DNA from: Planctomycetota bacterium
GTDB lineage: Bacteria; Planctomycetota; Planctomycetia; JALXBF01
DNA: 58,813 bases
Direction: 5' to 3'
Assembly (NCBI GenBank): GCA_026991575.1
Contig: JALXBF010000095.1
Location: 1-58,813 of the forward strand
Made by a program: the position numbers and the translations under genes. A model generated the notes under the pieces. It saw only the letters and a list, made by a program, of their open reading frames with translations. It was not told where the DNA came from and searched no databases. Positions 1 to 58,813 of the stretch are shown in pieces. Position 1 is the stretch's first letter. Every line of letters begins with the position of its first letter.

Positions 1-16
1 AAGCGGCCTGCCTCTC

Positions 17-589
17 CTAGGAGGATTCCTGCTCGGAGACTCGTTCGACGAATTTCTTCGTCGCCGTGTCGATGCGTACCACCTCACCGGGCCTCAAGTA
101 CGGCGGGACTTGTACCTTCAGGCCGGTTTCCAGAACGGCCTCCTTGTACTGCGCGGTAACCGTCGCGCCTTTCAGCGGCGGCGGTGTCTCGACGATCTTC
201 AGGTCGACGGTCCTCGGGGGTTCCACCGCCACCGGGCGGTCGTCGCAGTACAACACCGTGACCTCCGTGTTTGGCTTCAAGAACGGCAAGATGTCCTCGA
301 TCATCTCGGTGCGGAACGAGATCTGGTCGTACGTTTCCAGGTCCATGAAGTAGTGCTCGTCGCCCGAGGAGTACAGGTATTCCATTGGCTTCTGTTCTAC
401 GTAGACCTGTTCGACGTCCTCCGTGCTGCGGAAGCGTCGCTCCGTGGTCAGTCCGGTGTCGAGGTTACGCAGTTTGGTTTGCATGCATGGCACGCCTTTA
501 CCCGGCGTAACATGCACGGCCTCCAGGACGGTGTACAGTTGCCCATCGACTCGGATCACCTGTCCACGACGCAACTGAGTCGCTCGCAT
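17..589 (-). CDS. efp: Translation elongation factor P
   Basis: Elongation factor P, 190 aa, the usual family length. It enters the ribosome between the P and E sites and relieves stalling at polyproline stretches. The N-terminal KOW-like domain (about 1-62) carries the loop PGKGVP, with Lys31 at the position that is modified in many bacteria. The OB domains follow, with the typical stretches YLYSSGDEHYFMD and PPYLRPGEVVRIDT. The modification enzyme cannot be inferred because no EpmA, EpmB or EarP gene lies nearby. It is transcribed alone, and the next gene upstream in this orientation is 245 bases away. Identification is secure from sequence similarity. Confidence 0.97.
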   Translation of the reverse strand: MRATQLRRGQVIRVDGQLYTVLEAVHVTPGKGVPCMQTKLRNLDTGLTTERRFRSTEDVEQVYVEQKPMEYLYSSGDEHYFMDLETYDQISFRTEMIEDILPFLKPNTEVTVLYCDDRPVAVEPPRTVDLKIVETPPPLKGATVTAQYKEAVLETGLKVQVPPYLRPGEVVRIDTATKKFVERVSEQESS

Positions 590-833
590 GCAGATCCTCC
601 TGCGCTAGGCCCGCTCATCCTCCCAATCTTAACCGGCTCCATCCATGCCGACCACGTCCGACCAGTCCCCGGGCCAGTGTCGATCTACCAGGAGTCCAGT
701 GCTCCCCTCGGCCTTGCTGCTTGTAGCGGGATACCGGAGCCTGCACGCGCGATCACCTCGGGGGGGCGGGCCGCGTGACCGGGACGGTTACGCGGACGGA
801 CAGGGTGCGTGGTTATGGTGGTCACGGCCGGAA

Positions 834-1811
834 TCAGTCGGCTCTGCGCTGCTCGATCTGACCGAGGTGTCCCCGAGCCGGATCACCGGTGGGATGGTGG
901 CCATCGTGAGCTTCGATAGGCTCCAGGTGGGTTAGCACGATCGCCGGGCCATCGATGAGCCGGTAGATTTGCTCCTCAAGCTCGGTCACGCGCCGATGAG
1001 CCTCCTCGAGGCTCAGTGCCCCGGGCAGTAGCACGTGCACGTCGACCCAGACCAGGTGGCCACTGCGCCGGTGCCTGAGGCCGTGGTAGCTTGCCTGGTG
1101 GCCGCGCACCCAGTGGTCCAGTAGCTGCCGAAGGCGGCGGTCCAACTCCGGGTCACTCTCGTCCATCAGCCCGGACGTTGCTCGCCGGACGAGCGCTACC
1201 CCAGAGCAGACCAGCAAGGTGGCTATTAGCAATCCGACGACAGGGTCCAATATCGACCAGCCGGTCAGCGACACCACGACCAACGTTGCCAGGACGCCGC
1301 CGCTGGTGAGTGCGTCCGACAGCACGTGTTTGCCGTTGGCAATGAGCACCAGGTTGTCATGCCGCCTGCCGACGCGTATGAGGGTGGTACCGAGGATCGA
1401 GTTCACAGCGGCGACGACGCCACAGAGGGCGGCGCCGACGTGCAACATGCTCGGCGTGTACCCACTCAGCAGGTGTTCGGCCGCCGTGTACAGCACGCCC
1501 AGGCCGGCTACCACGATCAGCGAACCTTCAACGCCTGCCGAAAAGAACGTGATCTTGTCGTGGCCGTAGAGGTGTTCGCGGTCTGGTGGCTTTCGCGCCA
1601 GTGCCAGGCTCCACGCCGCGAATGCGACGGCTGCCAGGTGAACGACGCTCTCGACAGCATCGGACAAGACCGCTACCGAGCCGGTCACTACGAACGCTGT
1701 CCACTTCAGCAGCGACAGCAGGACGCTGGCGGCCAACGATGCCTGGATCGCACGCCGCTCGGCGGGGCTGGGGGTCGTGGCCAGGAGACCTCGGTGGTTG
1801 AGGTTGGTCAT
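834..1811 (-). CDS. Cation diffusion facilitator family transporter
   Basis: A proton-coupled divalent metal exporter (zinc, iron, manganese or cobalt are possible) of the inner membrane, 325 aa from the chosen start. Several hydrophobic helices fill the first 200 residues. Family metal-site motifs are visible: SDAVES in helix 2, YGHDK in the following loop and HVLSDALTS in helix 5. A cytoplasmic C-terminal domain follows, with HHRRSGHLVWVDVHVLLPG. The frame stays open to 1976, but the ATG at 1811 directly precedes the hydrophobic region and avoids overlap with divergent nth at 1940. The two genes share a 128-base divergent promoter region. Metal specificity cannot be read from the sequence. 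Confidence 0.93.
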   Translation of the reverse strand: MTNLNHRGLLATTPSPAERRAIQASLAASVLLSLLKWTAFVVTGSVAVLSDAVESVVHLAAVAFAAWSLALARKPPDREHLYGHDKITFFSAGVEGSLIVVAGLGVLYTAAEHLLSGYTPSMLHVGAALCGVVAAVNSILGTTLIRVGRRHDNLVLIANGKHVLSDALTSGGVLATLVVVSLTGWSILDPVVGLLIATLLVCSGVALVRRATSGLMDESDPELDRRLRQLLDHWVRGHQASYHGLRHRRSGHLVWVDVHVLLPGALSLEEAHRRVTELEEQIYRLIDGPAIVLTHLEPIEAHDGHHPTGDPARGHLGQIEQRRAD

Positions 1812-1939
1812 CGTCCGGTTCGTACTCCGGGGGCGCGGCGGGCCGGCCGGCCGCAGGGCGCCGGCTGCGGTTTCGTACAATTGTTCACCTGGTACGTTGG
1901 GGGGCGGCGGGGCTGTTTGGCACGGCAACGGGATGGGCC

Positions 1940-2695
1940 ATGGCGAAGAAACGTAGCACACGCGCCGGCCGGGCAACCGGGACGAAGACCGCTGCCAGAG
2001 CTCAGAAGCGGGCGCCTCGGCAGCAGCCGCAGGCGGCGACGGCGAGCGCCGAGGAGCTCAAGGAGCTCAAGAAGCGCGTCCGCACCATTATCCGCCGCCT
2101 GAAGAAAGCCTATCCGGATGCCCGACCGGAGTTGCGGTTCAGCAACCCGTTGGAGCTGCTGGTGGCGACCGTTCTGTCTGCCCAGTGCACAGACGAGCGG
2201 GTGAACCGCGTGACGGAGAGCCTTTTCAAGAAGTACCGCTCTGCCGAGGACTATGCTAAGGCAGATCGCAAGCAGCTCGAAGAGGAGATCAAACCGACGG
2301 GCTTCTATCGGCGCAAGGCAGAGCTGATTCAGCAGATGGCCCGTGCACTGGTTGAGCAGTTCGGCGGCGAGGTGCCCCGAACGATCGAGGAGATGACCAG
2401 ATTGCCGGGGGTTGGCCGAAAGACGGCCAATGTGGTGCTCGGGGCGGCCATGGGGGTTGCCAGCGGCATTGTGGTCGACACGCACGTGCACCGCGTGGCA
2501 CGCCGCTTGGGGCTGACCCGGCAGAAGGATCCGGACAAGATCGAGCAGGATCTGATGCAGCTGGTGCCGCGGTCCGAGTGGATCCACTTCGGGATGAGCC
2601 TCGTGCTCCACGGGCGGTACGTGTGCACGGCGCGGAAGCCGAAGTGCGATCAGTGCATCCTGTCGGATGTGTGTCCCAAGGTGGGCGTCAAGTAG
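1940..2695 (+). CDS. nth: Endonuclease III (DNA glycosylase/AP lyase)
   Basis: Base-excision repair enzyme that removes oxidised pyrimidines and cleaves the abasic site. The helix-hairpin-helix LPGVGRKTANVV holds the catalytic Lys161, and Asp180 lies in VVDTHVHRV. The C-terminal [4Fe-4S] loop is complete (Cys229, 236, 239 and 245; C-X6-C-X2-C-X5-C). At 251 aa it is longer than the usual 210-220 because of a Lys/Arg/Ala-rich N-terminal tail of about 38 residues, probably disordered and DNA-contacting. It is the first gene of a tight operon, with dcd 29 bases downstream and then queG. Confidence 0.97.
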   Translation: MAKKRSTRAGRATGTKTAARAQKRAPRQQPQAATASAEELKELKKRVRTIIRRLKKAYPDARPELRFSNPLELLVATVLSAQCTDERVNRVTESLFKKYRSAEDYAKADRKQLEEEIKPTGFYRRKAELIQQMARALVEQFGGEVPRTIEEMTRLPGVGRKTANVVLGAAMGVASGIVVDTHVHRVARRLGLTRQKDPDKIEQDLMQLVPRSEWIHFGMSLVLHGRYVCTARKPKCDQCILSDVCPKVGVK

Positions 2696-2724
2696 GCCGA
2701 CGACCAGGGCGGCGGGACACGAGC

Positions 2725-3294
2725 ATGATACTAACGGCTGCTGAGATACGCAAGCATCTGGGCAGCAAGATCATCATCGAGCCGTTTGACGAGTCGTTGC
2801 TGAACCCGAACAGCTACAACCTCAGGCTGCACGACGAGCTGCTCGTGTACGAAGAGGTCGTGCTCGACATGAAGCGACCCAACCGGGTGCGCCGTATCAA
2901 GATTCCGCCCGAAGGCCTGGTCCTCCATCCCAATCAGCTCTACCTCGGCCGCACCTTGGAACGCACCGAGACCCACGGGTTCGTGCCCATGATCGAGGGG
3001 CGCTCATCCGTTGGTAGACTTGGCCTCTTTGTGCACGTGACCGCCGGTTTTGGCGACGTGGGCTTTCGCGGCTACTGGACGCTGGAAATGTTCGCCATCC
3101 ATCCAGTACGCATCTACCCGTTTGTGCCGGTGTGTCAGATCTACTATCACACGGTCCAAGGCGAGATCGAAGAATACAGTAGCGACAAATACCAGGACAG
3201 CGACGACATCCAGCCGTCGCTCCTGTTCAAGGAGTTGGGGATCCGGCAGGATCCCCAGCGCGAGTTGCCCTTCCCGGGCAGTAACCCACGGTAG
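2725..3294 (+). CDS. dcd: dCTP deaminase
   Basis: Trimeric dCTP deaminase of the dUTPase fold, 189 aa, converting dCTP to dUTP for dTMP synthesis. The trimer-interface motif EGRSSVGRLGLFVH and the following TAGFGDVGFRG are well kept. The C-terminal half extends to a longer tail (YSSDKYQDSDDIQPS), as in the dCTP deaminase group. The start at 2725 (ATG, MILTAAEI) matches the family N-terminus; the open frame upstream overlaps nth. It sits between nth and queG. With thyX at 23324 in the same window it fits a thymidylate route from dCTP through dUMP to FAD-dependent methylation. A bifunctional deaminase/dUTPase is possible but not provable here. Confidence 0.95.
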   Translation: MILTAAEIRKHLGSKIIIEPFDESLLNPNSYNLRLHDELLVYEEVVLDMKRPNRVRRIKIPPEGLVLHPNQLYLGRTLERTETHGFVPMIEGRSSVGRLGLFVHVTAGFGDVGFRGYWTLEMFAIHPVRIYPFVPVCQIYYHTVQGEIEEYSSDKYQDSDDIQPSLLFKELGIRQDPQRELPFPGSNPR

Positions 3295-3306
3295 GTTGCC
3301 GAGCGC

Positions 3307-4401
3307 GTGGCCGAACCAGCGGACCTGAAGCAACAACTCAAAGAAGCCGCGCTGCAGCTGGGCTTTGACGCGGTGGGGATCGCTCCGGCCGTTCCGCCTC
3401 CCCACTACGACTTCTTTCGGCGCTGGTTGCAGCACGGCTACCACGGGCAGATGCAGTACATGGCTCGGTGGGCCGACGCCCGTGGTCAGCTAGACCGCGT
3501 CCTGCCGGGCACTCGCTCCGTGGTGGTCGTGCTCAAGTCATACAACGATCAGCAGCGGGACGAGTCCGACGCCTGGGCTGACGCGCGCATCAGCCGCTAC
3601 GCACGCCGGCCAGACTACCATCGTGTGCTCAAGGGACTGCTCCGCCGGCTGGGCGACGAGCTGCGCCGGCTGGTGCCCGAAGCACAGTGCCGTGCTGTCG
3701 TGGACACGGCGCCGCTGCTAGAACGCGACTACGGCTGGCTCGCAGGGCTCGGCTGGATCGGCAAGAACACGATGTTGATCCACCGAAAGTTGGGCAGCTG
3801 GGTGTTCATCGGCGCACTGCTGACGACCGCCGACATCGAACCCGACGATCCGTTCCCCACGGACCATTGTGGTACGTGCACCCGCTGTCTGGACGTGTGT
3901 CCGACCGATGCGCTGCTGGAACCGTATGTGCTGGATGCGCGTCGCTGCATCTCGTATCTGACCATCGAACTTAGGGGTGCGCTGGCTCCGGAGGATCGCG
4001 ACCGGCTGCACGGTTGGCTCTTCGGCTGCGACCTCTGTCAGGAAGTGTGTCCGTGGAACCGCCGGGCGCTCAGTCCGCGAGTAGATCTGCTACCGCGGGA
4101 CGCACGCTTGGACCGGCTTACCGACCCGGTCGCGGTCCTTGAACTGGATGACGAATCGTTGGACCAACTGATCCGCGAAACGCCACTGGAACGGGCCGGC
4201 GTCGAGGGGCTGAAACGCAACGCTGCGCTCTTGTTGGCGCAGCGTCGCGACGGCCGTGCCGAGCGAGCGTTGAAGCGGGCGCTTGCACACCGCTCTGAGG
4301 TCGTGCGCGACGCCGCACGATGGGCGCTGGAACGTTGGGCCGAGAAGCAGAAGGCGCGAGACGGCACCGAGGAGCTGATGGCCGGTGAGAGGTGCCATTG
4401 A
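3307..4401 (+). CDS. queG: Epoxyqueuosine reductase
   Basis: Cobalamin- and iron-sulfur-dependent enzyme for the last step of queuosine synthesis in tRNA. The 364-aa protein has the N-terminal cobalamin-binding domain with VVDTAPLLERDYGWLAG, including the expected catalytic Asp. It then has two ferredoxin-type clusters, CGTCTRCLDVCP and CDLCQEVCPWN, and a C-terminal HEAT-like helical region (about 285-350). It starts at a GTG 12 bases after dcd, so it is probably the third gene of the nth-dcd-queG operon. It ends 20 bases before the convergent glycosyltransferase gene. Length and motifs match the family throughout. Confidence 0.96.
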   Translation: MAEPADLKQQLKEAALQLGFDAVGIAPAVPPPHYDFFRRWLQHGYHGQMQYMARWADARGQLDRVLPGTRSVVVVLKSYNDQQRDESDAWADARISRYARRPDYHRVLKGLLRRLGDELRRLVPEAQCRAVVDTAPLLERDYGWLAGLGWIGKNTMLIHRKLGSWVFIGALLTTADIEPDDPFPTDHCGTCTRCLDVCPTDALLEPYVLDARRCISYLTIELRGALAPEDRDRLHGWLFGCDLCQEVCPWNRRALSPRVDLLPRDARLDRLTDPVAVLELDDESLDQLIRETPLERAGVEGLKRNAALLLAQRRDGRAERALKRALAHRSEVVRDAARWALERWAEKQKARDGTEELMAGERCH

Positions 4402-4421
4402 GTCGCGGATCGGCTTGTGGC

Positions 4422-5795
4422 CTAGGCAGCCTTCCCCAGGTCCCTCTCACAGCGAGCAACTGTTTCACCCGGACCAGCACCGGCTGCTCCCGACACACGC
4501 CGTGCCTGCAGCAGCAGCGCGGAGTTTGCACAGAAGAGTACAACGCCTGCCCAGAAGAATGCTCCCCCGGCTTGCATGTACTTGTGTCCGTAGCCGCCCG
4601 GACCGATCCAACCAGCCAGCTCGGGGCTGGTCAACGCCATCAGTAGGAACGTCACGCTTAGCGCGCCGGCCAGTAGCACGCGTTCGAGCCGACTGCGTGC
4701 GCGGAGCCACAAATGGGCAGTCACCACTGCCACCGGGACGCAGATGCTGACGTAGTGGTGCTTCCAGCTGCGTTCAGAAAGAAACAGCATCGCCAGTAAG
4801 ATGAGCGCGAATTCGGCACCGAGCCGCCAGTCTGTGCGGTCCTCGGTGGGTGTCCGGCATATGTAGGCCAGCCACAGGAGAATGCCGGCGACCAGCGCCC
4901 GCAGCAACCACCATGCCTGGCGTTTGCTGAGGTTCAGGACGTTGGCTTGAACAATCCGGTCGTCTTCGAACTCGATCCCAGGGCTGGGCGTGGTCAACCG
5001 GTACAGAACCCCCGGCAGAGACTGGTTCACCTGTCTGGTTTCCACCTCACCGCGAAGCACGTACGGTTCGACCATCAACCGGACCCATGAGCGGAGCAGG
5101 ACGAGGTTGTGTTTCATCCCAAGCACCGTGCCGGGGATAACGATCAGGAACAGGAGCAGGCCGATCATCGAGCCAGCTACGACGCGCCACTGCCGTTTCC
5201 ATGCAAAGTAAGGAATGAACAAGGCCGGGGTGACTTTGAAGGTGGTTGCCAGCGCGATACCAACGCCTGCCAGCATGTCCCAGCGGTGGCGATAGCACCA
5301 GAGACTGGCCAACACGACGAACACGACCAGGATGTTCACGTTGCCATGCTGTAAGTCGCCGAGCAGCGGTCTGATGCTCACGATCCCAACGACAGCGATC
5401 GCTGTAAGCGGCAGCTGCTGGCCCTTGCCGACCGCGAAGCGGATCGCGGCGGCCAGGCACCCCAGTGCCATGCACGCTTTCAGGAAGAACCACACCATGG
5501 CGCCGGCAACCGGGGGCAGAAGTGTCAACGGGTAGAGCACAAGTGCCATCAACGGTGGGTTGGGATAAGCGGCGACGGTGTAGACGTTTTCCCCGGCCAC
5601 TAGCCCCTGAATCAGGCGGATCCAACGGATGAACGCACTGCGGTGATCTGCTGCTTTGTCGAAGTAGGCGACTGCAGCAACACCGATCCCGGCCGCGAAG
5701 GCGGCGACGAGCCACAGTAGGCGGCGACGACGGCTTGCGTCGCCGGCCACTGTCAGAACAGTCGCTTGGCTGGTTGGTGCCGGTTTCCCCGCCAT
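4422..5795 (-). CDS. GT87-type membrane glycosyltransferase (DUF2029)
   Basis: A polytopic membrane protein of about 457 aa related to GT87/DUF2029 polyprenyl-phosphate-mannose-dependent transferases. After a first helix comes a periplasmic-type loop with IRLIQGLVAGENVY and YPNPPLMALVLYPLT, the typical start of this family. About nine or ten further hydrophobic helices follow. Such enzymes use a lipid-linked sugar to extend envelope glycans; the acceptor here is unknown. I chose the ATG at 5795. The frame continues to a TTG at 5882, and neither start has a clear Shine-Dalgarno sequence. It lies 174 bases downstream of the zinc-ribbon protein on the same strand. Confidence 0.8.
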   Translation of the reverse strand: MAGKPAPTSQATVLTVAGDASRRRRLLWLVAAFAAGIGVAAVAYFDKAADHRSAFIRWIRLIQGLVAGENVYTVAAYPNPPLMALVLYPLTLLPPVAGAMVWFFLKACMALGCLAAAIRFAVGKGQQLPLTAIAVVGIVSIRPLLGDLQHGNVNILVVFVVLASLWCYRHRWDMLAGVGIALATTFKVTPALFIPYFAWKRQWRVVAGSMIGLLLFLIVIPGTVLGMKHNLVLLRSWVRLMVEPYVLRGEVETRQVNQSLPGVLYRLTTPSPGIEFEDDRIVQANVLNLSKRQAWWLLRALVAGILLWLAYICRTPTEDRTDWRLGAEFALILLAMLFLSERSWKHHYVSICVPVAVVTAHLWLRARSRLERVLLAGALSVTFLLMALTSPELAGWIGPGGYGHKYMQAGGAFFWAGVVLFCANSALLLQARRVSGAAGAGPGETVARCERDLGKAA

Positions 5796-5969
5796 CGCAA
5801 TTGCTGTCAGCGTGTCCCTGTGGGGAATGGAGGCAGCGTTCGTGTGCGGCGCCGTGGTAGCGGTTCCGCCGTACGTGGTCAAGATGGCGTAGGATGCTGT
5901 GCTGTGAGGGCGAGATGGCTGGCGGAGGGTCGTAAGGGAGCGTGATGCGCGCCGGCTTGGGCGGCGGTG

Positions 5970-6737
5970 CTAGCGGCCGGAAGCAGCGTCTTCTCGGCTC
6001 GCAAGCTGCAGCTCCAACGCGATCCGCCGCGCCGTCTCGGTCTGTAGCCACTTCGCTTGCGTCCGCAACAGGTGGCGAAGTTGCGTGAACTGTCGGTCAT
6101 TGCGGTGTTGCACCCAGGCTGCACCGAGCACTGTGCCGATCAGGGCGCCCAGGGCCAGGCCGTAGGCCAGCCAGCGGATCCGTTGCGTAGGGATGCCGGG
6201 TTGTCGGGGTGGCCGCTCCGACACGAGTGCTACGGCTGCCGAAGGCGGTTCAGGGCACTCAGGCCGTGCCGAACCACTTGGCTGCCGCTGTTGATACGCC
6301 GCCTCCTGTTGGCGCGAGCCGGCCGTGGCAAAGGCGTTGCGTGCTACAGCGCAGGAGGGGGCGGACCCGGTGGGCTGGCGGTCTGCGGTCGCCTTGGCAC
6401 GTGCCCGCCTGGCAGAAGACCAGGCGGTGCGCCGAGCAGGCGGCGATTGCTGGTCCATACCGCTTGCCGGCGTGGTCGCGCCAGGGTGCTGGTTCGCTGG
6501 GGTCCGTTGCTGCTGCCCAGCCGTTCGTTCTGCCCGTTCTGCTTGTGCCGGCGTACCGTCGGGGCAGAGCCACTCCTTGGGGAGCTGCGCGGGGGGCAGT
6601 TCCGACTCGTCGCCGTACAGCCAGGCGTAGGCAAGTTCTTCGAGGTCATCGCGCCGGCGTACGTGGTCGCGGCAGTGCGCACAGTCGGCCGAGGTGCCCA
6701 GAACTGCACCGCAGGACGGGCATCGTCTGCTGCTCAT
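5970..6737 (-). CDS. Zinc-ribbon, single-pass membrane protein of unknown function
   Basis: Not recognised as a named family. The N-terminus has two Cys pairs, CPSCG and CAHCRDH, forming a probable zinc ribbon (residues 6-25). Residues about 30-180 are rich in Pro, Ala, Gln and Arg and look disordered. One membrane helix follows (IRWLAYGLALGALIGTVLG, near 195-213), then a short charged C-terminal helix. The chosen ATG at 6737 places the zinc ribbon at the very N-terminus. It is 30 bases downstream of the Ser/Thr kinase and probably co-transcribed with it, so it may be a substrate or partner of that kinase (inference only). Confidence 0.7.
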   Translation of the reverse strand: MSSRRCPSCGAVLGTSADCAHCRDHVRRRDDLEELAYAWLYGDESELPPAQLPKEWLCPDGTPAQAERAERTAGQQQRTPANQHPGATTPASGMDQQSPPARRTAWSSARRARAKATADRQPTGSAPSCAVARNAFATAGSRQQEAAYQQRQPSGSARPECPEPPSAAVALVSERPPRQPGIPTQRIRWLAYGLALGALIGTVLGAAWVQHRNDRQFTQLRHLLRTQAKWLQTETARRIALELQLASREDAASGR

Positions 6738-6767
6738 GGCCGCCACCCGGGGCCGCACGGCCCATCT

Positions 6768-7637
6768 CTAGTAGTCTTGTTTCGGCAGCGCCTGCAGCGC
6801 GCGCACGAACTCCTTCATACTGCGGATTCGCCGCTGCGGGTTCGATGCCATTCCGCGCATCAGGAGCCGCACAATGTCGTCGTCCAGGTCGGGCCTGTAC
6901 TCGCGCGGGTCGCGTGGTGGCAGATTGATCCGCGCTAGCAGCGCTTGCTGCGAATCGTGGGCTTCCCAGGGCAGGTGTCCGGTGAGCAATTCGTAGGCGG
7001 TGACTGCAAACGAGAAGATATCGATCCGCTCGTCCGTCGGGTGCCGGCGGATCAGCTCCGGGGCCATGTACTCCTTTGAGCCCGTGCGATTGCCCGGAGC
7101 ACGAAACTCCGGCGTATTCGGCACGGCCAGCCCGAAGTCGATGATCTTGAGCCCCCCGTCACGGGTCACGAGGATGTTGCGCGGGTTGAAATCGCGATGG
7201 ATGTAGCCGGCCTCATGAATGTACGCCAGCCCCTCGCCGGCCTTGGTCAGAATCTCGATTCTCCGCCCGTCCAGGCTGGGATCGTTCGTGTGGATGAGCA
7301 CGTTGAGTCCAACGCCGTCGACGTACTCCATCACGAGGAACTGCTCATCAGTGGTTAGCACACCATGATCGTATGTGGTGACCACGTACGGATGCCGAAG
7401 CGAGACGGCGATCTCACCCTCTGGCGGCTTCTTCTTGCCCTGAAAGACGCGGGCCATGAGTCGTTCGGTTTTTTCCTTGTCGAGAATTTTCAACGCGACG
7501 GTGCGGCCGAGCTGTAGGTCGTGTGCCTTGTACAGCTTGGACATGCTGCCCTGGCCGATGCGCACGAGACTGGCGAACCGCTTGTTCAGCTCGACCTTCT
7601 TACCTCTGGACAGAAACTCGCGCAGTTTCTGAAGCAT
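6768..7637 (-). CDS. Serine/threonine protein kinase with altered catalytic loop
   Basis: A Hanks-type kinase of 289 aa with little beyond the catalytic domain. Visible elements are the glycine loop (GQGSMSKLY, 28-36), Lys50 in VALK, the catalytic loop HRDFNPRNIL (Asp149, Asn154), DFG at 167-169 and a YMAPE segment. The usual Lys two residues after the catalytic Asp (HRDLKPEN) is Asn151 here, which may lower or alter activity. There is no membrane helix or sensor domain, so it should be cytoplasmic. It lies 43 bases after accD and 30 bases before the zinc-ribbon protein, suggesting one transcript. The substrate is unknown. Confidence 0.92.
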   Translation of the reverse strand: MLQKLREFLSRGKKVELNKRFASLVRIGQGSMSKLYKAHDLQLGRTVALKILDKEKTERLMARVFQGKKKPPEGEIAVSLRHPYVVTTYDHGVLTTDEQFLVMEYVDGVGLNVLIHTNDPSLDGRRIEILTKAGEGLAYIHEAGYIHRDFNPRNILVTRDGGLKIIDFGLAVPNTPEFRAPGNRTGSKEYMAPELIRRHPTDERIDIFSFAVTAYELLTGHLPWEAHDSQQALLARINLPPRDPREYRPDLDDDIVRLLMRGMASNPQRRIRSMKEFVRALQALPKQDY

Positions 7638-7680
7638 TTGCCCGTCGTTCCCGTGCGTGGTTGGTCAGCAACCACTGCCA

Positions 7681-8523
7681 CTACTTGCCGCAGTAATCGA
7701 TGATGTTTGCAATCTCGGTCCGCAGATTCTGCCGCTCGACGATGCGATCCACGAAGCCATGCTTTAGCAAGAACTCACTCGTCTGGAATCCCTCGGGCAA
7801 CTCGATCCGCACCGTCGCCCAGATGGTGCGTGGACCGGCAAACCCGATCAGTGCCTTCGGCTCGGCCAGGATGACATCGCCGAGCGAAGCAAAACTCGCG
7901 GCCACGCCGCCCATGGTCGGGTTGGTCAGCACCGAGATGAACAGGCCGCCAGCCGCGTCGAAGCGGGCTAGCGCCGCAGAGACTTTCGCCATCTGCATCA
8001 GAGACAGGATCCCTTCGTGCATCCGCGCGCCGCCCCCGGAGCCGGAAACGATCACGAGCGGCAACTCCTGCCGCATCGCCTCCTCGATTGCCCGCGTAAG
8101 CTTCTCCCCGACCACCGACGCCATGCTGCCCATGATGAAAGCCGAGTCCGTGACGCCAATCACACAGGGGCGGCCACGGATGTACCCACGGCCGACAATG
8201 GCCGCCTCCGGCAGCCCGCTCTTGCGCTGCTCATCGTAAAGCCGCTGGACGTACGGCTTTCGGTCGACGAAACCCAGCGGATCAGTCGGCCACAGGTCAG
8301 CGAACCACTCCTCGAAGCTGCCCTCGTCGAGCAGCTGAGCGATCCGTTTCCGCGCCGGCACATAGAAGTGATAGTTGCATTCCGGACACACGCCCAGCCG
8401 TCGCTCGGCCTCTTTGCGAAAGATCGTCGTGCGGCACGACGGACACCGCACCCAGAGACCTTCAGGGATGCCTCGCTTCGACGGCCACTGACTCCTTGAC
8501 GACGTTGCCCTGTCGTTGGACAT
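7681..8523 (-). CDS. accD: Acetyl-CoA carboxylase carboxyltransferase beta subunit
   Basis: The beta subunit of the carboxyltransferase that transfers CO2 from carboxybiotin to acetyl-CoA, making malonyl-CoA for fatty acid synthesis. The 280-aa protein has the N-terminal four-Cys zinc finger (Cys27, Cys30, Cys46, Cys49). A crotonase-fold domain follows with the family motif [25 protein letters not shown]. Length and order are standard. accA is not adjacent. Malonyl-CoA from this enzyme would also feed the acyl-chain cluster at 43-51 kb. The two kinase-locus genes follow on the same strand. Confidence 0.97.
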
Positions 8524-8737
8524 GTCGCTCCGGCTGGTCTGGTCCGACGTTCATGAGCATAGCAAGTCACGTCTGTCTTCAGCTAGATTCTACACGGAGC
8601 GACGCATGCCGGTAGGTGGATCCTCGCGCCGCCATCCGCGATCCGGACTTCGCACCGTGCGCGCACGAACCCTGGTGTTCGACCGTCGTGCGCCGGATCG
8701 GCTGACTCGTGGGCCTGCGGACGGTCGGATCGGCGGG

Positions 8738-10144
8738 TTAGTCGGTGATGTCGGGACGGGTCTGCTCAGCCTGGGTTGGCACGAGCGGCGCATCAGTTCT
8801 CCGACTGGCCAGCCGCCACAGCACGGGTGCGAACCGTCGAAGGCGGCCGCCGCCGACTACCGGCCGGGCCGAATCTGTCATCGATGCAGCGACCGCGTTG
8901 CGCCGCCAACACAGCACCGTGAAGCTCAGGGAGACGGCGGCGGCCAGAGCGGCGTATGCCAGGAACATCGCGGTGAACCCGTACTGATCGATGATCCAGC
9001 CGAGCGTGGGAGCCATGATAAAGTTGGCCAGGTCAACCAGCCCCAGCGTCACGGCAACTCCCGTAACCGTGTAGTCCTGTGGAAAATGTCCGGCGCCCAG
9101 GGCCGTCACGCATGGGAACATAATCGCGTGTCCCGTACCACCGATCAACGCAACGAGTGCAAGCGCCACGTAAGAGTCGACCCAGAGGAACGCCAATCCG
9201 GTAACGCCATATAGCAAGCAAGCGATCAGGATGGCCCGTTCCAGGCCGAGCCGCTCCGGCACGCGGCGGCCGATCACCCTCACGCACAGCGCCCAGAGGG
9301 CGTAGATCGCGAAGAACGGCCCGATGCCTTGTAAGCCGCGGGCCGCCACGAACCGGGTCAGAAACGTGAAGACCACGGACTGGGCAGCTCCCATCAGCAG
9401 CGTCACCGGGACGACCGTACTCGGGAAGAAGCGAAGCAGCACGTTCACCAGCGGGAGCTCGGGGCGGCGCGTGTGCCAGGCTGCCGACGGTTGGGCGACG
9501 GCGACAAGCACGATGGCCAGTTCCAGAAATGCCAGCGCGGCGGCGAGCCCGAAGAGTGCCTTGTACTGCCACCAGGGACTGAGTGGTAAACGAAACACGG
9601 CGTCGGCAAGCTGCGGGCCGAGGACCATACCCAGGAACCCCGACGTCCCCATCAGACCGACTGCTTCTGCCCGGCGTGGCGTCGGAACGCCGCGCCAGAC
9701 GAAGCCCACGGCGCAACAGAACATCGCTGCCAGTGCCACGGAGAAGGCCACACGCAGGACGTAGATCAGCGGGCCCACCCGCTCCACGAGCAGGAAACCG
9801 ACTGACGCTGCCGCATAGAGCACGGCGCCGGCGACCCAGGGCCACCGCAAGCCGCGATGATCGGCCTGCCATCCGGTAAGGATGCGTGCCAGTACGGCGC
9901 CCAGCATGCCGACGCCCCAGATGGTCCCGGTTGCAGTGGCACTTCCGCCAAGGAAGTCCACGAAGTCGGCGAACCGGAAGTGCAACGCGAACGCGGTTAC
10001 AGCGCACCCGTTGGCCGCGTACGCAAGCCAGAACGAGCGATCGTAGACAGAGCGGCGTAAGGGCGCGTGGGCGGATTGTGCGGAGGCGTTGATCAGGTGG
10101 GCCACAGCTTGTTGCCACGAATCGCGTGCCGCCCGTGGTGTCAC
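8738..10144 (-). CDS. Major facilitator superfamily transporter
   Basis: An inner-membrane MFS permease of about 468 aa with roughly twelve hydrophobic helices. The loop between helices 2 and 3 carries ARILTGWQADHRG, close to the MFS motif A. The first helix region begins with RSFWLAYAANGCAVTAFALH. The substrate cannot be assigned; drug/metabolite or sugar-acid exporters are both possible. The frame stays open to 10423 but the extra N-terminus looks non-coding. The GTG at 10144 (VTPRAARDSW) is the most plausible start because no ATG lies between it and the first helices. It is divergent from the aminotransferase gene, with a 295-base gap in which I see no gene. Confidence 0.85.
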   Translation of the reverse strand: MTPRAARDSWQQAVAHLINASAQSAHAPLRRSVYDRSFWLAYAANGCAVTAFALHFRFADFVDFLGGSATATGTIWGVGMLGAVLARILTGWQADHRGLRWPWVAGAVLYAAASVGFLLVERVGPLIYVLRVAFSVALAAMFCCAVGFVWRGVPTPRRAEAVGLMGTSGFLGMVLGPQLADAVFRLPLSPWWQYKALFGLAAALAFLELAIVLVAVAQPSAAWHTRRPELPLVNVLLRFFPSTVVPVTLLMGAAQSVVFTFLTRFVAARGLQGIGPFFAIYALWALCVRVIGRRVPERLGLERAILIACLLYGVTGLAFLWVDSYVALALVALIGGTGHAIMFPCVTALGAGHFPQDYTVTGVAVTLGLVDLANFIMAPTLGWIIDQYGFTAMFLAYAALAAAVSLSFTVLCWRRNAVAASMTDSARPVVGGGRLRRFAPVLWRLASRRTDAPLVPTQAEQTRPDITD

Positions 10145-10439
10145 ATGGATTCTAGCCGTAGATGCAAGCGGGCAGATTGGCAGGGAACGCTGCCCCCCGG
10201 GCGAGCCGGTTCCGGTGATCCGAGTGCGCTGATGGGGCTTAGAATTGAAGTTGTCGCCGGTTGCCTGCGTGTGCCCTGTTTCCGGGCCGCAGCCAACGCT
10301 GGCCACAACAACGAAGCGGTCACCGGTACGATGCGGGTGGTCGCGGGATTCGGCCGTGCGGTTCAGTCGACGATGCTGGCCGAGCGCCCCGGCGGTACCG
10401 GTACGACGGACCAGCACGCGCAACTCACGCGGAGGTCAC

Positions 10440-11801
10440 ATGGCACCGGACCAAGAACACGTGCGGAGACAAGGTCCCATTCGGCTCAGTCGCAAAGCGT
10501 TGCGGACGGCTGAACCTGCCATCTCCCGATTGATCGAAATGGCCCTGCGCCACGAAGGCCTCATTTCGCTTGCGCCGGGCCTGGTCGATGAGGAGACGCT
10601 ACCGGTGGCCGAGACCCTGGCCGCGTGCCACGAGGTGCTGGCGGATGCGCACCTGGGACGCCGCGCGCTGCAGTACGGGACGACGCAAGGGTTACCCGAA
10701 CTGCGCGAACTGCTGGCAGCGCATCTCGAGCAGCTCGATCGTACCAGCGGCGCGACGCAGCAGTACGACCCGGCACGCATCGTTGTTGGTACAGGGTCGC
10801 AGCAGCTTCTATATCTGATCGCCCAGACGCTGCTCGATCCTGACGACATCGTGTTGACCACCGCTCCCGACTACTTCGTCTACGTGGCTACCCTGGAGAG
10901 CGCCGGCGCGGAGCTCTGGGGGGTGCCCATGGACGAGCACGGCGTGATCCCGGAGGCGCTGGACGAGTTGCTTCGCTATCTGGACCGTCAGGGCGATCTG
11001 TGGCGGGTGAAATTCCTTTACTGTGTTAGCTACTACCACAATCCCACGGGGGTGTGCACGGCGGCCGAACGGCGAGCCGCCATCCTGGAAACGTTGGAGC
11101 GGTGGTCCCGCTACGGTCCAATTCTGCTTCTGGAGGATGCGGCGTACCGGGAGCTCGGGGAAGATGATGTGCCGCCGGCCCCGAGCTTCGTGTCGTACGA
11201 CGACAGCAACCAGAGAGTGATTCTGTGCCAGACGTTCTCCAAGCCATTTGCTCCGGGACTTAAGTGCGGTTATGCCTACTTGCCCGAGGACCTGGTTGAA
11301 CCGATTCTGCGTGAGAAGAGTAACCACGACTTCGGGTCGGCCAACCTGGTTCAATACCTGATCGCTACCCTCCTGCGCAGCGGCGCGTACCACCGGCAGG
11401 CCGCCTTGCTGCGCCGGCAGTACAGCCAGAAGCGGCGCCGGCTAATCGGAGCGCTGGAACGCTACTGTGACGAGTACCAGGTCACACTGCGGTGGACGAA
11501 GCCCTCGGGGGGCCTGTACGTCTGGCTGATCGCGCCGCCGGAGTTAGACACACGCAGCGCTGCCGGTCTTTTCCATCGCTGTGTGGCCAATGGTGTGCTG
11601 TACGTGCCTGGCGAGTACTGCTTCCTGGGCATTCGTGCGCTGCAGCCCGATACACCGCTCGGTAGTGCCAGGAACACCTTGCGGTTGGCCTATGGCCACT
11701 GTCCCACGGAGCAGCTTGAGGAGGGCGTGCGTCGGCTGGTGGCAAGCATCGCTGAGGAGCTTGCTCATGCTTCCAGCCAGCAAGCGCATGGCTCGTCCTA
11801 G
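10440..11801 (+). CDS. PLP-dependent aminotransferase, class I/II (LysN/2-aminoadipate type)
   Basis: Fold-type I aminotransferase, 453 aa. Lys268 in TFSKPFAPGLKCGY is the Schiff-base lysine. SYYHNPTGVC carries the Asn-Pro-x-Gly motif that contacts the cofactor, and ALQYGTTQGLPELRELLA is the typical N-terminal segment. The closest pattern is the 2-aminoadipate/valine-pyruvate-type group, which resembles the MocR catalytic domain but has no DNA-binding part here. The amino-acid substrate is not deducible. The ATG at 10440 has GGAGG upstream; the longer open frame to 10245 lies in the divergent intergenic region. A TAGAAT element at 10240-10245 may be a -10 box. Confidence 0.92.
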   Translation: MAPDQEHVRRQGPIRLSRKALRTAEPAISRLIEMALRHEGLISLAPGLVDEETLPVAETLAACHEVLADAHLGRRALQYGTTQGLPELRELLAAHLEQLDRTSGATQQYDPARIVVGTGSQQLLYLIAQTLLDPDDIVLTTAPDYFVYVATLESAGAELWGVPMDEHGVIPEALDELLRYLDRQGDLWRVKFLYCVSYYHNPTGVCTAAERRAAILETLERWSRYGPILLLEDAAYRELGEDDVPPAPSFVSYDDSNQRVILCQTFSKPFAPGLKCGYAYLPEDLVEPILREKSNHDFGSANLVQYLIATLLRSGAYHRQAALLRRQYSQKRRRLIGALERYCDEYQVTLRWTKPSGGLYVWLIAPPELDTRSAAGLFHRCVANGVLYVPGEYCFLGIRALQPDTPLGSARNTLRLAYGHCPTEQLEEGVRRLVASIAEELAHASSQQAHGSS

Positions 11802-11867
11802 CGGTGAGTCTCAGTGTTGCGGGACTGGGGTTGCGTTCGTTCCCCCTTTGCTGAGCTCTGACATCCG

Positions 11868-11909
11868 GTGACCGACAGGGCGTGGTTGGGGCCGCAAACG
11901 TTCGGTCAC
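11868..11909. repeat. Inverted repeat between aminotransferase and oxidoreductase genes
   Basis: An 8-base arm GTGACCGA (11868-11875) is repeated inverted as TCGGTCAC (11902-11909) around a 26-base spacer. It lies 67 bases after the aminotransferase stop and upstream of the oxidoreductase. There is no T tract, so a classical terminator is unlikely; an operator or chance are alternatives. Confidence 0.3.
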
Positions 11910-12032
11910 TCGACATGCTGCCGTGGTTGTGATAAAGTGACGTGAGCTGGCCCACCGAGTTGAGCCTTTCCTTGCTGGTTTCCGCCCGTGGCGGCGGGCA
12001 TTCGAGACGCTACGCTGAAGGAGGTGAACCGC

Positions 12033-13340
12033 ATGGCCCAGACCAGACGCTCCTTTCTGAAGACGGCTGCGGCCGCAGCGTCGGCAGCCTTTGTTGTGCC
12101 ACGCTTCGCGATCGCGCGCGATCGTTCCCCGAACTCGAAACTGAACATTGCGATCATTGGGGCGGGGGGCCGCGGTGCCGGCAACCTCAGCGCAGTGGCC
12201 AGTGAGAACATCGTTGCCCTCTGTGACGTGGACGAGCGGCGTGCGGCAGCGGCCTACGATCGGTTCCCCAAGGCCAAGAAGTACCGCGACTTCCGCAAGA
12301 TGCTCGACGAGATGCACGCCCAGATCGACGCGGTCGTGGTCAGCACGCCCGACCATACGCATGCGGTGGCTTCCGTGGCCGCCATGAAGCTGGGCAAGCA
12401 TGTCTACTGCGAGAAGCCGTTGACGCGTTCGATTTATGAGGCGCGGGTCATGCGTGAAGTGGCCCGCGAGCAGGGGGTGGTCACGCAAATGGGCAATCAG
12501 GGCCACGCGAACACCGCTGCGCGTCGGGCCGTGGAGGTGATCCGTAGCGGTGTCATCGGTGATGTGCTGGAAGTGCATGCATGGACGGATCGACCGATAT
12601 GGCCGCAAGGCATCGATCGTCCCAAGGATGAACCGCCTGTCCCGAAAACGCTGGACTGGGATCTCTGGCTTGGCCCCGCCCCGTACCGGCCGTACCATCC
12701 CGCGTACGTTCCGTTCAAGTGGCGCGGCTGGTGGGATTTTGGCACCGGTGCGCTTGGCGACATGGCCTGCCACATTCTGGACGTCGCCTTCTGGGCGCTA
12801 AATCTGGTGGACCCGGTGAGTGTCGAGGCGGAGGTTTCCGACAACCACAAGCCGGAGACGTTCCCGAAGTGGTCCATCATCACGTATCAGTTTCCGAAGC
12901 GAGGTGACCTGCCGCCTTGCAAGCTCGTTTGGTATGACGGGGGCAAGATGCCCGCGCCTGAGCTGGCGCCGGGGGTGAAGCTGCCGAAGAACGGTACGAT
13001 CCTGGTCGGCACCAAGGGCACGCTGGTGACGCTGGATGCGTACGGTGGCAAGTACAAGCTGCTGCCGGAAAAAGAGTTCGAGGGCTTTGAGCCGCCCGAA
13101 ATGAAGCTGCCCGTTTCTCCCGGGCACCACCGCGAATGGATTCTGGCGTGCAAGGGAGAGGGCGAGGCGCTGTCGAACTTCGATTACGCGGCCCGGTTGA
13201 CGGAGACCGTCCTGCTGGGCAATCTGGCCATATGGGCAGGCAAGAAGGTCGAGTGGGATGCCAAGAGCATGTGTTCTAAGAATGCTCCAGAGACGAACGT
13301 GATCGTCCGGCCCGAGTTCCGTAAGGGCTGGTCTTTGTGA
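12033..13340 (+). CDS. TAT-exported Gfo/Idh/MocA-family oxidoreductase
   Basis: NAD(P)-dependent sugar/inositol-type dehydrogenase, 435 aa, carrying a twin-arginine signal: MAQTRRSFLKTAAAAASA followed by a cleavage region near ARD. The Rossmann fold begins at LNIAIIGAGGRGAGN, and the family motif HVYCEKPLT is present. A long C-terminal alpha/beta domain follows with WDLWLGPAP and GWWDFGTGALGDMACHILD, characteristic of the secreted planctomycete group. It probably works outside the cytoplasm on sugars, with a tightly held cofactor (inference). The start at 12033 has AAGGAGGTGA upstream. An efficient-looking terminator follows at 13370. The substrate is unknown. Confidence 0.93.
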   Translation: MAQTRRSFLKTAAAAASAAFVVPRFAIARDRSPNSKLNIAIIGAGGRGAGNLSAVASENIVALCDVDERRAAAAYDRFPKAKKYRDFRKMLDEMHAQIDAVVVSTPDHTHAVASVAAMKLGKHVYCEKPLTRSIYEARVMREVAREQGVVTQMGNQGHANTAARRAVEVIRSGVIGDVLEVHAWTDRPIWPQGIDRPKDEPPVPKTLDWDLWLGPAPYRPYHPAYVPFKWRGWWDFGTGALGDMACHILDVAFWALNLVDPVSVEAEVSDNHKPETFPKWSIITYQFPKRGDLPPCKLVWYDGGKMPAPELAPGVKLPKNGTILVGTKGTLVTLDAYGGKYKLLPEKEFEGFEPPEMKLPVSPGHHREWILACKGEGEALSNFDYAARLTETVLLGNLAIWAGKKVEWDAKSMCSKNAPETNVIVRPEFRKGWSL

Positions 13341-13369
13341 CGAGCGACCGACGGAAGACGAAGAGCCTG

Positions 13370-13409
13370 GCGTCGGCCCGGCGCAGGAGGCGCGGGCCGA
13401 CGCTTTTTT
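13370..13409 (+). terminator. Rho-independent terminator
   Basis: A perfect 11-base GC-rich stem (13370-13380 with 13393-13403) encloses a 12-base loop and is followed at once by six T residues (13404-13409). It is placed 30 bases after the stop of the TAT-exported oxidoreductase, which it should terminate, separating that gene from the quinone oxidoreductase. Confidence 0.88.
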
Positions 13410-13502
13410 GGCAGCAGTCGCTGGTAACCGTGTGCGTTGCGCGGCTAGCATTAGGGTGCGTCTGCGTGACGAATTGTGGTGCCCGACCTGTGGAGGAGCC
13501 GG

Positions 13503-14513
13503 ATGAAGGCCGCTTACATCGAAGAAACCGGTGGCCCGGATGTGATCCGCTACGGTGAGCTGCCCGATCCGGAGCCGTCTGAGGGTGAAGTGCTGGTCGA
13601 AGTGCACGCGGCGTCGATCAACCCGGTCGACACCTACATCCGCTCTGGCATGATCAACATGCCGATGCCCAAACCGTTCATTCCCGGCTGTGACCTTGCC
13701 GGCGTTGTCCGCCGTGTCGGACCGGGCTGCCGTCGCTTTCGCGAGGGCGACCGCGTGTGGGGCTCGAACCAGGGGTTGCTGGGTCGGCAGGGCACGCTGG
13801 CCGAGTATGCCGCCGTGCGCGAGGAATGGTTGTACCCGATACCGGAGGGAGTTTCGTTCGAGCAGGCGGCTGCGGCGGCCCTGGTCGGTATCACCGCCCA
13901 TCTGGGGCTGTTCCGCTGCGCGGGACTACGCGCCGAGGAGGTACTCTACGTCAATGGCGGCACCGGCGGTGTCGGGTCCATGGTTGTCCAGATGGGCAAG
14001 ATCATTGGGGCGAAGGTCATCACGACTGTTGGTACGGAGGAAAAAGCACGGATCTGTTCCGAGTGGGGCGCGGACTTGGTGCTGAACTACAAGCACGACG
14101 ATATTGAGACCGAAGTGCTGCGGTTCACCGATGGGCAGGGCGTGCATGTCTGGTATGAGACCCAGCGTGAACCGCTCTTTGATCGCATCGTCCACTGCAC
14201 CCGCCTGCGCGGTCGGATCGTGATCATGGCCGGCCGTGAGGCGCGGCCTCACTTTCCCGTCGGCCCGTTCTACGTCAAGGACTTGACCATGTACGGCTTT
14301 GCCATGTTCAACGCCTCGCCCGACGAGCAGCGGGTCTGCGCGGAGGATATCAACCGATGGCTTGCCAGCGGCCAGCTCAAGCCGCTCATCGGACGCACGT
14401 TCCCGCTCTCGCAAGCAGCAGAGGCCCATCGGCTCCAGGAGGAGAACACGTTACGCAAGGCAGGAACGCTGATGGGCAAGATCGTCGTCGTGCCTGACCG
14501 GTTCTTGGCTTGA
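13503..14513 (+). CDS. Zinc-free quinone/NADPH oxidoreductase (MDR superfamily)
   Basis: Medium-chain dehydrogenase/reductase, 336 aa, of the zeta-crystallin/quinone oxidoreductase type. The N-terminal GroES-like fold has ASINPVDTYIRSG and PGCDLAGVVRRVGPG. The Rossmann domain has VNGGTGGVGSMVVQ for NADPH. No structural zinc Cys cluster is seen, which fits the zinc-free branch. It probably reduces quinones or activated alkenes; the physiological substrate is open. The ATG at 13503 follows a clear GGAGGAG. It lies between the terminator at 13370 and gap, and may be a single-gene unit. Confidence 0.9.
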   Translation: MKAAYIEETGGPDVIRYGELPDPEPSEGEVLVEVHAASINPVDTYIRSGMINMPMPKPFIPGCDLAGVVRRVGPGCRRFREGDRVWGSNQGLLGRQGTLAEYAAVREEWLYPIPEGVSFEQAAAAALVGITAHLGLFRCAGLRAEEVLYVNGGTGGVGSMVVQMGKIIGAKVITTVGTEEKARICSEWGADLVLNYKHDDIETEVLRFTDGQGVHVWYETQREPLFDRIVHCTRLRGRIVIMAGREARPHFPVGPFYVKDLTMYGFAMFNASPDEQRVCAEDINRWLASGQLKPLIGRTFPLSQAAEAHRLQEENTLRKAGTLMGKIVVVPDRFLA

Positions 14514-14536
14514 TTTGCTTGAGGCTGCGATAGAAT
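14510..14536 (+). promoter_or_regulatory. Possible promoter of gap-pgk
   Basis: TAGAAT at 14531-14536 resembles a sigma-70 -10 box, 84 bases before the gap start. A weak TTGATT (14510-14515) with a short 15-base spacer could be the -35 box. The same TAGAAT occurs upstream of three other genes in the window. The -35 assignment is uncertain. Confidence 0.35.
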
Positions 14537-14596
14537 TGGCGTCGGTTTGCTGCTGCTGCCGTGCAGGTGGAACCAAAGAGTATGACGGTGCGGTAA

Positions 14597-15640
<1,044 letters not shown>

Positions 15641-15695
15641 ACTCACAGAGCCGACCACACGGGAAGCTGACCGGGAGAGCCAGCGGGGGAGTATC

Positions 15696-16886
15696 GTGCC
15701 GCGCTACAGGACTGTCCGCGATATCGACGTACGTGACCGTCGTGTCCTCGTGCGCGTCGACTTTAACGTGCCGCTGCGCGAGGACGGTTCGGTGGCTGAC
15801 GACTGGCGGATTGAAGCCGCGCTACCCACGATCCGGTATTTGCTGGACCAGTCGGCCCGCATCATCCTTGCCAGCCACCTGGGCCGGCCGACAGGCGATC
15901 CAGAAGCAGACCGGCGGCTCCGCATGGATGCCGTTGCCCGGCGGTTGAGCCAACGGCTCGGACAGCCCGTGCTGAAGGCCGACGACGTCATCGGTCCGGA
16001 TGCTCGGACCAAGGCCGGCCAGCTCCAACCGGGCGGCGTGCTCTTGCTGGAGAACCTCCGGTTCCATCCCGGCGAGAAGGCAGGAGATGAGCAGTTTGCT
16101 CGTGAGCTGGCCGCCCTGGCAGATGTCTACTGCAATGACGCCTTCGGCACGTGTCACCGTCGTGATGCATCAATGGTCGCCGTCCCGCTGCAATTCCCTG
16201 CGGGCAACCGGGTCGCTGGCTTGTTGCTGGCACGTGAGCTGGAGATCCTCGAACAGCTTACCGGCGAGCCGCAGCGGCCGTATGTCGCGGTGATGGGGGG
16301 CGCCAAGGTCTCCGACAAGGTGCGCGTGATCCGATCCCTGCTGCAGCGAGTCGATAAGTTGCTGATCGGCGGCGCGATGGTCTACACGCTACGTCTTGCT
16401 CGCGGCCTCAAGGTGGGCGCCTCGTTGGTCGAGTTGGACTGGATCGACGAGGCCCGACGGTTGCTGCGCGAAGCGGGCGACAAACTGGTGCTTGCTACCG
16501 ATCACGTCGTTGCGGAACGGCCCGAGCCCGATGCGGCGATCCAGGTAGTCGAGGCCGACTTCCCCGACGGCTGGTACGGCATGGATATTGGACCGGCAAC
16601 GCGTGCGCGTTTTGCGGCGATCATCCGCGAAGCCGGCACGGCCGTGTGGAACGGTCCCATGGGTAAGTTCGAGGACGAACCATTCCGGGCTGGCACGCGC
16701 GCCGTGGCCGAAGCAATGGCCGAGTGCCAGGGGGTGACTGTCGTCGGCGGGGGTGAGACGGCAGAGGCGGTGCGCATGTTCGGCCTGGCCGACCGCATGA
16801 CCCATGTTTCGACCGGCGGCGGCGCGTTCCTGAAGTACCTTGAAGGCGGTCAGCTACCGGCGCTGGAAGTGCTGGACGTCGCGTGA
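15696..16886 (+). CDS. pgk: Phosphoglycerate kinase
   Basis: Transfers phosphate between 1,3-bisphosphoglycerate and ADP, directly after GAPDH in glycolysis. The 396-aa length is standard. Family motifs are [12 protein letters not shown] near the start, [23 protein letters not shown], the nucleotide region [11 protein letters not shown], and [10 protein letters not shown] with [14 protein letters not shown] at the C-terminus. The start codon is GTG at 15696, with GGGGAG upstream; no better ATG matches the family N-terminus. It is the second gene of gap-pgk and ends 21 bases from the convergent LptG-type gene. Confidence 0.97.
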
Positions 16887-16907
16887 ACCAGGCTGCTCCA
16901 CCGCGGC

Positions 16908-18029
16908 TTAGGTTTGGACCAGGTCGTACACCGCTACCGCTACCGGCCCAAAGATGAGCACCGGCAGCCAGGCCGCCAGCGACGGAGCAATCAGTTCGTG
17001 ATTCCCCAAGCCGTGGGAAACGTACACCACGCCATGCACCACCGCTGACAACAGGATGCAACTGCCCAGGCTCCAGAACAGCTTCCGGTCTCCAGCACCC
17101 AGAACCAACGGCAACGCCAGGAAGACGAGGAGCGTGTTCAGCAACGGTCGCGTGAGCCTGGAGTGCACCAGCACCGCGATCTCTGCGCGGTGAATCGTAC
17201 GCGGGTTCTGCAGCCGCTTCAGCAACCGGCCAGTGGACTCCAGATGGTACCAGCGTTCGCCGCGATAGACATCTTGCAGGGACACGTCCGATAGCAGCAC
17301 GTACGTTCCCGGCTCGGGACCTTTTCGCAGAGCGGTGAAAGAAACCTCCAGGTCTCTTGGTTCCGCCTCATACAGGATCCATCGTCCCAGTTCCCCGTCA
17401 CGCCCCGGGGCCTGATAGACAGCCCGCTCGGCGTGAATCGTGATCAGACGGCCCGCTACCGAACGAGGCAGCACGACGGTGACACGACGTAACGTCGCGT
17501 TCTTGCGGTCGATCCGTTGGCCGGCGATCAGGATGCCATTGCTGTCGTAAGCGCCTTCGGCTCCGACGGTCTTCTCGCCGTACGGATCGTCCGGGCTGCG
17601 CAACAGCCGATCTCCGATGGCAGGAATCACCCATTCCTGGTTCACGACCACGAGACCGTTGACTGCTACTGTGGCCAACAGGCCACCCAGGATGACGCGC
17701 CACGTCGGGACGCCGGCCGACAGGAACGGGATCAGCTCATTCTGGCGGCGCAGCCACCCGAAAACGAAGATCACCGCCAGCAGATTGATGACGGCGGCCA
17801 GTCGGTCAAAGAACAGCACGCTGCGCGTGCCATAGTAGAGCGCCATGTAGCGCACCAGGTCGAACGCGGACCGGCTGATTTCGGAGAACTCGTCAAAATT
17901 GTTGAACGCGTCGATGACAACGTACAGCGCCACCAGCGACACGAAGCAGATGACGTACGCCGTCAGGAAGCGGCGGATCAGGTAGCGGTCGAACGTTGTC
18001 AGTCCGATCCAGCTGGCCAGTGACATCAT
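16908..18029 (-). CDS. lptG: LptG-type lipopolysaccharide export permease
   Basis: YjgP/YjgQ-family inner-membrane permease, 373 aa. LptF and LptG work with the LptB ATPase to extract lipopolysaccharide from the inner membrane and push it to the outer membrane. Helices lie at the N-terminus (RRFLTAYVICFVSLVALYV and two more) and C-terminus (three more). The jellyroll-like periplasmic domain between them includes RGERWYHLESTG. NELIPFLSAGVPTWRV is the conserved segment after helix 3. It follows the LptF-type gene by 84 bases on the same strand. The F/G assignment rests on gene order and sequence flavour. Confidence 0.85.
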   Translation of the reverse strand: MMSLASWIGLTTFDRYLIRRFLTAYVICFVSLVALYVVIDAFNNFDEFSEISRSAFDLVRYMALYYGTRSVLFFDRLAAVINLLAVIFVFGWLRRQNELIPFLSAGVPTWRVILGGLLATVAVNGLVVVNQEWVIPAIGDRLLRSPDDPYGEKTVGAEGAYDSNGILIAGQRIDRKNATLRRVTVVLPRSVAGRLITIHAERAVYQAPGRDGELGRWILYEAEPRDLEVSFTALRKGPEPGTYVLLSDVSLQDVYRGERWYHLESTGRLLKRLQNPRTIHRAEIAVLVHSRLTRPLLNTLLVFLALPLVLGAGDRKLFWSLGSCILLSAVVHGVVYVSHGLGNHELIAPSLAAWLPVLIFGPVAVAVYDLVQT

Positions 18030-18113
18030 GTGCTACGCGTCCTTCACACGAGACAGAGCGGCCGGTCGTGACGGCTCGCCCCGGCGCTGGGCCCGAGTCC
18101 TCCTTTGTCCGGA

Positions 18114-19229
18114 TCAGTAGCGGATGACCCGTCGCAGCAGCGGCACGGCGGCAACGCCCAGCACTGCGTTGGCCGTCCAGAGGGCGATCCCCGGGTGTGT
18201 GATGCCCTCCTTGCTCATGTTCATGCCCAGCAACAACAGCGGATAGTAGGTGACCACGATCGGCAGGAAGCAGGAGACGAACGCGCCAAGGAACTCGCCC
18301 CGTTGCTGGATGATCGCAACCGGGCAGCCGATCAGCACGAACAGCACGCTGCCGAACGCCAGGGCAGCGCGCATGTGCAGCTCCGAGCGCAGCCGACGGT
18401 ACCGGCGCAGAGTGTACGGGTCCGGCTCTTTTTGCTGCTGGGCCTGTGCGGAAAGCCGCTCACGCAGCTTCCTGATTGCGTCCCGCAGTTCGCGCAGCGT
18501 CATTTGGCGGGGCGAGTCGCTTGCGGTCAGTGCCATGTCCGGCAATGGGATTGGGAACACGTGCTCGTCCCCCACCTTGACGATGCTGGAGCCGACCTGC
18601 ACGTCTGCGTCGAACATGCGCACGATGATCCGGCGGTTGGCGAGGTCGAATTCCAGCGTGGCGCGTTCCGCGTACGCGGTAATCAACTCGCCGCTCTGCT
18701 GGTCGATTCGTTGGAAGGTTGCGCCGATCAGGGTCCGGCCCTGTACGTCCCGCACGTAGATGGAGCACGGGAGCCGGTTGCTGGTGATCGCGCGTTCGCG
18801 CCGCAAGATGTTGTAGACCGTTTCCTCCAGGTGCTCAGCTACCACCTGGGTGATCCTGGCAACCGCCGGCGGGATGACATCATTCAGCGCCCACCAGGTC
18901 AGACCGCTGCACAGCAGGGCCAGGGCCACCACCGGGGCAACCAACCGCAACACGTGAATGCCCGCCGCCTTGCATGCCGTGATCTCGCTGTCGGCTGCCA
19001 TCCGGCCAAAGACCAGCACGACCCCAAATAGCAGCGTCGCCGGAATCGTGTACGGCAACGTACTGGGAAGGACATACGGCACGATCCGGACAATCTGGCC
19101 CGGCGTCAGGCCGCGACGCACGGCTTCCGCTGCCAGGCCCGCCCCCAGAAACAGCACGGTCACCCCGGCCAGGGTCAGCAGGAAGGCGCGGATCACGTCA
19201 AAGAGCACGTACCGCTGCAACAAACGCAT
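18114..19229 (-). CDS. lptF: LptF-type lipopolysaccharide export permease
   Basis: Second YjgP/YjgQ-family permease, 371 aa, the likely LptF partner of the next gene. The N-terminus MRLLQRYVLFDVIRAFLLT and the following PYTIPATLLFGVVLVFGRM with DSEITACKAAGI are typical. The beta-rich periplasmic domain spans about 110-270 and three C-terminal helices follow. Its presence indicates an outer membrane. It is the first gene of a two-gene minus-strand unit; the 213 bases separating it from the divergent YfhO-like gene would hold both promoters. Confidence 0.87.
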   Translation of the reverse strand: MRLLQRYVLFDVIRAFLLTLAGVTVLFLGAGLAAEAVRRGLTPGQIVRIVPYVLPSTLPYTIPATLLFGVVLVFGRMAADSEITACKAAGIHVLRLVAPVVALALLCSGLTWWALNDVIPPAVARITQVVAEHLEETVYNILRRERAITSNRLPCSIYVRDVQGRTLIGATFQRIDQQSGELITAYAERATLEFDLANRRIIVRMFDADVQVGSSIVKVGDEHVFPIPLPDMALTASDSPRQMTLRELRDAIRKLRERLSAQAQQQKEPDPYTLRRYRRLRSELHMRAALAFGSVLFVLIGCPVAIIQQRGEFLGAFVSCFLPIVVTYYPLLLLGMNMSKEGITHPGIALWTANAVLGVAAVPLLRRVIRY

Positions 19230-19442
19230 GGCTATCGCTTGCGAACCATCGCTTCAGGACACTCGGCACGACACAGCGTGACTCTTGCAGTTTTTGCAAA
19301 ACTCCGCAAGGTCAGGATGGGTCCCCATCAGATACCCCCCTGACGCGTTACCCCCGGCAGCTGCCGTTGTCGCGTCTGGCTGCGTTTGCTACAAGCGGCT
19401 TAGGCGGACGCGATGCGGCTCGTCCGTTCGGGGAGACGTCCT

Positions 19443-21923
19443 ATGCATCGACCGGGTAGCCTCACCGACTGCTCCGTGCCCGTACGGCCGCCTGTTGCGG
19501 CGGTGTCGGTTATGAGGACGGCGCGGCGTCTGCCGATGCGGCACCCGGCGGTGGCGGCGGCCGCACTCGCCGTGCTGTTGTACGCCGCGCTACTCGCCCC
19601 GTCGCTGACCGGTCGTGCGGTGCTGGCGCCGACGGACATGCTGATCAGTGCCGGACTGGTCGGCGCCAGTCCCAGTTGGCAACAGCGCGTCGACAGGGCG
19701 GCGAACGAACTGCTCTTCGATCCTGTCCTGGTTTTCCTGCCGTGGATGCACTTTGCGGCCGACGAACTCCACCACGGTAGGCTGCCGCTGTGGAACCCTT
19801 ACATCTTCTGTGGGGCCCCCTTCCTGGCAGCGAACCAATCCGCCTTGTTCTCGCCGTTCCGGTGGCTCTTCTTCGCCGTGCCTGTGCCCGGGACACTGGC
19901 CTGGCTCCAGCTTCCGAAAGCTGCGGTGGCGGCTGCCGGTGCCTGTGTGGCACTGGTGGCGCTTGGCGTGCGCCGCTGGCTTGCCATGCTGCTCGGGGCA
20001 GCCTATCCGTTGGCCGGTTTCCACTTCGCCTGGTTGCTGTATCCGCTCAGCGACACGGCCGTCTGGCTGCCGTGGGTCTTTGTGACAACCCACCGTTGCG
20101 TGGTGCGACCTGACGTGAAAGCCTCTCTGGGGTTGGCCGCTGCCACGGCTCTGTGTTGCCTGGCCGGACACCTGGAGACCGCCGCACAGATCCTACTTGG
20201 CTCGGGCCTCTACGCTCTCGCGCTGGCACTCGTGTGCTGCGTGCGCGGCCGGCCTGCCAGAGCAGTACTGGTTGCAGGGCTGTCGCTCGCAGCAGGCTAC
20301 GGGCTCGGACTTGCTGCAGCGGCACCCCAGATCCTGCCCACTGCCGAATACCTGCTTCGGAGCCAGCGCGTCGCGCTGCGTGCCGAACGACTCATCGAGC
20401 AAGGGCTCAGGGAGCCGCACCGGTGGACCGAAGTCCTTCGGATGATCGAACCCTATGCGTTCGGCTCGCGCCAGCGCGGGAGCCACGAGCTGGTCGAGAT
20501 CTGTTTCAACGAGGGCGGAGTCAACGGATATGTTGGCGCGACGGCGCTGCTGATTCTGGCTCCACTTGGCCTGGCCCAACGGCGCCGACGTCGGTATGCA
20601 CTGGCCCTTGCGATTGCCGGGCTCATTGCAGCTGCGCCGGCACTTCGCCTGCCCGTGTTGCGGGCCGTCGAACAGCTGCCGCCTCTGAATGCCATGAACA
20701 ATGCCCGCTGGTTGCTGGTGACCGGCTGGGCTGTGCTGAGCCTGGCTGCGCTTGGCCTGGAAGCGGTGCTTGCCCGCGACCGGAACGTGCAGGCGGTCTG
20801 CTGGCTGGTTGCGGCGGTTGGTACGGCGGTGGGAATTTTCGGCCTGCTGGTCGTTATGGCACCGCCCCCGCGGGTCGTGCACCTGTTTACCGCAGAGGCG
20901 TGGCCGTGGTTCCGAGTGTATTTCGCTGCGGCTGCGGCCGTGGTGCTTATCGGTGGTGTTCTGTGCGGTGTGGTTGCCTGGCATGCCGCCGCCGCGCCGA
21001 CTTTACGTCGCGGCCGCATCGTTACGGTCCTCGTACTAGCCCTGGCTTTGCTGCTGCTGGTGGAGCTCTGCTATCATGCCGGCGGCTACAATCCGCAGGT
21101 GTCGCCGGCAACCTACTATCCAGAGACTGCCCTCACGGCCGAGCTTCGCCGGCTGGTGGATCGGGACAGCCGGGTACTCGGCCTTGCCGGTGCGTTAGCA
21201 CCGAACATCGGCATGATGTACGGGCTGAGGGACGTGCGTGGCTACGATGCGGTGGATCCGTTGCCATACGTGGAACTGCTGGCGGCGGCCAACCCCAAGA
21301 GTCCTGCCCGCTCCTACGCAGTGACGCTACGTTACTGGTCTGGCCCTCACCCGATCCTCGACGCCCTCGCCGTGCGCTGGGTGGTCAGCCCGGTCAGGTT
21401 GCGCACGGATCACTGGTATGAGCACGGCCGGTTCGCTGACCTGTGGCTCTACGAGAACCTGGACGCAATGCCACGCGTCTACGTCCCGGCTCGTGCCCGG
21501 GTGGAGCCGCTGCCTGAGAGGCGACTCCGCGAACTTGGCTCTGGAACCGTCCACCCCCGGGAGATGGTGTTGATTTCGGAGAATGTGACGCTGCCACCGG
21601 GCCCGTACCGGGGCAGTGCCCGACTGGTGCGGGACGAGCCGTGCGCGGTGGACATTGAAGTGAGGATGGAACGTCCCGGGGTCGTGGTCCTGGCCGATGG
21701 CTGGGACCCGGGCTGGCGCGTGAGCATCGATGGCATCCCGGCCCGGCCTCTGCAAGCAAACCACGCCCTACGCGCGGTCGTGGTTCCCGCCGGCGTTCAC
21801 CTGGTGAGCTGGCGGTATCGGCCGGCCAGCGTCGTGGCCGGGTTCGGGATCGGTGTGGGGGCGTGGTTGGTGCTCGGGGCTATGACGTTGATGCTTGGGA
21901 AGCGTCGCCGCGACTCCGTGTGA
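19443..21923 (+). CDS. YfhO-like polytopic membrane protein
   Basis: Large membrane protein, about 826 aa, resembling the YfhO group of glycosyltransferase-C-like envelope proteins. An early external loop carries LPLWNPYIFCGAPFLAANQS, typical of the group. Many helices follow to about residue 560. A soluble C-terminal part with Tyr- and Pro-rich segments ends in a final helix (ASVVAGFGIGVGAWLVLG). YfhO-type proteins help glycosylate wall or lipid polymers in some Firmicutes; the role here is unknown. Three ATG starts are possible (19413, 19443, 19512). I prefer 19443, which has GGGGAGA seven bases upstream. Its 3' end overlaps the convergent gene by 44 bases. Confidence 0.82.
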   Translation: MHRPGSLTDCSVPVRPPVAAVSVMRTARRLPMRHPAVAAAALAVLLYAALLAPSLTGRAVLAPTDMLISAGLVGASPSWQQRVDRAANELLFDPVLVFLPWMHFAADELHHGRLPLWNPYIFCGAPFLAANQSALFSPFRWLFFAVPVPGTLAWLQLPKAAVAAAGACVALVALGVRRWLAMLLGAAYPLAGFHFAWLLYPLSDTAVWLPWVFVTTHRCVVRPDVKASLGLAAATALCCLAGHLETAAQILLGSGLYALALALVCCVRGRPARAVLVAGLSLAAGYGLGLAAAAPQILPTAEYLLRSQRVALRAERLIEQGLREPHRWTEVLRMIEPYAFGSRQRGSHELVEICFNEGGVNGYVGATALLILAPLGLAQRRRRRYALALAIAGLIAAAPALRLPVLRAVEQLPPLNAMNNARWLLVTGWAVLSLAALGLEAVLARDRNVQAVCWLVAAVGTAVGIFGLLVVMAPPPRVVHLFTAEAWPWFRVYFAAAAAVVLIGGVLCGVVAWHAAAAPTLRRGRIVTVLVLALALLLLVELCYHAGGYNPQVSPATYYPETALTAELRRLVDRDSRVLGLAGALAPNIGMMYGLRDVRGYDAVDPLPYVELLAAANPKSPARSYAVTLRYWSGPHPILDALAVRWVVSPVRLRTDHWYEHGRFADLWLYENLDAMPRVYVPARARVEPLPERRLRELGSGTVHPREMVLISENVTLPPGPYRGSARLVRDEPCAVDIEVRMERPGVVVLADGWDPGWRVSIDGIPARPLQANHALRAVVVPAGVHLVSWRYRPASVVAGFGIGVGAWLVLGAMTLMLGKRRRDSV

Positions 21924-22812
21924 CGTCGGCAGCTGCGCGAGCAAGCTCAATGCCCCCGGCCAGATCCAGGATCGGTGTGGCTCCCTCGATGACCACGTCG
22001 TAGAAATGCCTCAGCGCGCGTTCTTCGGCGGCCGGTTCTGCCGTCAGCTGCTCGCGGTGAACTTCGCCCCCATCAGACCATTCGATCGTCTCGGGAAGTC
22101 GCACCGTCGCCGTGCCACGCTCTGCGGTTACCCGGATGAGCACCGCATGGGAGCGGGCGTCGTCGTGACCTTGATCGGCTTGCGTGGTGAACGCCACCGT
22201 AAACGGAATTCCGCCGACCGTGCCGGACCAACCGGTGCCCGTGCTTGTCAGCGACTCAAGCCGGACTGCTTGGCGATCACGGATCGTGCTGATCCAGTAG
22301 ATCGCTTGCTGCAGAGCGGCGTCGGCGCTACCGCCAGTGTCAACCCGGTCCGTGCCGACCGTGAACTCAACTTGTTTTGGCGTTCCCAGTCGGTCACGAC
22401 AGAGCCGGGCTAACCGTGCCGTTGCCGGAGCCCACGACCAACTCAACGCCAGCTCCACGGGTGCCCGGCACGAGGCCAGCCGCTGTGCCGTCTGGGCATC
22501 GGCCAGTTCGTCCGCCGGGAGCGGGTAGTTCACCAGAACCGGCTTGTTCAGCTCGCAGCAGGCCAACAATGGCAGCGGCCCGTACCAGGTCGGGCTGACC
22601 AGCAGGATGGCTTGCACGTCGCAACGGCTGATCAGTACACGAAAGCCCTCGGTGACATCGCAACCCAACTCGACTGCCTGGCGTCGTGCGCGGTGCGCGA
22701 CCGGGTCGTGCAGGCTGACGACGAGAAAGAGGTTCGAGAGGCGGTCAAGAACGGGGCGAATCCGTTCGTGCCAGCTCTGGCCCAGGCCGATGACTCCCAC
22801 TTGCAGCGGCAC
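21880..22812 (-). CDS. Gfo/Idh/MocA-like oxidoreductase, divergent
   Basis: A 310-aa protein beginning with LQVGVIGLGQSWHERIRP, a Rossmann start as in Gfo/Idh/MocA dehydrogenases. The later segment NKPVLVNYPLPADE sits where those enzymes have the EKP motif, but the Lys-Pro is not kept. Catalytic function is therefore doubtful and it may bind rather than oxidise a ligand. The C-terminal half has the beta-sheet character expected of the family. It starts at a GTG (22812) with AAGGAG upstream, 25 bases after the small protein gene. It overlaps the YfhO-like gene tail to tail by 44 bases. Confidence 0.7.
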   Translation of the reverse strand: MPLQVGVIGLGQSWHERIRPVLDRLSNLFLVVSLHDPVAHRARRQAVELGCDVTEGFRVLISRCDVQAILLVSPTWYGPLPLLACCELNKPVLVNYPLPADELADAQTAQRLASCRAPVELALSWSWAPATARLARLCRDRLGTPKQVEFTVGTDRVDTGGSADAALQQAIYWISTIRDRQAVRLESLTSTGTGWSGTVGGIPFTVAFTTQADQGHDDARSHAVLIRVTAERGTATVRLPETIEWSDGGEVHREQLTAEPAAEERALRHFYDVVIEGATPILDLAGGIELARAAADVTRSRGDASQASTS

Positions 22813-22837
22813 CTGTTCGTCTCCTTGCCCGAGCAGT

Positions 22838-23224
22838 TCAGCGTTCCAGGGAAGTGAGGGCCTCGTGCAGTGTGGCCAGTTGCCTGGCTACGGCCTGCTG
22901 GTCCACCTGAGCGGCTAGCTCGCCGAAACCAGCCCGCCGCAGCATGTCCGGCAGGTCGCGCTGCAGCCGGTGGAGTGTCCATTCGAGCATGTCGCCAATC
23001 TCTTCGTCCTTGGCATGGTGCACTTCGTTCTTGCCTTCAGGAGCGTAGACGTAGCGGGGATCGTGCGCGAAGCAGTAAAACTCCAAGAGGCGTGCCTCAC
23101 TCGGGCCGCCATGACGCCATACCGAGATGACTGGCCCTTCATCATCCAGCTCGCGGGCATACTCGAGCACGATCCGGATCGGGCCCGCGACAACGCTGCG
23201 GATGTGCCTGCGCTCGACCGTCAT
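22838..23224 (-). CDS. Conserved hypothetical protein, 128 aa
   Basis: Not recognised. A soluble, acidic protein with a beta-rich first half (VAGPIRIVLEYARELDDEG, ARLLEFYCFAHDPRYVY) and a helical second half (EEIGDMLEWTLHRLQRDLPDMLRRAGF). There is no signal peptide or membrane helix. GGAGAGG lies upstream of the ATG at 23224, supporting the start. It directly precedes the divergent Gfo/Idh-like gene on the same strand, 25 bases away, and probably shares its transcript. Confidence 0.72.
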   Translation of the reverse strand: MTVERRHIRSVVAGPIRIVLEYARELDDEGPVISVWRHGGPSEARLLEFYCFAHDPRYVYAPEGKNEVHHAKDEEIGDMLEWTLHRLQRDLPDMLRRAGFGELAAQVDQQAVARQLATLHEALTSLER

Positions 23225-23323
23225 TGTCTGCCTCTCCCTGCTTTGGGTTCCTGGCGGTCGATGTTGCCTGCAGGTGACTCATCCACTAGTTTAGCCCACT
23301 CGATGCTCTCAGGGCAGGGTGGG

Positions 23324-24154
23324 CTAGACCTTGCGGTGAGCGGTCCGGGCGGCGTAGGTTCCGTCGGGCAGAGGCACCAGTTCATAGTCGCCGAAGATGT
23401 TCGGCGCTTCTTGCTGGAGGATCCGTAGGATCTTCACGGCCACCTTGCGGATCTCCACCTCGGCATGCTCACTGGCACGCATTTCGATGAAGTGCCGCCA
23501 GGCGCGCGCATTGGCCGTGACGAAGATCTTCGTTTCGGTGGCGTTTGGCAGTACGCTACGGGCGGCTTGCCGTGCCAGCTTGCGCCGCATGGTCCGGTCC
23601 GGCACATCCTGGAACTTTTCCTGCAAGCGGCGTACGAGCGCACGGTAAGCATCGCGGGCGGTGCGCACGGCATGGCACCAGATCTCGTGCAGCTCCGGGT
23701 CTTCGGCGATGCAGTCCGGTTCAATGAAGCCTGCCTCCGATTCGTCCACGTACCGCTGGCTCAGCTGCGAGTAACCGAAGCCGGCCCGGTGCCGCACCAG
23801 CTCGTGCGTGAACGAGCGGCTGACGCCGACGATGACGAAGTTCCAGACGGCGTGTTCCAGCACACTGCCGTGGCCCATTTCGATCAGATGGCCGATGTAC
23901 TCCCGGTTGGTCTTTCGGCCTTTGCCATAGGACATGTAGCAGAGCCGTCCGGCCATCTCCACCAGTTGTTCGGCCCCGACTGCCGTGTCCGTCTGCCACT
24001 GAACGCCGTGCTCCCGCAGGAAGCGTTCGATTTCGGCTGGCTCGATCGACGAGCGGCCCACGAGGTAAACGGTCGGCTCTCGAATGATCGGCAGCTCATC
24101 CGCAGGACCGCCTTCGACGGCGTCACGTGGCTTGCCCGAGTCCAGCGTGGCCAT
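23324..24154 (-). CDS. thyX: FAD-dependent thymidylate synthase
   Basis: Flavin-dependent thymidylate synthase, 276 aa, methylating dUMP with methylene-tetrahydrofolate. The signature region reads RHRAGFGYSQLSQRY (121-135). The interval between RHR and the second serine is eight residues, one more than in the classical RHRX7S motif. The flavin/nucleotide stretch MGHGSVLEHAVWNF is present. The start at 24154 has AGGAGG upstream; the frame extends to 24262 but that part looks non-coding. Together with dcd it suggests a ThyX-based dTMP route, although absence of thyA elsewhere cannot be seen here. Confidence 0.95.
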   Translation of the reverse strand: MATLDSGKPRDAVEGGPADELPIIREPTVYLVGRSSIEPAEIERFLREHGVQWQTDTAVGAEQLVEMAGRLCYMSYGKGRKTNREYIGHLIEMGHGSVLEHAVWNFVIVGVSRSFTHELVRHRAGFGYSQLSQRYVDESEAGFIEPDCIAEDPELHEIWCHAVRTARDAYRALVRRLQEKFQDVPDRTMRRKLARQAARSVLPNATETKIFVTANARAWRHFIEMRASEHAEVEIRKVAVKILRILQQEAPNIFGDYELVPLPDGTYAARTAHRKV

Positions 24155-24482
24155 GGTCTGTTTCCTCCTGGGATGTTGCTCATTGTAACCGTGCGAGCTT
24201 GCCGGGCGCTGCTTGCCCCCGGGACCTGGCCAGCCTGTTTGCGACGGAGCCAGCAACAGCACTGATCCGGCTCACCGACACGACCGGTGATGCCGGCTCA
24301 ATGGGTACCACTGGAACGGCGGGGGCGCGGTCGGCGAGAACCGGTGATAATCCGTTTGCATATGGCCGAGTTATGACATAGGCTTGGGAGGTCGCCCGGC
24401 AGGCCTCAAAGTCTCACAGGGCGCTGGACTGAACGGACGATCGCTCAGACGAGACAGCGGAGCGCGCAGAAAGGGGTATGCG
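24155..24482. other. Divergent intergenic region, thyX / PAS-like gene
   Basis: 328 bases between two divergent genes with no open frame I would call. It should hold both promoters. GATAAT at 24346-24351 is a possible -10 box for the plus-strand gene, but no good -35 box accompanies it. No strong hairpin or repeat is seen. Confidence 0.5.
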
Positions 24483-25376
24483 ATGCCCTGCAATGACGAG
24501 TTGCTTGACGGGCGTGTCTTGGAGCGTTGGTTCCGTGTGCCTGTAGCCCAGCTTCCTGCCTTAGCGAGTTTTGTGGATCAGCTGCCGGTGCCCATCGCCG
24601 TGCTGGAATGTAGCGGTCAGGTCTGCTACGCCAACAGCGCTGCCCGGGCAAATCTCCATGAGGCATTGCCCCAGGTGCGACGTGCCGTCGGCTACCTGTG
24701 TCCGTGGGCCCGCAGTTGTCCGGACAAGCAGAACTGTGCACGCAAGGAGCATCCCGCAGCGCGGAGCCCGGTTACGTTGAAGGCCCCGCTGGACTCGAAC
24801 GCGCTGTTGGAAGTGGTCGCAGCTTGGCTGAGCCCGGAGAACCCTGGGCTGGTCCTCGCGACGTGGGCCGTTCGTTCCTTTGATCCCGCCACCCCAGCTG
24901 CAAGGAACGTGACGATGTCGGATGATGCCACCCCCAGACATAGTCCCGCTTCATCGCGGGAGACCGCCCAGGATCTCCTGGCCCAGCTTGATGCCGTCCA
25001 GGCCAACGCCGAAACCACGGCTCGGTTTGCCCGTGCCGAGGGCGATAGCCTTTGTGGTGAGTTGGCGACTCTGCAGGACATGAGCCACGCGTTTCTCGGA
25101 GCGGGTAGTCGGCTGGCGGCCGCTCTCGAGCACCTCGAGCAGCTGCTCGTACGGCTGCAACCAGGCCAGCCGGAATGGGGAGAGGTGCACGAAAGCTTGG
25201 CGCAGGTCAAGGAACAACTCTCCGGCCACTTGAGCCGCGGGGCCCTGTTGTACGAATCAGTTGTTCGAGCCATCGATGGTAGCCGCCGGGTGAGCGAAGT
25301 GGCGGTGGATGTGACGGCCGAGGCATCGAGCCTTGCTGCGCTGGCTTTGCATGCGCTACGGTCACTGGGCCGTTAG
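24483..25376 (+). CDS. PAS-like domain protein with coiled-coil region
   Basis: A 297-aa cytoplasmic protein. Residues about 25-100 resemble a PAS domain: LPVPIAVLECSGQVCYANSAA is the usual first strand pair. It is followed by a Cys-rich loop CPWARSCPDKQNCARK (Cys73, 79, 85) that could be redox- or metal-sensitive. Residues about 160-290 are helical with heptad-like Leu and Ala. No kinase, GGDEF or DNA-binding domain follows, so any output would pass to a partner. The start at 24483 has AAAGGGG upstream. It lies 258 bases before the adaptor/peptidase operon on the same strand, so it could be a sensor for it (inference). Confidence 0.68.
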   Translation: MPCNDELLDGRVLERWFRVPVAQLPALASFVDQLPVPIAVLECSGQVCYANSAARANLHEALPQVRRAVGYLCPWARSCPDKQNCARKEHPAARSPVTLKAPLDSNALLEVVAAWLSPENPGLVLATWAVRSFDPATPAARNVTMSDDATPRHSPASSRETAQDLLAQLDAVQANAETTARFARAEGDSLCGELATLQDMSHAFLGAGSRLAAALEHLEQLLVRLQPGQPEWGEVHESLAQVKEQLSGHLSRGALLYESVVRAIDGSRRVSEVAVDVTAEASSLAALALHALRSLGR

Positions 25377-25634
25377 TTCGGTGACCGAGGGCGTGGTTTC
25401 GCAGGCAGGCTGGAGCGGGTCGGACGACGATTCCGTGCGTTGTCTGGCCAAGGCAGCGGGGTGGTGTCCTCATTAGCCTGCCTGCGAAACCGTTTTCTCT
25501 GGACAATTCGGCCCGCAGCCGGTATGACGAACGGGCCACCGGCTGGCGCGCGGCGTAGAATTGACCGAGTTTTTGCATGTCGTTTGCGGGCGTTGTCTGC
25601 CGTGAGCAAGCAGGCCAGGCCATGGAGTTGCGGC

Positions 25635-27749
25635 ATGGCTCAGCAGCAGCTAGACCCGAAACAGCTCGAACGCACGAAGGAGGAGATCCGCCAGCTGATC
25701 CGACAGATGCAGGCCCTGGCCGAGCAGGATCTCCCGCCCGGCACTTTCTTCGCGGAGTACTTGACACGGCTGATCAAGGCGCTTGCTGCTGTCGGGGGAG
25801 CCATCTGGCTGCGGACGCCGTCCGGTCAGATCCAGCTTGCGTGCGAGTTGGCCTACCTGGACAAGGCCGACTGGACCCAGGATCGCAGCAGCACAGGCCA
25901 CGGGGCGTTTCTTGCCTTCTTGCTGGATGAAGGCGAGCCGAGCCTGCTGCGGCCGCACGCTGGGCCCGAAAAGCACGCGCTTCAGTTCCCGGACGCGAAT
26001 CCCTCCGATTTCAACCTGGTTGCCGTGCCGGTGATTGTCGAAAGGCAGCGCGTCGGTGTGGTTGAGGTTCTGCTGCAGACGGACCGGCGGCCCCAGGCGC
26101 TGGCCAACGCGGTGGAGTTCGTCCAGCGGCTTAGCACGATCATTGGTCAGTACATCCGACGCATGGAGTTGAAGGAGCTAGCTGGCCAGCAGGAGCTGTG
26201 GCGGCAGCTGGACGATTTCATCAAGCACATCCACTCCACCCTCGACCTGCGCGAGACGTGCTACCACGTCGTCAACGAGGCCAAACGGGTGCTGGGCTGT
26301 GACCGGGTCAGCATCGCGCTGATGCGTGGCCGCAAGGCTGCGGTGTATGCCGTAAGCGGTCAGGATACCGTCGAACGCAAGAGCAATCTTGTGCAGCAGA
26401 TGTCCAGGCTAGCCCGCGCCGTCATCAAGAGCAATGACAACATTAGCTTTGCAGGCTTACCGGACGAGAACTGGCCGCCGGCGGTGCGAGACTGCGTGGA
26501 TGCCTTCGTGCACGAGAGCGGTAGCAAGGCTCTGGCGGTGGTCCTGTTGCGTAAGCCGGTGCGGCGTCAGGCCGGCTCAGATGAGAAGAAGCAGGAGCAG
26601 GGCGAGCCGATCGGAGCACTGATCGTCGAGAAGCTACACGACAGTCGTGGCGTCGAGCAGTTGCGCCAGCAAGCAGAGGTACTGGCCGAGCATGCTTCGC
26701 GCGCGGTCAACAACGCGCTGGAGTACGAGCAGATCTTCCTGCTGCCGGTGTGGCGCACGATCGGCAAAGCCCGGGAATGGATGCGCGGCAAGAAGCTCGT
26801 AAAACTCATGGTCGTCCTGACCGTGGTCGTTGGGGTGACGGCTGCGCTGGTTTTCGTGCCCAAGGAGCTGCGTATCGAGGGGCGCGGAGAGATCCTACCA
26901 GAACACCGCCAGATTGTTTTCGCCCCCGAGGACGGCATCGTTGCGGAAGTATTGATCGACGATGGGCAACTGGTGGAGCAGGGACAGCTTATCCTGCGGC
27001 TGGATAATCCGGAACTGGTGCGTCAGCGGCAGGACGTGCGCCGTCAGTTGCTCGATGCCCAAACCCGTCTGCGGCAACTGGTGGCCATGATGGCAGCCGA
27101 ACGGAGAAGGGATGATCAGGGGCCGGGCCTACGGACGCAGATTGAGGCGGAGATCGACAGCCTGACCAAGCAGCTGGAGCTGTTCGACCAGCGGATCGCA
27201 TCGCTCCAGGTCCGTGCGCCGCTAGCGGGCATGATCGCTTCCTGGGACGTTCGGCGCAACCTGTTCCAGCGGCCGGTGAAACGCGGCGACATGCTCGTGA
27301 CGGTTGCCGACGTCGACGAGCGGACTTGGGAGCTGGAGGTCCGCATGCCAGAGGATCAGATGGGACACGTGCTGGAGGCGGCGGAGCGGCACGAGCGGGA
27401 GCAACTTGGCCCGTTGCGTGCGTCGTTCATGCTGGCCAGCCACCCGGAGCAGGTCTTCCGGGGCTACGTGAAGAAGATCGCCCCACAGGCTCAGTTTGAC
27501 AAGGAACGCCAGGAGCATGTCCACCTGGTGACGGTTGCACTGGATGGGGTCGAGAAGGTCGAGGTGGAGCGGATTCGCGAAGGAGACGTGGTCAAGGTGC
27601 GCGAGGTGATCCTGACGTTTAGCGACGGCCGTCAACTGCGGATGACTCCGGGGGCGGAGGTGCGTGCCAAGATCGACTGCGGCACAACCTCGCTCGGTTA
27701 CGCTCTCTTCCACGAAGTGATCGAGCTGGTGCACACCATTCTGTTCTGA
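25635..27749 (+). CDS. GAF-domain / HlyD-type membrane adaptor fusion
   Basis: A 704-aa fusion. After a short coiled coil come two GAF-like regions (about 30-170 and 195-375; the second has LDLRETCYHVVNEAKRVLGCDRVSIAL). One membrane helix lies near 388-410 (LMVVLTVVVGVTAALVFVP). Then a HlyD/membrane-fusion-type part has a barrel-sandwich start ELRIEGRGEILPEHRQIVFAPEDG, a coiled coil and a beta domain. The topology implies cytoplasmic sensing joined to a periplasmic adaptor in one chain. It is the first gene of a three-gene operon; the next starts 35 bases on. The ATG at 25635 has GGAG seven bases upstream. TAGAAT at 25556-25561 may be its -10 box. Confidence 0.85.
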   Translation: MAQQQLDPKQLERTKEEIRQLIRQMQALAEQDLPPGTFFAEYLTRLIKALAAVGGAIWLRTPSGQIQLACELAYLDKADWTQDRSSTGHGAFLAFLLDEGEPSLLRPHAGPEKHALQFPDANPSDFNLVAVPVIVERQRVGVVEVLLQTDRRPQALANAVEFVQRLSTIIGQYIRRMELKELAGQQELWRQLDDFIKHIHSTLDLRETCYHVVNEAKRVLGCDRVSIALMRGRKAAVYAVSGQDTVERKSNLVQQMSRLARAVIKSNDNISFAGLPDENWPPAVRDCVDAFVHESGSKALAVVLLRKPVRRQAGSDEKKQEQGEPIGALIVEKLHDSRGVEQLRQQAEVLAEHASRAVNNALEYEQIFLLPVWRTIGKAREWMRGKKLVKLMVVLTVVVGVTAALVFVPKELRIEGRGEILPEHRQIVFAPEDGIVAEVLIDDGQLVEQGQLILRLDNPELVRQRQDVRRQLLDAQTRLRQLVAMMAAERRRDDQGPGLRTQIEAEIDSLTKQLELFDQRIASLQVRAPLAGMIASWDVRRNLFQRPVKRGDMLVTVADVDERTWELEVRMPEDQMGHVLEAAERHEREQLGPLRASFMLASHPEQVFRGYVKKIAPQAQFDKERQEHVHLVTVALDGVEKVEVERIREGDVVKVREVILTFSDGRQLRMTPGAEVRAKIDCGTTSLGYALFHEVIELVHTILF

Positions 27750-27784
27750 ACCGGGACAGCTAAGCGCGATTCTGGAGCGATCTG

Positions 27785-28741
27785 ATGAGGCAACTTGCCA
27801 AAGTACCAGCCCGGCTGGTTCTTGCGATAAGCGGGATCGCTGGCCTGGTGGTTGCCCTGGCCAGCGGCGGCTGGTCGCGTGCCGAGCCACCGCTGGCCGA
27901 TGAGCCGGGCGTACTCGGCCCGTACGACGGCGTGGTGCTTAGCTGGAAGCAGGACATCACCCTTGCGGCACGCTTCGACCGCCAGCTGGTCGAACTCCGC
28001 GTGGACGAGGGTGATCTGGTCAGCGCCGGCGACCTGCTGGCTCGACTGGACGACGCGGAGGCGAGGCTGGCGGTGGCTGAGCGAAAGGCAGCCGTTGAGC
28101 GGGCCAAGGCGGAGGTGGCCTTGCAGAAAGCGCTGCTTGAAGAGTCGCGGGCGCAGCTGGAGGCCAACGCTTACCTGAGACGCAAGAACGCCATCAGCCA
28201 GGAAGAGTACCGCCAGTCCGAGGTCCGCGTCCAGGTGCAACAGCAGCGGGTCGTGGCGGCCGAGCGCGATCTGGAACAGGCAACCGTCGCCCTGGCTCAG
28301 GCGGAGTTGCTGCTGCAGATGCACTCGATCCACAGCCCGATCAATGGTCGCGTCGTGCGGGTGTTCTACCGCCGGGGGGCCTTCATTGATCGGACCGGCG
28401 AGAACGGCATGCGGCTGTTCCGTATCGTCAACGTTGACGTGCTGCGGGCCGTGGCCCGGGTACCGCTGGCTGACACGCTCCAGGTACGCCGGGGGCAGCC
28501 CGTGCAGTTCCAAGTCGACATGCCCTCGCTGCGCGATACCGACCTGGCAAGGAAAGTCTTCCACGGCAAGGTTACCTTCCTGGGACAGATCGATCCGGTA
28601 GACGGCACGCGTGAAATCTGGGCAGACATCCGCAACGAGGGCCGTCTCCTGGAGGCACATATGGTCGGGCGATTGTCGATCCTGACCGGCAGCCAGCCGA
28701 GGCAAGTTCGGTTGCCGGCAGGACCTGGCAGCTACCGATGA
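27785..28741 (+). CDS. HlyD-family periplasmic adaptor
   Basis: Membrane-fusion/efflux adaptor, 318 aa. An N-terminal helix (LVLAISGIAGLVVALA, about 10-28) anchors or exports it. The lipoyl-like half-motif GPYDGVVLSWKQDI and the return half MHSIHSPINGRVVRVFYRRG flank a long coiled-coil hairpin rich in Ala, Glu and Arg (about 90-175). A beta-barrel domain follows. It lies between the GAF-HlyD gene and the PqqD-M50-HlyD gene. Its stop overlaps the next start as ATGA, so the two are translationally coupled. No ABC, MFS or RND pump is next to it. Confidence 0.88.
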   Translation: MRQLAKVPARLVLAISGIAGLVVALASGGWSRAEPPLADEPGVLGPYDGVVLSWKQDITLAARFDRQLVELRVDEGDLVSAGDLLARLDDAEARLAVAERKAAVERAKAEVALQKALLEESRAQLEANAYLRRKNAISQEEYRQSEVRVQVQQQRVVAAERDLEQATVALAQAELLLQMHSIHSPINGRVVRVFYRRGAFIDRTGENGMRLFRIVNVDVLRAVARVPLADTLQVRRGQPVQFQVDMPSLRDTDLARKVFHGKVTFLGQIDPVDGTREIWADIRNEGRLLEAHMVGRLSILTGSQPRQVRLPAGPGSYR

Positions 28742-30897
28742 GCACCGTAGCGGAACAACAAGCCGTACGGGTCCGCATGCGACCGGACCTCGTGGTGCAA
28801 ACTCAGGTCTACGAGGGGCAGACCCAGTACGTGGTCAAAGACCCGGTCGGCATGCGCTACTTCCGGTTCGGGCCGTACGAGTACTTCCTGCTCGAACACC
28901 TCGACGGTCGCCGCAGCCTGGAAGAACTGAAGGAACTCTTCGAGGTCCAATTCCCGGATCAACGGCTTGAGATCGAGGACATCGCACGCTTCGTTGGCCA
29001 GTTGGTTGAGTCCGGGCTCGTGGTGGTGGATACCCCGGGCCAGGGCAGCGTGCTGTACAAGCGGTATCGCAAGCAACGGTTCCGTAAGCGGCTGGCTACC
29101 TGGACCAACATCCTCTACATCAAGATTCCGATCATCGACCCGGAGCGGCTGCTTAGCCGCATGCTGCCTTACTTCCGCTGGCTGTACGCCCGCCCGGTCG
29201 TCTTCCTGACCGTGCTGAGCTGGTTCGTGGCAGCATTCTGGGTGCTGGGGCACTATGACGAGTTCCAGGCACGGCTGCCGACCTTCCACGCGTTCTTCAA
29301 CTGGCGGAACATCTTCTACATGTGGCTCGTGCTCGCCGTCGTGAAGGTGATCCACGAGTTCGGCCACGGCCTCACGTGCAAGTATTTCGGCGGCGAGTGT
29401 CACGAGATGGGGCTGCTGTTCCTGGTGCTGGCTCCCTGCATGTACTGCGACGTGTCGGACTCGTGGCTGTTGAAGAACAAGTGGCATCGTGTTGCCATCG
29501 ATGCTGCGGGGATCTACGTCGAGCTAACGCTGGCAGCATTGGCCACGTTTGTCTGGTGGATGACACCAGAGGGACTGGTCAACACGCTGGCACTGTCGGT
29601 GATGTTTCTCTGCAGCGTCAACACCGTTCTGTTCAACGGCAACCCGCTGCTTCGCTTCGACGGTTACTACATCCTGATGGACATCATGGAAGTACCGAAC
29701 CTGCGGCAGAAGTCGCAGGAGTTCTTCATGAGGCTGTTTGCCAAGGTCTGCCTGGGATTGCCCGCCGAACTCGACCCGCTGCTGCCACGCAGTCGGCGCG
29801 TCTTCTTTGTGATCTACGCCATTGCCAGCTACCTGTACCGCTGGTTCATCGCGATCGTCATCCTGCTGTTTCTCTACCGATTCCTGCGGCCGTACAAGCT
29901 GGGCGTGATCAGTGCCATGCTCGCGGCAGCTTCGCTGGGCACGCTGGTCGCCATGCCGTTCTACCAGGTCGGGAGGTACCTGATGCAGGCTCGCAAGGTG
30001 TCGACCATCAGCTGGTGGCGGCTGTCAGCCACACTGGTCGTTGTGGCCGGCCTCCTGTCGGCGTTCTTCCTGGTGCCGCTGCCGTACACCGTTCGCGCCA
30101 TGGCTCACATTCAGCCGGCTCAGCCACAGCAGGTCTGGGTCGAAGTGCCTGGTGTACTGGCCGAACTGTTTGTCCGCGACGGTGGCCGTGTACGTCGCGG
30201 TGATCTGATTGCCCGGCTAGTCAACTACGAGAAACAGACCGAGCTGTTGCAGGCCGAGGCGAACTTGCGCCAGCAGCGGTTGCTGGCCCGAGCACTCGAG
30301 TTGCACCAGGACCCGAGGAAGCGGGCCGAAGCGGTTCGAGCCCGGCAACAGGCTGCCGAGCTGGAGAAGCTGGTCAACAACTTGAGGCGCGAACTCAGCC
30401 TGCTGGAGCTGCGTGCCGAGCGGGACGGCGTCGTGATGGGCGTGCCAGACCCTGAGATGATCGGAGCGTTCTTTGAGCAGGGTACGTTATTCTGCCAGGT
30501 GGGCGATCCGGACGAGCTCGAAGCGCGACTCTACATCAGCCAGGGCTACGTCAGCCTGGTCCGGGTCGGCCAGGAGGTGGAGATCAAGCTGTACAGCCGA
30601 GCGGATGAGACGCTTGAGAGCCGGATCGCCGCGGTGTCCAAAGTCAATACTGCCACGCTGCCGACCGAGCTGTCCAACAAGGGGGGCGGTGAGATTCCCA
30701 CCAAAACGGATCCTACCACCGGGGAGGAAGTGCCGTTGGAGACCCTCTACGTTGCCGTCGTTCCCCTGGACCGCGATCAGCTGCCTGAGTACGTCGCGCC
30801 TGGCCAACGTGGCATTGCCAAGATCCACGTTGAACCGACCACTCTCGCCTGGCGCGCCTGGCGGCTGATCCGCCGTACCCTGGGGTTTGCTACCTGA
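28738..30897 (+). CDS. PqqD-like / M50 site-2 peptidase / HlyD fusion membrane protein
   Basis: A 719-aa fusion. Residues 15-100 resemble a PqqD-type peptide-binding domain (YVVKDPVGMRYFRFGPYE ... LVESGLVVVD). The membrane core has the zinc motif HEFGH (206-210) and the second M50 motif NPLLRFDGYY with Asp308, so an active intramembrane metalloprotease fold is plausible. More helices follow. From about 445 a HlyD-type barrel-sandwich and coiled coil appear (HIQPAQPQQVWVEVPG ... LEKLVNNLRRELSLLELRAERDG). The architecture suggests recognition, cleavage and export of a peptide or protein, but no substrate gene is adjacent. It is coupled to the upstream adaptor. Confidence 0.88.
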   Translation: MSTVAEQQAVRVRMRPDLVVQTQVYEGQTQYVVKDPVGMRYFRFGPYEYFLLEHLDGRRSLEELKELFEVQFPDQRLEIEDIARFVGQLVESGLVVVDTPGQGSVLYKRYRKQRFRKRLATWTNILYIKIPIIDPERLLSRMLPYFRWLYARPVVFLTVLSWFVAAFWVLGHYDEFQARLPTFHAFFNWRNIFYMWLVLAVVKVIHEFGHGLTCKYFGGECHEMGLLFLVLAPCMYCDVSDSWLLKNKWHRVAIDAAGIYVELTLAALATFVWWMTPEGLVNTLALSVMFLCSVNTVLFNGNPLLRFDGYYILMDIMEVPNLRQKSQEFFMRLFAKVCLGLPAELDPLLPRSRRVFFVIYAIASYLYRWFIAIVILLFLYRFLRPYKLGVISAMLAAASLGTLVAMPFYQVGRYLMQARKVSTISWWRLSATLVVVAGLLSAFFLVPLPYTVRAMAHIQPAQPQQVWVEVPGVLAELFVRDGGRVRRGDLIARLVNYEKQTELLQAEANLRQQRLLARALELHQDPRKRAEAVRARQQAAELEKLVNNLRRELSLLELRAERDGVVMGVPDPEMIGAFFEQGTLFCQVGDPDELEARLYISQGYVSLVRVGQEVEIKLYSRADETLESRIAAVSKVNTATLPTELSNKGGGEIPTKTDPTTGEEVPLETLYVAVVPLDRDQLPEYVAPGQRGIAKIHVEPTTLAWRAWRLIRRTLGFAT

Positions 30898-30930
30898 TCC
30901 GGCCCATTGTCCCGGCGCCTTTCGCACTGT

Positions 30931-30980
30931 CCGTTCCAGCCGTGACCGGCACCTCTATAGCCGCATAGTCGCTGGAACGG
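30931..30980. repeat. Perfect 10-base inverted repeat after the M50 operon
   Basis: CCGTTCCAGC (30931-30940) pairs perfectly with GCTGGAACGG (30971-30980) around a 30-base loop that contains CTATAG. It starts 33 bases after the M50-HlyD stop. With no T tract it is not a textbook terminator; an operator for the downstream gene or a weak transcript end are possible. Confidence 0.45.
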
Positions 30981-31189
30981 TCCGCCCCGCGATCGTTTTC
31001 CCGTCATGCAAGCTGGCCAGGGATGGTCGTCTCCAGTCACGCGGACCGGCCGAGGGGGACGTGGGCCGGCTGCGGTGCGCATCGGCTGCGTGCGCCCCAG
31101 TGACCAGCTCGCCTTGACCGGACCTAACCCATCGGGTACCACCAGACGCGTGAACGCACAAGTCCTGCGACGCGCGGCGGGGAGAGACC

Positions 31190-32278
31190 ATGTGCCAATC
31201 GCCTATCGTACTCCTTGTCCTGAGTGTTGCCCTCGCCGGGCAACAGCAAGACATGCCGACTCGCACGGAAAGCGTGCTGCTACTGACCGACGGCCGCGTT
31301 CTGGTCGGCCGGGTCGAACCGGTAACCAACGGCTACAGTGTGGTCCGGGCGTACGGACGGATCACGATCCCGGCCGAGAAGGTCGAGCGGGTCTTCCCCG
31401 ACATGAAGGCTGCCTATCGCTACCGCCGTCGGCAACTGAATGGTGGCGAAGCGTCCGAATATGTCGAGCTGGCCTATTGGTGCCTCAAGTATCGGCTGTT
31501 CGATGAGGCGGAGGACTGCGTTCGCGAGGCGCTGGAACTTGACCCGGGCAACGACCGGATCCGACGTCTTGCGCGTCAGGTGCGGAAGCTCCGCGAAATG
31601 GCAGCCCGTCCGGTGCCGGCCACCCGAAGCCTTCTGGCCGCGTCGGCTGAAGCACGCCTGGCTGATACCGGTGGCAGGCCGATCCCCCCGGAGGCGGTAC
31701 GGCTGTTTGCGGCTCGCATCCAGCCGATGATCACACGCCGCTGCGCTGCGGCTTCCTGCCACGGTCCTACGACCACGCGGACCTTCCCTCTTTGGCCGAG
31801 CATCACCCCGGCGCCTGCTGTGACACACTACAACGCGCGCCAGCTCATGAAATACGTCAACTACAGCTCACCGGCCGACAGCCCACTCCTGCGCATGGCC
31901 ACGATCGCACACGGCGGCGCCCGCTTCGCACCGCTTCAGCGGCCGAGGCAGGCGAAGGCAATCGCCTGGCTTCACCGCTGGGTGGAGACCCTTACCCGCC
32001 CGAGCGGCGCAGCTGGCCGTGACAACCCGGCTGACGCAGCCGTGCCGGTGCCTCCGGAGGTAGCTCCCGAACCTGAGACCGGCTCGGGCACGGAACCCCA
32101 GCATGAAGCCCCACGCGAACTTCCTGAGCAGCTGCGCCCAAGCCCAGAGCGTCAGCGGCCAGCGGCGACCAGCCGCGATCCCTTCGATCCAGAAGCGTTC
32201 AACAGACGGTTCGCGCCCCCGGCTTCAGCTGGGGACGACCAGGCTGACGCCGACGACAACGGTCACGATCGCGGCTGA
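31190..32278 (+). CDS. Secreted TPR protein with CX4CH haem-like motif
   Basis: A 362-aa protein with a signal peptide (MCQSPIVLLVLSVALAG). A beta segment follows (LTDGRVLVGRVEPVTNGYSV), then a TPR-like helical pair at about 88-120 (AYWCLKYRLFDEAEDCVREAL). Residues 174-192 read as a planctomycete cytochrome-like region, with Cys185, Cys190 and His191 spaced C-X4-C-H instead of C-X2-C-H. The C-terminal 70 residues are Pro- and Glu-rich and probably disordered. It may bind haem or metal in the periplasm, but no partner is evident. The ATG has GGGGAGAG upstream. The closest gene on the other side is convergent, five bases away. Confidence 0.7.
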   Translation: MCQSPIVLLVLSVALAGQQQDMPTRTESVLLLTDGRVLVGRVEPVTNGYSVVRAYGRITIPAEKVERVFPDMKAAYRYRRRQLNGGEASEYVELAYWCLKYRLFDEAEDCVREALELDPGNDRIRRLARQVRKLREMAARPVPATRSLLAASAEARLADTGGRPIPPEAVRLFAARIQPMITRRCAAASCHGPTTTRTFPLWPSITPAPAVTHYNARQLMKYVNYSSPADSPLLRMATIAHGGARFAPLQRPRQAKAIAWLHRWVETLTRPSGAAGRDNPADAAVPVPPEVAPEPETGSGTEPQHEAPRELPEQLRPSPERQRPAATSRDPFDPEAFNRRFAPPASAGDDQADADDNGHDRG

Positions 32279-32283
32279 GCTGA

Positions 32284-34044
32284 CTACAAGCGAAAGCCCC
32301 GCGTCACCGCCGCGGCGCGCTGAAGCATTTTCGACAGCCGATCGGCTAGCTCAACGAGTCGGGCCAGCTCCGTGCGCTGCTCTTCGTCGGCCGACCTCGC
32401 ACCGGCCAGCTGGCGTCGTCGGGTAGCGATGGCCTCCGTCCAGCGTTCCGCTGCGCGTTGGAACTGAAGCAAGGTCAGCACGTCCCGCACGCGGATTAGT
32501 ACCTCCAATTGAAGCTCGATGAGGTCGGCTTGATCAGCCAGCGTCTCGTAATCGGCCTGTGCCATCAATTGCTGAAGCCATGCGCGCGCCGTGGCATGCT
32601 CATCATCGTGAGGTTTCAGGAGCCGCTCCAACCGGGCTAGCCGCTTCCGTATCCGGGGGTCGTCGGGCACCAGTCTCGCAAGTTGCTGCAGCGTGCGGTG
32701 TGCCCCGAGCCAATCGAACGCGTCCAGTTGCCTGGACAGCTGGTTCCGCAGCCGCTCGACTTCCTGCTGCTTCTTGACCACGGCCAGCCAGCGATGAAAC
32801 GGTTCCAGGTTCATCGGCGTTGCGGCGGCGTCGATCGCCTTGGCCGTGCGTTCCAGAAGCTTCCAGCCGGTGGGGGCCGATAGCTGCGCCTGCTGGCGGA
32901 TGTCGGCCAGTTCGCCGCGCCACGTTGTCACCGGCGGGGCTGCCCGGCCCGCCACATCCAACAGGCGCTGAACCGCTTCGAGATCCTTGCGATCGGTTGC
33001 TTCCTTCAGGCGCCGGAGCAGGTCGAGCTGCCACTGTCGATACGCCGTCGCCTCACGCAGAAGCTCTCGGCAGCGTGCGTAGGCCAGCACGTGGGATCGG
33101 GCGACGGGCAGAACGACATCGCCGGTATCAGCCCTGATCCCCAGAGGCTGACGCTGAGCAATTCCGGCATACCGCACTTCGACGACGGGCACTCGATCGA
33201 GCCTGACGCTAAGCTGCGCCTGGCCGATGCCGTCGGCGCTTAGCCGCTGAGCCGGCGAAAGCGACACCTCGCCACCGGCGATGCTGCCGTACAGCAGCGT
33301 GATGCCTGCGGCAGGCAGCGGTCGCTTGCGGCGCCCCCGCGCAGCCAGCGTCACTACCACGCTCCCCTGGGGCAGAACGACCAATGCCTCCCCGGCACGT
33401 GGCATCCCTACTGACTGATCGTTCCAGAACCGCACGGGCAAACACCTGCCGCCGTCTCCCTCCCAGCCAACCAGCAGCCATGCTCGCGGGGCCCCGGCCG
33501 CCCGGTTCAACGGGATGACGGTACGCGGGCAGTCCACCAGGAGGCCGCACCAGTCCTGCTTCCGGTCGCGTAGGCCAACAAGTCCCAGGCCTGGGACATT
33601 GCCCCCCTCGAGTTCGGCATCGGCTTCCGCTTGCCAGCGCGCCGGCCACGGGAGCACCTGCCAAAGCAGGCGCTGCAACTCCTCGGAGGCCCTTGCCGGA
33701 TGACCGATTCTCCTCGTGCACCGGACCGTGAGAAAGCCCGGCGCCGTCCAGGAGACATGCAGCTCAATCCCGGAGGCTGCGGCGACAACGCGCACGGAAA
33801 GTTCTTCGCTACCGAGGACCGCTTTCCTCGCCCCGGGATCGACCACCCCATTCCAGAGTGTCAGCCAGCTCCGCACCGCATCCACGGCAGCCTTGCGGAG
33901 ACTGCCTTCATCGGGCCCCGATACGACGATACGGACGCCCTCTCTGGCCAGCGTAACGGGAGGCGCATCGCCACAGAGCCCACCCGCGGGCGCGCTGAGC
34001 GCCAGTGCGATCAGGAGCGAGTTTCTCAGGCACGCGGTACGCAT
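32284..34044 (-). CDS. Secreted hypothetical protein with helical C-terminus
   Basis: Not recognised as a family. The 586-aa protein has a signal peptide (MRTACLRNSLLIALALSAPAGGLCG). A mixed alpha/beta region runs to about 300, with GIRADTGDVVLPVARSHVLAY near its end. About 310-586 is strongly helical and charged, with repeated Leu/Arg/Gln patterns that suggest coiled coils or TPR-like helices. It is translationally coupled to the upstream gene: the TGA of that gene and this ATG share one base (TGATG at 34046-34042). The two products therefore probably act together in the periplasm. Confidence 0.7.
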   Translation of the reverse strand: MRTACLRNSLLIALALSAPAGGLCGDAPPVTLAREGVRIVVSGPDEGSLRKAAVDAVRSWLTLWNGVVDPGARKAVLGSEELSVRVVAAASGIELHVSWTAPGFLTVRCTRRIGHPARASEELQRLLWQVLPWPARWQAEADAELEGGNVPGLGLVGLRDRKQDWCGLLVDCPRTVIPLNRAAGAPRAWLLVGWEGDGGRCLPVRFWNDQSVGMPRAGEALVVLPQGSVVVTLAARGRRKRPLPAAGITLLYGSIAGGEVSLSPAQRLSADGIGQAQLSVRLDRVPVVEVRYAGIAQRQPLGIRADTGDVVLPVARSHVLAYARCRELLREATAYRQWQLDLLRRLKEATDRKDLEAVQRLLDVAGRAAPPVTTWRGELADIRQQAQLSAPTGWKLLERTAKAIDAAATPMNLEPFHRWLAVVKKQQEVERLRNQLSRQLDAFDWLGAHRTLQQLARLVPDDPRIRKRLARLERLLKPHDDEHATARAWLQQLMAQADYETLADQADLIELQLEVLIRVRDVLTLLQFQRAAERWTEAIATRRRQLAGARSADEEQRTELARLVELADRLSKMLQRAAAVTRGFRL

Positions 34045-36473
34045 CAGTCGTTCCGGGGCCGCTGTCCCTGTGCAGACAGCCGTCGTGTGGCTTCCGACCG
34101 GAGCGTCAGTGTTGGCAGCGACTCAAGGAATTCCTCGGCACTTGGTGGTTCGCCGCGCGAGGCGATTGCGGTGCTACGTAGCAGCGGCTCCCAGACGTAC
34201 ACCCGTGGTTGGATGGTCCACAGAGGCACAACGTAATGGTGCTGGGTCAGCAGTCGTTCCAGAGTGCCGACTGCCTGCTGCCATAGCACCGGGTCGCGCG
34301 TGGTGCGAACCAGCGCGGCCAGCTGTTGGTAGCTGTCCTCTGCCGGCCCAAGCGGTGGCAGCCCGTATAACGGCATGGCGTCGCGACCAATGGACGCTAG
34401 AAACGGCAGTTCCCCCAGGCTCCACGAGTACTCCCAGTACAAGAGGTCGCACTCCGCCGACGCCGTCTGCCACTGGTCCCTGGCTATCGGTACGGGCTGG
34501 ATGCTTAGGCCGTCGGCGACCGCCATCCGACGCAACGCGTCTGCCAGCGTCGCGATGTGATCCCCCGCGAGCCAGGCGGGATAGCCGAACCGGATCGTCT
34601 CGGCCGGGCCGTGTGCCGCCAGGACCGGGAGGGAGCGGGGAGGAGTGGCCGAGCGTGCCGCCACGCGGTGGTGCGGTAGCTGGAGGTCGAACAAACGGCC
34701 AACTGGTCTGAGGCCACTGTAGCGCGCGGCAATCCGCCTGGCTGCTTCCTGGGCCCTTACGGCGACTATCTCACGCACCAGGGGGGCCGCTGCGGCCGGG
34801 CGAGCCATGTTAAACGCAAGGAACGCGGTAACCGGCGTCTGCACCGGAACACGTCGAACCGCACCCCATGGGTCGACCTGCCGTGGCGTCGGTGACACGA
34901 TCAGCACATGCCGCTGGCCGCGGGCCAGCCGTTGGAGCGCTTCGGCAAGAGGTCCCTTCGTCGCTACGAGCTGCGCTCTGCGAAAGCCGGCTATGCTTCC
35001 GCTCTTGGGGAACGTCACCTCCAGGTAGTGCCGGCCAGTTTGCTCTCTTGCCGCGTGCCCGCTCTGCCCCCCAACGGACGCAGCGTACGACGGCCACGGA
35101 GGAAGGTACCAGAGTGGCGGTCCCATGGGAACGTGGAGGCTGAGGCGGTTTGCTGCTGTCGCGGTCACCCGCACGGGATGAGCGTTGCACTGTGCCACAT
35201 AGTGCCGCACTGCGTTTGCCACTACCTCAGCAGAGGCCGAGTCTGCACCCGCCGAGCCATTGCCGGCTAGCCAGAGCAACAGGGTGTTTCCCCCCGGGGA
35301 TAGACGCCAATCGTCGACGGCCGTTCCGGGCTCACTGTACGAAAGTGAACGGATACGGCGCAGTGGTCGTTCGCTCAGGTAACGGAGCAAACAGTCCAGG
35401 TAGGCGATGGGCCGGTTGCAGCTGAGGGGGCCGAGATCCGGAAGGCGAGGCACTTCGATGAGCGCGGTGATCGGCTCGTACTGCAACCGGGCGCGGATCG
35501 AATCCAGGCCAGGGGTCTCTGGCCAGAGGCGTTCGGCCCGTTCCAGAAGCGACCATGCCCGCAGGAGCTGTCCATTATCGGCTGCTTGGGCGGCTTGAGC
35601 CAGCGCATCGCGCGCCGCCCGGCGGAGCGTGCCACGAGCCTCACGCACCGCGTGCGCCTGCGGATCCATTCGCAGCGCACGCTCCAGCAGATCGCGTGCT
35701 CGGTCCAGCTGCCCCTGGTCCAACGCATCGACGGCCTGATGGGCCCAGGCTATGGCGCGGAGCCGGCGAGCAAGCTGCCGTACGTCAGGAAAGCTGCTCT
35801 CGCACAACGGGCTAGCGAGCGCTTCGACTTGGTCGTACGCTCCGGTCTCCAGCGCACGCTGGGCACGCGCCATGCGTACCCGGTGCGATAAGTAGGCAGC
35901 TAGCTCCCAGCGGTGAGCAAGCCGGTTGAGCTCGTGCAGAACAGCGTCCGCCTCGTCCAGCTTCCCCGCACGCAGCGCACGGTAGGCCCGTGTCAGCAGT
36001 AGCTCTTCGTATGCCACGTGCCAGCTGATCGGACCGTACTCCGCGCTTTCCAGCAGGGGGCCCCGCTGCTCTGGTTCTAGGGCACGGACCGCAGTCGGAA
36101 AGCCCAAACGGATTTGTCGGGGCCGGCGTCGGCGCTCGAACTGCACGATGTCGATCGGGTCCGGCCAGCGCGGTGCTTGGTCCACGAACTTCCCGGCCAG
36201 ACGTTCCACCGCCCGGCATCGCGCCTCCAGTGCCTGTTGTTTCTCCTGGGCACGCACCCACGTCACCAACGCGATCACCCAGGCGGATGCCCCGATCAGA
36301 ACGGCAACGACGGTGCGCCGGCCACGGTGTCCGCGCCGACGCGGTCCGGACGTCATAGGAATGGCGACTGGTAGTGGCCCGGGCGGTGTGCGCTTGAGCC
36401 TGGGGAGCCTTGCACCGCCGCAGGCGGTCGCGCTGGAAGGGGCAACGGTTTGCGGTGCTGGAAGCGTCAGCAT
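34044..36473 (-). CDS. Membrane-anchored TPR / family-5 solute-binding-like protein
   Basis: An 809-aa protein with one membrane helix at about 50-72 (TVVAVLIGASAWVIALVTWV). Helical TPR-like repeats follow from about 130 to 310 (AYRALRAGKLDEADAVLHELN; ALDQGQLDRARDLLERALRMD). The rest resembles a diverged extracellular solute-binding protein of family 5 (peptide-binding type): VQTPVTAFLAFNMARP and HHYVVPLWTIQPRVYVW match typical late segments. No permease or ATPase gene lies nearby, so a role in ABC import is not supported. I chose the ATG at 36473, after the upstream gene ends. It is coupled to the next gene by TGATG. Confidence 0.68.
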   Translation of the reverse strand: MLTLPAPQTVAPSSATACGGARLPRLKRTPPGPLPVAIPMTSGPRRRGHRGRRTVVAVLIGASAWVIALVTWVRAQEKQQALEARCRAVERLAGKFVDQAPRWPDPIDIVQFERRRRPRQIRLGFPTAVRALEPEQRGPLLESAEYGPISWHVAYEELLLTRAYRALRAGKLDEADAVLHELNRLAHRWELAAYLSHRVRMARAQRALETGAYDQVEALASPLCESSFPDVRQLARRLRAIAWAHQAVDALDQGQLDRARDLLERALRMDPQAHAVREARGTLRRAARDALAQAAQAADNGQLLRAWSLLERAERLWPETPGLDSIRARLQYEPITALIEVPRLPDLGPLSCNRPIAYLDCLLRYLSERPLRRIRSLSYSEPGTAVDDWRLSPGGNTLLLWLAGNGSAGADSASAEVVANAVRHYVAQCNAHPVRVTATAANRLSLHVPMGPPLWYLPPWPSYAASVGGQSGHAAREQTGRHYLEVTFPKSGSIAGFRRAQLVATKGPLAEALQRLARGQRHVLIVSPTPRQVDPWGAVRRVPVQTPVTAFLAFNMARPAAAAPLVREIVAVRAQEAARRIAARYSGLRPVGRLFDLQLPHHRVAARSATPPRSLPVLAAHGPAETIRFGYPAWLAGDHIATLADALRRMAVADGLSIQPVPIARDQWQTASAECDLLYWEYSWSLGELPFLASIGRDAMPLYGLPPLGPAEDSYQQLAALVRTTRDPVLWQQAVGTLERLLTQHHYVVPLWTIQPRVYVWEPLLRSTAIASRGEPPSAEEFLESLPTLTLRSEATRRLSAQGQRPRND

Positions 36474-36502
36474 GACGGTGTCGGGCGACGGTCGGGGCCG
36501 GC

Positions 36503-37672
36503 TCAGCCAAGCGAATCCAACGCGTGCCGGAACGCCTCGACCAACGGCTCGGTTTCTTCCACGCCACACGAAACGCGCAGCAGTCCTTCGGCGATGCCTG
36601 CCCGTGCTGCCTGCTCGGCTGTGAGCCGCCTGTGCGAGCTCGAGAGCGGATGCGTCAGCAGCGTGCAGACGTCGCCGAGCGTGGGCGCGAATGGAACGGC
36701 ATCCCCGATCGCACGCAGGAAACGATCGACCTCGGTCCGGTTGCCTGCCAGTTCGAACGCCAGCATTGTTCCCGGGTGCTCTCCGAGCACGCGCTGGGCA
36801 ACGCTATGGCTCGGGTGCTCGGGCAGCGCCGGGTAGAAGACCCGGCGCACCCGCGGATGCTCTCTGAGCGCCCGTGCCAGGGTTTGGGCATTCCGTTCGG
36901 CCTGGCGGTAGCGCAGTCGCAGCGTCTCCAGCCCACGGTCCAAAAGCCAACAGTCGAACGGACTGGCATTCATGCCCCACGTGGCAATCGTGTCCGCGAC
37001 TTGCTCGATCAGGTCCCTGGGGCCACAGGCGATGCCCACCATGCAGTCGCTGTGGCCGGCGAGCATCTTCGTAGCTGAATGGACGACGAGGTCCGCACCG
37101 AGCTCCAACGGATTGCACCCGATCGGGGTGGGGAACGTGTTGTCCACAACCAACAGGATTCCGTGTTTGCGGCACAGTTCTGCCAACGCGACGATGTCGA
37201 CCACCTGGATCAGCGGATTGCTGACCACTTCCACCAGGACGAGCCTGGTGTTGGACCGGATGGCTGACCGGAACGCGTCCAGATCCGCGGCTGGCACGAC
37301 GGTGGTCGCGATTCCCAGCCGGGGGAATGCCTCCCGCGCCAGCCGCAGCGTGCGGCCGTAGAGTTGGTCCGAGGCGATCCAGTGGCTCGTGCGGTCCAGC
37401 AGCGTCAATAACACAGCGGCGATAATTCCCATGCCCGACGACGCAGCACAGCCGGCAGCAGCACCCTCCAGCCGGGCGACCCGTTCGGCGATCCGAACCG
37501 CGTTCGGATTGCCCTCTCGCCCGTAGGTGAAGCCGTCGACTTCTCCGCGATACACCCGATCCAGGTGGTCTGTGTCGTCGGCACGGTAGACCACGCTGGG
37601 CATGATCGGCGGTACCAACGGCCTGGTGCTGCTGGTCGGCCACCGGCCCCTACGAACATCGAACGCTGCCAT
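36503..37672 (-). CDS. Trans-sulfuration PLP enzyme (cystathionine gamma-synthase/lyase family)
   Basis: Fold-type I PLP enzyme, 389 aa, of the Cys/Met metabolism family. Lys202 in VHSATKMLAGHSD binds the cofactor. Tyr50 in YGREGNP, SSGM (79-82), SDQLYGRT and Asp177 in VVDNTFPTP are the usual active-site segments. Whether it makes cystathionine, cleaves cystathionine or methionine, or works with O-acylhomoserine cannot be decided from sequence alone. It ends 29 bases before the TPR/solute-binding-like gene and is divergent from the DMT exporter, with only 17 bases between starts. Both promoters must therefore overlap the neighbouring coding ends. Confidence 0.93.
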   Translation of the reverse strand: MAAFDVRRGRWPTSSTRPLVPPIMPSVVYRADDTDHLDRVYRGEVDGFTYGREGNPNAVRIAERVARLEGAAAGCAASSGMGIIAAVLLTLLDRTSHWIASDQLYGRTLRLAREAFPRLGIATTVVPAADLDAFRSAIRSNTRLVLVEVVSNPLIQVVDIVALAELCRKHGILLVVDNTFPTPIGCNPLELGADLVVHSATKMLAGHSDCMVGIACGPRDLIEQVADTIATWGMNASPFDCWLLDRGLETLRLRYRQAERNAQTLARALREHPRVRRVFYPALPEHPSHSVAQRVLGEHPGTMLAFELAGNRTEVDRFLRAIGDAVPFAPTLGDVCTLLTHPLSSSHRRLTAEQAARAGIAEGLLRVSCGVEETEPLVEAFRHALDSLG

Positions 37673-37689
37673 GGGAACTTCCCGGGCTG

Positions 37690-38616
37690 ATGAGTGACCA
37701 CCGCAAAGGACAACTGCTGTTGCTCGCAGCGGCTGCGTTATGGAGTATCGGCGGGGCGCTGGCCAAGTGGATTGCCCTGCCGGGCCCTACCATGGCATGT
37801 TACCGCGCACTGTTCGCCGCGCTTGCGCTGCTACCGTTCCTGTGGCTGCGTGGGGCCCGTCCTAGCTTCCGTCCCGCCATGCTCGCGATGGCATGCTGTT
37901 TCATCGCGATGAATCTCACCTACGTCACGGCCATCACCAAGACCACTGCCGCGAACGCGATCATCTTGCAGTACACCGCGCCGATCTGGATGTTCCTGGG
38001 TAGCGTGTTCTGGCTAGGCGAGCCAATGGAGCGCCGTAGCCTGGTGGCCCTGGCGCTTGGGATGGCTGGCGTGGTGATCATTCTCGTGGGGCGTGATCCG
38101 GCTGATACGCTCGGTATCGTGTTAGGTCTGATAGCCGGGTTCTTCTACGCCGGAGTGGTCCTGTTCCTGCGGCTTCTGCGCGACCATGACCCGTTCTGGC
38201 TCACGTTCCTCAATCACGCAGCCGCCGGTCTGATTGGTCTTGCGCTGCTGTGGGCTGTCCCGTCCCTGGGTCCGGTCCGCGTCGCAGGAGACGATCTGTT
38301 CGGTTTGGTCCTCTACGGTGGCGTGCAGATGGCGCTGCCGTACGTGATTTTTTCCATGGCCATGAAGCGGGTCACGCCGCAGGAAGCTGGTATCTTGACG
38401 TTGTTGGAGCCAGTGCTTAATCCCATCATCACGTTCTTGACGGTGGGCGAGGTACCGGCAGCGAGCACGGTTGTCGGCGGTACCGTGATCCTTGGGGCGG
38501 TCGCCCTCCGCTACGTGGGTGGCGACGGCGGCGACGACGACGCGACGGACTCAGAGTCTGCCCGGCCGCCTGCCGTTCCCAGCCCCGGCGACCGGAACGC
38601 TGCTCGCAGCGTATAG
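37690..38616 (+). CDS. DMT-superfamily transporter (EamA/RhaT type)
   Basis: A ten-helix drug/metabolite transporter of 308 aa built from two EamA repeats. The first spans about 5-140 with NAIILQYTAPIWMFLGSVFWLGEPMERR. The second spans about 145-285 with KRVTPQEAGILTLLEPVLNPIITF. It probably exports amino acids or other small metabolites, but the substrate is unknown. The acidic C-terminal tail (GGDGGDDDATDS) is encoded by a GGCGAC-rich stretch that overlaps the 3' end of the convergent gene by 106 bases. The start at 37690 agrees with the family N-terminus. Confidence 0.9.
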   Translation: MSDHRKGQLLLLAAAALWSIGGALAKWIALPGPTMACYRALFAALALLPFLWLRGARPSFRPAMLAMACCFIAMNLTYVTAITKTTAANAIILQYTAPIWMFLGSVFWLGEPMERRSLVALALGMAGVVIILVGRDPADTLGIVLGLIAGFFYAGVVLFLRLLRDHDPFWLTFLNHAAAGLIGLALLWAVPSLGPVRVAGDDLFGLVLYGGVQMALPYVIFSMAMKRVTPQEAGILTLLEPVLNPIITFLTVGEVPAASTVVGGTVILGAVALRYVGGDGGDDDATDSESARPPAVPSPGDRNAARSV

Positions 38617-40979
38617 CCCGCGAGAGCTAACCAGGTCAAGCTCGACAGGACGGCGCCGAGCGCGAATCCTGGCGGGCGATAGCGCAGGGTGACATCCAAC
38701 GGTGACGACCCGTGGATGGGCAAGGCGGTGAAGACCCCGTTGGCCGACAGCAGCGGGACTTGACGAGTGTGGCCCGACGCATGAGCCGTCCAGCCGGGAA
38801 AGTGCGCGAACTTCTCGGCCAGAACCACGTAGCCTGGGGGACAGTTGGCGACGGCGAGCTCTCGGGTGTGATTCGCCTTGCGGCGATACCGGACCGGGAT
38901 CGCTCGCACAGGGTGCCTGACGACTCGCTCCAGCCGCTTTCTCAGCGCCCTCGGTACGGGCTCGCGGTACGGGTCCCAGGCAATGGCATCAGCTAGCGCC
39001 GTAGCGCCGACGTTCACGACCGCCAGGACGTTGGGCAGTTCGCCCAAGAGAGCCAGCTCGCTTGCGCCCAGTTCAACGAACACCCATGCTTCCGGGTCGA
39101 AAGGTAGTTCGTCGATGAGCCGGTAGACAGCCAGTCGACGTGCGGCCCGTCGACTACCGAGGACGACGATTGCCCGATGGGCGAACCAGGCGCGGGGCTG
39201 CGCAAGCGGATTCTCGAACAGGTACGGGCCGTCGCTCCAGTGCGGCTGGGCGTAAGGGCTTTCGGGAAACGTGCCGCGAAGCTCGAGCGGCACCAGCCGT
39301 CGCAACAGCCGGCCATGCCAGTCAGGCCCGGTGACGATCGGTTCAGGTCGGCTGCTACTGACCCATCGCACAGAAGCCAGCGCCCAGAACCGCTCCGGAT
39401 GGCGTGCCCGGTAGGAGGCTTCTACGAAAGGGGGGATATCCCGGCCGTACCTGCCCTCGGCACCCAGGTAGTCGAGCAGCCACATATGGTCCCAGCCGAC
39501 CATGGTTTCCAAACCGAGGGGGGCTGTGATGTGCTCGATCCCCCAGTTCCTGTCGCGCGACTCGAGCACGTGCACGCGGTGACGGCTCTCGCTGCGGGCA
39601 ACTGACTGCCAGAGCGCGTTGGCCCGTTGCTCGGTGCGGATATCTCTAACCGGACTTGGCGGCGAACGCCATGCGAGGTTTTCGCCGATCGCGGCCATGA
39701 CCGCTGCCACGGCCAGAAAGGCCGCCAGCAAGCGGGCACGACCGAGCCGCTGCGCGAGCCCGAGCCACCGTAGCAGATGGCTGATGCCCCCGGCCAGCAA
39801 TAGCGCAACGGCTGCGTAGAACAGCATCAAGGCCCGCTGGGGGATCCGCTGGTAGCGGAATCCCGGAAACGTGTACCACAGCGCGACGAATGCCTCCGGC
39901 CTGACCGCAACCACCAGGCCGACGACAGCCACGAACAGCAGTCCGATGCGGCCTTGCCGAGAGAGCGCGGGGTTCGTGACCCCGATGGCAGCCAGGGCAA
40001 GCGGCAACAGCAGCCAGCAGCCGGCGGTCGCTGCCGCCGTGGGGTCCAGTGGCCAGGCGACCAGGGGAGGGGGGAATTCGATGATCGGAGCTGCGGCCGT
40101 CCAGGGCTCCAGTCCGCCGGCTCGGTTGGAAACCGGCATCAGGGCCAAGGCCGGGAGCAGCTTGACCGCTGCGCCAGCCAGGGCGACGGCGGCCATGGCC
40201 CCACACGCCACGACCGCGCGGACTCGGCGATGGCGGGGGACCCGAGGGGGGCAGAGTGCTGCGGTGGCCAGCAACGTGGCCACGCCTACGCCGCTGTAGA
40301 GTGTGGCGGTAGCTCCGCCGGCAAGGAACTGGATCGCCACCAGCCCGCCGCTGAGCAGTACCGGCCCTACGATTGCCCCGTGCCGGCTAAACGCCTTGAT
40401 CGCGGAGGCCAGTACGAGTGGCGTGAAGCAGGCGGCGACGACGATCGGCCCGTGGCCCTGGACTGTGTGTTCGACAAGAATTGCGCTCGTTTCATAGAAG
40501 GCACCGGCCGCCAGGGCTGCGATCCAGCGAGCGGTCAGCGGCAACCCGGTCGGATCAAGTAGCCAGAGGGCGGCTGCATAGGTAGCTGCACCGGCCAGAG
40601 CAAGATGGAGCAGGAAGGTCCAGGTGCTGACCAGTTCCGGGGGGAGCAGGAGGAGAAGGGCAGTCGTGAGCGAGAAGACGCCGATTTGGGCCTTGGGCAA
40701 GAAGGGCTCACCGCAGTAGATGTGATCCGTCCACAACGGCATTTCATGCTGCTGGCGGATAGTCCGGTACAGGATGGTGTTCCAGACGTAGAAGAGGGGG
40801 GTCAGATCACCGGCTCGGAACGGCTCGTCGGGCCCGCCGCGCTGGGGTAGGCGGTAGGGGAGAAGCCAGGTGGGGAACAGGCTGCAGGCGAGCGCGGCGA
40901 AGAGAGCGATGGCCGCCAGGTGCATGGGCCATGTACGGACGCGTGGAGTTGTGACCGTGCTTGGCGGATCGATGCCCAT
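38511..40979 (-). CDS. YfhO-like polytopic membrane protein, second copy
   Basis: An 822-aa membrane protein of the same general type as the one at 19443. The early loop carries PLFYVWNTILYRT and MPLWTDHIYCGEPFLPKAQ, matching the LPLWNPYIFCGAPF region of the first copy. About a dozen helices fill the first 460 residues, then a soluble domain, then a final helix and a Ser/Pro tail. A role in envelope glycan transfer is possible by analogy only. The start ATG at 40979 shares one base with the stop of the upstream gene (TGATG), so it is coupled to the beta-propeller protein. Its 3' end overlaps the DMT gene by 106 bases. Confidence 0.8.
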   Translation of the reverse strand: MGIDPPSTVTTPRVRTWPMHLAAIALFAALACSLFPTWLLPYRLPQRGGPDEPFRAGDLTPLFYVWNTILYRTIRQQHEMPLWTDHIYCGEPFLPKAQIGVFSLTTALLLLLPPELVSTWTFLLHLALAGAATYAAALWLLDPTGLPLTARWIAALAAGAFYETSAILVEHTVQGHGPIVVAACFTPLVLASAIKAFSRHGAIVGPVLLSGGLVAIQFLAGGATATLYSGVGVATLLATAALCPPRVPRHRRVRAVVACGAMAAVALAGAAVKLLPALALMPVSNRAGGLEPWTAAAPIIEFPPPLVAWPLDPTAAATAGCWLLLPLALAAIGVTNPALSRQGRIGLLFVAVVGLVVAVRPEAFVALWYTFPGFRYQRIPQRALMLFYAAVALLLAGGISHLLRWLGLAQRLGRARLLAAFLAVAAVMAAIGENLAWRSPPSPVRDIRTEQRANALWQSVARSESRHRVHVLESRDRNWGIEHITAPLGLETMVGWDHMWLLDYLGAEGRYGRDIPPFVEASYRARHPERFWALASVRWVSSSRPEPIVTGPDWHGRLLRRLVPLELRGTFPESPYAQPHWSDGPYLFENPLAQPRAWFAHRAIVVLGSRRAARRLAVYRLIDELPFDPEAWVFVELGASELALLGELPNVLAVVNVGATALADAIAWDPYREPVPRALRKRLERVVRHPVRAIPVRYRRKANHTRELAVANCPPGYVVLAEKFAHFPGWTAHASGHTRQVPLLSANGVFTALPIHGSSPLDVTLRYRPPGFALGAVLSSLTWLALAGYTLRAAFRSPGLGTAGGRADSESVASSSPPSPPT

Positions 40980-42772
40980 CAATCGGCTGTCAATGCTTGA
41001 TGGAGCCGCTGCTCGATTCGAGTCAGTGCCTGGTCCATTTCGTCGCCGAGCAACCAGGTGCGCAGCTGCGGGCTCATCTGGACCGACCTATCGGCATTCT
41101 TGTTGGGCCCTGACCGGGGTGAATCCCCAACCAGTTCGGTCAGGCTCTCCAGTGCTGCCAAGGCCTGCTGGTACCGGCCCGCGCCGGCCAGGCAGTACAA
41201 ACGCACGAGGATCAGGCGTTCACGTTCCGTGGGCGGCTCCAGCGAATCGAGCGCGTCAGCTGCTGCTAGCGCCCGGTCGTAGGCTCCGGCGACATAGCTC
41301 AGAAACATAATGGCTTCCAGCAGGCCACGGCGGGCCGCAGGCGCGAGCGCGGCCTCTGGGATGGTGCCAGCCAGTGCCAGTGCCTCGCGTGCGAGATGAC
41401 GAGCGGTCTGCCACCTGGAAGGCTCGGGCCGCCGTGTCAGCTCTGAGCCGGTTGCGCTCGGCCAGGGCCAGGGCAGCAGGGGGGTCAAGGACCGCGCCCG
41501 CTGAGCTGGTGCCCCGTGCAGAAGGCCCTGGACGCGAGCGGCCGCACCGTGCAGTAGCACGAGCTTGGCCGCAGCGGTGGGCAGCAGCGGTGAGTATGCG
41601 TCGATCCAGCTGCCACGGTGCCACAACAGGGGAACCCCGGGCGCGCTGCCGACCCAGGCCAGAAAACTGCCGTCGGCACGCAGCGTGGGCGCGCGGCGCA
41701 CGAGCGGAATCGGCAGTTGCACGACGCGTTGCATGGGGCGTCTGCTGGAGGAGTCCCACACCCAGATCGAACCGGTTCCGTCCGTGCCGCAAACCAGTAC
41801 GGTCACCCGCTCGCGCGACGGTCGCGTGATGAACCAGACCGAGTCGCGCGCCTGCTTCTCGGGTAACCAGAGAGGCCAGAGCGTGTGTACCATGCGGGTT
41901 GCTTCAACCTGCGTCGAGCACAGTGCCAGGACCGGCGTCATGATGAACCGGTTTGCCTGCTGACGCCGGTGCCAGATGAGTTGCCAGAACAGTCTTGGTG
42001 TCCTGGACCAGACTGCCGGTTGGTGAGACGGCTGTTCCGCAATCAGCCGGCCGGGGCCGGGCTCGTCAGGCGTTACGATCCGGATCCCTGATCCGGTCGG
42101 CCCTTCCTGACGCATGACCAGATACCGACCGTCGGGGGACCAGCTCGGATCGAACGCGTTGCGGTAGATGGTCAGCAACGTGCCGTCGGCACGAACCACG
42201 GCAGTTCCCGGCGGCTGAACGCTGGGCAGGGTGTAATAGCGCCCGTGGGGGGCGATGGTGACGGCTTGAGCTGCGAAGAGGTTCAGATCCAGGTCAGCGT
42301 GTCCGACGGGCTGTCGGTACAAGAGCTTAGCCGGTTCGTCGTCTTCGCTGAGCGAGACGGCAAGCAGGGTGACTGTGGCTTCTTCGGGGGTTTCTTGGTA
42401 AGCGGCGACGACCAGGTTGGATGCATCCGCCGTCGTGGCAGGCATGGAGAGCACGCCCGGTTGGCGGAGGGCCAACAGCGGCACGGTCGCTTCAGGCTCC
42501 GGGAGCCACCACAGGGAGGACTGGACGGGCTCGAATGCGGGCACGAGGCGGTTCTTGTCGGCGGCGGCCCACCATCCGATCGGGAACAGCTCGGCGGGGT
42601 CGGGTTCGGCCAGGGTGAATGCGATCGGCAACGGCGCAGGCGGTGGCTGCTGGCGCGTGGCGTGGGTACCGGGCCAGACGGCGGCACAGGCTAGCAGCAC
42701 AGTCGCTACGGTCGGGCACAATCGCGCCAACCCGATCCTTCGGCTTGCCTGCTCTGGTACTCTCAGCCGCAC
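40979..42772 (-). CDS. Secreted beta-propeller-like / TPR protein
   Basis: About 597 aa. A hydrophobic segment near the N-terminus (CPTVATVLLACAAVWPGTHA) looks like a signal peptide. The middle third has TolB/WD40-like blades (FDPSWSPDGRYLVMRQEG; GTGSIWVWDSSSRRP; LRADGSFLAWVGS). The last 200 residues are helical, with TPR-like pairs (AAARRGLLEAIMFLSYVAGAYDRALAA; LVRLYCLAGAGRYQQALAALES). The GTG at 42772 is my best start because it places the signal peptide at the N-terminus. The frame extends to 43030 with a Pro/Arg-rich, unlikely leader. It is coupled to the YfhO-like gene, suggesting a joint envelope function. Confidence 0.65.
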   Translation of the reverse strand: MRLRVPEQASRRIGLARLCPTVATVLLACAAVWPGTHATRQQPPPAPLPIAFTLAEPDPAELFPIGWWAAADKNRLVPAFEPVQSSLWWLPEPEATVPLLALRQPGVLSMPATTADASNLVVAAYQETPEEATVTLLAVSLSEDDEPAKLLYRQPVGHADLDLNLFAAQAVTIAPHGRYYTLPSVQPPGTAVVRADGTLLTIYRNAFDPSWSPDGRYLVMRQEGPTGSGIRIVTPDEPGPGRLIAEQPSHQPAVWSRTPRLFWQLIWHRRQQANRFIMTPVLALCSTQVEATRMVHTLWPLWLPEKQARDSVWFITRPSRERVTVLVCGTDGTGSIWVWDSSSRRPMQRVVQLPIPLVRRAPTLRADGSFLAWVGSAPGVPLLWHRGSWIDAYSPLLPTAAAKLVLLHGAAARVQGLLHGAPAQRARSLTPLLPWPWPSATGSELTRRPEPSRWQTARHLAREALALAGTIPEAALAPAARRGLLEAIMFLSYVAGAYDRALAAADALDSLEPPTERERLILVRLYCLAGAGRYQQALAALESLTELVGDSPRSGPNKNADRSVQMSPQLRTWLLGDEMDQALTRIEQRLHQALTAD

Positions 42773-43117
42773 TAGCTGACCGCAGAACGAGGGATGAAAA
42801 GTCGACGGCCTCAGCACTCTAGTCCGATAGTAGGTGGCGCGTGCCCGGATTGCAATGGCAGGGCCGGCTGCGCTGTGGCCGTTGGGGCCCGGTGGGCGGC
42901 GACCTGCCGGACGGGTTGGCGCGGACGGGACCGTGTGGCCTGCGTGCCGCTTGGTTGATGCCGCCGACGGCGGGACGTAAGATTGGGGTGATTCGGCGCT
43001 TCGGGCAAGCCCTGACCACTGCCAGCCCACGGATCGCTTGCTCTCCTTAGTCCCGCCTCCCCTTTTTGCTGTCCTGCCGCCGCGCGTAGCGTCTGGAACC
43101 TACGGTGAAGCGAGACG
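42773..43117. other. Divergent intergenic region upstream of the acyl-chain cluster
   Basis: 345 bases between the beta-propeller gene and the fabZ-type gene. It contains the non-convincing upstream extension of the minus-strand frame and a plausible plus-strand promoter (42955-42983). I see no gene, repeat or structured RNA in it. Confidence 0.5.
42955..42983 (+). promoter_or_regulatory. Candidate promoter of the acyl-chain cluster
   Basis: TTGATG (42955-42960) and TAAGAT (42978-42983) are separated by an ideal 17-base spacer and resemble sigma-70 -35 and -10 boxes. Transcription would begin near 42990, leaving a leader of about 128 bases before the first gene at 43118. Confidence 0.42.
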
Positions 43118-43675
43118 ATGCGTTACCACTTGATTGACCGCATCTTGGAAATTGAGCCCGGTCGCCGGATCGTGGCGGTGAAGAACCTCTCAGCGGCGGA
43201 GGAATACCTGGCGGACCACTTCCCTGGCTTCCCGATCATGCCTGGCGTGTTGATGTTGGAGGCGATGACGCAGGCCGGCGCGTGGCTGATTCGGCTCAGC
43301 GAGGATTTTGCCCATTCGATCATCTTGCTAAAGTCGGCTCGTGGGGTAAGATATGCTAACTTCGTCGAGCCGGGCAAACAGCTGATCCTGGAAGCGGACG
43401 TGGTGCGTGAGGAGGGGCGCGAGACGAGTTTCAAGGCAAAAGGGACGATCGAAGGCAGCACCGTTGTCAGCGGCCGTCTGACGCTGGTGCGGTTCAATCT
43501 GGCGGAGCGGAACGCTGAGTTGGCGCGGCTGGACGCGAAGGTGATCCAGGCGTTGCGCCAGCTGCGGGCGACGCTCATGCGGGGCGCGAGGGTTGTGGGC
43601 GAGGCCAGTCCGGAGGAGGCGTCGCCGCTTCCGGGAGCGGGCGTTTCCGGCAGCGTGGAGGAACGGCGCGAATGA
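43118..43675 (+). CDS. fabZ: 3-hydroxyacyl-ACP dehydratase, FabZ type (first of two)
   Basis: Hot-dog-fold dehydratase, 185 aa, removing water from 3-hydroxyacyl-ACP to give the 2-enoyl chain. His34 in DHFPGFPIMPG and Glu48 in LMLEAMTQ are the catalytic pair. The C-terminus is about 35 residues longer than usual, ending in a Gly/Pro/Glu-rich tail. It is the first gene of the eight-gene plus-strand cluster and overlaps the ketoreductase start by four bases (ATGA). A second dehydratase with the same residue spacing lies at 45058. Whether this one serves general lipid synthesis or a special product depends on whether another fabZ exists in the genome. Confidence 0.93.
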   Translation: MRYHLIDRILEIEPGRRIVAVKNLSAAEEYLADHFPGFPIMPGVLMLEAMTQAGAWLIRLSEDFAHSIILLKSARGVRYANFVEPGKQLILEADVVREEGRETSFKAKGTIEGSTVVSGRLTLVRFNLAERNAELARLDAKVIQALRQLRATLMRGARVVGEASPEEASPLPGAGVSGSVEERRE

Positions 43676-44427
43676 CACTGGACGGCAAGATTACGTTGAT
43701 CACCGGAGGTAGTCGCGGTATTGGCCGCGCGATCGCGCTGGCGTTCGCGCGCCATGGCGCGCACGTGGCGATCGTGTACGCGCGCAACGCGGAGGCTGCC
43801 GGTGCGGTGGTCCGGGACATCGAGCAGCTGGGCCGGGAGGCCGTGGCCATTCAGGCCGACGTGCGCGACTTTGCCCAGTGCAAACGGGCATTCCAGGAGG
43901 TGCTCGACCGCTGGCAGCGGTTGGATGTGCTGGTCAACAACGCAGGCATCATCCGTGACAAGCTGTTCCTGCAGATGGATGAGGCAGACTGGCGCGATGT
44001 GATCGAGACAAACCTAATCGGCGCGTTCAACTTCTCCCGGCTGGCGGCCGAGGTGATGCTGAAACAGCGCAGTGGCCGGATCATCAACGTCTCGAGTGTG
44101 GCCGGTGCCTACGGCGGCAAGGGGCAGGTGAACTATGCGGCGAGCAAGGGCGGGTTGAACGCCTTCACCAGGGCCCTGGCCGCAGAACTGGCACCGCGTA
44201 GTATAACCGTGAACGCCATCGCTCCCGGTCTGATCGAAACGGAGATGAGCGAGGCGGTCCGGAATTTGCTGGGCAACGAGATTCGAAAGATTGTGCCGAT
44301 GAGGCGGGCGGGCAAGCCAGAAGAGGTAGCTGAGCTGGCTGTGTTTCTGGCCTCCCCGGCCGCCGACTACATTACCGGACAGGTATTCACGATAGACGGT
44401 GGCCTGAGCCTGGGCGGAATCCGTTAG
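43672..44427 (+). CDS. fabG: 3-oxoacyl-ACP reductase
   Basis: NADPH-dependent short-chain reductase, 251 aa, reducing 3-oxoacyl-ACP to 3-hydroxyacyl-ACP. The cofactor loop is TGGSRGIG (11-18) and NNAG is at 89-92. The catalytic set is Asn114, Ser142, Tyr155 and Lys159. The C-terminal SPAADYITGQVFTIDGGLSLGG is typical of FabG. It is coupled to the dehydratase upstream (ATGA) and followed after 152 bases by the acyl carrier protein. It would supply the ketoreduction step of the cluster. No enoyl reductase is found among its neighbours. Confidence 0.95.
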   Translation: MTLDGKITLITGGSRGIGRAIALAFARHGAHVAIVYARNAEAAGAVVRDIEQLGREAVAIQADVRDFAQCKRAFQEVLDRWQRLDVLVNNAGIIRDKLFLQMDEADWRDVIETNLIGAFNFSRLAAEVMLKQRSGRIINVSSVAGAYGGKGQVNYAASKGGLNAFTRALAAELAPRSITVNAIAPGLIETEMSEAVRNLLGNEIRKIVPMRRAGKPEEVAELAVFLASPAADYITGQVFTIDGGLSLGGIR

Positions 44428-44579
44428 CTGCCGGGGCGGAAGACTGGGGAGTGGTCCGCCTTGCAGCAAGCGGCTGGCTTGCGTACAACGGCGCAAGCCG
44501 AACCGGACGATGTCCGCCTTGGGCCAAGGTTGTGGTGTGTCTCGTTGGTCCTAGCCCTTGGTACTAGCGGAGGGTTGTG

Positions 44580-44972
44580 ATGCCGACGCGCGAAGAGATT
44601 TTCCAGAAGGTCCAGGAGACCCTGGTCGATGCGCTGGTGGTCGAGCCCGAGGAGGTTACTCGGGAAGCGACCCTGACGGGGGATCTTGGCGCCGAGTCGA
44701 TCGACTTCCTGGACATCGTCTTCCGCCTGGAAAAAGCGTTCAACATCAAGATCCCGCGCGGCGATCTGTTCCCGGAAGAGGTCCTCGATGACCCGAAGTA
44801 TGTGGCCGACGGCAAGCTGACGGCCGAGGGCGCCGAGGAGCTGAAGCGGCGGATGCCGTGGGCCGCGGACCACATCCGTGAAGGTCTGGAGATCCAGGAC
44901 CTGTTCACGGTGGACATGATCGTCAGCTTCATCGAAAGCAAGCTGAACCAGATGGCGGCCAGCCAGAACTGA
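44580..44972 (+). CDS. Acyl carrier protein with a long insertion
   Basis: Acyl carrier protein, 130 aa, versus about 75-85 for ordinary ACPs. The phosphopantetheine site is Ser40 in GDLGAESIDFLDIVFRLEKAF. Helix II and the following FNIKIPRGDLF are normal. An extra stretch of roughly 45 residues (about 66-105, rich in Glu, Asp, Lys and Ala) separates it from the last helix (FTVDMIVSFIESKL). The ATG at 44580 follows GGAGGG; an in-frame GTG lies one codon upstream. It probably carries the chain built by the cluster enzymes. The insertion may give specific docking to the KS pair or GH3 (inference). Confidence 0.9.
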   Translation: MPTREEIFQKVQETLVDALVVEPEEVTREATLTGDLGAESIDFLDIVFRLEKAFNIKIPRGDLFPEEVLDDPKYVADGKLTAEGAEELKRRMPWAADHIREGLEIQDLFTVDMIVSFIESKLNQMAASQN

Positions 44973-45057
44973 TCGTGGCGGCGAGCCGAGGCCCGGGGGC
45001 GAGCGGGGTCAGCCGGCCCCGCTTGCCGACCTGGTGTTGCGGCCGAGGAGACGCAGG

Positions 45058-45561
45058 ATGCGATGGATCTGGATCGACCGCATCGAAGAGTTCCGAAGTC
45101 GGGAGTACGCGCGGTCGGTAAAGAACGTGACGCTTGCCGAAGAGCACCTGCATGACCACTTTCCCGGCTACCCGGTCATGCCAACCTCGTTGATCGTGGA
45201 GGGCCTGGCCCAGACCGGTGGCTTGCTGGTCGGTGAGGCAAGCGGTTTCGGGGGACTGGTCGTGCTAGCCAAACTGTCGCGCGTCACGTTCCACGACTAC
45301 GCTCTGCCCGGCGACCAGATCACCTATGAGGTCAGGCTCAAGGAGCTGCGGCCCGAGGGGGCCGTCGTGGAAGGCACGGCCCGGGTGGGCGAAAAACTGC
45401 TTGCCGAAGCCGAGATCGTGTTCGCCCAGATGGATGCCCAGAAAGCGGCAGCCATCGTCGGCAACCGCTATTCGAACTTCCGCCAGGACATGCTCGACAT
45501 GATCCGGATCTCTCAGACCACAAGCACGGCAAGCAACTCTGAGCCGGCCGGTACCTCCTGA
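45058..45561 (+). CDS. 3-hydroxyacyl-ACP dehydratase-like protein (second)
   Basis: Second FabZ-like hot-dog protein, 167 aa. His34 (DHFPGYPVMPTSL) and Glu48 (IVEGLAQTGG) keep the catalytic pair, but the usual MPGVL has become MPTSL. The partner of the first dehydratase may differ in chain-length preference, or the two may form a heteromer, as described for the two dehydratases of aryl-polyene clusters. The start at 45058 has AGGAG upstream. It lies 85 bases after the acyl carrier protein and 116 before the first ketosynthase-like gene. Confidence 0.9.
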   Translation: MRWIWIDRIEEFRSREYARSVKNVTLAEEHLHDHFPGYPVMPTSLIVEGLAQTGGLLVGEASGFGGLVVLAKLSRVTFHDYALPGDQITYEVRLKELRPEGAVVEGTARVGEKLLAEAEIVFAQMDAQKAAAIVGNRYSNFRQDMLDMIRISQTTSTASNSEPAGTS

Positions 45562-45677
45562 GCTACGCTGGCACCACTGGCAGTGGCTGGCCGCAACCGC
45601 CAGAATATGGCCTCGGCAACAACACCGTCCCCGGCCCCTACAGCGACGATTCTCGGAGCTTCGAATCCAGTAGCTGC

Positions 45678-46982
45678 ATGAGTGACCAAGGCCGACGAGT
45701 GCTCATCACCGGTCTCGGGATCGTCTCCCCACTGGGTTGCGACCTGCAGAGCGTCTGGGAGCAACTCAGTGCCGGACGCTCCGGTATTCGCAGGATCGAG
45801 GCGTTCGATCCCGAGGGCCTGCCCAGTCAGATCGCTGGCGAGGTGATCGGCTACAGCGCGCGCAAGTACGTCGATCGGCAGCAGCGCAAGGCGTTGAAGG
45901 TCATGTGCCGCGACACGCTGCTGGCCATCGGCGCAGCACGCATGGCCCTGGAGGACGCCGGCCTACTGGAGTGGGCCGGCCTGGACCGGGAGCGTACGGG
46001 GGTGGTCTTTGGAGCCACGATGATGAGCTCCGAGTTGGAGGAGCTGGCCGAGGCGGCTGTCGCCTGCCACGACGAACAGGGGCAGTTCAGCTTGAAGTTG
46101 TGGGGTGAACGGTCCATTCCCACCATGCCCCCGCTCTGGATGTTGAAGTACCTGCCCAACATGCCGGCCTGTCATGTGTCCATCCTGTACGACCTTCAGG
46201 GGCCGAACAACACGATCACTATGGAAGAGGCGGCCAGCAATCTGGCCTTCGCCGAAGCGATGCGGATCATCCAGCGAGGCGATGCCGACGTGATGCTGGC
46301 CGGTGGCGCCGAGTCGAACGTTCATCCGCTACGCATGGCGCGGCTCTGCCTGCTGGGTGACATCAGCACGCGGAACGACGACCCAGCCGGTGCCTGCCGG
46401 CCGTTCGACCGGGACCATTGCGGGTTGGTCGCAGGCGAAGGCGCCGCCGTTGTCGTGTTGGAGTCCGAAGAGCATGCACGCCGCCGCGGGGCACGCGTGT
46501 ACGCGGAGCTGTCCGGCGAGGCGGCCACCTGCGTCGCCAATGCCGACCGTAGCTGGCAGGTAGCGGTTGAAGCGATTGCCGAAGTGATCCGCCGCGCACT
46601 GGCGTCAGCCGGAGCTGACCCGGAGGACATCGGCTTCTACAACGCGCATGGCAACGGGTCGGTGGTGGCCGATCGGGTTGAGGCGGCGGCGCTGCGCGAG
46701 GCACTCGGCTCGAAGGCCGGCGGCGTGCCCGTGGTGCCGTTTAAGAGCCACTTCGGGTCGGCCGGTACCGCCTGCGGCGCGCTGGAGTTCGTGGCCGGGG
46801 TGCTTGGCCTGCAGCACGGCCAGGCGCCACCGTCGGCTGCGTACCGCGAGCCGGATCCGGAGTGCGGACTGGACGTGGTGCACGGGGAACCACGGCCGCT
46901 CGCCGTACGCAGTTTCTTGTCGGTCAACTTCGATCGCGTCGGTCAGTGCGCAGCGCTGTTCGTGCGAGCCGTCGGCGATTGA
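45678..46982 (+). CDS. Ketosynthase-like protein lacking the active-site Cys (chain-length-factor-like)
   Basis: A 434-aa thiolase-fold protein of the FabF/KS family, aligning end to end with the next gene. The catalytic Cys position (TACAAS in the partner) is Glu184 here (MEEAAS, codon GAG at 46227). The second His (KSMMGH in the partner) is Ser361 (KSHFGS). His324 (NAHGNGS) and Lys356 remain. This pattern fits a non-condensing subunit like the chain-length factor of type II polyketide synthases, which usually has Gln at the Cys position. It probably pairs with the active KS 96 bases downstream and shapes chain length. Condensing activity is unlikely. Confidence 0.88.
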   Translation: MSDQGRRVLITGLGIVSPLGCDLQSVWEQLSAGRSGIRRIEAFDPEGLPSQIAGEVIGYSARKYVDRQQRKALKVMCRDTLLAIGAARMALEDAGLLEWAGLDRERTGVVFGATMMSSELEELAEAAVACHDEQGQFSLKLWGERSIPTMPPLWMLKYLPNMPACHVSILYDLQGPNNTITMEEAASNLAFAEAMRIIQRGDADVMLAGGAESNVHPLRMARLCLLGDISTRNDDPAGACRPFDRDHCGLVAGEGAAVVVLESEEHARRRGARVYAELSGEAATCVANADRSWQVAVEAIAEVIRRALASAGADPEDIGFYNAHGNGSVVADRVEAAALREALGSKAGGVPVVPFKSHFGSAGTACGALEFVAGVLGLQHGQAPPSAAYREPDPECGLDVVHGEPRPLAVRSFLSVNFDRVGQCAALFVRAVGD

Positions 46983-47078
46983 CCGCTACCCGCCCGCGGG
47001 CGCAACGGTGTCCGATCGGCCTGGAACCGGTTGATCCGTTCGGCTCACAGCACACCACAAAGCACCGTTTGGACAGCA

Positions 47079-48374
47079 ATGGCAGAAAGCAGACGGCGTG
47101 TTGTCGTAACCGGCATGGCCATGGTCACCCCGCTGGGCGGGGACCTGGAGCGTACGTGGCAGGCTGCCAAAGAAGGCCGTAGCGGGGTCGACTACATCAC
47201 CCGCTTCGATGCCAGTACGTTCCCGACACGCATCGCAGCGGAGGTGAAGAACTTCTCGCTGGCAAACTACATCCCCGACGGGCACGAGCGCTACGGATCT
47301 GCCGGACTGAACGCCCAGCTTGCCCTGGCCGCCACCGCCATGCTCTTGGAATCAGCCCGCCTGGACATCAGCCGGCTGGACCCGTACCGCGTCGGGGTCT
47401 ACCTGGGCGCCGGGGAAGGGCACCAGGATCTGGTGACGTTCATGCGGTTGCTACGGCGGGCGTATCAGGACGGCCGCATCGAGACGCCGGTGTTCAACGC
47501 CGGAGCAGTGGCGGAGCTGGATCCCGTGAACGAGCTGGAGCAAAGCCCAAACATGGCGGCCGTGCACGTTGCCGGCTTCGCCGGGGCTCGCGGACCGAAC
47601 TCCAACTGCCTGACCGCTTGCGCCGCATCGAACCAGGCAATCGGGGAGGCTGTGCAGCTGGTGCGCTCCGGAGTGGCTGACGTGATGCTCAGCGGCGGGG
47701 CGCACAGCATGATCCATCCGCTGGGCGTGACGGGCTTCAACCTCCTGACTGCGCTGAGCACACGGAATGATGAGCCGACGAAGGCATCGCGACCGTTCGA
47801 CCTGGGCCGTGACGGGTTCGTGCTCGGAGAAGGAGCCGGCATGGTGGTGCTGGAGGAGCTTGAGCACGCGCTGCGGCGGGGCGCGACGATCCACGGCGAA
47901 GTAATCGGGTACGGGCTCAGTGCCGATGCGTTCCGGTTGACCGATCCGCACGAGGACGGTCGGGGCGCGGTGCAAGCAATGGTCCACGCGCTCCGCGATG
48001 CGGGGCTGCGGCCCGAAGACATCGATTACATCAACGCTCACGGCACAAGCACGCGTGAAGGCGATGCCGTCGAGACCCTGGCAATTAAGAAAGTCTTCGG
48101 GGACTATGCCTACAAGGTCCCGGTTAGCTCGACCAAGAGCATGATGGGACATCTGATTGCGGCTGCCGGGGTGGTCGAGTTCATCCTGTGCTTGTTGGCC
48201 ATCCGCGACGGCATCATCCCGCCAACGATCAATCTGGAGACACCGGACCCGGAGTGCGATCTGGATTATGTGCCCAATGAGGCGCGCGCAGCAGACGTGC
48301 GCATCGCGCTGTCGAACAGCTTCGGGTTCGGTGGCCAGAACGCCTGCCTGATCGTGCGTCGATTTGACGGTTGA
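47079..48374 (+). CDS. Beta-ketoacyl-ACP synthase (FabF/KS type)
   Basis: Condensing enzyme, 431 aa, joining malonyl-ACP units to a growing acyl chain. The full catalytic set is present: Cys181 (LTACAAS), His321 (NAHGTST), Lys353 and His358 (STKSMMGH). FGFGGQNACLIV closes the sequence as in FabF. The ATG at 47079 gives the family N-terminus RRVVVTGMAMVTPLG. It follows the degenerate KS and overlaps the next gene by four bases. It is the probable active half of a KS/chain-length-factor-like pair. As a single general FabF it would not need that partner. Confidence 0.94.
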   Translation: MAESRRRVVVTGMAMVTPLGGDLERTWQAAKEGRSGVDYITRFDASTFPTRIAAEVKNFSLANYIPDGHERYGSAGLNAQLALAATAMLLESARLDISRLDPYRVGVYLGAGEGHQDLVTFMRLLRRAYQDGRIETPVFNAGAVAELDPVNELEQSPNMAAVHVAGFAGARGPNSNCLTACAASNQAIGEAVQLVRSGVADVMLSGGAHSMIHPLGVTGFNLLTALSTRNDEPTKASRPFDLGRDGFVLGEGAGMVVLEELEHALRRGATIHGEVIGYGLSADAFRLTDPHEDGRGAVQAMVHALRDAGLRPEDIDYINAHGTSTREGDAVETLAIKKVFGDYAYKVPVSSTKSMMGHLIAAAGVVEFILCLLAIRDGIIPPTINLETPDPECDLDYVPNEARAADVRIALSNSFGFGGQNACLIVRRFDG

Positions 48375-49444
48375 CCCATCACGGAACCCTGCCAGAGACG
48401 GTGACCTTGGGTACCGAACTCCTGGGCACAGTTTTTCTTATCGCACTAGCGGTAGCGATTGGCCTTGTCACACTGCTGGTCGTGGCCACGCTGATCATCT
48501 GCGTGGTGTACATGCCGCACATCGTCCGCGTCTTTGAAGAGGAGCCGCTGCTGCTGCCCAAGCGGCACGAGCCGGCCGAGGATGCCGAGGAGGTGCGGTT
48601 CCGCACCGCCGATGGCCTCTGGCTCCAGGGGGCCTGGCTACCCGCGCGTGGCGAGAGCGAGGGGGTGGTTGTCTTCTGCCCTGGGTTCAAGATGGATCGC
48701 TGGACGGCGCTGGAGTACCTGGACGACGTGCGCGATCTGGGGCTGGATCTATTCACGTACGAATTCCGCAACCAGGGTGAGAGCGATGCTGAGGAAGGCT
48801 ATCGGCCGATGCAGTGGGTGACCACACGCGAGGTCCGCGACGTCGAGGCAGCCCTGGCCCACGTGCGCGCACGCCAGCAGGACCGTGGCCTGCCGGAGCG
48901 AATCGTCCTGTTCGGCATCAGTCGAGGGGGAGGGGCGGCGCTGGTTGCGGCCAGCCGCGACCGCGACGTACTCGGCTTGATCACCGATGGGGCCTTTCCC
49001 ACCCACGGCATGCAACTGGCATTCATGCTGCGTTGGGTGGGAATCTACGCCAATCTCCCGTTCATCTACAAGCGGATCCCTCTGTGGTACTACAGCTTCC
49101 TCTGCTTCCTGACCCGCTGCATCGTTGCCTGGCGGAACCGGTGCTGGTTACCGTCCATTGAGCGGGCTGCCCGGCGTTTGGCCGTCTCCGGCTGGCTGAT
49201 GATCCACGGCGCCAAGGACAGCTACATCCCTCCCAGGATTGCCCGTCAGCTCTACGAACTGGCCCGATGCCCAAAAGAGCTCTGGCTCGTGCCCGGCGCG
49301 CGCCACAATCAGTGCCACCGGACTGAACCGGAAGAATACAGCCGGCGCGTGCGAGCCTTCCTGCTGGAAACGCTGCAGCTGGGTCGATTAACATACTGTG
49401 ACGAGAGGGAAAATGCAGAAAGTGGGTCGACTGAGGCCCGCTAG
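48371..49444 (+). CDS. Membrane-anchored alpha/beta hydrolase
   Basis: A 357-aa alpha/beta-hydrolase with an N-terminal membrane helix (LLGTVFLIALAVAIGLVTLL, about 17-48). The triad is visible: Ser184 in FGISRGGG, Asp283 in HGAKDSYIP and His312 in GARHNQ. It may act as a thioesterase or acyltransferase releasing the chain from the carrier protein at the membrane, or as an unrelated esterase. The start TTG at 48371 overlaps the KS stop (TTGA); a GTG at 48401 is an alternative. Position between KS and GH3 supports a role in product release. Confidence 0.83.
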   Translation: MTHHGTLPETVTLGTELLGTVFLIALAVAIGLVTLLVVATLIICVVYMPHIVRVFEEEPLLLPKRHEPAEDAEEVRFRTADGLWLQGAWLPARGESEGVVVFCPGFKMDRWTALEYLDDVRDLGLDLFTYEFRNQGESDAEEGYRPMQWVTTREVRDVEAALAHVRARQQDRGLPERIVLFGISRGGGAALVAASRDRDVLGLITDGAFPTHGMQLAFMLRWVGIYANLPFIYKRIPLWYYSFLCFLTRCIVAWRNRCWLPSIERAARRLAVSGWLMIHGAKDSYIPPRIARQLYELARCPKELWLVPGARHNQCHRTEPEEYSRRVRAFLLETLQLGRLTYCDERENAESGSTEAR

Positions 49445-49492
49445 CGGCCGCCCTCCCCGCACGCCTGGCTGACAGACGGCGAGCACCCTGCC

Positions 49493-51238
49493 ATGAAGCT
49501 CACCACTCCCCTAGTCTGGATCCTGCGCAAGACCATCGGCCGTGTTGTCATCTGGAAAGCACGTCGCGCAGTCGCCGCCTTCAAACAGGCGGCAGCCCAC
49601 TGCCGCGAAACTCAGCAGCGGGTTGTGCTCGAGAAGATCGCACGAAATGCAGAAAGCGACTTCGGCCAGGCGCACCACTTCCAGTCGATTGCCAGCATCG
49701 AAGACTTCCGTCGTGCCGTGCCGATCACGACGTACGACTACTACGAACCGTACATCGAACGCCTCAAACGCGGTGAAGTGCGCGCCATGTTCGGCAGCGG
49801 CCAAAAGCTGCTGATGTTCGCACTCACCAGCGGTACCACCGCCCGACAGAAGTACATTCCGATCACCGACGTCGCGCTGAAAGAGTACAAGCGCGGCTGG
49901 ATGCTCTGGGGCCTGCACGTCTTCGACCAGCATCGAACCATCTTCTCGGCCGACTCCCAAACCCTGCAGCTGGCCAGCGATTGGGAGGAGTTCCGTACCG
50001 AAGGAGGGATTCCGTGCGGCTCGGTCAGCGGCTTGACCGCCGCCATGCACGGCTGGATTATCCGTCGCCGCTACTGCTTGCCGCCGATCATCGTCAAGAT
50101 CAAAGACAGCCTCGCCCGCTACTACACCGCTCTCAGGCTCGCGCTGCCTGCGCCGATCGCGATGGCCGTCGCACCGAATCCCAGTACGCTGATCACGCTG
50201 GCGCGGCTCGGGGACGAATACAAGGAGTCACTGCTCCGCGACCTGGCCGACGGCACACTCAGCTCCCGGTTCGACATCCCAGGCCACGTGCGCGACGCGC
50301 TACGGCCACGGATCCGTAAGCGATGGCGCAGCTTCGTGCGAGACATGGAACGGATCGTCGAGCGGGAAGGGCACCTGTACCCAAAGCACTACTGGCCACG
50401 ACTCACCCTGCTGGCCAACTGGACCGGCGGCACCGTTCGCGCATACCTGCGTGACTACCCGGAATACTTCGGCGATGTCCCGGTTCGTGACATCGGGCTG
50501 ATCGCCAGCGAAGGCCGCATGACCGTGCCAGTGGAAGACGGCACCCCTGCCGGCGTGTTGGATATCGTGCACGGGTTCTTTGAGTTTATCCCGGAGGAGG
50601 AGATCGAATCAGCGAACCCAACAGTATTGCTGGCGCACGAGCTGCAAGAAGGCAAGAACTACTACATCCTCATCACCACCTCGAGCGGACTGTACCGATA
50701 CGACATTCGCGATGTGGTCCGCTGCGTCGGCTGGTACCACAACACGCCGGTGTTGGAGTTCCTGCATAAGGGGGCTCACATCGCGAACATGACCGGCGAA
50801 AAGCTGACCGAGCATCAGGTCGTGACGGCTGTCGAGCAAGCGGTCAGCCGGCTCAGCCTGCGATGTCGAACCTACACGCTAGCCCCCGTCTGGGACCGAG
50901 TCCCCTACTACGCGCTGCTTGTCGAGCACCGTGACCTGAGCGACCATGCAGCTGCCGCGAAGCTGGCGGCCGAGGTCGACCAGGCTCTGCGGAGGCTGAA
51001 TGCCGAGTACGACTACAAGCGGGAGAGCTTGCGGTTGGGGCCCGTGCGTGTGCGCCTGATCCCGAACGGATCCTGGCAACGGCTTCGGGATCGAAAGCTG
51101 TCCGAAAGAGGCGGAACGCTCGAGCAGTACAAACATCCTTGCATCGCGGCCACCCTGGACTTTGCCAACCAGTTCCGCGCTATTGCCGAAGTAGCCCCCG
51201 TCGGTTCCCCATTGACCGAACGGGCTGCCACCGGGTAG
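49493..51238 (+). CDS. GH3-family acyl-amide (acyl-amino acid) synthetase
   Basis: A 581-aa protein of the GH3 family, part of the ANL adenylating superfamily. Plant members adenylate acyl acids such as jasmonate or auxin and form amides with amino acids. Visible motifs are FALTSGTTARQKYIP (ATP loop, 110-123), LIASEGRM (336-343), YRYDIRDVVRC (401-411) and GEKLTEHQV (435-443). All regions expected for adenylation are present. As the last gene of the acyl-chain cluster it could activate the finished acid and couple it to an amine. The acyl and amine substrates are unknown, and many bacterial GH3 proteins remain uncharacterised. Confidence 0.88.
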   Translation: MKLTTPLVWILRKTIGRVVIWKARRAVAAFKQAAAHCRETQQRVVLEKIARNAESDFGQAHHFQSIASIEDFRRAVPITTYDYYEPYIERLKRGEVRAMFGSGQKLLMFALTSGTTARQKYIPITDVALKEYKRGWMLWGLHVFDQHRTIFSADSQTLQLASDWEEFRTEGGIPCGSVSGLTAAMHGWIIRRRYCLPPIIVKIKDSLARYYTALRLALPAPIAMAVAPNPSTLITLARLGDEYKESLLRDLADGTLSSRFDIPGHVRDALRPRIRKRWRSFVRDMERIVEREGHLYPKHYWPRLTLLANWTGGTVRAYLRDYPEYFGDVPVRDIGLIASEGRMTVPVEDGTPAGVLDIVHGFFEFIPEEEIESANPTVLLAHELQEGKNYYILITTSSGLYRYDIRDVVRCVGWYHNTPVLEFLHKGAHIANMTGEKLTEHQVVTAVEQAVSRLSLRCRTYTLAPVWDRVPYYALLVEHRDLSDHAAAAKLAAEVDQALRRLNAEYDYKRESLRLGPVRVRLIPNGSWQRLRDRKLSERGGTLEQYKHPCIAATLDFANQFRAIAEVAPVGSPLTERAATG

Positions 51239-51326
51239 GGGGGCCAGCCCGATTTGCAGCGGATCTGTCATCAAGCGACCGCGCCCATTGACCCGCTCAA
51301 CACCGTCCCGGCCAGATGGGCCGCAC

Positions 51327-52454
51327 TCAGGGGCGAGCAAAGTGGAGTGCGATGAGCGCGTAGCCGGTACAAAGATTCGGATCCCCCTCGTACCAGCGTT
51401 TCGCTGTGTTTACCCAGGAGCCGTCCGCGCGCTGTCGGCGGGCGAGCGCGTCGACAAGCTCAACACGCCACGGGTGCTTGTTGCCTGCAGCGTCCACGAA
51501 CGGATCCTCGCCCAGGGCGTAGAGCGCCTTGGCCATGGTCTGGTAGTAGTAGTACAAGCCCTGTAGCTCCTTACCTTTTGGCATGCCCGGATTCCGTTCG
51601 GTGGTGTAGTTCTTGCGAATCCAGTCCACCGCGGCACGGATGCGCGGATCGTTGCGATCCACGCCGCAGTAGATCATGCTCTTCAGACCGGCGTATGTCA
51701 TCGAGCCGTAGGAGCGCCAGCCACTGGACTCGGTCTTGCCTGCCTTACTCTCGCCGCCGAGCACCGGCGTGTAGATGAAGCCCCCGTCGTTGACCTTGGC
51801 TGCGAACGGCAGCGTGTTGTACTCGCTGGCCAGGTTCTGGCACCGCGACAGGAAAATCAGTGCCTTGCGAAAAGCCGGATCGTCGCTGGGAAGGCCTGTG
51901 GTGTGGAGGGCCTCGATGGCTAGCTGTGTGTTGGAGAGATCCGGCCGCTTCTTCGAATCATAGCCAATGCCCCCGTAGTACGGATGGGACGGATCGTACC
52001 CTTCGCCCTCGTCGGCCTGCAGCTCTTTCAGGAATTGCTGGGCGGCGCGGATGAGGCTGTCGTAGCGGCCATCCTTGTTGGCTTCATGGAAGGCCATCAG
52101 GGCTACGGACGTCGTGTAGGCCGCGTGGCGCTTCGGGTAGATGCCACCATCGGGTTGGACGTACTGCTCAAGGTAGCCCAGCGCCTTGCGCACCCAGGGT
52201 TCATCCGGCGAAACGCGGCCGGTCTTCAGCACGCCAGTTACCACCACAGCCGTCACGCCGGGCTCCAGATGTGGGCTCCAGGCTCCGTTGGCCGACTGCG
52301 AAGTGCGCAGAAAATGCAGGCCTCTGGAAACGAGCCGGTCGTAGAGCACCGGATCAGGGTCTGTCTCGCCGGCAAACAACCGGACGTAGTTCAGTAGGCT
52401 TGCCGTTGCGGCAGCGGACGCAATCGTGAAGAACTGTCGCCGAGATACGTGCAT
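51327..52454 (-). CDS. TAT-exported prenyltransferase/squalene-cyclase-repeat protein
   Basis: A 375-aa protein with a twin-arginine signal (MHVSRRQFFTIASAAATASL). Alpha/alpha-toroid repeats as in prenyltransferases and squalene cyclases follow, with QW-like units LHFLRTSQSANGAWSP, YLEQYVQPDGGIYP and LARRQRADGSWVN. The DXDD motif of cyclases is not seen, so cyclase activity is doubtful; planctomycetes have many such exported relatives of unknown role. The start at 52454 follows GGAGGAGG. It is 22 bases downstream of groES on the same strand and probably co-transcribed. Confidence 0.85.
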   Translation of the reverse strand: MHVSRRQFFTIASAAATASLLNYVRLFAGETDPDPVLYDRLVSRGLHFLRTSQSANGAWSPHLEPGVTAVVVTGVLKTGRVSPDEPWVRKALGYLEQYVQPDGGIYPKRHAAYTTSVALMAFHEANKDGRYDSLIRAAQQFLKELQADEGEGYDPSHPYYGGIGYDSKKRPDLSNTQLAIEALHTTGLPSDDPAFRKALIFLSRCQNLASEYNTLPFAAKVNDGGFIYTPVLGGESKAGKTESSGWRSYGSMTYAGLKSMIYCGVDRNDPRIRAAVDWIRKNYTTERNPGMPKGKELQGLYYYYQTMAKALYALGEDPFVDAAGNKHPWRVELVDALARRQRADGSWVNTAKRWYEGDPNLCTGYALIALHFARP

Positions 52455-52476
52455 GCAGCCTCCTCCAAAGCGTAGA

Positions 52477-52764
52477 TTACTCAATCCGCGCCAGGATCTC
52501 CTCTTCACGTAGGATCCTCAACTTCTCCCCGTCCAACTCGATTTCCTGGCCGGCCCACCGGTTGAACAGCACACGGTCCCCCTCGTGCACTTCCAGCGGC
52601 ACGATTTTGCCATTTGGCAACCGGTGTCCGTCGCCGACGCTGAGCACTTTACCTTCGACGGTTTCTTCGCGTACCGTCTCTGGCAGGGCGATGCCGCTAG
52701 CGGTTTGAGCGGGCCGCTCGACTTCGCGGACGATCACGTTATCGCCAAGTGGCACAATTTTCAT
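52477..52764 (-). CDS. groES: Co-chaperonin GroES
   Basis: Ten-kilodalton co-chaperonin, 95 aa, capping GroEL during protein folding. The sequence covers the whole family: MKIVPLGDNVIVREVE, the mobile loop around QTASGIALPETV, GKVLSVGDG, and EGDRVLFNRWAGQEIELDGE near the end. No groEL follows; the next gene encodes a TAT-exported repeat protein 22 bases away. A CIRCE operator was not found upstream. Planctomycetes often have several groES copies, some apart from groEL, so this may be a secondary copy. Confidence 0.94.
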   Translation of the reverse strand: MKIVPLGDNVIVREVERPAQTASGIALPETVREETVEGKVLSVGDGHRLPNGKIVPLEVHEGDRVLFNRWAGQEIELDGEKLRILREEEILARIE

Positions 52765-53400
52765 CGCTGTGCAGGCTCCAGCTACGTGTGCCGTCAGCGC
52801 GACGTATTCAACTTCAATCCTAGGAGCCTGCGCCAGCGGCAACCAGCCGCCCCATGGATCCCTGTCCCGGCGAGACCCATCCCGATCGGTCCACGGCAGA
52901 TGCCACGCAAATTCGATTCCTTCGACGAATCTGTTGCTGTGCGGGCGCGCCCGCTGGAATGGCAAACCGAGCGATCCGGCGCAAGGTGCTTTCGTGCTTG
53001 TGTCCCGCTCGCGCCGCCGACGTGCCTGCACCGGCTTTGCCGCAGTGCCAAGGCAGCTGGCCTCCTGGGGGCTGTAATTGCGGTTAGTGGTTTGCGACGG
53101 CGTTGTCGCTGTTGCCAGGGCCCCGGGTCAGAGTGGTTTCTCCACCGGGAACGCAGAGGCACGCTTTGGTACACGAGCTTGCCGGAACGGGGGCCGGAGA
53201 GGCTCTTCACCTCCCCTGGACACGAGATTGTTCAGCTGGCACCGGCCGCCCCGAAAGCCCGTTCCTCCCCGGCTCGGTCGTGCCGACGAGTGCATCGCGG
53301 CGGTAGCGCGGAGCTGCACGCGGCACATGCCGACCCACATGAGCCCGCGCGTGCCGTGCGAAAGATCCGGATATTACACCGCACGTAAGGGGACGGGCGC

Positions 53401-53549
53401 CGGCCGATCATCCCCCGAACGCCGGCCGCTGGGCGTGGCGCCTCGGGCGCCATGGCGTCTCAGACGGACAGCAAGAGCGACATCGGGTCGCCAGTGCTGG
53501 CCGATCATCGTCGCGACCGAGGCAACAGCCCCCGGCCGCTGGCGTGGCG
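53401..53549. repeat. Imperfect two-part direct repeat
   Basis: GGCCGATCATC occurs at 53402-53412 and 53499-53509. Each is followed by a CCGGCCGCTGG(G)CGTGGCG block (53422-53440 and 53532-53549) in the same order but at a different distance. The arrangement suggests an old duplication of about 100 bases within the gene-free stretch. Confidence 0.45.
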
Positions 53550-53683
53550 GGGCTGCGCGGAGCAACCTGCTCGGACCGACCGGCCAGAAAGCGGGCTGCA
53601 TGCTGCTGCCACCTCCCGGCCCAAGGGCGACTTCCCAGGCGGCGCGTGCATGACAGTTCAACAGGACTCGCCCCGCGGCGGGC

Positions 53684-53711
53684 TTGGCTGGCTGCGCCCG
53701 GTCCATAGAAT
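53684..53711 (+). promoter_or_regulatory. Sigma-70-like promoter of the small basic protein
   Basis: TTGGCT (53684-53689), a 16-base spacer and TAGAAT (53706-53711) form a good -35/-10 pair. The predicted start of transcription is near 53718, about 35 bases before the ATG at 53753, which has GAGGTGGG upstream. Confidence 0.6.
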
Positions 53712-53752
53712 GAACAGCACCAAGTAGGGAACCTTCGCCAGAGGTGGGAACG

Positions 53753-53938
53753 ATGTCGCTCGACAAGAGCCTGAAGGCGGGAACCCGTTACGGAAAACGC
53801 CGTAACGTACTGAAGCGTGCTGAGCGCATCAAGCTGATGCAGCAATGGGAAGTCTGGGCGGAGGAGATCGGCCCGTATGGGTTGCCCAAGATCCGCACGG
53901 ACAAACCGCTGAAGACAACGCCCAAGCGGCGAGACTGA
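53753..53938 (+). CDS. Small basic protein of the PVC group (TIGR04137-like)
   Basis: A 61-aa, Lys/Arg-rich protein starting MSLDKSLKAGTRYGKRRNVL with KRAERIKLMQ and YGLPKIRTDKPLK. It matches the small basic protein family found in Chlamydiae, Verrucomicrobia and Planctomycetes, which I recall as TIGR04137. Its function is not established; the charge and size suggest RNA or ribosome binding (inference). It has its own promoter and a ribosome-binding site (GAGGTGGG). It is the best taxonomic marker in the window. Confidence 0.85.
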   Translation: MSLDKSLKAGTRYGKRRNVLKRAERIKLMQQWEVWAEEIGPYGLPKIRTDKPLKTTPKRRD

Positions 53939-53962
53939 TGGGCACACGGCACTCGTGTCCAC

Positions 53963-54886
53963 TCAGCCGGAACGCCTGTACAGGTCTTGCAACGCGTCAC
54001 GCAGGGTCGGGAACCGGAATTCAAAGCCCTCCTCCGCTAACCGCCGCGACACGCAGTAACGGCCGTAGATCGCCAGCTCTGGGTCCGTGCGCAGGAGCAG
54101 TGGGGCGGCGATGCGCACCAGCCACGCCGGGCTAGGTAGACCGATCGGCATACCTACGGCCCGACGCAGTTCACGCATGAATTCTGCATTCGACACCGGA
54201 TTCGGTGCCGTCGCTACGTAGACGCCCTCCATCTGATCCTCCTCAATCGCCCGTTCGAACAATCGATTCATGTCATGCTCGTGGATCCAGCTGACTCCCT
54301 GGCGACCGTGCCCCACTCGTCCACCGAGGCCCCAGCGTGCCAGTTTCTCCAGTCTCCGCAACGCACCGCCGCCGCGGCCCAGCACGAATGTCGTACGTAG
54401 CACCACCTGCCGCATGCCCGGTAGCACCGATTCGCGGTATGCCTGTTCCCAGGCGTGGGCTACAAACGGTGCCAACCCGTAGCCGAACGGCGAATCCTCG
54501 TCGCAGACCACCTCTGGAGGATCGCCATAGCAGTGGGCAGTCGACATCTGTACCCACACCGGAGGCGGCGTCTGCACCGTTTGCAGTGCTCGGCCAATGG
54601 CCCTGGTCGACTCCACCCGCGAGCGCAGGATCTCATCGCAATGATCCGGGGTCTTGATGCAGTCGACCGAGCGCCCGGCCAGGTTCACGATCGCCCTGGC
54701 TCCGTCAAGGGCACGCGCCCAGTCGCCGACTGTCCGTCCGTCCCAGCACAACCACTCGAACTTCCCCTCAAGGCTCGGCTGGTGCCGGGAGACGATCACG
54801 ATGTCGTACCTATCCTGTAGGTACCGGGTCAGGTTCCGGCCGAGAAAGCCTGAGCCGCCCGTGATGACGATCCGCTGCCTGGCCAT
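53963..54886 (-). CDS. TIGR01777-family NAD-dependent epimerase/oxidoreductase
   Basis: An extended short-chain dehydrogenase-like protein, 307 aa, of the YfcH/TIGR01777 group. The cofactor site is [28 protein letters not shown] and [13 protein letters not shown] follow as in the family. The usual Tyr-xxx-Lys active site is not evident: the segment STAHCYGD has Tyr but no matching Lys. The C-terminus [15 protein letters not shown] is characteristic. Function is unknown in most bacteria; a plastid relative affects cell division. It is the last gene of the minus-strand operon, 58 bases after the hydrolase. Confidence 0.9.
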
Positions 54887-54944
54887 AAGCCAACCGCTCT
54901 AGCGCCGCGTGATCCGACCCCGATCTGGTCAGCTGTCCGTCATC

Positions 54945-55811
54945 TTAGTCCGTACTGGCGGCCGTTAAGACGAGCCGATCGAGCCAGTCAATCAGGTCTC
55001 GAATGAACGGCTCCGGATCTGGTTCGAACTCCAGCGTGTGGTGGGCTTCAGGGTACTCGATGATCCTCTTCTGATCCGTTGCGAACCGGGACACATATGC
55101 CTTGGTTCTTTCGTTGTCGATGATCCTGTCTTTGCCGGCCAACAGCAGGAGCGTTGGTGTGTGGATTTGCTCGGGAGCGTCACGCAGGTACCAGTCCAGC
55201 CGCGCGCTGGCCACCAGCATCGAGGCGGTGGCCTCATGTAACGCGAGGGGATCGTTGCGGAGGAACTCCAGCCAGCGAGGATTCGCCGTAAACAGCTCCG
55301 GGTCGTTCAGCGGGATCGGGAACCTCCGATGTGGTGCAAACAAGCGACTCAGGCCAATTAGCAGCTTCTGGTACCAGGGGGGGGAAACTTTTGGGAACAG
55401 GCCTGGGCACAGCAGCACGAGGCCATCGATGAGCTGCGGGTGGTCTTTCGCGATGGCCACCGCTAGCTTCCCTCCCCAGCTAACCGCGGTGAGCACCACT
55501 GGCCGCCGCGGTTCCATGACTCGCACTCGGCTCAGGAACAACACCAGATCGTCAATCAGCACCTGAAAGTTCCGAGCGTGGCCGCGCTGGTAATCGTTCA
55601 ACCCGGATCCGCGGCGATCCAGGTAGAAGACCTCATAGCCCGCGCTGCAGAGACGCCCGGAGGAGTGCAGGTACCAGCCGCTGTGGCTTTGAATGCCGTG
55701 AATGCAGACCAATCGTCCGCGCAGCGGGCCATCGGGCCGCCAGTGGCGGTAGTGCAGCAGGTATCCGTCCTGTGCCGAGTAGGTTGCCAGTCTGGGACTG
55801 CAGTTACTCAA
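54945..55811 (-). CDS. Alpha/beta hydrolase, lysophospholipase/monoacylglycerol-lipase type
   Basis: Soluble serine hydrolase, 288 aa. HGIQSHSGWY forms the oxyanion region, Ser lies in TAVSWGGKLA, Asp in LAGKDRIIDNE and His in EAHHTLEFE. This order and spacing match the monoacylglycerol lipase-like group (Pfam Hydrolase_4). The likely substrates are esters of glycerol or similar lipids, not proven. Its start overlaps the end of the enolase-superfamily gene by eight bases, so the two are coupled. No signal peptide is seen. Confidence 0.9.
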   Translation of the reverse strand: MSNCSPRLATYSAQDGYLLHYRHWRPDGPLRGRLVCIHGIQSHSGWYLHSSGRLCSAGYEVFYLDRRGSGLNDYQRGHARNFQVLIDDLVLFLSRVRVMEPRRPVVLTAVSWGGKLAVAIAKDHPQLIDGLVLLCPGLFPKVSPPWYQKLLIGLSRLFAPHRRFPIPLNDPELFTANPRWLEFLRNDPLALHEATASMLVASARLDWYLRDAPEQIHTPTLLLLAGKDRIIDNERTKAYVSRFATDQKRIIEYPEAHHTLEFEPDPEPFIRDLIDWLDRLVLTAASTD

Positions 55812-56988
55812 CGCTTCGTTCCTGTACGTGCCTGGTCACACGGGCCAACGCCTCGCGATCGATGCTTACCCCCAAGCCTGGGCCTTCGATGGCTGGTGCC
55901 CAGCCCCCGAAGCCGAATGTCAGATCTTCGACCGTGAGCCGCTCCTTAAGCAAATGTCGGTCATAGGATCCCTCCAGGTATCGAATGCCGGCCAGGTTGG
56001 TCGCGAAGTGGCGGCCGACGGCCGAGAGGATGCCGGTCTCGCCGACCTGACAACCCAGTTGATAGCCGATGCCGTGGCGGTGAGCGTAAGCAGCGATGAG
56101 CGTGGCGTTGATGAGGCCGCCACACTTGGAGATACGGATATTGAGCAGATCGGCGGTGCCATCCTGCACGGTCCGGCGTGCGTCCTCCAGACTGCAGAGC
56201 GACTCGTCATGCATGAGCGCCACGGGGACTGAGCCGCGCACGCTGGCCAGAGCAGCCACGTGCTCGTGCCGCACCGGCTGCTCCACCGACGAAATCCGAA
56301 ACTCCAGGAGCTCCTCAATACGCTGCCGTACCTCGCCAGGCTCCCACCCTTCATTCGCGTCGATGCGCAGGTCGATCTGCCATCCCAGCACGCGGCGGAT
56401 CCTGCGCAACCGAGTCACGTCGTCGGTGCTGCCGTCCACCCCGACTTTCACCTTGCAGTCCTTAAAGCCGTAAAGCCGGGTACGCAGCGCGCGGAGAAAC
56501 TCCTTCTTGCGGCTGCCCACGGTGATGACGTGGCCGTAGCGAACCCAGCGGCGGTGCTGCCTGATAGGCCGCGCCTCGGGCAGGCAATCGAACACGGCAG
56601 TCATCGGCGTATTGAAGGCACGTCCGTAGGCATCCAGCAGCGCGGTTTCCAGCGCACAGCGGGCAGCGTTCCCAAACGCGCGCCTCGGATCCCGCTCGCT
56701 GCCGGGCATCACCAGCTCCCGACACCGTTGGACGACGTCTTCGAATGACCGAGGTGCGTGCACGAACGCGCTCAAGTCCACCCGGCACAGCTCTTCCGTA
56801 GCGGTGGCCATCGTCTCACCCGTTACGTACGCGCGCGGCACGCCCTCACCAAAGCCGCTTGTGCCGTCGGCCAGCACCGCTTCGACCACAAGATTCTCGC
56901 TTGTCTCGTGCGTGGCCGAAGCATGCTGGACCTTCTTCAACAGGGGAATGGCCACGTGGTAGATTCGCAGTAGCTTCAGGGGTGCCAT
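55804..56988 (-). CDS. Enolase-superfamily enzyme (muconate-lactonizing/dipeptide epimerase-like)
   Basis: Mandelate racemase/muconate-lactonizing-type enzyme, 394 aa. A capping domain (1-130) is followed by a TIM barrel with the KxK pair (Lys179 and Lys181), metal ligands Asp210 (RIDANEGW), Glu236 (VEQPV) and Asp261 (HDES), and Lys288 (ISKCGG). The arrangement fits the MLE subgroup, such as dipeptide epimerases and o-succinylbenzoate synthases. No menaquinone genes are nearby, so an epimerase is slightly favoured. The ATG at 56988 matches the family start; the frame runs to 57279 through the adjacent gene. It lies 32 bases after the NicO-type gene. Confidence 0.88.
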   Translation of the reverse strand: MAPLKLLRIYHVAIPLLKKVQHASATHETSENLVVEAVLADGTSGFGEGVPRAYVTGETMATATEELCRVDLSAFVHAPRSFEDVVQRCRELVMPGSERDPRRAFGNAARCALETALLDAYGRAFNTPMTAVFDCLPEARPIRQHRRWVRYGHVITVGSRKKEFLRALRTRLYGFKDCKVKVGVDGSTDDVTRLRRIRRVLGWQIDLRIDANEGWEPGEVRQRIEELLEFRISSVEQPVRHEHVAALASVRGSVPVALMHDESLCSLEDARRTVQDGTADLLNIRISKCGGLINATLIAAYAHRHGIGYQLGCQVGETGILSAVGRHFATNLAGIRYLEGSYDRHLLKERLTVEDLTFGFGGWAPAIEGPGLGVSIDREALARVTRHVQERSVE

Positions 56989-57020
56989 GCGCGTGTCCGT
57001 TTCCGGGAGGAAGCGGCGTG

Positions 57021-58505
57021 TTAGCTCACCCAAGCGTTCCAGGTGAGGATGCAGCCGACGGCCACGATCACCAGGGCTGCCGCTATAGAGAGGTATCGGC
57101 CGAGCCGTTCCCCGGCATCGGACCATAGTCCCAACAGCCGCGGGATCTTTACCACCATTACCGCAATGCCCACGAGCACAGCGGCTAGCCCGAGCGTAAA
57201 GGCCGTCAGCAGGACCAGGCCCCAGCCGGTTCGTCCGACGGCCACGGCCCACAGCAGCAGCGCGACGCCGTCCCAGCAAGGCACCATACCGGCAGCGGCA
57301 CCGATGCTTGCGACGCCAAGCCAGCCGAGTCTGCGACGGCTACGCGGCGCGTCGTTGACCGCACGCCGATCGCCGCGACGTGCCGCAGCAATCCGTCCTG
57401 CCAGCAGTAGGCTGCCGACGACGACGACCAACAGACCAGAAACCAGCGCCAGAGTCCGGCCTAGTGTCCGATCGAGTGCCGGATCGATGATGGCCAGCAC
57501 GGCGGCAGCGGCGAAGACAGCGCCTGTGTGGGTGACCACGATCGTTGCGGCCAGGCCAAGGGCGTGGGCAAGCGAACCACGCTGAGCCACCAGGAAAGCG
57601 GCGGCGACGGTCTTGCCGTGGCCGGGCGTGAGGGCATGGGCGGCGCCCACACCGAAGGCAGCCAGCAGTGCCAGGACCATGGCCACCGGGCCTTCAGGGG
57701 CGAGTAGTTCGCGGAGTCGAACGCGCCGGGCCGTGGATGCGGGGCTCTGACCCGCCGGCCCGCGGGGTTCACTCTGCCGCTCGGCCCCGGTTAGCATTCG
57801 GTCAACAATCTGGTCGGTGCCGTTGGAGGCACGCAGTCCGGGCGTGACGATGCGCAGCGTCGCATCAATGCGCCGCGCTGCGTCGGCCTCCTCCGGGGTC
57901 ATCTGCCACCCCGGGCGCACCCGTACCTCGTCCACCGTCCACGGCGCGCTGCTTCGCAGTAGTTCTGTGCCGTCAAGTGGACACAGGGCCATTCGGACAG
58001 CGCCCCGTTCGAGGAAAAAGTTCGTATCTTCAACCTGAATGAACAGCTCCTCGCCCTCGGCCAGCTCAGGTAGCTTTCCATCGAACCGGAACCGGAAGCG
58101 AGGATGCCCTTCGAACGTGTCGTAGTTGAACCCGATCGGCTTCAGAGGGACTTCGGCACCGTTGGCTTCCACAAGCACGCCGCCGGCAAGCAGGTCGGCC
58201 ATCTCCTGAGCGAACCGTTCCAGCCAGCGGTCCGCCGGAAGCTGTGCCAGCCCGTCCGGGCCGACCAACGCCATCAGCTCCTCCGCGAGCGTCAATTCGG
58301 AAACGCTCAGGTCGTAGAGCACATGGATCGCTCCCGGCTCGACAGCAACTTGCACGGCGCGGTCGAAGAAGCGGTTCGGCACGTCATGTGCCACAGCCCG
58401 GGTTACAAGCAGGCAAAGCGCGCCGCACGATATTGACAGGATGGCTCGGGAGCGGAGCTTCATGGCGAGTTCTCGTCGTCCGTCCGCGGAAGGCTCCACT
58501 GCCAT
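57021..58505 (-). CDS. NicO/HupE-like nickel-cobalt transporter with periplasmic domain
   Basis: A 494-aa membrane protein. A signal-like helix (near 18-38) is followed by an extracytoplasmic domain of about 200 residues. Six or so helices follow, with the family motif AAHALTPGHGKTVAAAFLV and a matching GAAAGMVPCWDGVALLLWAV. NicO-type proteins move Ni2+ or Co2+, and His/Asp near the first motif may bind metal. No nickel enzyme gene is in the window. The ATG at 58505 overlaps the preceding stop (TAATG); a second ATG at 58463 would shorten the N-terminus before the signal. Confidence 0.85.
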   Translation of the reverse strand: MAVEPSADGRRELAMKLRSRAILSISCGALCLLVTRAVAHDVPNRFFDRAVQVAVEPGAIHVLYDLSVSELTLAEELMALVGPDGLAQLPADRWLERFAQEMADLLAGGVLVEANGAEVPLKPIGFNYDTFEGHPRFRFRFDGKLPELAEGEELFIQVEDTNFFLERGAVRMALCPLDGTELLRSSAPWTVDEVRVRPGWQMTPEEADAARRIDATLRIVTPGLRASNGTDQIVDRMLTGAERQSEPRGPAGQSPASTARRVRLRELLAPEGPVAMVLALLAAFGVGAAHALTPGHGKTVAAAFLVAQRGSLAHALGLAATIVVTHTGAVFAAAAVLAIIDPALDRTLGRTLALVSGLLVVVVGSLLLAGRIAAARRGDRRAVNDAPRSRRRLGWLGVASIGAAAGMVPCWDGVALLLWAVAVGRTGWGLVLLTAFTLGLAAVLVGIAVMVVKIPRLLGLWSDAGERLGRYLSIAAALVIVAVGCILTWNAWVS

Positions 58506-58813
58506 TATTCGGGGGCGTCCTGCCGTCTGAGCTGTTCGAATTCCTCGGGCGTATCAGCATCCTCTTGCTCGGGCAGCAAACAACTTACCTCGGTAACCGA
58601 CAGTTCCGGCATGCGAAACAGCCGGTTGAGCCCCGCGTCGGGCGGTAACCGAAAGAGTGCGTGGCGGACGCGCCACGCCAGTAGCAGGGGGTGCCCCCGC
58701 CGGCCCCGGTATACGGGCACTGTCAGGTCGCTGCCGAGCTGGCGGTAGGCATTGATCAGGTTAAGCACGTTTGCGCGGCGAATGCCTGCGCAATCGCCCG
58801 GGGCGATCACCAG
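58505..58813 (-). CDS. MobA/MocA-like nucleotidyltransferase, C-terminal part (cut by window edge)
   Basis: Only the last 102 residues lie in the window; the frame continues past 58813. The segment LVIAPGDCAGI corresponds to the metal-binding PGD loop. LINAYRQLG, VPVYRGRRGHPLLLAW and a closing DTPEEFEQL match molybdenum-cofactor guanylyl/cytidylyltransferase-like NTP transferases. It could make a molybdopterin dinucleotide or serve another sugar-nucleotide-like reaction. Its stop overlaps the NicO gene start (TAATG), so it heads or precedes this operon. Confidence 0.8.
   Translation of the reverse strand: MVIAPGDCAGIRRANVLNLINAYRQLGSDLTVPVYRGRRGHPLLLAWRVRHALFRLPPDAGLNRLFRMPELSVTEVSCLLPEQEDADTPEEFEQLRRQDAPE

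Follow-up and report, generated by a model that had tools for sequence, protein, structure and literature searches.

A planctomycete ketosynthase homologue with glutamate in place of the catalytic cysteine: a candidate non-condensing partner in a conserved operon

What role may be played by a ketosynthase whose nucleophilic cysteine has given way to an acid, and which is encoded directly beside an intact ketosynthase? The question is raised by a gene at positions 45678..46982 (plus strand) of the window, the 58,813-nucleotide stretch of planctomycete DNA analysed here. Its product, a FabF-type ketosynthase homologue referred to below as KSE, is presumed to be a partner subunit resembling the chain-length factors (CLFs) of type II polyketide synthases (PKSs), and the intact ketosynthase encoded next to it is referred to as KSC.

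The active site of KSE and its relatives

The KSE gene is an open frame of 434 codons, and its product contains both the N- and C-terminal ketoacyl-synt domains of Pfam but scores under the cut-off of the fabF model TIGR03150 (318 bits against 493.75). When KSE was aligned with KSC, the FabF proteins of E. coli and T. roseum and the KSalpha of type II PKSs, Glu184 (GAG codon at 46227..46229, plus strand) fell exactly on the nucleophilic Cys, His324 on the first His, Lys356 on the Lys and Ser361 on the second His, so that the residues and numbering given in an earlier note on this DNA are all correct. The resulting set, E-H-K-S, departs from the Cys-His-His site of FabF condensing enzymes. An intact frame and the conservation of the gene rule out both a pseudogene and a sequencing error, and the alignment supports the assignment of KSE as a non-condensing FabF-type paralogue with Glu in place of the catalytic Cys. 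Another Cys was considered as an alternative nucleophile. This candidate, Cys165, was not taken as a replacement, being located 19 residues ahead of the elbow and shared with one of the two reference FabFs. The 132 KSE relatives have Cys (123) or Ser (nine) at this residue, and KSC mostly has Gly or Ala there.

The earlier note took KSE for an odd single protein, a view that does not hold, since KSE belongs to a family found in all 39 genomes of its class that were searched and the Glu/Asp substitution had been tabulated for R. baltica in 2009. Outside the class Planctomycetia the distribution is patchy, with eight of 94 genomes matching KSE at a strict threshold in a sample of 99 genomes across the whole phylum. 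The relatives were drawn from the 39 same-class genomes and from planctomycete records (80 loci) that take in Isosphaeraceae, Gemmataceae, Schlesneria, a Rhodopirellula sp. and a few Phycisphaerae. At the Cys position the 132 relatives, the window protein included, carry Glu (73), Asp (57), Ser (1) or Cys (1), and neither Gln nor Asn occurs in any of them. When the column was left out of tree building, at least 17 changes at the position were required; at most two of these changes are due to the Ser and the Cys, and the remainder are swaps between Glu and Asp. Because an acid persists in 130 of 132 relatives through so many changes, without Gln or Asn and beside two flanking positions (182 and 183) that each accommodate 9-10 different residues, the negative charge at this site is under selection, and a carboxylate is actively maintained.

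The other catalytic positions are conserved to different degrees. In a set of 53 KSE proteins 47 retain the first His and 42 the Lys, and the second His has been replaced by Asn in 41 and is still His in only six; it is missing from the window protein and from about 90% of the family. Combinations EHKN (52) and DHKN (31) together account for 83 of the 132 relatives. The Lys is replaced by Leu in 13 relatives, and the first His is missing from several copies that lie in operons (e.g. EVKS, ETKQ). Dozens of residues are invariant throughout the family.

The origin of the family was addressed with a tree of 72 rows, several reference rows of which are long branches. All 31 KSE rows with an acid or Ser grouped in a single clade (SH-aLRT 97). 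The same region of the tree also holds planctomycete ketosynthases with Cys, among them this genome's second paralogue (G000:C58, locus L092), together with the L168 protein described below. The CLFs formed a clade of their own in the best tree, apart from KSE, and forcing the two into one clade was 20 log-likelihood units worse (p-AU 0.092). A common origin of KSE and CLFs is thus disfavoured, though not rejected by the AU test, and KSE appears to have arisen from planctomycete FabF-like enzymes. The L168 gene (L168:6821-8296), from an unclassified bacterial MAG, encodes a KSE-like protein that keeps the active-site Cys (TTGCSSS), has Asp at the second His and lies upstream of a KSC orthologue; it is a possible evolutionary intermediate.

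The adjoining ketosynthase and the operon

KSC (47079..48374, plus strand) is an intact condensing ketosynthase with the set C-H-K-H, scoring over the cut-off of the fabF model (504 bits against 493.75). It starts 96 nt downstream of KSE in the same frame, with one TGA and 32 codons in between. Like a CLF, KSE adjoins an intact ketosynthase. A KSC orthologue at least 55% identical is present in 39 of 39 class genomes, and the partner ketosynthase carries C-H-K-H in 38 of 38 cases in one set and Cys in 59 of 59 in another. For 81 of the 132 KSE relatives a ketosynthase is encoded on the same strand at a distance of no more than 0.8 kb, and in 70 of those 81 it is a KSC orthologue (at least 52% identical) located directly downstream. 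Counting against a role as partner, the remaining 51 relatives have no ketosynthase gene nearby, and in families f3, f6 and f7 KSC stands in its operon or locus without an adjoining KSE, which is encoded elsewhere in the genome. No shared theme was found among the neighbourhoods of lone KSE genes that were scanned. In Schlesneria-like genomes KSE comes after an ACP gene and a housekeeping-type FabF. This arrangement, with KSE directly downstream of the two, is seen at L137:5155-8284 and also at L107, L140, L143, L148 and L162, in Schlesneria-like and related planctomycetes.

Translation through the stop codon between KSE and KSC yields a naturally linked pair, which was modelled with AlphaFold using 15 read-through homologues. 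The model has a mean pLDDT of 88.6 and a pTM of 0.91, and only the linker and the first residues are of very low confidence; these values are not proof of heterodimer specificity because homologous ketosynthases homodimerise. Foldseek comparison with the PDB returned mostly single FabF chains; the KS-CLF didomain of PfaC (6riw) matched the linked model over its full length (TM 0.74/0.72, 979 columns), and the model thereby supports a resemblance in shape between KSE plus KSC and a KS-CLF pair. The earlier note's proposal of a heterodimer with the ketosynthase at 47079 agrees with this prediction, with the conserved adjacency and with the finding of both families in every one of the 39 class genomes, and it remains the likely arrangement. 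A separate observation is a nearly invariant E-x-E-Q-E motif in about 90 KSC orthologues, in the loop before the active-site strand and aligned to KSE 155-159, which is missing from FabF, KSalpha and KSE. A charge pair at the interface between this motif and Lys/Arg157 of KSE was considered as evidence of heterodimers and set aside, as related ketosynthases with Cys carry Lys there too and the feature is not specific to KSE.

The two genes belong to a block on one strand in the order FabZ1, FabG, ACP, FabZ2, KSE, KSC, alpha/beta hydrolase and GH3. FabZ1 (43118..43675, plus strand), a hotdog protein resembling 3-hydroxyacyl-ACP dehydratases, overlaps by 4 nt with FabG (43672..44427, plus strand), a 3-oxoacyl-ACP reductase over the TIGR01830 cut-off. 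The ACP (44577..44972, plus strand) has an extended C-terminal half and a phosphopantetheine site, ESID, that is invariant at 69 of 69 loci, and the second FabZ-like dehydratase, FabZ2 (45034..45561, plus strand), keeps its catalytic Glu at 69 of 69 loci and its His at 61 of 69. Downstream of KSC lie a conserved operon member, an alpha/beta hydrolase with a hydrophobic N-terminus (48371..49444, plus strand), and an acyl-adenylating enzyme of the GH3 family (49493..51238, plus strand), a distant homologue of OlsH. A ketosynthase pair, an ACP, a ketoreductase and dehydratases are therefore encoded together at 43118-48374, the composition of a reducing type II PKS cluster. Across the class Planctomycetia, and partly in Phycisphaerae, the same gene order is found again, with FabG absent from the block in some families. 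At L160, L172 and L173 (labelled Phycisphaerales, Sedimentisphaerales and Phycisphaerae) the segment ACP-FabZ2-KSE-KSC is retained, preceded by FabZ1 at L160 and L172.

Several further observations concern the individual members and their surroundings. The catalytic Glu of FabZ1 is kept in 46 of 64 relatives and is replaced by Gln in 17, which suggests that in some families one of the two dehydratases may lack activity. The GH3 protein was not identified with OlsH itself, a lyso-ornithine lipid synthetase, as it scores 108 bits against an NCBIfam cut-off of 620 and the true OlsH occupies a separate locus in the genomes that have one; nor was the hydrolase detectably OlsI. A need to bypass FabH was rejected, since FabH is present in this genome. 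On the opposite strand beside the operon, positions 51327-52508 encode a protein with a domain like the C-terminal part of squalene-hopene cyclase (Pfam PF13243), and the product of 52477-53031 (minus strand) has a C-terminal half that by eye resembles a GroES-type co-chaperonin.

Proposed role of KSE and competing readings

It is plausible, and on balance probable, that KSE supplies the non-condensing half of a KS-CLF-like heterodimer within a reducing acyl synthase operon. The argument rests on the acid in 130 of 132 relatives, the Cys that is always present in the partner ketosynthase, the conserved adjacency, the occurrence of both families in all 39 class genomes, the confident linked model and an operon like those of reducing PKSs. 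KSE would then be a FabF homologue that lost its nucleophilic Cys and has a carboxylate fixed at that position, and it would pair with the adjoining active ketosynthase at 47079 as the model predicts. The Cys of KSC would carry out the condensations and KSE would shape the shared acyl tunnel, in which case it may also control chain length. With two FabZ-like dehydratases, FabG and a dedicated ACP, the pair would presumably make an acyl chain by a reducing route, of fatty-acid or polyene type, and the GH3 enzyme and the alpha/beta hydrolase would probably release this chain or attach it to an acceptor. Such a KSE would not be a canonical CLF, given that it lacks Gln, that its other substitutions differ and that it apparently originated from planctomycete FabF-like enzymes. 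An acid-His-Lys-Asn set that is conserved beyond what a pure scaffold would need counts against the role of partner.

The same set is the main ground for a rather unlikely alternative, that KSE is an enzyme of a new type that uses its carboxylate, together with His, Lys and Asn, on an ACP-bound substrate, alone or within the heterodimer, through chemistry such as proton transfer, aldol reaction or cyclisation, or hydrolysis. The predominance of EHKN and DHKN, a replacement of the second His that is not random but mostly Asn, the persistence of the carboxylate and the many genomes in which KSE has no neighbouring ketosynthase would all fit such an activity. However, the other positions drift, as the 13 proteins with Leu and the EVKS and ETKQ copies illustrate, the window protein itself has Ser instead of Asn, and a precedent for such chemistry at that position of the fold was not found. 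That the family represents a new catalytic type within the ketosynthase fold, with carboxylate-His-Lys-Asn replacing the thiol both inside the heterodimer and in lone copies, is slightly less probable still.

Decarboxylation of malonyl-ACP, which the earlier note had offered as a second possibility, would make KSE a KSQ-type enzyme that supplies acetyl-ACP starters. The loss of Cys with retention of His and Lys is indeed the theme of KSQ, and a pairing of Asn and His is reminiscent of the residues that serve decarboxylation in FabH-type enzymes. KSQ enzymes, however, carry Gln and both His residues, whereas KSE has Glu184 and Ser361, its family never has Gln and has largely lost the second His, and with FabH in the genome the supply of starters does not need KSE; this function is accordingly improbable. 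It is harder still to credit that KSE is by inheritance a true member of the type II PKS CLF family and its Glu a mere variant of Gln. Among the reference CLFs, L183 does have Asp at the Cys position, and the AU test does not reject a joint clade, but the best tree places the KSE rows apart from CLFs and near planctomycete ketosynthases with Cys such as G000:C58, and at the two His positions, occupied by His and Asn/Ser in KSE, CLFs have Asp/Glu and mostly Arg. Decay into a functionless duplicate, which the loss of the catalytic Cys and the second His might suggest, is contradicted by the presence of the family throughout the class, its invariant residues, its conserved carboxylate and its conserved operon position, and can be dismissed.

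If the reading of KSE and KSC as a KS-CLF-like synthase is true, the class produces a dedicated acyl chain, and the operon provides a short gene list for expression. The carboxylate of KSE is also a natural experiment on the use that non-condensing ketosynthase subunits make of their dead active site, a question that is posed by CLFs as well.

Comparison with known systems

The substitution of Asp/Glu has been known in kind since 2009; new here are the conservation of a carboxylate across the family, the operon found across the class and the model of a partner subunit. Two FabF paralogues of R. baltica, NP_866153 with Glu163 and NP_865682 with Asp163, were listed by Rattray et al. (2009, PMC2649909) in the context of ladderanes, with no partner or function assigned to either, and no further paper naming them was found in the literature searched. 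Like KSE they are planctomycete proteins with Glu/Asp at the Cys position and the first His kept, and NP_866153 has E-H-K-N, the commonest KSE set. A 2023 catalogue mentions KS-CLF pairs in Planctomycetes without detail (PMC10132072).

The KSalpha-CLF pairs of type II PKSs (actinorhodin type; L176-L178, L183) resemble KSE and KSC in being encoded by adjoining genes, one with Cys and one without. They differ in gene order, which is KS then CLF and is reversed here, in their separate clades in the best tree, and in the residues of the CLF, which at the Cys position is typically Gln rather than Glu or Asp, apart from the substitutions at the two His positions already described. The claim in the earlier note that Glu is unusual beside CLFs agrees with the five reference CLFs of the alignment (three Gln, one Asp and one Lys). 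PfaC likewise joins an active KS and a KS-like partner in one pseudo-dimer, both halves of which the linked model fits; PfaC, however, is part of a single PUFA synthase polypeptide, whereas two genes are found here, with the CLF-like gene first, and the identity is 14%.

For the downstream genes, the closest parallel is the ornithine lipid pathway OlsH/OlsI of Singulisphaera, in which OlsH is a GH3 enzyme (PMC12493201). In both cases a GH3 enzyme and an alpha/beta hydrolase are encoded together in planctomycetes; however, the GH3 protein of the operon has only about 21-30% identity to OlsH-family proteins, and the hydrolase of the operon is not clearly similar to any gene located beside OlsH. 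As a whole, the operon resembles the reducing type II PKS sets of the ishigamide and aryl polyene type, in which an ACP, a ketoreductase, two dehydratases and a ketosynthase pair occur together. The same set is found in a reducing type II PKS-like cluster on a Streptomyces plasmid (L179), whose second ketosynthase also lacks the Cys, having Ala instead. From these sets the planctomycete operon is distinguished by the carboxylate in KSE, the extended ACP, and the GH3 enzyme and hydrolase that follow the ketosynthase pair.
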